Below are positions 1 to 24,713 of a stretch of 24,713 nucleotides of DNA, piece after piece (position 1 is the first letter of the stretch; each line of letters opens with the position of its first letter). The position numbers and the translations under genes are program-made. Source of the DNA: a virus; the IMG/VR virus record IMGVR_UViG_3300031749_000034, positions 1 through 24,713 of that record, one strand, 5' to 3'. The notes beneath the pieces were generated by a model. The model made no database searches and had not been told where the DNA came from. It saw nothing but the letters and a program-made list of their open reading frames with translations.

Positions 1-130
1 GGCGTGCACGGCCCGTGCTTCACGTATGCTTCACTTTCCCCGGATAAGGTGAGACAAAGTGAGGCATTTGGCCGCCGGCTCGCGCTGGAAGCCAGCGACG
101 TCATTCATCGCACAAGTCATTGATTTGGAA
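1..130. other. Probable host flank, no gene seen
   Basis: This stretch lies beyond the CCA end of the tRNA fragment at 131-180. If that fragment is an attachment-site remnant, this is host chromosome downstream of the target tRNA. I see no convincing coding frame. A small perfect hairpin is present at 83-97 (6-bp stem, 3-nt loop). It has no T-run on either side, so I do not call it a terminator. Confidence 0.4.
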
Positions 131-180
131 TGGTGCCGACACCCAGGATTGAACTGGGGACCTACTGATTACGAATCAGA
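131..180 (-). tRNA. 3' fragment of tRNA-Thr(CGT); prophage attachment-site core
   Basis: Read on the minus strand, these 50 nt match tRNA positions 27-76. They hold an anticodon stem, loop TTCGTAA with anticodon CGT (complement at 171-173), a five-base variable loop AGGTC, a 5-bp T stem CCCAG/CTGGG around loop TTCAATC, a 7-nt acceptor strand, discriminator A and encoded CCA (131-133). Position 27 is T opposite T43, so the stem is broken exactly where similarity stops. The next 100 nt (181-280) contain no D arm or 5' acceptor strand. Tyrosine integrases often recombine within the anticodon region of tRNA genes and leave a 3' copy at the distal prophage end. The polarity fits: the missing 5' half faces the phage genes and the CCA end faces the presumed host. 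The restored tRNA should lie at the other prophage end, outside this window. Confidence 0.82.
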
Positions 181-422
181 CAACAACCCTTTAAAATCAA
201 GGCGTTGTACACTTCGTTCTGGTCATGTTCACCCATATGATAATCAGTGATTATCTATGGAGTGTAAAACATAAATGGGCAATTTCGGGGCTCGGCCGGC
301 GGCGGCGCGCTCCGATTTCCCGCACCTTCCGGCGGCGCCCCCCGGGCGCGCCATGTTAAATTCCGTCCCTCATTTGAGGCGGCGGAAAGTGACCAGGCCG
401 CCGCCGCTGCCCAGGAGAAACG
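181..422. other. Non-coding prophage edge and leader of the plus-strand gene
   Basis: The first 110 bases (181-290) are AT-rich compared with the rest of the window and hold the dyad at 239-255. The remainder is GC-rich. A hairpin with 8-bp GGCGGCGG/CCGCCGCC arms (378-385 and 398-405, 12-nt loop) ends eight bases before the Shine-Dalgarno AGGAG at 413-417. It could restrain translation of the gene at 423. The minus-strand frame open through this region is antisense to real genes and lacks recognisable content. Confidence 0.4.
239..255. promoter_or_regulatory. Perfect 17-bp dyad near the att core
   Basis: GATAATCA-G-TGATTATC is a perfect inverted repeat with 8-bp arms and a one-base centre, in the AT-rich stretch between the att core and the first phage gene. 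The att core itself is dyadic around the anticodon (CTGATT/AATCAG), and the two share AATCAG/TGATT half-sites. It may bind a recombination protein (integrase or excisionase) or a repressor controlling the plus-strand gene at 423. No matching promoter boxes are clear. Confidence 0.45.
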
Positions 423-1106
423 ATGCTCCAGATCGGTGTGCAATCGACGGTCGATCGGCTGATCGCCAGCCTCGACGCCTTCAGTCCCGACCAGTTCCCC
501 TTCACCGTTGCCAAGGCCCTGACGAAGACGGCGCAGGACGCCCAGGCGGCCGTCCGCGAGGCGATGCCGGTCGAGTTCATCCTCCGCCGGGACTGGATTG
601 TGAAGGGCATCAGGATCGAGCCGGCGCGGAAGGATCACCTGGTTGCCCTCGTCTACTCGAAAGACCCGTTCATGGGGCGGCAGGAATACGGCGGCGAGAA
701 GATGCCGAAGTTGGGCGGCCGGTATATCGCCATCCCCATGAAGGGCGCCCGCCCGAGCGATCGCGACCTGATCCCGACCGAGCTTCTCCCGCAGAACATG
801 CCTCGCGGTCTCTACCGCACGAGCCGGCGCACCGGGCTGCCGCACGCCAGCAACAAGGGCCCGCACGGCGCCGCATTCATCATGCGGGCAACCGATGGCC
901 GGATGTATCTCGTGCGGCGGTTGGGAAAGACGCTGCAGTTCCTCTACCGCCTCGAGGACGCAACCGAGGTGCGGCCGAGGCTGAACATGCGGGAGATCAC
1001 CCTGCGGGTGGTGCATCAGCGATTCGCGCAGAATCTGATGGTCGCGGCCCGTGAGGCTATGGCCACCCGGCGGGCGGCCGGCGCGCTCTCCGATGTCGAG
1101 GCTTAG
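423..1106 (+). CDS. Putative tail-completion-like protein (gpZ/HK97 gp10-like), opposite strand
   Basis: This 227-residue protein is the only plus-strand gene. The start has a clear Shine-Dalgarno (AGGAG, 5 nt before ATG). The N-terminal half is a helical segment ending in an Arg-rich FILRRDWIVKGIRI stretch. A conserved-looking block RQEYGGEK..LGGRYIAIP follows, then a strand-rich part (MYLVRRLGKTLQFLYRL) and a final amphipathic helix. This layout recalls phage minor tail proteins of the gpZ/HK97 gp10 type. That is my recognition of a pattern and not a proven family match. No Z gene is found at its usual place between the connector genes and U, which gives weak support. Its TAG (1104-1106) overlaps the TAA of the convergent HNH gene within the tetranucleotide TTAG. 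Because it sits at the prophage edge on its own leader, it could instead be a separately expressed accessory gene. Confidence 0.6.
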   Translation: MLQIGVQSTVDRLIASLDAFSPDQFPFTVAKALTKTAQDAQAAVREAMPVEFILRRDWIVKGIRIEPARKDHLVALVYSKDPFMGRQEYGGEKMPKLGGRYIAIPMKGARPSDRDLIPTELLPQNMPRGLYRTSRRTGLPHASNKGPHGAAFIMRATDGRMYLVRRLGKTLQFLYRLEDATEVRPRLNMREITLRVVHQRFAQNLMVAAREAMATRRAAGALSDVEA

Positions 1107-1549
1107 CCGACTTCCGGCTTCACAACCTCGACGCCTGCCTTCTCGCCGAGCTGGGCCATCCAGATGGGTCCGGTGAGGTTGTGGATGCCGCCGCCGGGCA
1201 GGCGGTGATGATGGCGGCAGAGCACGACCAGGTTGCGGATATCGTCCGGCGTGGCGACCGGCTCGTCGCCCTTCTCGTGCCCGAAGCCATAGAAGTCGAT
1301 CTGGCGGAGCGCGGTCAGCACCTTGGCCGGATCCATGTTGCCCCATTCGGCCCACTCGAAGATGTGGTGCGTCTCGCGCTGCTCGCGGCTGCCGCAGATC
1401 CGGCAGGGCAGGTCGAGCCGGTCGATCAGGATGTGCCGGGCATGGCGATAGGCCGGGCTCTCGGCGCGCTCCTCGTGCGCCGGGTATTCGACCACCTCGG
1501 TGATGGTCTCGACCCGCTCATGCGCGGGGACGATGTCGCCGTCGCTCAT
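1103..1549 (-). CDS. HNH endonuclease
   Basis: This 148-residue protein has an HNH (beta-beta-alpha metal) nuclease motif. C49-x2-C52 is followed by the paired histidines H61-H62, then N106 and C111-x2-H114. The two Cys pairs would bind structural zinc, and H61/H62, N106 and H114/H115 supply the metal and catalytic positions. The ATG at 1547-1549 overlaps the holin stop as ATGA, which fixes this start over longer upstream options. HNH proteins of tailed phages usually sit beside the terminase and help packaging. This one is the last gene of the late operon, so a packaging role or a free-standing homing-type nuclease are both possible. The N-terminal 45 residues are acidic and unassigned. Confidence 0.85.
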   Translation of the reverse strand: MSDGDIVPAHERVETITEVVEYPAHEERAESPAYRHARHILIDRLDLPCRICGSREQRETHHIFEWAEWGNMDPAKVLTALRQIDFYGFGHEKGDEPVATPDDIRNLVVLCRHHHRLPGGGIHNLTGPIWMAQLGEKAGVEVVKPEVG

Positions 1550-1968
1550 TGTGCCCCCTTCGGCGCGACACCCTTGAGCTTCTCGTAGGTCCGCATACCG
1601 CCGAGGCCGAGCATGGCAAAGACCAGCCGGGACAGGTCGCCCATGGGCACCTGCGGCAGCGCCGCGGCACCCGGATGCACCACCTGCAGGATCCAGTTGC
1701 CCACCGGGTTCCCGATGAACTGCCAGGCGAGGCCCACGCCGCCGACCCAACCGATGAACGGGCGCCAGCCGGCGACGAAGATGCTCTTGTTGTTTGCCTC
1801 GGCCGCGTCGACCGCCAGCTGCTGCTTGTTGGCGTCCGCGACGAAGTTGAGCATCTCCGTCGTGGCTTCGGCCTCGGCCTTCGCCTTGGCCTCCGGATCC
1901 GGGATGTAGCTGGCGAGCCTCGAAATCACCGGGGTGAGGAAGCTCGTGAAGTCGAACAGGCCTGCCAT
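1546..1968 (-). CDS. Holin, GTA three-TM family-like
   Basis: This 140-residue protein resembles the holin family first defined for release of gene transfer agents. It has a short N-terminal part, a charged helix rich in Ala, Glu and Lys (about residues 25-60), the typical segment AGWRPFIGWVGGVGLAW (66-82), and a final hydrophobic helix (113-124) before a basic tail. Such holins permeabilise the inner membrane so that the endolysin reaches the wall. Its ATG overlaps the endolysin stop by one base (TGATG) and its TGA overlaps the HNH start (ATGA), so the three are translationally coupled. The GW-R-P-x-I-GW signature makes the family call fairly firm. The number of true membrane passes is not settled by eye. 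Confidence 0.8.
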   Translation of the reverse strand: MAGLFDFTSFLTPVISRLASYIPDPEAKAKAEAEATTEMLNFVADANKQQLAVDAAEANNKSIFVAGWRPFIGWVGGVGLAWQFIGNPVGNWILQVVHPGAAALPQVPMGDLSRLVFAMLGLGGMRTYEKLKGVAPKGAQ

Positions 1969-2513
1969 CAGGCTTCTCCCTGCAGGAGGTTGTGGCCGAT
2001 CCGGCGGGCCCAGCCGCGGCCGAAGCTCGGCCAGGTGGTCAGATCGGCAAGGAACAGAAGGCGCTGCGCGTCGAAGCGGGCGATCAGTTTCGGCGGCGGG
2101 ATCAGTTTTGCGGCCTTGATGGTGATCGGCCCGAGATCCCCGTCCTCCTCGACAGCGCACGCCTGCTGCAGCCAGAGCACGGCGCGCGGGCCGGAATTGT
2201 AGATCCCGTCGAAGACCTGGGTGGCCACGCGCGGATCGAGCTCGTCGAGCCGGTAGGGACGCCAGTATCGCTCGTAGCCGATCTGCTCGGCCGTCAGGCG
2301 CGGCAGGTCTCGCATCGCGCCGGTGTAGCCGGCCGCGCGCGCCACGCGCTCGGTGACGCCCCAGCACGTCGCCCCGCCGGGATCGGCCGGGTTGTCGACG
2401 AAGCCGCCCTCGTTGCCGAGCACAAGCGCCCAGGCGGCGAGGAAGGCGGCGGAGGGCCAGCCGGCCTTACCGACGATGCCCTGCGCTTCAGGCGCGCTCG
2501 GTGACTGGCTCAT
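1968..2513 (-). CDS. Endolysin, GH108 N-acetylmuramidase with peptidoglycan-binding domain
   Basis: This 181-residue protein hydrolyses peptidoglycan for host lysis. The glycoside hydrolase 108 signature is clear: NEGGFVDNPADPGGATCWGV (residues 34-53), with E35 as the expected catalytic glutamate. The C-terminal half, from about YNSGPRAVLWLQQA to the end, fits the small peptidoglycan-binding domain usually paired with GH108. There is no cleavable signal peptide, so export through a holin is expected. I chose ATG 2511-2513 because it has AGGGGA five bases upstream and matches the usual short N-terminus. It lies inside the end of the preceding membrane-protein gene (26-nt overlap). Confidence 0.9.
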   Translation of the reverse strand: MSQSPSAPEAQGIVGKAGWPSAAFLAAWALVLGNEGGFVDNPADPGGATCWGVTERVARAAGYTGAMRDLPRLTAEQIGYERYWRPYRLDELDPRVATQVFDGIYNSGPRAVLWLQQACAVEEDGDLGPITIKAAKLIPPPKLIARFDAQRLLFLADLTTWPSFGRGWARRIGHNLLQGEA

Positions 2514-2817
2514 TCGGGTCCCCTTTCGTGTTGGCGTGGATGGCGTCGAGGATCTCGCGGTGCTCCTGCAGGCGCTGCGCGTGCTCCGCCATCGCCTCCT
2601 TGTGCTGGGCATGCAGGATCAGAAAGCCGATCAGGAAGGTGATGATCGTGGTGCCGGTGTTGATCAGCAGCTCGTAGAAGGTGTTGGTGAACCCGATCCA
2701 GAAGCCGAAGAAAAACCAGATGGCGACCAGGGCGGCGGCGATACCGAAGGCATAGCGGGTGCTGGCTGCCCGCAGGGCGGCGTCGGCGAAGCTGTCAAAA
2801 TCGAAACGGATGAGCAT
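2488..2817 (-). CDS. Small two-TM protein with low-affinity iron permease-like motif; candidate holin
   Basis: This 109-residue protein has two strong hydrophobic segments (about 22-42 and 52-69) and a charged C-terminal helix (QHKEAMAEHAQRLQEHREIL). The second segment, INTGTTIITFLIGFLI, closely resembles the TGTT-x2-TF signature I associate with low-affinity iron permease family proteins. Such a small, two-helix version next to an endolysin could act as a holin or antiholin instead of a transporter. That is inference from context. ATG 2815-2817 overlaps the preceding stop by one base (TGATG), which decides the start over the longer upstream frame. Confidence 0.7.
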   Translation of the reverse strand: MLIRFDFDSFADAALRAASTRYAFGIAAALVAIWFFFGFWIGFTNTFYELLINTGTTIITFLIGFLILHAQHKEAMAEHAQRLQEHREILDAIHANTKGDPNEPVTERA

Positions 2818-3143
2818 CAGGGCGATCCGCCCGCGCGCGATGGCTGCGCACCGGTCGGCCCCCACCGGTCGATCAGCCTTTGGTTCAACGTCGCGAGCTG
2901 CGAATCGATCTCGTAAAGCAGCGTCTGCTGGCCGGTTATCGTGGCCTCGATCTTGGTGATCCGCCGCTCATGGTCGGCGACTTCCATCTGCAGAGTGGTC
3001 GATGCGCTGCTGAACGAGTAGATCGCGGTGCCGACCGACATCGCCGCGATGATCCACGGAACAACCCGCGCGAGGGTGAGCGGGCTGTTCGCGTGCTTTT
3101 CGATTTCGGTCATACGGTGAAGCGCCTCGATCCAGCTGGTCAC
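2817..3143 (-). CDS. Single-TM protein with coiled coil, lysis-block membrane protein
   Basis: This is a 108-residue protein if started at GTG 3141-3143, which has GAGG seven bases upstream. A later in-frame ATG (3111-3113) has a poorer site. One hydrophobic helix (about residues 28-48) is followed by a heptad-like helix, MEVADHERRITKIEATITGQ and onward, ending in a Pro/Gly-rich tail. The shape, one N-terminal anchor and a periplasmic coiled coil, is that of an inner-membrane spanin. It may also be a holin-associated protein. No overlapping lipoprotein (outer spanin) reading frame is evident. It is preceded by one of the only sizeable gaps in the operon (56 nt). Confidence 0.6.
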   Translation of the reverse strand: MTSWIEALHRMTEIEKHANSPLTLARVVPWIIAAMSVGTAIYSFSSASTTLQMEVADHERRITKIEATITGQQTLLYEIDSQLATLNQRLIDRWGPTGAQPSRAGGSP

Positions 3144-3199
3144 AACGAAACCTCGTGCTGCTGCGATGATACCGAGGGGCGGGTCGTTTCGCTCGCCGG

Positions 3200-3220
3200 T
3201 TATTGCGGGTTCTTCGTGGT
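3200..3220 (-). repeat. TTKNPQ-stop element, copy B (end of 103-residue protein)
   Basis: The same six residues and TAA end an unrelated protein, with three synonymous differences from copy A. The next gene starts 56 nt later, almost the same spacing as for copy A. Confidence 0.7.
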
Positions 3221-3511
3221 GAGGACCGGCTCGGTGTCGTTGTTCGACCAGTGCCAGATCTCCCGGCCGAGCGTGCCGGGCTGAAGCGCCAGCGCGCAGT
3301 GGTCCGGATTGCGGGTGAAGATCCAGAACAGCCAGGTCAGCATCCGGCACGCGATCGCCGCCCAGCGGTCGCCCGCCGCGCGCGCCCGGGCGATGCGCCG
3401 GCTCATGTTCTCATTGGGATCGCCCAGGGTGAGCGTGTTCAGCGTCTTGTCCGCGAGCTCGAGGACATTCACCACCAGCTGGCGGACGCCACGGCAAAGG
3501 GCGCAACTCAT
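3200..3511 (-). CDS. Conserved phage protein of unknown function, TTKNPQ tail
   Basis: This 103-residue protein contains the string ADKTLNTLTLGDPNENMSRR, a hydrophobic stretch LTWLFWIF and RNPDHC. I recognise this arrangement (a GDP/GSPDE-type motif, then a DHC motif) from small uncharacterised proteins near lysis genes in other tailed phages. No biochemical role is known to me. ATG 3509-3511 overlaps the preceding stop as ATGA, so the upstream extension is not used. Its last six residues, TTKNPQ, are identical to those of the portal protein encoded 19 kb away (see the repeat entries). Cys residues at the N-terminus (CALC) and near the middle could bind metal, but this is not certain. Confidence 0.7.
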   Translation of the reverse strand: MSCALCRGVRQLVVNVLELADKTLNTLTLGDPNENMSRRIARARAAGDRWAAIACRMLTWLFWIFTRNPDHCALALQPGTLGREIWHWSNNDTEPVLTTKNPQ

Positions 3512-4062
3512 GCGATCGTCACCGAAGCCGCCGGGAAGCTGGTCATTCCGGTCGGTAGGGTGTTCGTCCGCCGAATGGATTTGAGCAGCCCGACATAGGC
3601 GCCGATGGCGGTGGCGAAAGCCTTGAACTGCGCCGCGGTGAAGGTGTGCAGCGTGTTGCCGGTATCGGGCCACTGGATGGTGGTCTGACCGTCGAGGAAC
3701 TGCCCGTTCGTCTCAAAGGCAAGCACCTCGGCCTGCAGGTCGCCCTGCGATTCGGCGTCGATCGCATAGGTCGCGTTCAGCGCCGGCGTGGCGTCGCTGG
3801 TCAGCTGCACAGTCCCGAACATGGCTGCGCTCGCCTGCTGTGCCAAGCTGATCGGCGGCGGCGTATAGGCACCGATCGGCACGGTAGCGGCGGCGGCGAC
3901 GATCGCGTCGAACACGGTGACGCCATGCGCCTCGACATCGTCCTTCGACGCGGTGAATGGAATGGCGGCCGTGCCCAGCTCCTTGAACACCACCTGGGCA
4001 TCGATCGCCGTCTGCGCGGTATTCGCCCAGGCCGGCTTCGAGTAGGAGACCATCGTCAGCAT
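3508..4062 (-). CDS. Tail fibre accessory protein with DUF4376-like C-terminus
   Basis: This 184-residue protein lies directly after the tail fibre gene (one base between TGA and ATG). The N-terminal part (AKDD-like KDDVEAHGVTVFDAIVA) resembles small accessory proteins that accompany fibres. The C-terminal part, including WPDTGNTLHTFTAAQFKAFA, fits the DUF4376 domain found in many phage fibre-associated proteins. A role in fibre assembly or as a fibre tip component is inferred from this domain and the location. A second ATG nine bases downstream could be used. The first has AGGA nine bases before it. Confidence 0.72.
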   Translation of the reverse strand: MLTMVSYSKPAWANTAQTAIDAQVVFKELGTAAIPFTASKDDVEAHGVTVFDAIVAAAATVPIGAYTPPPISLAQQASAAMFGTVQLTSDATPALNATYAIDAESQGDLQAEVLAFETNGQFLDGQTTIQWPDTGNTLHTFTAAQFKAFATAIGAYVGLLKSIRRTNTLPTGMTSFPAASVTIA

Positions 4063-4063
4063 G

Positions 4064-5074
4064 TCACGCGATCCTTATGAACAGGCCGCCTTGAGAGGCA
4101 TTGCCGGGAGCGAGGCCTCCCATGGACTGCCAAGTGCCTGAAACATTGTAGCTTGTGGCGCCGCCGCTCCCCATTGTCTGAAGCGCGGAGCCGTTTACCT
4201 GCTGGCCCGGATTAAGACCAAACGAGCTCGCATTGTAGTAAAGCCAAGCATAGGTCCCGACACCCAAAGATGAATTCGGGATATTGCTTACCGACCCGGC
4301 CGAGTTCGCATAGTTCGCCGTCCCGGCGGAGTTGGCGTAGTTCACCGAGAAGTTCGACGGGTTCCACACCTGCATTGTGATCCCGTCGCTGGATCCCCAC
4401 AGCCAGGGCGGCTGACCACCTTGACCTGCCCAGTTCCATGTCGAGGTGCCGGCCGAGGTCTGCAGGTGGCTGGCATTGTAGGCGGTGTCGCCGGTGCCGA
4501 GCGCGCCGAGGGCGGTCCGCGCCGCCGCCGCCGTTGTGGCACCCGTACCGCCCTGGGCGATGCTGAGCGCTGTCGTCAGACCCGTGAGGCTGGTGATGTC
4601 GCTGTTGGCGCCGGAGGCGGCGTAGCTGCCCGCCGCCTGGTAGTTCCCCGCCGGCTGCGCGCCGATCGTCGAGAGCAGCTGCGCGGCGGTGAGCACGATA
4701 TAGGCGGTGCCCCCGCCGTTGATCTGGATGAAGGATCCCGCATTCGTACTCGAGGGCACCGGCACCGGGCTCGCGGCATTCGCGATCGACGTATCGACAT
4801 ACCGCTTCGTTGCCGCCTCCAGCGGCGACGTCGGGTCCTGCCCGAGCGTGACGGTGGTGACCGCGAGGTTGACGGTCCAGGCCGACCAGGTGCCGGCGGA
4901 TGCGCTCCAGCTCTCCCAGCGGTAGGTCGCCGGGTTCCAGCGGATCGCCTGGTCGGGCAGGTTGGTGCCGGCACCACCCTGCATCTGGGTGAGGGCGTCA
5001 TTGTCCCGCGCCTGCATCAGCGACAGGAAGTCAGCATAGGTGCTGCTGAGGGTGGGTTGCGACCAGTCGGCCAT
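4064..5074 (-). CDS. Tail fibre protein
   Basis: This 336-residue protein shows a typical fibre layout. The N-terminal part contains RWNPATYRWESW, a common virion-attachment feature. It is followed by LEAATKRYVDTSIANA and the shaft motif AQGGTGATTAAAARTALGAL, which is characteristic of phage fibres. The last 130 residues are rich in Asn, Ser, Gly and Tyr with a short internal repeat (VNYANSAGTANYANSAG), and probably form the receptor-binding tip. Its codons there are less GC-rich than in neighbouring genes, as expected for an exchanged fibre tip. ATG 5072-5074 follows the J stop after one base, and the 20-residue upstream extension is therefore rejected. Confidence 0.88.
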   Translation of the reverse strand: MADWSQPTLSSTYADFLSLMQARDNDALTQMQGGAGTNLPDQAIRWNPATYRWESWSASAGTWSAWTVNLAVTTVTLGQDPTSPLEAATKRYVDTSIANAASPVPVPSSTNAGSFIQINGGGTAYIVLTAAQLLSTIGAQPAGNYQAAGSYAASGANSDITSLTGLTTALSIAQGGTGATTAAAARTALGALGTGDTAYNASHLQTSAGTSTWNWAGQGGQPPWLWGSSDGITMQVWNPSNFSVNYANSAGTANYANSAGSVSNIPNSSLGVGTYAWLYYNASSFGLNPGQQVNGSALQTMGSGGATSYNVSGTWQSMGGLAPGNASQGGLFIRIA

Positions 5075-5075
5075 G

Positions 5076-8000
5076 TCAGACTCCGTTCGCGGTCCAGCCG
5101 GCGTTGCCGCTGACGCGGTTGCCGGCATTGTCAAAGAGGTAGATCGAGAACCCGGTCGGGTTCGGCACGTCCTGGAAGTCGTAGACCGCCTGCACCGGCG
5201 TCGTGCCCTGCGGGGTGACGGAGATCGAGCTCACGTCGATGAAGCTCTTGTTGAAGGTAACCGGCGTGCCATTCGCATCGCTGGCACTGCAGACCGCTGT
5301 GCCGTTATCCGAAATCTGCTTGACCTCGAGCTTGATGTTCAGCCCGGTGATCCGGAGCAGGTCACCCGCCGCGCCCGCGACATTCAAGATCACCCGGACA
5401 TAGCGGAATGCGGTGGCATAGACGCGGGTCGTGTTCGCATACGTGGTCCAGGTGGAATTGTCCGGTGATGTCTCGATGGTGACCGTGAGGCTCGGTGCGC
5501 CGGCGATCACATTCGACGAGGGGGTCACCACGATCTGCGAGGCGGCAAGGGTGGTGCCGTAATCGATTGCCTCGGTATAGGTCGCCGATCCCGGCGAGGG
5601 TTCGATGAACAGCGTATCGCCGGCGTTCACCTGGTCCTGCGGCGTGCTCCAGCCCTGGTTGGTGAAGTGCGCCTCATAGGTCGTGGTGATGTCGACCGGC
5701 GCGACCAGCGAGCCGTTGGTATCGGGGGCGGCATTCGTCTTGGTGCCGGCGAAGGTGCTGTCCAGATTGTAGTGCAGCACGTAATCCGGCGGCTGCGCCA
5801 CGGTGGCCGTGATCGTGTAGGCCGGCCCGACATTGCCCGCCGTATCCACCGGCGAAATGCTGAATGTGTAAAGGCCGCCCTCCGTCTCGAAGACGGCGGC
5901 GAACAGGCCGTTGATATTGCCGATCGCCTGGCCGTCCTGGCTGAGCACATAGTGATCGATCGGCAGCGTTCCGGCCGCCGCCGTCCATTTCAGCAGCACA
6001 TTGTTGTCGATCACCGAGACGGTCGCGCCGGTGACCTGCGGGAAGACCGCGGTCAGTGACACCGATCCCTGCGAGACCCGGTTGCCACCGATATCGACCG
6101 CGACCACGGTGAAGGTCTGCGCGCCGGCCCAGTTCACCTTCAGGGTGAAGGTCGTGCCCTTCACCGTGCCGATCACGGTGCCGGCGCCATTCGCCACCTC
6201 GTAATGGTCGATCGCCAGCGGGCCGATGACCGCATTCCAGGAGAGCACGGCATTGTCGCCGGCGAAGCGCGCGGCAACGGTGAGTGCCGAGGCGGCCGGG
6301 ATCTGAACCGAGACCAGCGCAGCATCGGCCGAGTAGACGCCGCTGGTGCTGAGCGCCTTGACCAGCCAGTCGGCCGCATCGACGAGGTCGTTGGTGCCGG
6401 CAACGAAGGTGGTGGCGTTCACCTGCCCGGCGACACTGGCCGTGTCCCATGACGCGCCGCGGCGGATCTCGTAGGCGGCGATATCGACATCCGGGTTCCG
6501 CGCCCAGGACAGGATCAGCCCGTTGTTCGGATCGAACCCGTAGGTCAGGCCCTGCACGTCGGATGGCGGCGCCTGCTTGCCGAGCAGCTGCACCGTCACC
6601 TCGGTATAGCTCATGCTGAGCTTCTGCTGCGGCCCGAAGGTCCAGACCCGGACCACATAGGAGCCGGGATCCGCCTTGCCGACGGTGAAGCTGTTGCTCG
6701 GCGTGTTGGCATAGTTCCAGTTGCCGGAATCCTTCTGCCAGGCGACCTGGTAGCCGATGCCGCCTGACACGTCCGGCCAGGAGATTTCCGCCATCGAGAA
6801 GATCGTCGACTGGAAGGCGTAGAGCGATTCCTGAACGATCACGGCGGATGGCGAGGCGGGCGGGATGGTCAGATCGGTAATCGCCTGCTCGACCAGCGCC
6901 GCGCCATCCTCGATCGCCGCATACTTGCTCGGGTTGTGCGCCAGCGCGGTGATGGTGAACTCGCCCGGCTGGCTCTCGGTGATCTGGATGACCCGGAACA
7001 GCTGGGCGGCGATCGCCGGGATCTCGAGGATCCAGAGTGCCTGTGCCTGCGGCGCGCTCGCCAGCGCAGCGGTCAGGGAGATGACCGGCGCATTGGTCAC
7101 CGAGGTGTCGATCCCCTGCACCGTGCCGCTCTCGATCGTGCCGTCGAGCGCAATGACCGAGAGCGTGCCGCCGGTGGGATCGATTGCCGCGCCGTTATTG
7201 TCGACCAGGGCGTGATCGAGGGTGATGGTGGTGGTGGTCGCAGCGCTGATCCGGCCGCCCATGCGCTGGCCGGCGCGCACGGTGTCGGCGACCTTGATGA
7301 TGTCGCCCGGCCGCACCATGGCGGCGTCGAGCCCGACCTTGAAGCTGACCGTCTCGGTCTCGTACTGCTCGCTGTAGAGCAGCCACTGCCCGACCCGATG
7401 CGCCTGGCCGCGCGAGGTGCAGCCAAAGGCAGTGACCTGGGCGACGATCGCGCCGTATTTCTGGATCAGGGCGTCGTTGCCGACATACTCGACATACTTG
7501 GCGCCGAGGTCGTTCATGTTCTGCCAGGTCACCATCGCGATGGTGTGGCGCGCCTTCAGGCTCGATCCGGTATAGGTGAAGTCGCCGTCGATCACGTTGG
7601 CATTGGTGAACAGCGCCACCGGATCGGCGGGCGCGTCCTGCACCGCGGTGACGGTGCCGGTCGACCAGAACGGCATGCCGCGGAACACGCTGGCGAGATC
7701 CTGAATGACCTTGAACGCCGCCTGCCGGGTGTTGATCCAGCAATTGCAGGTAAAGCGCGGTTCGGTCCCGCCGAACCCGTCCGGCACGAGCTCGTCGCAA
7801 TACTGCGCGATCTGGTAGAGCGACCACTTGTCGATCTGCGAGGCGACAACGAACTGGCCGAGCCCGTATCGCTCATTGGTCAGCAGGTCGTAGAAGCACC
7901 AGGCCGGATTGTCGGTCCACGCGATCTGGAAGGTGCCATCCCAGGCGCCGCTATAGGCGCGGGTCGCCGGATCGTAATTCGAGGGCACCTGCACCCGGAG

Positions 8001-8768
8001 CAGCTTGCAGCGATACAGCCGCTGCGGGATCCGCGAGAAGTTGGCGGCATCGACCCGCAGGGCGGCGATCGCGCTGTTGGGATAGGTCAGCTTCGCATAG
8101 ACGATCTCGGTATACGAGTCCCAATAGACCTGGTCGGCGATGTAGCCGGTGGTGTCGTGGTCCGGTGTGATGCGACGCAGCCGGATCTCCCACGGGCCGC
8201 CGCCGGGCAGGCTGATCACATAGCTGCGCTGGTAGTTCGCCGAGGCCTTGCCGCTGATCGTGTCGTTGACCCGCTGCACCCAGCCGCCGCCATTGGTGTT
8301 CACGTCGATCGCGATATTGACTGAGGTGCCGGAGACATCGCCGTTCTTGGTGTTGGTGTAGCTGAGCTGCGGGATCAGCACGATCACCCGTACGGCGTCG
8401 ACATTGGTGGTGGTGATCGTCCGGGTGACCGAAAGGGTCTGCTTGACCTCGGTCTGCACCGCGATCGTGTTGTCGACCTCGCCGAAGCCGGGGATCCAGT
8501 CCTGCGCCTGCGAGCCCGGCACGAAGGCGAAGGACACGCCCGAGTAGTTCATCGTCCCGTCGCTGTTCTGCAGCGCGGTGCCGTCGAGATAGACGCCCTG
8601 CATGCCGCCGACGAGGCCCTCGATCTCGCCTTCGCAGATGAGGTCCATCACCTGGGCATAGGCGCGGCTGGCCAGCGTGTCCTTCTGGATGTTGACGCCG
8701 CCGCCGCCGCCTTTGCCGCCACCCTTGCCGCCGCCGCCGGAACCACGGATCGGGAGCAGCGCGTTCAT
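5076..8768 (-). CDS. J: Host-specificity / central tail tip protein J
   Basis: This 1230-residue protein is the lambda gpJ counterpart, the central fibre at the tail tip that contacts the host receptor. The N-terminus has the Gly/Lys-rich linker (residues 10-24), then DTLASRAYAQVMDLICEGEI, a signature of gpJ-like proteins. A long stretch with the tip-attachment domain follows (NPAWCFYDLLTNERYGLG around residues 287-304). After about residue 640 there are several fibronectin-type-III-like units (for example ISWPDVSGGIGYQVAWQKD and ILSWARNPDVDIAAYEIRRG). The C-terminal 250 residues are strand-rich and unassigned, probably the receptor-binding part. The length is close to lambda J (about 1130 residues). 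Its ATG overlaps the stop of I (ATGA). Confidence 0.93.
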   Translation of the reverse strand: MNALLPIRGSGGGGKGGGKGGGGGVNIQKDTLASRAYAQVMDLICEGEIEGLVGGMQGVYLDGTALQNSDGTMNYSGVSFAFVPGSQAQDWIPGFGEVDNTIAVQTEVKQTLSVTRTITTTNVDAVRVIVLIPQLSYTNTKNGDVSGTSVNIAIDVNTNGGGWVQRVNDTISGKASANYQRSYVISLPGGGPWEIRLRRITPDHDTTGYIADQVYWDSYTEIVYAKLTYPNSAIAALRVDAANFSRIPQRLYRCKLLRVQVPSNYDPATRAYSGAWDGTFQIAWTDNPAWCFYDLLTNERYGLGQFVVASQIDKWSLYQIAQYCDELVPDGFGGTEPRFTCNCWINTRQAAFKVIQDLASVFRGMPFWSTGTVTAVQDAPADPVALFTNANVIDGDFTYTGSSLKARHTIAMVTWQNMNDLGAKYVEYVGNDALIQKYGAIVAQVTAFGCTSRGQAHRVGQWLLYSEQYETETVSFKVGLDAAMVRPGDIIKVADTVRAGQRMGGRISAATTTTITLDHALVDNNGAAIDPTGGTLSVIALDGTIESGTVQGIDTSVTNAPVISLTAALASAPQAQALWILEIPAIAAQLFRVIQITESQPGEFTITALAHNPSKYAAIEDGAALVEQAITDLTIPPASPSAVIVQESLYAFQSTIFSMAEISWPDVSGGIGYQVAWQKDSGNWNYANTPSNSFTVGKADPGSYVVRVWTFGPQQKLSMSYTEVTVQLLGKQAPPSDVQGLTYGFDPNNGLILSWARNPDVDIAAYEIRRGASWDTASVAGQVNATTFVAGTNDLVDAADWLVKALSTSGVYSADAALVSVQIPAASALTVAARFAGDNAVLSWNAVIGPLAIDHYEVANGAGTVIGTVKGTTFTLKVNWAGAQTFTVVAVDIGGNRVSQGSVSLTAVFPQVTGATVSVIDNNVLLKWTAAAGTLPIDHYVLSQDGQAIGNINGLFAAVFETEGGLYTFSISPVDTAGNVGPAYTITATVAQPPDYVLHYNLDSTFAGTKTNAAPDTNGSLVAPVDITTTYEAHFTNQGWSTPQDQVNAGDTLFIEPSPGSATYTEAIDYGTTLAASQIVVTPSSNVIAGAPSLTVTIETSPDNSTWTTYANTTRVYATAFRYVRVILNVAGAAGDLLRITGLNIKLEVKQISDNGTAVCSASDANGTPVTFNKSFIDVSSISVTPQGTTPVQAVYDFQDVPNPTGFSIYLFDNAGNRVSGNAGWTANGV

Positions 8769-9661
8769 GGCGCCGCTCCGACATAGACGCTCTGGACCGT
8801 CGACCCGGGCCCGTAGGAGCCGTCGCTCTCGACGGGATTGCAGATGACCTCATAGGGGCCGGGGCCCGGCACCGCGACATAGACCGAGGTGCCGTTCGTG
8901 CGCGGCGCCGTCACCGGCCCGAAGCCCTGTCCCTGCACGGTGACATCGTAGCCGATCGCCAGGCCCGCCGGGTCCCAAGAGGCGTAGACCTGGTTCGATG
9001 TCGCCCCGCCGGCCGCCGTGGTGGTCTGCACGATCGCGGTGAGACCGGGAACGCCGGTCTCGCTGGTCGGCACCTGATCGACCGTCACCTCGGCCGAGAT
9101 CACCGCCGAACCGCAGAACATCTCGCCATAGCCGATCGGGATGGCCGCGCCCTGGGCCGCGACGTTGACACTGCCCTGGATGGCGTAGCTCTGCTGGTTT
9201 GTCTTCGGCTGGGGACTGAGCAGGTTGGAGATGCCGCCGAGCACCAGGGCGAGGCCGATCGCGCCAATCTGCGCCGCCATAGCGCCACTCAGGAGGGAGC
9301 CCGCACCCATGCCAATCGGGCCGAGTGCGATCGCTGCGGCGATCAGCACGACACCAGCGATGATCTCGAAGATCCCGCCCTTCCCGGCGCCGGCGATCAC
9401 CGGCACGATCCGGATCGTCGCCTGCCCGCTCGGATTGCCCAGCTCCTCGAGCGGAACATCCCGCCGATCGACCAGGACCCGATAGCCGACGCCACGCTGG
9501 TCGGACTCGATCAGATGCCGGCGGAACTCCGGGAAGTTGGCACAGAGCGCGCGGACGGCCTCGGCCGGATCCGAGATCGCGAACCGGTGCTCGCGGCCGA
9601 ACCGCTTGGCGAGTTCGCCGCCCAGGCGGACGGTTTTAAGCGGTGGTGAAGCGCAGGACAT
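8765..9661 (-). CDS. I: Tail assembly protein I with extra FN3-like C-terminus
   Basis: This 298-residue protein is the counterpart of lambda gpI. Residues 8-90 form the ubiquitin-like domain (KTVRLGGELAKRFGREHRF and onward), residues 98-148 are Gly/Ala-rich and hydrophobic, and residues 158-190 carry IQGSVNVAAQGAAIPIGYGE, the usual gpI ending. Lambda gpI stops near there. This protein continues for about 100 residues with a fibronectin-III-like unit (QVYASWDPAGLAIGYDV to the end). gpI acts with gpK and gpL in assembling the tail tip. The ATG at 9659-9661 lies 26 nt inside K and has only a weak upstream GGAAG, so the true start could be a few codons later. Confidence 0.85.
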   Translation of the reverse strand: MSCASPPLKTVRLGGELAKRFGREHRFAISDPAEAVRALCANFPEFRRHLIESDQRGVGYRVLVDRRDVPLEELGNPSGQATIRIVPVIAGAGKGGIFEIIAGVVLIAAAIALGPIGMGAGSLLSGAMAAQIGAIGLALVLGGISNLLSPQPKTNQQSYAIQGSVNVAAQGAAIPIGYGEMFCGSAVISAEVTVDQVPTSETGVPGLTAIVQTTTAAGGATSNQVYASWDPAGLAIGYDVTVQGQGFGPVTAPRTNGTSVYVAVPGPGPYEVICNPVESDGSYGPGSTVQSVYVGAAP

Positions 9662-10358
9662 GGGTGGTGTGCTTCCGGTAATAGCCGCCGAACACGTCCC
9701 GCGTGCTGAGCCGGTTCGACAGGTGGTGAAGGATGGTGCCGTCGCCCAGCCAGATCGCGGCGTGGTTGGGCACCGGCGCGCCGATCTGCATCAGCAGGAC
9801 ATCGCCTCGCTCGAACTCGTCCGCGCGCTTGTCGTCAGAGATCTGCACCCGCCGCCAGCCGTCGCGCTCGTACCAGTCGAGATAGAGGTTCTGCCCGCGC
9901 AGCCACCATTCGTCGTCGCGGCCGCGATCGGGCAGCACGATACCCCGCTCGAGGCGATACCAGTCGCGGATCAGCGCGTAGCAATCGAGCACGCCATGCG
10001 ACCAGGTCCGCCCGACCAGCGGCGCGACGTATCCGCTGGGCTTCAGCTCGCGCCAGGTGGCGGCCGGGACGCTGACGATGTGCCACGGTAGCCCCGAGGC
10101 CTCGCATGCCACACGATCGGCCTCGCTGGGTTCCGGCGGCAGGTTCGGGTGGGAATGCACCACCGCGAGGATCTCGCCGCGGCACTCCGCCGCCGCATAG
10201 TCCTGCGGATCCAGGATGAAGTGTCCGTGGCCGGTCGCCAGGTTGCGCGCGGGCACATAGACGTGCCGTCCACGCTCAACGATCAGTAGGCCGCAGGCCT
10301 CAGCGGGGAAGCATTCGGTGGCGTGGCGGAGTGCCGCAAGGCGCCAGGGCTCGTTCAT
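9636..10358 (-). CDS. K: Tail tip protein K: JAMM peptidase plus NlpC/P60 domain
   Basis: This 240-residue protein is the counterpart of lambda gpK. The N-terminal domain is a JAMM/MPN metallopeptidase: E20, H68-x-H70, S78 and D81 (HSHPNLPPEPSEAD) give the zinc and catalytic set. The C-terminal domain is NlpC/P60, with C126 in DCYALIRDWY and H199 in NHAAIWLGDG as the catalytic Cys and His. Such proteins process tail components or cut peptidoglycan during infection. ATG 10356-10358 overlaps the stop of L (ATGA). The much longer upstream frame overlaps the L coding sequence and is rejected. Confidence 0.92.
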   Translation of the reverse strand: MNEPWRLAALRHATECFPAEACGLLIVERGRHVYVPARNLATGHGHFILDPQDYAAAECRGEILAVVHSHPNLPPEPSEADRVACEASGLPWHIVSVPAATWRELKPSGYVAPLVGRTWSHGVLDCYALIRDWYRLERGIVLPDRGRDDEWWLRGQNLYLDWYERDGWRRVQISDDKRADEFERGDVLLMQIGAPVPNHAAIWLGDGTILHHLSNRLSTRDVFGGYYRKHTTHVLRFTTA

Positions 10359-12583
10359 GCGCGTGTCAGCCCGGCAGCCGGGAAGCCGCCATAGGGGAGG
10401 GGATTGTTCGCACCAAAGCGCACCTGGCAGCTGCTCAGCCGCTTGCCGCAGACATCCTGCGCCGCGCTGCCGACCGGGTTGTCGTTCGTGTCGAAGTAGG
10501 CCGTCCCGGTGTAGCCACACTCGGCCGAGCGGTAGATCCAGGAGCAGACATTCTGCACGATCGCCCGCCGGGGCAGTTCCATCCCCTCGAAGTCGAACGC
10601 CGCGGCAAGCTGGAACTCGACCAGGTTGCGGTTTTCGACGGTGCGCTGCTCGATGTAGAAGATGTCGTCGGGAAACTCGGCGGTTGGATCCGCGGTGGGA
10701 TTGGTCCCTGAGGCAAAGTTCGCCGCGTCGAGGAATTTTGCCAGGGTCCGCTTGCGCGTGATTTTGCAGCCGACCAGGTCGCCATAGGTGAGCACGAGGG
10801 CGGTGATCGTGCCGAGCACATTGGCAATCTGGATCTTCGGCCGGGGCAGCAGCCCCCGCCCGTTCCACTCGAAGCCCTCAGCCTGGACCGGCACCGCGGC
10901 ATAGGTGTTGCCCTGCCAGACCACCGGTTGCCGCAGCCCATTGGTGCCTCCGTGGTAATAGACCACCGGGCCGCCGACTGGGCCCATGTCGAGCACGAAC
11001 ATCTCGATCACCGCGCTCGGTGCGAGCTTCTGGATCTCCGAATTGATGGTCGCGCGCGGCGGAGCGGCGACGGCCGGCGCGCTGCCGGCGCCAGCTGCCG
11101 CGCCAGCTCCTGGCGCAAGCGAGATGCCCTCTGTGACCGCAGGCGAACCGCCGGCGCCCGTGGCACCACCAGAGCCCGGGGAGAGGCTCGTGCCGGTTGC
11201 CGCCGCCGCGGTGACGGATGGAGCCTCGCCCGCGCCGGAGGCGCTCCCGGACCCGGGCGTAAGCTCGGTGCCCGCGGCGACGGTCGGCTGCCCGCCGGCA
11301 CCAGCGCCGCTGCCGCTCGCCGGTGAGAGATCGGCGCCTGCCGTGACGGATGGCGATTCCCCGGTTCCCGTGGCTTGGCCGCCGCCGGCCGTCTCGCCTC
11401 CGCCGACAGAAATGCTCGGCTGCTCGCCGGCTCCCTCAGCACCGCCCGCGCCCGCCGCGAGCTCGGCGCCGATCGTGACGGATGGCGTCTCGCCGGTGCC
11501 GATGGCTGTGGCCGCCGCAGGCGAGAGATCCGCGCCCTCGGTAACCGCCGGTTGACCGCCCGCGCCAGCGGCGTCGCCGGCGGCAGGTGAAAGATCGGTG
11601 CCGACCGTGGCGGATGGCGATTGCCCGGCCGCCGCCGCATCGCCGCCGGCGGCAGAAACGTCCGTTCCCGCCGCGACGGCTGGCTGCTGGCCAGATCCGG
11701 CAGCAGCTCCGGTGCCGGCCGCGAGATCCGCACCGGCAGTGACGGTGGGACTTTCGCCGGCGCCGGTCGCAGTGCCGGCGACAGGATCAAGCGTGACGTT
11801 GCCGCTCGATGTTGTCCCTGATCCGAAATACAACCGGCGCCGCACCCGTGCGCGCAGCATGTGAAAGGGGGACCCCGTGACATACTTGATCTCGTCCTGC
11901 GACAGTGCACGCGGAGCTAAAAATAGCGCGATAATTTTGCCGTCTAAGAAAGAGGTCTGATCTGCAATGTCGTAGCCGGTGCTTTGGACAATGCCCGCAT
12001 TGGTAAAGGCTGTTGTTACCCCAGAACCATTAAAGGGGATTGGGTTGCCGTCCATGTACGAGGCGACAGTGTTGTTTGAAAAAGTCCCGGCAACGACGTG
12101 GTCATATCCGTCAAAAAAGGAAACTGAACCAGTAATGTCGGTTGGATTTACTAGATTTCCTGCATCATCCCGATAAACGACAACTGGGAGCGTTCCATTT
12201 GGGGAAATCGCCAGCTTGAGGATATCGTTGCCGGACGGCGCGCGTTCGCAATAGAATACATTTCCGTAGCCCGACAGAGCCGCGGCATTGGCTATAGCGA
12301 CGACAGTCCACTCGGGCAGCCCGCCGAGGTATGGACCATTCCCTATCGTGAGGCCGGACTGGGAGTTGGGCGTTAATAACGCAGGCCCAAACGAAGAAGA
12401 AATGACTGCCGAGGGGGAGCCATACGGCGACATCGCGGTGCTATTTTCCGCGACGTCGATGTTGGTGACGCCCGGCAGCAAGATCCGGGAAAATCCGAAT
12501 GGATTGTCGCCAAGCTCGACCGGCTCGGTGGGCACCATGCGCGGACCAAGGCGAAGACTTCGCCGGCGAAAGAGGGCGCCCAT
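10355..12583 (-). CDS. L: Enlarged tail tip protein L: LamG-like domain, 22-residue repeats and Fe-S gpL domain
   Basis: This single 742-residue ORF has three parts. Residues about 50-250 look like a LamG/concanavalin-type sandwich: EWTVVAIANA, GYDHVVAGTF and FLDGKIIALFLAPRALSQDE are typical strands, and the end (FHMLRARVRRRLYF) resembles phage LamG endings. Residues 265-509 are eleven 22-residue Gly/Ala/Pro repeats. Residues 510-742 are a full gpL domain (TINSEIQKLAP to the end). Four cysteines in it, C680, C689, C712 and C719, have the spacing expected for the Fe-S cluster of lambda gpL. Lambda gpL is only about 230 residues, so this protein is about three times longer. No start codon or ribosome site occurs at the gpL junction, so the fusion looks real. 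The start follows the upstream stop by six bases, with AAGG just before it. The LamG part is less GC-rich than its surroundings. Confidence 0.9.
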   Translation of the reverse strand: MGALFRRRSLRLGPRMVPTEPVELGDNPFGFSRILLPGVTNIDVAENSTAMSPYGSPSAVISSSFGPALLTPNSQSGLTIGNGPYLGGLPEWTVVAIANAAALSGYGNVFYCERAPSGNDILKLAISPNGTLPVVVYRDDAGNLVNPTDITGSVSFFDGYDHVVAGTFSNNTVASYMDGNPIPFNGSGVTTAFTNAGIVQSTGYDIADQTSFLDGKIIALFLAPRALSQDEIKYVTGSPFHMLRARVRRRLYFGSGTTSSGNVTLDPVAGTATGAGESPTVTAGADLAAGTGAAAGSGQQPAVAAGTDVSAAGGDAAAAGQSPSATVGTDLSPAAGDAAGAGGQPAVTEGADLSPAAATAIGTGETPSVTIGAELAAGAGGAEGAGEQPSISVGGGETAGGGQATGTGESPSVTAGADLSPASGSGAGAGGQPTVAAGTELTPGSGSASGAGEAPSVTAAAATGTSLSPGSGGATGAGGSPAVTEGISLAPGAGAAAGAGSAPAVAAPPRATINSEIQKLAPSAVIEMFVLDMGPVGGPVVYYHGGTNGLRQPVVWQGNTYAAVPVQAEGFEWNGRGLLPRPKIQIANVLGTITALVLTYGDLVGCKITRKRTLAKFLDAANFASGTNPTADPTAEFPDDIFYIEQRTVENRNLVEFQLAAAFDFEGMELPRRAIVQNVCSWIYRSAECGYTGTAYFDTNDNPVGSAAQDVCGKRLSSCQVRFGANNPLPYGGFPAAGLTRA
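11057..11791 (-). repeat. Tandem 66-bp coding repeat (eleven units) in L
   Basis: Residues 265-509 of L divide into eleven units, nearly all exactly 22 residues. Unit nine has four extra and the last has 21. The consensus is roughly L-S-P-A-A-G-x-A-x-G-A-G-x-x-P-x-V-T-x-G-A-D. The units have diverged in sequence while keeping the period, with a GAG step, a Pro at place 15 and a Val at place 17. It probably forms an extended or beta-roll-like stalk holding the LamG domain away from the tail tip. Confidence 0.88.
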
Positions 12584-12589
12584 GCCGCC

Positions 12590-13057
12590 TTAGCCGCTTA
12601 TCGAGCCGCGCACGTAGATCGACGCGCTGGTCAATGCCAGCGCGACGCCGGTATTGTTGAAGAGACCGATCTTGAACTTCGGTGCGGAATGCCACGCAAG
12701 CGAAATGCGAATGATGTCGTTGGCCGCATAAGTGTTCGCCGGAACCGGGAACTGGCTGAACAGGTCGCTCGTGAACGGCTGCAGTTGTGTGGATCCGGCC
12801 GGCAAGAAGATGGGCTCATAATTGCTGCCATCGTCCGAAGGCGTCACGACGGCTTGCAAATTGCCGGCTGCGGTCGGCGCGAAAGACGAAATCACCAGCC
12901 AGAGATCGGCTTCGCTCGGCCAAGCATCGGTGCTTGAGCCGAGATTGACATTGCTCAAAGCGCCGGTGATCCCGACTTGACCGGCGCCGATCGCATTCAG
13001 GGCAGTCCCGCATGAGATGGCTTGAAGGGCCGAAAGGCCTGCTGGTGTACCGCTCAT
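12590..13057 (-). CDS. Putative virion protein, tail-tip insertion cassette
   Basis: I do not recognise this 155-residue protein. The N-terminus is Gly/Ser/Ala-rich (TPAGLSALQAISCGTALNA), followed by strand-like segments (DLWLVISSF, NLQAVVTPSDDGSNYEPIF, IIRISLAWHS, FKIGLFNNTG), which suggest a beta-sandwich. It ends six bases before L and begins with AAGGA six bases upstream. A position between M and L, and no enzyme motif, make a structural or decorative role at the tail tip likely. That is inferred only from location. Confidence 0.6.
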   Translation of the reverse strand: MSGTPAGLSALQAISCGTALNAIGAGQVGITGALSNVNLGSSTDAWPSEADLWLVISSFAPTAAGNLQAVVTPSDDGSNYEPIFLPAGSTQLQPFTSDLFSQFPVPANTYAANDIIRISLAWHSAPKFKIGLFNNTGVALALTSASIYVRGSISG

Positions 13058-13066
13058 AGGAGTTCC

Positions 13067-13567
13067 TTATTCGACCGGAATCGATGCTGAAATCAGGCCG
13101 TCGCGTTGAAGGTTCTGCAGGTGCGCAACGGCTACCGGTGGGTCCCACTGAGGCGAGGTCGACTGTGCGAGCGCCAATATCGCAGATTGATCCGCGGCGG
13201 TGATGGGGCCGCTGATGTTCGATCCCGGCGAGACGAGCGCTGCCAGCTCAGTCTGCATCTGAGCTGCAACGGCCGGGTTGCTCATCTCGAAGACCGGGAC
13301 GCTACCGGGGTTCTGGCAGGCGAACGCAAGCTCCTCGGCCGCGGATATCGATGCTGGAGAAGCTCCGGAAGGCGGCGATGTCGCCCACTGAATGAGCGCT
13401 TCCAGCTTCATGTTGGTTCCGAGATATCCCGCAATGGCCTGGATGCGAACGTCCACCGTGCGCGTCGTCGTCTGGCCGTTGAGGCTCGCCACCGCTGCGG
13501 CGAGCGATGACGGCGCCGGCGACAGCGCCTCGAAGGCGGCGAGCAACTCTCCGTCAGTCCATGCCAT
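13067..13567 (-). CDS. Unassigned helical protein, tail-tip insertion cassette
   Basis: This 166-residue protein appears largely helical. It has the stretch TRTVDVRIQAIAGYLGTNMKL, then ALIQWATSPPSGASPASISAAEELA, and a C-terminal ITAADQSAILALAQS helix. I recall similar patterns in uncharacterised phage proteins near tail genes, without a known role. It has no membrane segment or catalytic motif. Nine bases separate it from the next gene and 11 from the previous one. It is probably co-translated with its two neighbours as a unit. Confidence 0.6.
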   Translation of the reverse strand: MAWTDGELLAAFEALSPAPSSLAAAVASLNGQTTTRTVDVRIQAIAGYLGTNMKLEALIQWATSPPSGASPASISAAEELAFACQNPGSVPVFEMSNPAVAAQMQTELAALVSPGSNISGPITAADQSAILALAQSTSPQWDPPVAVAHLQNLQRDGLISASIPVE

Positions 13568-13578
13568 GGCGGTCTACC

Positions 13579-14043
13579 TCACGGCGTATGGGTGTCGGAG
13601 ATCCAGCCAGAGGCGGAGGGCGTCACTGTCAGCGCGCCGCCCTGGCCGACAAGATTCACGCCAGCGGCAAGCGCGGTGTCGAGATCGACGTGCCCGACGA
13701 TCAGGTCCGTCGAGGCGAGCGACGCGCCGGCCCGCTTGAGGATGTAGAGGTAGCGCGCCGATCCGCTGTAGCTCGCCCAAGTCGGCGCGGACGATGTGAT
13801 CGTGACGACGCCGCCGCTTTCGCTCGGCGCGGTGATCGTGATGACTTCGCCCCCGACAGTGTAGCCGTTGCCCGTCGCCTCTTCGTCGGCGGACACGTCC
13901 GCATAGGTCTTGTCCGTCGCGGGCGCCGGCGTCTTGGCCGCCGTCACCAGAATGCCGACATAGGTATCGGTGGAGAAGTTGAAGGCGCCATCGTAGAGCT
14001 CGAGGCGGAAAGCGTCTTCCTGTGTGAAAGTGCCAGCGGCCAT
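13579..14043 (-). CDS. Putative virion structural protein, tail-tip insertion cassette
   Basis: This 154-residue beta-rich protein starts MAAGTFTQEDAFRLELYDGA and contains TDTYVGILVTA and TYADVSADEEATGNGYTVGG. This resembles a broad class of phage structural proteins (decoration or tail-tip) that begin with short TFT...K/L..G strings. The match is loose. The start has a strong AGGAG six bases upstream (in a 47-nt AT-rich gap, 14044-14090), unlike most genes here, which are translationally coupled. It is the first gene of the extra block between M and L. Confidence 0.6.
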   Translation of the reverse strand: MAAGTFTQEDAFRLELYDGAFNFSTDTYVGILVTAAKTPAPATDKTYADVSADEEATGNGYTVGGEVITITAPSESGGVVTITSSAPTWASYSGSARYLYILKRAGASLASTDLIVGHVDLDTALAAGVNLVGQGGALTVTPSASGWISDTHTP

Positions 14044-14090
14044 TGGTTATCTCCTAAGTTTTACTGAATAGATGGTTTCTTGACTGTCGA

Positions 14091-14456
14091 TCATGGTTCG
14101 GCGACCTGCTCGAACTTGCCTGCCACGGTCCACAGATACGCGGGCGCGCCCGGCGTGCCCTGCCCGTGCGTCGGGATCTTGGTCCATTGCCGGCAGACGA
14201 ACATCATCGGCGCCGACGCGCCGGGCGGCTGCCAGGCGAAGGATTGCAGCGCGCCCGCCGCGGCCAGGAAGGCATCGATCTCGCCGGCCTCGGCGTCGCT
14301 GCGATCGCGGAAGGTGACATCCCAGACCTGCAGGTCGGCATTGATGCCGAACTGCACCCGCTGCTCGTAGCCATCGCCGAACTTGGCGACGCGCACGTTC
14401 GGCTTATGCGTGACCTTCGCGGCGAAGTCGGGGATCCAGGTGAAGCTCCCGCTCAT
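14091..14456 (-). CDS. M: Minor tail protein M
   Basis: This 121-residue protein is the counterpart of lambda gpM, which joins the tape measure and tail tube to the tip. The sequence shows the family pattern: F.W.PDFAAKV near the N-terminus, VRVAKFGDGYEQRVQFGI, then VWDVTFRDRSDAEAGEIDAF and FAWQPPG before the C-terminal strand. The length is near the usual 110-120 residues. Its ATG overlaps the tape measure stop as ATGA. In lambda, L follows at once, but here three other genes intervene. Confidence 0.9.
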   Translation of the reverse strand: MSGSFTWIPDFAAKVTHKPNVRVAKFGDGYEQRVQFGINADLQVWDVTFRDRSDAEAGEIDAFLAAAGALQSFAWQPPGASAPMMFVCRQWTKIPTHGQGTPGAPAYLWTVAGKFEQVAEP

Positions 14457-17188
14457 CGATAGGAGGTCCCGTTCGTGGCCAGCAGGCCGCCGTCGCGCTG
14501 CAGCTGGATCATTCGGCGGTCGATCATGTGCTGAAACTGCCGATGCATCTCGCGGGCCGCCTCGGCCGGATCGAACCCGGGCGCGCCGTTATGGTGGATC
14601 GTGGTGTGCATGTGGAACACCGATCCTGCTCCTCCGCCGCCGCGCATCTGCACCGGGATCGAGCGGCCGTCTGGCAGCGGCACATAGGCCTCCGGCATCC
14701 GACCCTCGCCGAACAGCGCGACCTGCGGCGAGCTGGCCACACCGCCGCCGGCGTAGGCATTGAGCGGCATCGGCCCCATCGGCGTCATGATGCCGCCGTT
14801 GGCGAAGCCGATCAGGCTGCCAATGTCGAGCAGCCCCTTCTGCAGCAGGGATCCCGACCAGGAATTCGCGATGGTCGACCCGATCCCGGCCAGCCCCTTG
14901 AAGGTGTTGACGATGCCCAGCCCGCTCTTGAGGCCGCCGAACAGGTTCCCGACGATCGAGCCGCCGCCGGTCGGCATCGGCAGGCCGGCCGTTCCCATGC
15001 CGCCCATGCGCGACGGCAGAACGCCACCCGCGCCGCCGCCGGGCGTCGCGCCGGAGGTGAAGCCCGCCAGGCTCTGAAAAAAGCTGAGGGCCGAGGCCTG
15101 CGGCGTGTTGAAGCCGAGCATCCGACCCATTCCCGACGCCAGCGGCGCCATGATGGCATCCTTCACCACCATGCTGGTCAGATCGGTGAAGATCCCGCGC
15201 GCAAAGGATCGCAGCGTGGTGCGCTGGCCTGTCAGCGCCTTGGTCAGTTGCCCGGTCAGCCCCGTCCAGGTCTGGCTCCAGATCGCCTTCACCTGGCTCG
15301 CCGTCTGCTGCGAGGACGTGACGAAGCCGCTGAACGCCGCCGCCGTTCCGGCCTGCGCGGTCTGCGGCGCGGCAGCTGCGCCGGTCGCGTCCGCCACCGG
15401 CAGGCTAGTGAACTGCCCCGCCTGCTGATGCTCAAAGGCGGTGATCTGCGCCGCCTGCGAAGGGTATTTCGCAATCTCCTTGCGCGCCCAGGCCTCGAGG
15501 CTCAGCTGATCGGCGAGCAGCTTCCGGGCCAGTGCCGCGCTCTTCACATGCGAGGTGTTGGCCCTGATCGAGGCGATCTCGTTCTGCACCTCGGCGCCCT
15601 CGAGGCGAAGCTGGGTGTTGAACCGCGCATCCGCCTGCGCCGCATGCAGGGCGCCCGAGGCATGCTCACGCAGCGCGCGGGTGTGTTCGTGGACCGCCGA
15701 AGAGGTGCTGCGGTGGCCGGCGATCCCCGCCGAATGCGCGCCGGCATAGCGGCGGTCGATCTGCGCGACCGCTTCGGACCAGTGCGACTGGATATAGAGC
15801 GCCGTCGGGTCCTGCGGGTTCGCAGCCAGCGCCTGCTTCACCTGCAGCTGCAGCGCCGCCACATGCTGGCGGGCGAGCGCCGGGCCCTTCAGCATCGATT
15901 GCCGGAACCGGGTCAGCGACTGCTCGGCCGCGATCCCCTGCTCCTGCACCTGCGCCTTGTGCGCCGTGTCCGCCGCCGCCTTGCGGTGCTGCTGCATCTC
16001 CGCTTCCAGCTTCGCGCGCTCGGCCAGAAGCCCCTCCTGCCGCCGGAACGGGTTCAGGTGGTTCGCCATGCCGCCGCCCTTCAGCCGCAGGTCGATCTCG
16101 GCGATCTTGTCGGCAAAGGTCTGCGCGCGGCCGAAATTCTTCAGCGAGTCCCAGGCGGAGACGATGACATCGCGCACGCCAGACCAGGCCTCAATCAGGT
16201 ATCCGAGGTTCTTGGGAGCGTTCTCGCCGAGGCTGCGATACAGCGCGTTGGCCGTGACCTCCTCGGCCTTCTCCTTGTGCCCCTGCTGCTCGAGCTGGGC
16301 GATGTAGTCGTACTGGGCGAGGCTCAGGAAGTGATAGGAGCGGTTGGCGTTCGCCGCCCACTTGGCGACGCCATCGCTCATCTTCGCGAAGTCGGCGATC
16401 ACCTTCGCGGATTTCTCGCCGGTGACCTGCCCGAACAGGACCGCGGCACGGGTGACTGCGAACAGCGCCTCGCCGGAGACCGATCCGGTGCGGATCAGCG
16501 CGATCATCGCCGCCCGCGCCTCGCCGATCGAGCCCGGGACCTCGCGACCGATCACCTCGGCCATGGTGTTGAACTGCCCCGCGGTGATGCCGGCATAGCC
16601 GCCGCTCATCTGCAGCGCGTGGCCGAAGCGGACAGTCTCCAGTTCGCCCTCGACAAAGGCTGCGGTAAGCACAACTGCCGCAACGGCCCCCGACGCTATA
16701 CCGCCCGCCATTGCGGAAAACATGACAGTCGTCAGCTCCGCCCGCTCGGCCAGCACCATCAGCGACCCGCCGAACCGGCTGTAATTCCCCATGATGACGG
16801 ACTCATGGAACAGCACGATCAGCTCGCGCATCACCCCGCCATGCTGCAGAAAGCCCTTGATACCGCCTTCCGCTTCCTTTGCTGCATGGCCGATTCCGCG
16901 GAATGCGCTCGCGCCGGCGACCTCTGCCTCGCGCCACTTCGAGATCACCGGCCCCAGCGTGCTGCCGAGCCCGAGTTGCTCCGCCCGGAGCCCGGCGAGC
17001 TCGGCCTTCGTCTTGCCGAAGGATTCCGCCTGGCGGAGCGTGGTCTGGGCGAAGCGCTGCTGCTGGCGGTTCAGCTCGACGGTCGAGAGGTTGAGCTTGC
17101 CGAGCTCCGCCTGCAGCGCCTGCACCTCGCGCGTGCCGGTGACGCCGGCGACAATGGCAACTTCGGCGATTTCCGGTGTGCCGCTCAT
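14453..17188 (-). CDS. H: Tape measure protein (H)
   Basis: This 911-residue protein sets tail length and is probably ejected into the host. Its N-terminal 110 residues form a helical coil (EVQALQAELGKLN and onward). Hydrophobic segments lie at about 119-135 and 153-179 (TTVMFSAMAGGIASGAVAAVV). Long helical stretches (for example residues 390-470) follow, and the C-terminus is rich in Gly and Pro (TPGGGAGGVLPSR), ending in a His-rich segment (VFHMHTTIHHNG) common in lambdoid tape measure ends. At the known ratio of about 0.15 nm per residue, a tail near 135 nm is expected. That figure is a rough inference. Start overlaps the GT stop (ATGA). Confidence 0.92.
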   Translation of the reverse strand: MSGTPEIAEVAIVAGVTGTREVQALQAELGKLNLSTVELNRQQQRFAQTTLRQAESFGKTKAELAGLRAEQLGLGSTLGPVISKWREAEVAGASAFRGIGHAAKEAEGGIKGFLQHGGVMRELIVLFHESVIMGNYSRFGGSLMVLAERAELTTVMFSAMAGGIASGAVAAVVLTAAFVEGELETVRFGHALQMSGGYAGITAGQFNTMAEVIGREVPGSIGEARAAMIALIRTGSVSGEALFAVTRAAVLFGQVTGEKSAKVIADFAKMSDGVAKWAANANRSYHFLSLAQYDYIAQLEQQGHKEKAEEVTANALYRSLGENAPKNLGYLIEAWSGVRDVIVSAWDSLKNFGRAQTFADKIAEIDLRLKGGGMANHLNPFRRQEGLLAERAKLEAEMQQHRKAAADTAHKAQVQEQGIAAEQSLTRFRQSMLKGPALARQHVAALQLQVKQALAANPQDPTALYIQSHWSEAVAQIDRRYAGAHSAGIAGHRSTSSAVHEHTRALREHASGALHAAQADARFNTQLRLEGAEVQNEIASIRANTSHVKSAALARKLLADQLSLEAWARKEIAKYPSQAAQITAFEHQQAGQFTSLPVADATGAAAAPQTAQAGTAAAFSGFVTSSQQTASQVKAIWSQTWTGLTGQLTKALTGQRTTLRSFARGIFTDLTSMVVKDAIMAPLASGMGRMLGFNTPQASALSFFQSLAGFTSGATPGGGAGGVLPSRMGGMGTAGLPMPTGGGSIVGNLFGGLKSGLGIVNTFKGLAGIGSTIANSWSGSLLQKGLLDIGSLIGFANGGIMTPMGPMPLNAYAGGGVASSPQVALFGEGRMPEAYVPLPDGRSIPVQMRGGGGAGSVFHMHTTIHHNGAPGFDPAEAAREMHRQFQHMIDRRMIQLQRDGGLLATNGTSYR

Positions 17189-17876
17189 GCGTCACCCCGC
17201 GCGTTGATCACCTCGAGCGCCGCGCGCTCCATCATCTGCACGTCTTCCAGCGTGCGGACATGCCGGTCGGCAGGGACAGTGATCTCCATGATCCAGCGGA
17301 GTGAGGCATAATTCATGCCGAGCGCACCTCCCATCGGTGCCACCACCCACTGCGTCGCCATCCGCAGAAACACGTCCAGGCTGGCCGCATTCTCAGGCAG
17401 AACCGGGAACTCTCGGCTTTGCCGCGTCGCTTCAACATGAGCGCGGAACGCTGGGGGCGCACCCATCGCCTCCAGATCACGATCGAGATCGCTCTCGTCA
17501 GGAACACCGCCGCGGGCCCAATGACGCGCGGCATCGATCAGTTTTTTCTTTCGAGACCGCGCAGCGCATCGAAGTAGGAGCCAATCAGCGCCGGCACCAC
17601 ACCCGGAATGTCGAGCACCCGGCCGAGCGCGTCCGCACTGAACGGGACCGGGCCGGCATCGTCCTCGATACCCTCCCAGCCGACGACGATCTCGCGGCAG
17701 ACCGTCGCGCCGTCGCCCTCGTTCTGTGTCAGGCGCACGGCCATCTTCTCCAGCTGCGACTGCGGCAGCCGGCGGAACTCGGCATCGAAGGTCGCCTTCT
17801 GGTGCCGCCCGCCATCGGTCGGGATCCGCACCTCCACCGGCCATTTGAACGTGTCGCTCGTCGTGATCTTGAACAT
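17185..17876 (-). CDS. GT tail assembly chaperone, made by -1 ribosomal frameshift
   Basis: About 118 further residues in the -1 frame (from CTG at 17539-17541 to the stop at 17185-17187) extend G to roughly 230 residues. The T region reads LIDAARHWARGGVPDESDLD and onward, is rich in acidic and hydrophobic residues, and ends at the tape measure start (ATGA). In lambda, gpG and gpGT are made in an uneven ratio, and both are needed for tail assembly but leave the finished tail. A start codon for T alone with a ribosome site is not seen, and the 219-residue open frame here includes antisense-like, Arg/Gly-rich N-terminal sequence that is not used. Confidence 0.85.
17509..17547 (-). promoter_or_regulatory. 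Programmed -1 frameshift signal (slippery A AAA AAC plus hairpin)
   Basis: On the minus strand the zero-frame codons GAA-AGA-AAA-AAC-TGA contain the canonical X-XXY-YYZ heptamer A AAA AAC (17547 down to 17541), with the stop codon immediately after. Eight bases later comes a perfect 6-bp hairpin GCCGCG/CGCGGC with a 12-nt loop (17532-17527 pairing with 17514-17509). Both features are the classical elements of -1 frameshifting. The shifted frame enters the T coding region directly. Confidence 0.9.
17538..17876 (-). CDS. G: Tail assembly chaperone G
   Basis: This 112-residue protein is made by normal decoding to TGA 17538-17540 and is the lambda gpG counterpart. gpG binds the tape measure and, with the GT form, recruits tail tube subunits. 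Two adjacent ATGs (17879 and 17876) exist. GGAGG ends only one base before the first and four before the second, so I place the start at the second. The C-terminus reads ALRGLERKN, and its AGA-AAA-AAC codons form the slippery site described separately. Family similarity is weak in sequence, so the call rests on gene order, size and the frameshift. Confidence 0.85.
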   Translation of the reverse strand: MFKITTSDTFKWPVEVRIPTDGGRHQKATFDAEFRRLPQSQLEKMAVRLTQNEGDGATVCREIVVGWEGIEDDAGPVPFSADALGRVLDIPGVVPALIGSYFDALRGLERKN

Positions 17877-17895
17877 CATGCCTCCGTCGAATGGA

Positions 17896-18837
17896 TCAGG
17901 TCAGGGTCAGGGTGATCTCGTCGTTGCCGGACACGGGCGTCGGATCGAACGGGATCGAGAGCATCTGGACGCCCTGGCTGTCCGCATAGTTCGGGTTGAG
18001 CAGGAAGCAGTTCGGCATGCTGAGGCCGACGATGTTGCCCGCCGCCGTGCCATGGGTGAGCGCGATCTCGCCCTGCAGCGTCCGGTTCGCCGTGCCGAAG
18101 AAGTCGTGCACGTCCGGCGTCATCGACTGGATGTCGATCGAGCCGCTCGGCTCGCGATCGACCAGCATCACATACTGGCTGCCCGGCATGTTGCGGAACT
18201 CCACCTTGTTGCCGAGCTTGAGGTCGAGCTTCTCGAGGATCGCAGCCGCATAGCCGCCGACCGAATTGACCGTGGTCACCCCTTCGGCAGGAACCACCGG
18301 AACGGCCTGATCTTTAAATGCGGTATTCGCCGGCAGGGCCGCTGCAGACGGGTCCGCATAGAGCCCGGTCATGGTGAACTTCAGCGTCGGGATCTGCTTC
18401 GCCTGCAACATGAACTCGACATCGCCATAGGCGCCAGTCACCTTGTGCAGGGCGCCGTCGTTGTAGAAGTAGAGCGTCGCCGACTTGATGCCGGTCGAGA
18501 TCGGCGCATAGACCACGCTGGTCGCGGCGGTGATCGTGGCCGCGAACCCGCATGCCTGCAGCAGCGGATCCCAGGCGGGTGCGGTGCCCGCCGTGCCGGA
18601 ACCGGAAAGCTCGACCTCCGCCTCGATCTTCACATAGGTGTCGGTCAGGATCGTGCCGTTATTGCCGAAATACGGTTTGATCAGATCTCGCTTCAGCGAT
18701 GTCGCCGCCGCCGGTGTGACGGTGAGCGACTTCAGCAGGATCGCATTCGCCGAGGCGTCCGGCACCGCGTCCACGCCATAGGTCGCTTCCAATATGGCCA
18801 GCAGGAGCCGGCGACTGGTGCTTTGCAACATGCTCAT
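17896..18837 (-). CDS. V: Tail tube protein (V-like)
   Basis: This 313-residue protein sits at the lambda gpV place, before G. It has a strand-rich composition with the N-terminal LLLAILEATYGVDAVPDASANA string seen in many siphophage tube proteins, a central block around QIPTLKFTMTGLYADPSAAA, and a C-terminal region ending in NDEITLTLT. It is longer than lambda gpV (246 residues), and probably polymerises into the tail tube as hexameric rings. AGGAG lies nine bases before the first ATG, and a second ATG two codons later is possible. Confidence 0.85.
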   Translation of the reverse strand: MSMLQSTSRRLLLAILEATYGVDAVPDASANAILLKSLTVTPAAATSLKRDLIKPYFGNNGTILTDTYVKIEAEVELSGSGTAGTAPAWDPLLQACGFAATITAATSVVYAPISTGIKSATLYFYNDGALHKVTGAYGDVEFMLQAKQIPTLKFTMTGLYADPSAAALPANTAFKDQAVPVVPAEGVTTVNSVGGYAAAILEKLDLKLGNKVEFRNMPGSQYVMLVDREPSGSIDIQSMTPDVHDFFGTANRTLQGEIALTHGTAAGNIVGLSMPNCFLLNPNYADSQGVQMLSIPFDPTPVSGNDEITLTLT

Positions 18838-18850
18838 GCGCGAAGGCTCC

Positions 18851-19273
18851 TCATTGCAGGGTCAGGTCCCGCTCGTCGCTGCGGTAGCGGATCTCGTATT
18901 CGGCGATCACGCGGCCAATCGATTCATCGCCGTCATGGAAGTGGAACCGCCAGGAGCGCGGCACGGTCTGGATCGCCAGGCCGCCCAGGGTGATGTCGGC
19001 CATCAGCGCGCCGTTCATCGCCACCAGGATCGGATCGGCCAGCCGGTCCGGCACATCGCCGCGGGTGATCACCTCGATCTGCACCTGCAGCGTCCATTGC
19101 AGCTTCGGCATCACCGTCTGCACCGCGCCGTCCGAGGCCGGGCGCACGATCACCGCCGGCGTCTGCCCGCGCGAGACCGCCGCCGTGCGGCTGCGGTAAA
19201 CGCCGGCGCCGATCGTCGCGGCTTCCAGCTTCTGGACGATCTGCTCGAGGATCTGCTCACGGATGCTTGCCAT
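18851..19273 (-). CDS. U: Tail terminator protein U
   Basis: This 140-residue protein fits lambda gpU in size and place. The N-terminal helix SIREQILEQIVQKLEAA, then GVYRSRTAAVSRGQTPAVIVRP and the strand PKLQWTLQVQIEVITRGD match the gpU pattern. gpU caps the tail tube when the length set by the tape measure is reached. The ATG at 19271-19273 overlaps the upstream stop by one base (TGATG), which decides the start over the GTG three bases earlier. Confidence 0.82.
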   Translation of the reverse strand: MASIREQILEQIVQKLEAATIGAGVYRSRTAAVSRGQTPAVIVRPASDGAVQTVMPKLQWTLQVQIEVITRGDVPDRLADPILVAMNGALMADITLGGLAIQTVPRSWRFHFHDGDESIGRVIAEYEIRYRSDERDLTLQ

Positions 19274-19587
19274 CACACCTTGCTCAGCGTGACCAGGGCG
19301 AAGGCGCCGTCACCTTCGGGCGCGAGCTCGCGCACCGTGTAGGCGCCGTTATTCGCCGGAAGGCCGACCAGGCTGGTGAGGGTCAGCGACGCGCCGGTGT
19401 CGAGCCCGGGCAGCGACGCCGCCTCGATCGTCAGCTTGTAGTCGGTCGACAGCGCGAGGCCGCCCTCCAGCACCTGAGTCGGCGTGTCGAGGATCCCGGT
19501 GACCGATAGCGCGCCATAGCTCACCATCACGTCGCCGAGCTGCTCGAGATAGACGGAGGGCGGGACATCAAGCGCCACGACGCGCAC
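19273..19587 (-). CDS. Head-tail connector-like protein (FII position)
   Basis: This 104-residue protein lies at the place of lambda gpFII. Its strand-rich content (for example VYLEQLGDVMVSYGALSVTGILD and AYTVRELAPEGDGAFALVTLSK) suits a small beta-barrel connector. Sequence alone does not prove the FII family. The start is probably GTG 19585-19587, with AGAAGG just upstream. A second GTG at 19576-19578 is possible. It overlaps the previous gene by 20 nt. Typical gpFII has about 117 residues. Confidence 0.6.
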   Translation of the reverse strand: MRVVALDVPPSVYLEQLGDVMVSYGALSVTGILDTPTQVLEGGLALSTDYKLTIEAASLPGLDTGASLTLTSLVGLPANNGAYTVRELAPEGDGAFALVTLSKV

Positions 19588-19792
19588 CCTTCTTCGGCTT
19601 TTCGTCAGCGCCGTCCGGGTCGGCCTGATCGGGCGCGGCTTCCACCTGGTGGCGGCGAAGATCGGCCTCCGCAGCCGTCAGGTCGACGATCTCGTCCGCG
19701 CGATAGACCCGCTTGCCAAGATGCAGAGTGAAGCCGCCACGCACCTTGTATGGCGCGCGTTCGACCTCCTCGGAGGGCGCGTCCTTGCTCAT
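19568..19792 (-). CDS. Small phage protein related to its upstream neighbour
   Basis: This 74-residue protein has a compact N-terminal part, YKVRGGFTLHLGKRVYRADE and following, then a charged, Pro-rich, Lys-rich tail. The pattern (V-R-G-G-F-T-x2-L, then H-x-V-E) also occurs in the protein encoded immediately upstream (RVRDGFTVVLDG to HKLEVI), so the two probably arose by tandem duplication. Small proteins of this type lie between capsid and tail genes in lambdoid phages. Exact role unknown. ATG overlaps the upstream stop (ATGA). Confidence 0.65.
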   Translation of the reverse strand: MSKDAPSEEVERAPYKVRGGFTLHLGKRVYRADEIVDLTAAEADLRRHQVEAAPDQADPDGADEKPKKGARRGA

Positions 19793-20157
19793 GCAGCGCC
19801 CGGCTCGGTCGCTGCGGGTGCGGTTACGGGTGCGGGCGCGCCGGCCGACGTGGTGGCGCCCTCGTCGGCCGGCGCAGCGGGACTCGGCTGGTCGGAGGCG
19901 CCGCCATCCGAACCCGCTTTCTCTCCGGCCGCCGCCGGATCGGTCTGTTCGCTTTCAGCCTTGGCGGAAGCGGGATCGGCCGCCGCCGGCGCGTTGGCGA
20001 TCGGCAGCGCCGCCGCCGCCTCGGCCGGGATGACCTCGAGCTTGTGGGCATGCAGCCCGAACACGCCCTCGGCCATGCGCAGCACCGCGCCGGCCTCGTG
20101 CACAATGCCGTCCAGGACAACGGTGAAGCCGTCCCGCACCCGCGCGAATATCGTCAT
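19789..20157 (-). CDS. Small head protein with disordered Ala/Pro-rich tail
   Basis: This 122-residue protein is the first gene after the capsid. The start has a strong AGGAGG five bases before ATG. Residues 5-43 form the same module as in the next gene. From about residue 46 the sequence is nearly all Ala, Pro, Ser, Gly, Glu and Asp, so disorder is likely. The place corresponds to lambda FI or a decoration gene, but the sequence does not show which. The tail could bind the capsid surface or packaging proteins. Confidence 0.65.
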   Translation of the reverse strand: MTIFARVRDGFTVVLDGIVHEAGAVLRMAEGVFGLHAHKLEVIPAEAAAALPIANAPAAADPASAKAESEQTDPAAAGEKAGSDGGASDQPSPAAPADEGATTSAGAPAPVTAPAATEPGAA

Positions 20158-20175
20158 GATTGCCTCCTGAGTTGC

Positions 20176-20201
20176 GACGGCCCGGCCATCACCGGGCCGT
20201 C
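20176..20201 (-). terminator. Hairpin after the capsid gene; partial terminator or mRNA stabiliser
   Basis: GACGGCCCGG and CCGGGCCGTC form a perfect 10-bp stem with a 6-nt loop (20186-20191), in the 64-nt gap after the capsid stop. No T-run follows on the minus strand, so a full intrinsic terminator is unlikely. Such hairpins after capsid genes may protect the highly needed capsid mRNA or reduce readthrough to the next genes. Confidence 0.6.
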
Positions 20202-20221
20202 AGTGATTCAGCCCGTGCCGA

Positions 20222-22171
20222 TCAGGTCGCGTCCGTGATGACCGCGAAGGACACGGCGTGGCGCACCGCGATGTCGATCGACTGCATCGCCCGGATCTGG
20301 ATGCCGCCGCTGTTGTAGGTGCTGCCGTACGGGTTCGGCACGATCTCGAGGACGCCCCACTCGCCGACGAGCAGCTCGGACCAGTTGCCGAACAGGATCG
20401 CCGAGAGATTGGTGCCGGTGCCCTTGGTCAGCGTGCTCGGGACCTGGTTTGACCGCGCGACCGGATAGCCGTTGATCTCGCCAGGCGCGCCGGCGCGCGG
20501 CATGCCGTTCGCCGTGTACTGGGTCCAGAGATACCGCCCGGTGGTGTCCTTCAGCAGCTTGAGCTCGCCGACCACGTGCGCGTTCGTGAGGTAGGCCAGA
20601 TTGTCTTCGGGCGCGTTCGCCTGGGCGAGCTGCGTCTCGAGCTGGATCAGCGCATCGAAGGTCGGCGCGCCACCGTTCGTGCCCAGCGCCACGGAGCCTA
20701 CGCCGGCCTGATTCAGGATGCCGGTCGGCTGCCCATTCGCACCGGTGCCGGAGATCGCCGCGAGATCCACGCCGAGGGCCATCACCGCGGTCAGATCTTC
20801 GCGGACCAGCATCTCGATATCCGGGGTGGACTGCATCATCATCTGCCGGGTGATCTGCGACAGCGTGCCGATCGTCCGCGGCGTCAGGCTGATCTTGTCG
20901 AAAACGCCTTCGGACTCGGTTACGTCCGCACCTTCCCCGACCCAGTAGGCAGTCGAGGCGCTGTCCTGCCGCGGGATGTCGACATTGCCGACCAGCCCGG
21001 TCAGGTGCCGCGCGCCGAGCTGCATCACCCGCGCCTTGTTGCGGAGCACCTCGATGAAGCTGCCGGCCAGAAGGTTCGTGGCAACCAGGTTGGAGCCGCC
21101 TGTCGTGCCAGAGGTCGCCGCATAGGTGGTGGCGGACGCAGCGCGGGCCGCAGCCGCGATAGACGGATCGACCGGCAGGTTCGTCGGGATGAAGAACCCC
21201 TCGGTGTCGCGGTTGGTGCGCTCGGCGATCTGCCGCGAGCACTCCGCCTCGAACCCGGCCTTGCTCCAGTCCTTCGACAGCGACGCGCGGATTGCGCGGA
21301 TGATCGAATACTGGCGCAGCTCGTTGCGCGACGCATCGATGTGGCCGGCATCCGGCCCGGACGCGGCAACCGGCGTCGAGCGGCCCTCGATGTTGTCCAG
21401 GAACTGGCGCTGCGCGGCTTCCATGCCGACGCCGTCGTCCACCAGCTTGCGGGCGAGGTCCGGCAGCCCGAACCGCGCGCCCCAACCATTGATCGCGGCG
21501 ATGCGCTCGCGCTCGGCCCGGGTGGCATCGGTCGCGGCCGCGCTGCGGGCGGCTTCGATCGCGGCCGGGTCGGTCGTCGGCGCGGCAGGGGTCGCAGGAT
21601 TGTCGTTCGGCATGGTGGTGCTCCTGGTGGCCGGCTGCGCCGGAATTGCGGGCGGGTCGATCGGGGTGATGGAAACGTCATGCTCGGCGTCGAGCTCGGC
21701 ACGGCCGATGCCGACCGTGTGGTCGGCAGCCACGGGGGCGAGGCTGATCTCCTGGGGAAGCCAGCGCGTGACGCGATACTGGCGCTCGCCGTCCTTCTTC
21801 TCCTCGGCCATGTCGAGGATCCGGTAGCCGACCGAGACACCCTTCACGATGCCGTCGCGGACCAGCTCCATCGCCTCGTCGCCCGCCGGGGTGCGGGCGA
21901 ACCGGACGCGGGCATGGCCGCGCCTGTCGGGTCCGATCGAGGCGCTCTCGACCACGCCGCGAACATCGCCGTTGCCGTGGTTCCAGAGCAGCGGCGCGCC
22001 GCTCTGCATCCGGCTGAGGTCGACAGCGCCGGGCTCGTGCGAGAGGATCTCGCGGCCGAACCACTGATCGACCGGCTCCTCGCTGGAAAACGAGAGATCG
22101 ACCGTGCGCGTGTCGGGATCGACCGACGCGCGGGTGATGGGCAGGAATCGGAACTGGCTTTTCAGCTTCAT
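20222..22171 (-). CDS. HK97-type prohead protease fused to major capsid protein
   Basis: This 649-residue protein joins two functions. Residues 1-165 are an HK97-family prohead serine protease: H65 (LLWNHGNGDV) and S113 (VKGVSVGY) are the expected catalytic pair, with E141 or D150 in LPQEISLAPVAADH as a possible third member. A linker rich in Pro, Ala and Thr follows (165-210), then a scaffold-like helical part (AERERIAAINGWGARFGLPD) and, from about residue 290, an HK97-fold capsid protein. The latter shows the E-loop-like and A-domain strings (for example ISLTPRTIGTLSQITRQMMM and GNWSELLVGEWGVLEIVPNPY). The start has a weak GGAGA ten bases before ATG. Fused forms are known in other phages. 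An internal start (described next) may also yield the capsid alone. Confidence 0.93.
   Translation of the reverse strand: MKLKSQFRFLPITRASVDPDTRTVDLSFSSEEPVDQWFGREILSHEPGAVDLSRMQSGAPLLWNHGNGDVRGVVESASIGPDRRGHARVRFARTPAGDEAMELVRDGIVKGVSVGYRILDMAEEKKDGERQYRVTRWLPQEISLAPVAADHTVGIGRAELDAEHDVSITPIDPPAIPAQPATRSTTMPNDNPATPAAPTTDPAAIEAARSAAATDATRAERERIAAINGWGARFGLPDLARKLVDDGVGMEAAQRQFLDNIEGRSTPVAASGPDAGHIDASRNELRQYSIIRAIRASLSKDWSKAGFEAECSRQIAERTNRDTEGFFIPTNLPVDPSIAAAARAASATTYAATSGTTGGSNLVATNLLAGSFIEVLRNKARVMQLGARHLTGLVGNVDIPRQDSASTAYWVGEGADVTESEGVFDKISLTPRTIGTLSQITRQMMMQSTPDIEMLVREDLTAVMALGVDLAAISGTGANGQPTGILNQAGVGSVALGTNGGAPTFDALIQLETQLAQANAPEDNLAYLTNAHVVGELKLLKDTTGRYLWTQYTANGMPRAGAPGEINGYPVARSNQVPSTLTKGTGTNLSAILFGNWSELLVGEWGVLEIVPNPYGSTYNSGGIQIRAMQSIDIAVRHAVSFAVITDAT
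21611..21625 (-). promoter_or_regulatory. Internal Shine-Dalgarno and ATG for a separate capsid product
   Basis: Within the protease/capsid frame, ATG 21611-21613 (codon 187) is preceded by AGGAG at 21621-21625, seven bases away. That is a better site than the one before the full gene. It falls in the linker just before the scaffold-like region, so initiation here would give a 463-residue capsid protein without the protease. Confidence 0.65.
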
Positions 22172-22228
22172 CGGCTCGGCATCTCCATCCGGGAGACTAC
22201 CGGGCGCGTCGCGTCGCCGTATCGCGGG

Positions 22229-22249
22229 TTATTGCGGGTTTTTTGTAGT
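22229..22249 (-). repeat. TTKNPQ-stop element, copy A (end of portal)
   Basis: The codons for TTKNPQ and TAA end the portal gene. The next gene starts 57 nt later. The similarity to the other copies continues past the stop (CGATAC is shared with copy C at 24619-24624). Differences between copies A and B within the 21 bases are all synonymous. Confidence 0.7.
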
Positions 22250-23956
22250 GGAAGGTGCGCCGGCGGCCGGGGCGGCGGCTGCTGGTGGGGCTGCCGCCGG
22301 CTTGTTGCCGGACAGGACCGGCTTGCCGTTATCGTCGATTTCCTGCCCGGGCTTCAGCTTGTTCGCCGCCGCCGGCTCGGCCGTGTAGCCGGGTCCGGCA
22401 GCCTGCGGTGGCGCCTCCCCGAGCGCGTAGCCCGTATCGGTCGGCAGCGCGCGCTGCGCCATACCCTTCTGGTCGACCTGCGAGGGATCGGTGTCGAAGA
22501 CCATCTGCTTGTCCTTCGCGAACTTCACCTCACGCTCGCGCCGCTCCATCAGCTCGCCGAAATCGTGGCCGTGCTGCTCGACCACGTCCTCCATCGTCGA
22601 GAAGCCGGCGCGCACCTGGTTGACGTAGGCCGAGACCTCCTTGTCCGGGTCGACAAAGCCCCAGCCGCGCGGGCGCCAGTGGATCTGCTCGAGGACTCGC
22701 TCCGGCGCCTGGGCATAGCCGGGGATCGAGATCTCGCCGGACAGCACGGCCATATCCAGCCATGCCGCGAACACCCGCTCGTGGAACTGCTCGATCACCC
22801 AGTCCTGCAGCACGCGCCAGACCTCGATGTCGTCGAGGCGGGCGAGGCGATCGCTGCTGTAGTTCGACTTGCTGTAGTCCTTCGACAGGCTCGAGTACGA
22901 CACGCCCAGGCCCGCCGCGACGCCGCGCAGCATCAGGGACATGAAAGGGTCGAGCGTGCCGTTCGGCCGGTTCGGGGCGAAGCCGGTGAATTTCTCGCCG
23001 GTGCCGAGCTTCCGGATCATGCCCGGCGCGAACTCGTCAACCGCCTGGCCGTCCATGACGGTGTCTGGCTCGTCATCCGGGTTCATCGGCTCGGGCGTCT
23101 CGATGAACCCCATCAGCGCAGCCGTCGCGCGCGCCGCGACCACCTCGGACTCCTCGAAGCCCTCCATGTGGTGCAGCCGCTTCAGCGCCGTGTGAAACCA
23201 GCTGATGCCGCGCGTCTGCGGTGCCCGGTCAGAAACGAACAGGTGGATGATCTCCGCCGCCGGCACGCGCAGCAATCGCGAGGGCTGCTGATAGGCGAAC
23301 ATCAGATCGCCAGGGTGGTGGGGATACATCCAGTAGGCGACCGGCCGCTGCCACTTGTCGACCTCGACGCCCATGCGAACGGGATTCTCGCCGTCGCGTC
23401 CGGTGCGGTATTCGGAGCACTGGTCCGCCTCGATCACCTCGAGCGCCAACGGCACGCGCGAGGTGCCGAACTTCTGCCGGACCAGGCGCACGAAGATCTC
23501 GCCGGACTCGACAGTCTCGTTCAGCAGAAGCCGCTCGATCTGCTTGAAGCTGAGCTTGCCCGCCGTGTGGCAGTTCTGCGCCTTGCACCAGCGGCGCCAG
23601 GCGCGCTCGATCTCCTCGTTCAGATCGTCGTTGTATTTCTCGCCGCGGAGCATCTTGATCTTGGGCTGCAGCTTCACGCCGCGGCCGATCACATTGTTGG
23701 CGATCAGTCGCTTGGCGTTCTTCGCGTAGTCGTTGTCGCGGCAGAGCTGGCGGGCGCGGTTGCGCAGGGCGCGGATCGAGGTGAACGCCTCGGAGTCCTG
23801 GCTGGTGCTCTGGGCGATCCAGTCGGCGGTGAGGCGGTCGAAGAAAGCGCCGCCATACATGCGCTGCCCGCGGCGCGGCGTGGTGATCGTCGGCTCGATG
23901 CGCGTGCCGCGCGATGCCGGCGTTGCCGCGCCGAAGATCCTGTCGAGAATGCCCAT
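22229..23956 (-). CDS. B: Portal protein B (lambda family)
   Basis: This 575-residue protein is the lambda gpB type portal, the dodecameric ring through which DNA enters and leaves. Typical regions are the N-terminal TPRRGQRMYGGAFFDR, the helix SIRALRNRARQLCRDNDYAK with IANNVIGRGVKLQP, DQCSEY, and the signature AAGLGVSYSSLSKDYSKSNY near residue 370. The last 70 residues are Ala/Pro-rich and end in TTKNPQ, shared with another gene. The stop TAA of the upstream gene and this ATG overlap as TAATG. The length is slightly above lambda gpB (533). Confidence 0.95.
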   Translation of the reverse strand: MGILDRIFGAATPASRGTRIEPTITTPRRGQRMYGGAFFDRLTADWIAQSTSQDSEAFTSIRALRNRARQLCRDNDYAKNAKRLIANNVIGRGVKLQPKIKMLRGEKYNDDLNEEIERAWRRWCKAQNCHTAGKLSFKQIERLLLNETVESGEIFVRLVRQKFGTSRVPLALEVIEADQCSEYRTGRDGENPVRMGVEVDKWQRPVAYWMYPHHPGDLMFAYQQPSRLLRVPAAEIIHLFVSDRAPQTRGISWFHTALKRLHHMEGFEESEVVAARATAALMGFIETPEPMNPDDEPDTVMDGQAVDEFAPGMIRKLGTGEKFTGFAPNRPNGTLDPFMSLMLRGVAAGLGVSYSSLSKDYSKSNYSSDRLARLDDIEVWRVLQDWVIEQFHERVFAAWLDMAVLSGEISIPGYAQAPERVLEQIHWRPRGWGFVDPDKEVSAYVNQVRAGFSTMEDVVEQHGHDFGELMERREREVKFAKDKQMVFDTDPSQVDQKGMAQRALPTDTGYALGEAPPQAAGPGYTAEPAAANKLKPGQEIDDNGKPVLSGNKPAAAPPAAAAPAAGAPSTTKNPQ

Positions 23957-24552
23957 TACCAGTTCCCGTTCGGCCAGGGTGAATTCGACGGCCGGAAGAC
24001 CGTGAAGCGTTCGGTCGGATCGCCGAGGCCCTGCTTGATTCGCTCGGCCCGCACCTCGCGGGCATAGATCTCGAGGTAGTAGGAGCGCAGCTGGATCATC
24101 TCCTTGACCGTGTGCTTGCGCAGCGAGCGGCCGGCGATCGAGAACTCGACCGCGGCACCGCCCTGGGTGCGCCGGAGCATCTCGGCATCGATCGCATCGA
24201 CGATCTGCTTGGCCTGCGACCGCCCGTCATAGGGCGCCTGGATGCCGGCGAGGTTCGGCTGAACGAAGACCTGCCCGCGGCCGATGGTGACCAGCGTGCC
24301 GTCTGCGGCGCTCTTGGCAGTGCACTGCCAGTCGTAGCGGCCTGCCGCCAGCGTTGCGGTGTCGGCGCCGGTGGCCACCAGCTGCCAGCCGCCGTCGATA
24401 TCGGTCGAGGCGATGTCGAGCGATGCCGCCCCGCGCAGGGAATAGGTCAGCGACCAGGCGCCGGGCGTGATCGGATTGCCTTGCGGATCGCGGGTCGCCT
24501 GATCAACCCATGTGACCGTGTCGCCCGCCGTCCAGATCCCGGGAATTCGCAC
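23956..24552 (-). CDS. Head-completion protein with gpW-like C-terminus
   Basis: This 198-residue protein lies between terminase and portal, where lambda has gpW (68 residues). The last 80 residues contain AAVEFSIAGRSLRKHTVKEMI and a long helix, which resemble gpW's strand-turn-helix. The first 110 residues read as a beta-sandwich (TVTWVDQATRDPQGNPITPG, WQLVATGADTATLAAGRYDWQ) that gpW lacks. Such extended versions occur in other siphophages. The start is GTG 24550-24552, with GAGG six bases earlier, overlapping the terminase stop region. Confidence 0.75.
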   Translation of the reverse strand: MRIPGIWTAGDTVTWVDQATRDPQGNPITPGAWSLTYSLRGAASLDIASTDIDGGWQLVATGADTATLAAGRYDWQCTAKSAADGTLVTIGRGQVFVQPNLAGIQAPYDGRSQAKQIVDAIDAEMLRRTQGGAAVEFSIAGRSLRKHTVKEMIQLRSYYLEIYAREVRAERIKQGLGDPTERFTVFRPSNSPWPNGNW

Positions 24553-24558
24553 CGCACC

Positions 24559-24713
24559 TCACCACTTGTTCACCCAGCCACGTCGCCGCACCGCGATTTT
24601 AGGCGCTGTCTTGCGCTCGGTATCGACAGTTACTGCGGGTTTTTCGTGCTCTGTGTCGGGTTTTGCCGGGCTCAGCTTTGCGACAGCCTCGTCCAGGCGC
24701 GCGCGGAGCGTCT
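24559..24713 (-). CDS. A: Terminase large subunit, C-terminal end (partial)
   Basis: Only the last 50 codons lie in the window; the gene enters from the right. The reading frame ends RRRGWVNKW-stop, a basic tail with Trp seen at the end of lambda GpA-type large terminases. The order (upstream of the connector and portal) agrees. The packaging ATPase and nuclease domains must lie beyond 24713, so the call rests on location and the short C-terminus. The 24630-24650 stretch within it also carries the TKNPQ-type nucleotide repeat, in another frame. Confidence 0.75.
   Translation of the reverse strand, partial: TLRARLDEAVAKLSPAKPDTEHEKPAVTVDTERKTAPKIAVRRRGWVNKW
24630..24650 (-). repeat. TTKNPQ-stop-like element, copy C (within terminase end)
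   Basis: Bases encode STKNPQ-stop only in the +1 frame relative to the terminase C-terminus. In the terminase frame they read EHEKPAVT. A stop 12 codons upstream in that frame shows it is not an ordinary gene end. Confidence 0.55.

Follow-up and report, generated by a model that had tools for sequence, protein, structure and literature searches.

The window, that is, the whole 24,713-bp stretch of DNA analysed here, is the IMG/VR virus record IMGVR_UViG_3300031749_000034 from an uncultivated, lambda-like phage. Its tail genes are all on the minus strand and in the lambda order, H-M-L-K-I-J, with three small cassette genes, A, B and C, between M and L (Table 1). The gene at the position of L is a fusion. 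It is read without an internal stop from an ATG at 12583, which follows the stop of gene C after a 6-base gap, to a stop at 10355, giving 742 codons; the plus-strand translation of 10355-12583 meets several stops. The 742-residue product is divided into three regions: a predicted jelly roll at about residues 22-245, eleven repeats at residues 269-510 and a full gpL domain at residues 511-742. An earlier note on this DNA had described a single 742-codon frame carrying LamG, stalk and gpL, and this description is borne out by the frame, the family profiles, the folds and the repeats.

Table 1. Tail genes of the window and features of the fused gene, with the basis of each assignment.
Feature	Position	Strand	Basis
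gpJ central fibre	5076..8768	-	FNIII-A_GpJ E 1e-39, Phage-tail_3, phrog_1727
gpI	8765..9661	-	phrog_32 tail assembly protein E 2.2e-57; Lambda_tail_I below gathering score
gpK, JAB and NlpC/P60	9636..10358	-	family profiles; start overlaps the stop of the fused gene
Fused tail-hub gene, 742 aa: LamG, 22-aa repeat stalk, gpL	10355..12583	-	frame and family profiles
Complete gpL domain, residues 511-742, hub domain I and Fe-S domain	10358..11053	-	family profiles, PDB matches, model
Stretch with four Fe-S cysteines, C680, C689, C712, C719	10427..10546	-	lambda-like spacing; invariant in both gpL alignments
Stalk, eleven units, 22-aa period, residues 269-510, consensus GxGxxPxVTxGxxLxP	11054..11779	-	lag identity
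Predicted LamG/ConA-like jelly roll, residues 22-245, low GC3 over core	11849..12520	-	Pfam Laminin_G_3, AF2 model, PDB comparison
SPFHML, residues 238-243, at the aligned position of NPWQLF, the motif closing stand-alone LamG domains	11855..11872	-	alignment; degenerate, Pro alone kept
Cassette gene C, 155 aa	12590..13057	-	phmmer: of 11 matches (E<=0.05), 10 lie immediately before a LamG gene in other phages
Cassette gene B, 166 aa	13067..13567	-	order and size only, as in stand-alone LamG loci
Cassette gene A, 154 aa, phrog_644 family	13579..14043	-	phrog_644 E 2e-12; phmmer E 7.3e-10 to L308:4070-4744
gpM, distal tail ring	14091..14456	-	Phage_min_tail E 2.5e-25
Tape measure protein (gpH position)	14453..17188	-	position and size

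The C-terminal region is a complete gpL, including the four-cysteine Fe-S set claimed for it in the earlier note. Phage_tail_L (PF05100) matches residues 536-738 over profile positions 3-204 of 206 (E 5.7e-74), and the gpL equivalog TIGR01600 is covered from position 1 to 221 of 224 with 282 bits against a cut-off of 70.75 (E 2.6e-84). The cysteines at residues 680, 689, 712 and 719 have a spacing of 9-23-7, the same as that of the lambda Fe-S cysteines Cys173/182/205/212 (PMC10721106). The nearest solved sequences are the F2-pyocin hub protein (25vf, E 2e-59) and lambda gpL (8iyk, E 6.7e-40). Structure prediction of residues 510-742, proposed earlier as a check, gave the lambda gpL fold: an AlphaFold2 (AF2) model for which 27 gpL relatives were supplied is confident over most of its gpL part, and this part aligns with chain L of 8iyk over 197 residues with Z 18.5. 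Confidence in the full-length model is low and the overall rmsd is 19 A, so that the aligned residues include parts that cannot be superposed as one rigid body. The match to 9l9p has Z 14.2. By homology, the gpL part would form a trimeric hub ring in the tail tip of the virion, as in lambda.

The N-terminal region is assigned with moderate confidence, and at the level of fold, as a LamG/ConA-type jelly roll. Laminin_G_3 (PF13385) matches residues 77-233 of the full-length protein (E 7.3e-7, 29.9 bits against a gathering score of 27.6) and residues 76-233 of the N-terminal piece taken alone (E 1.6e-7, 32.1 bits). The full-length model mentioned above did not resolve this part, for want of LamG relatives. 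A second AlphaFold2 model from 31 rows, including 30 stand-alone phage LamG proteins, has a mean pLDDT of 60 and a pTM of 0.62, with residues 39-87 below a pLDDT of 50. In a comparison with the PDB, its residues 22-245 match ConA-like domains, among them lectin-like domains and CBM40, with Z of 14 to about 16; 2fhr is at the upper end (Z 16.4, rmsd 3.1, 202 aligned). Prediction of residues 40-255, another check put forward in the earlier note, thus yielded a model with a lectin-like jelly roll. Many LamG domains have ligands other than carbohydrate, and it is plausible that this one binds host sugars. As a query on its own the LamG region found no relative in IMG/VR, GTDB genomes or INPHARED and only weak, unrelated matches in 289 genomes, while two motif-length LamG queries, one of them a generic sequence, returned nothing useful from INPHARED.

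Between these two domains lies the stalk, for which the eleven repeats counted in the earlier note were recovered as eleven units with a 22-residue period. Identity at lag 22 is 0.443, compared with at most 0.274 in 500 shuffles. The copies have diverged at the DNA level. Exact DNA repeats that involve the stalk reach 15 bp at most, and a misjoin through repeats is less likely for that reason. The stalk found no match in INPHARED or the PDB in searches with a low-complexity filter that may hide relatives.

The junction between stalk and gpL leaves no room for a separately translated gpL, as had been noted previously. There is no ATG, GTG or TTG in frame between residues 251 and 525, and starts at residue 525 or later would truncate the gpL domain. 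Close relatives (L084, L172 and L173) begin their gpL with an ATG only a few codons ahead of this point and, taken together, these observations indicate that the normal start of L seems to have been replaced in the fused gene.

To see how rare the fusion is, gpL was sampled as 339 distinct cores from viral contigs and GTDB genomes. The start lies within 15 residues of the domain in 301 of these, an N-terminal extension of 16-40 residues is present in 16 and one of 41-66 residues, mostly a single EPxWP module, in 19; three cores are cut by contig ends. An obligatory extension of more than 100 residues was found in 0 of the 339, and this is also the outcome of the search of phage L proteins for N-terminal LamG extensions that the earlier note had called for. 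Similarly, none of the gpL-family frames from 784 genomes, taken from one class and one order, is longer than 360 residues; in 49 viral records with a gpL, Laminin_G_3 has two matches, neither of them in the gpL frame; and an NPWQ-like motif is absent from 240 gpL loci. In the open-access literature, no paper was found on LamG fused to gpL. The fusion is rare; because these counts rest on samples, they do not prove it unique, and because no relative in the sampled data carries the same fusion, its conservation cannot be shown. The recurrence of short extensions makes the gpL N-terminus a natural attachment point.

Several other arrangements of gpL were seen in this sample. The EPxWP module, 63-66 residues long, lies in frame ahead of gpL in most of L018-L043, L052, L060-L073, L217, L225, L238, L242 and L251; in the one member scanned, the module region has no family model match. 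Peptides of about 16-27 residues with a GYW or similar Tyr/Gly-rich pattern precede gpL in L209, L218, L233, L241, L244, L249, L186 and L004. In an Ideonella MAG (L128:5668-6681) an Ala/Gly-rich in-frame stretch with the repeated sequence KPLAGAAAGQASAG stands before gpL; it is a shorter stalk with no LamG, and internal starts are possible. At the other end of the domain, the gpL frames at L230:455-1807 and L248:329-1786 continue for about 225-245 residues beyond it and are possibly gpL-gpK fusions. In L104, L109, L114, L121, L126, L139 and loci like them, long apparent extensions were rejected as fusions: they resemble overlapping frames rich in Arg and Gly, beside a gpL that has its normal start.

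Proteins that resemble the arm do exist as separate genes. A DNA pattern for the NPWQLF motif, which is itself a search handle, fetched 47 IMG/VR loci, and the LamG proteins encoded there are built alike. They begin with a short N-terminal part, in which RR...QPQ is frequent; next come a jelly roll of some 220 residues and the motif, and many carry a tandem-repeat tail behind it. Where this tail is at least 110 residues long it is significantly periodic, mostly at 20-25 residues, in 18 of 29 proteins, some of which are near-duplicates. An HMM of 30 non-redundant stand-alone proteins matches residues 31-233 of the fused protein with E 4e-7, compared with 0.055 for the best of 1000 shuffles, and on this sequence comparison its LamG part is akin to them. 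One stand-alone protein (L299) had no match in INPHARED. Lambda-type tail genes were not found by tblastn in the stand-alone loci; those phages are therefore probably of another kind.

LamG with repeats of 20-25 residues is thus a stand-alone protein in many unrelated IMG/VR phages, usually as the final gene of a short row. In most loci the row before it opens with a gene that is phrog_644-like or similar, continues with one of about 100-190 residues (mostly 145-180) and closes with one of 135-185 residues whose end lies at the LamG start. The same row is present in the window between M and L, with its final gene fused to L. In pairwise phmmer comparisons with shuffled controls, genes A and C, and not B, were separated from their shuffles: gene A matches two neighbours of stand-alone LamG genes (E 7e-10 and 6e-8), and gene C has 11 neighbour matches at E<=0.05, ten of them directly upstream of the LamG gene, where its shuffles average 0.16 such matches with a maximum of 3. 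The individual E-values of gene C are modest (best 1.5e-4; one shuffle reached 1.8e-4 by chance), so that its kinship is carried by the pattern and not by any single match. With profile HMMs of the three neighbour classes (A, B and C), the window genes did not stand out from shuffles, and in hhalign C alone had a match, a weak one. As the LamG-repeat protein and its upstream row occur elsewhere as a unit of separate genes, the row in the window can be read as an adhesin cassette whose last gene has been fused to L.

Some further features were seen in the window and in other loci. The M-L interval of two Pandoraea prophages (L125:4773-6001 and L134:4752-6001) holds a Gly-rich fibre-like gene followed by a small gene, which makes the interval look like an insertion site for adhesion genes. 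In the window, residues 1036-1114 or so of gpJ (5076-8768), near its C-terminus, give a weak F5/8 type C-like match below cut-off (E 0.019), a possible further adhesion domain. In gpJ homologues at L013:7057-7500 and L018:7046-7480, a Hint/intein-like domain lies within the Gly-rich N-terminus, with PT-HINT or Hint above the curated cut-offs and Intein_splicing below.

The reading that we favour, and consider probable, is that the product of the fused gene is a single virion protein in which an adhesin arm is attached to a gpL hub subunit, the arm coming from a cassette acquired between M and L. Here, a mobile row of genes (A phrog_644-like, B, C and D, the last being LamG with 22-residue repeats) would have been acquired between M and L, and the end of D would then have been linked, in the same frame, to the opening codons of L, with loss of the L start codon. 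Composition suggests that the LamG part is a recent acquisition: GC3 is 0.55 in the LamG core (residues 75-235), 0.74 in the stalk and 0.85 in gpL; genes A, B and C have values of 0.71-0.83, and those of the tape measure gene, M, K and J are 0.86-0.89.

The same GC3 step inside the gene would equally be expected of a chimera, and the fusion could be an artefact of assembly or sequencing in which a separate LamG-stalk gene and a gpL gene were joined in the contig, either by collapsed repeats or as a chimera. The record is a single metagenomic contig, the fusion is in no sampled relative and LamG-stalk genes are normally separate. However, the repeats run in one frame from LamG into gpL, so that two genes cannot have been merged by one erroneous indel, and exact repeats touching the stalk do not exceed 15 bp. 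In addition, the borders are tight, as in a tail operon, with gene C just upstream and the K start overlapping the stop, and the gpL start codon is gone at the junction. Of the sequencing error joining two genes that the earlier note had named as its refutation, the single-indel form is consequently excluded, and an assembly chimera is unlikely.

It is somewhat more conceivable, although still doubtful, that one chain is made in which the LamG-stalk serves a structural or assembly role, such as decoration or protection of the tip, and does not bind glycans. A LamG/ConA fold is by itself no proof of sugar binding, a point also made by the authors of the LSH1 study for its galectin-like Dit decoration (PMC13243795), and among the neighbours of stand-alone LamG genes are some with matches to head or virion structural families. 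Against this, the best fold matches of the model are lectin-like or carbohydrate-binding domains (a sialidase lectin-like domain and CBM40), Dit decorations of such kind bind host cells where tested (PMC7291167) and a long low-complexity stalk fits reach better than packing. Least probable is cleavage after synthesis, leaving virions with bare gpL and the LamG-stalk lost or secreted; the Ala/Gly-rich stalk would be easy to cut and gpL lacks such an arm in all sampled relatives, but shorter N-terminal gpL modules recur in other phages.

If the favoured reading, a gpL hub subunit with an adhesin arm, is correct, the gpL part would build into a three-fold hub ring as in lambda, so that each virion would carry three arms anchored at their C-termini: flexible stalks of 240 residues extending from the gpL N-terminus with a LamG domain at each free end. 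These arms would exit near the gpM/Dit ring. In the T1 homologue of gpL, gp36, the N-terminal helix extends up towards the distal tail protein Dit (PMC11945409), and by this direction an N-terminal arm would leave the hub at the level of Dit, above J. The LamG domains would then probably make weak, reversible contact with glycans of the host surface before the receptor is engaged by J. Receptor binding in lambda-like phages is already supplied by J, so that an extra arm need not be essential. The affinity of CBM-type Dit decorations for host cells is below that of the true receptor-binding protein (PMC7291167) and, by likeness to these decorations, reversible contact with polysaccharide ahead of J would be the likeliest role of the arm.

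A more speculative proposal, offered tentatively and rated as rather unlikely, is that A-B-C-D is a portable module for adhesion, and that its LamG-repeat protein is held by the C-terminus with LamG free. The fusion to gpL would fix the polarity and the docking on the hub ring, and would show how the stand-alone counterparts in many uncultivated phages are mounted. This polarity would be the opposite of that of classical side fibres, which are attached by the N-terminus. Were these readings true, the M-L interval and the gpL N-terminus would be a docking site for adhesion modules, and the fusion would predict how the phage LamG-repeat proteins, a large and little-studied class, are oriented.

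The fused protein can be compared with four known kinds of protein. With lambda gpL and T1 gp36 it shares the C-terminal 232 residues, the family models, the cysteine spacing, the fold and the H-M-L-K-I-J order; lambda gpL, at 232 residues and with no LamG, stalk or N-terminal extension, corresponds to the last part only, as the earlier note had stated. The gpL proteins with short N-terminal modules (63-66-residue EPxWP, 16-27-residue GYW) likewise have an extra in-frame module before gpL, but this comprises tens of residues compared with 510 and has neither LamG nor a long stalk, L128 having a short Ala/Gly repeat stretch. The stand-alone LamG proteins (L270, L275, L276, L280, L285, L298, L300, L308 and others) have a LamG of similar length, the same repeat period and A- and C-type genes upstream; they differ in ending after the repeats or a short tail with no hub fusion, and their NPWQLF motif is degenerate in the window. 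Being fused to gpL, the window protein is not counted as a plain member of this kind.

The fourth kind comprises the 'evolved' Dit and Tal proteins, which are tail-tip proteins with carbohydrate-binding domains in siphophages of Gram-positive hosts (PMC7291167), together with the Dit of LSH1 and its galectin-like decoration (PMC13243795). The shared feature is a domain of carbohydrate-binding type built into an essential ring or hub protein of the siphophage tip. Here, however, the carrier is gpL and the predicted jelly roll is N-terminal on a stalk of eleven repeats, whereas theirs are loop-inserted. The fused protein is for this reason not a member of the 'evolved' Dit/Tal group and at most would work like one. 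The arm had previously been called an uncommon way to reach host glycans, and this holds for the fusion itself; the strategy is less unusual, since lectin-decorated Dit and Tal are known (PMC7291167). Thus, lectin-decorated hub proteins are already known and what is new is a lectin-type arm on the gpL of a lambda-like phage which, if true, would extend the idea of the lectin-decorated hub to gpL, beyond the Dit and Tal of phages of Gram-positive hosts.
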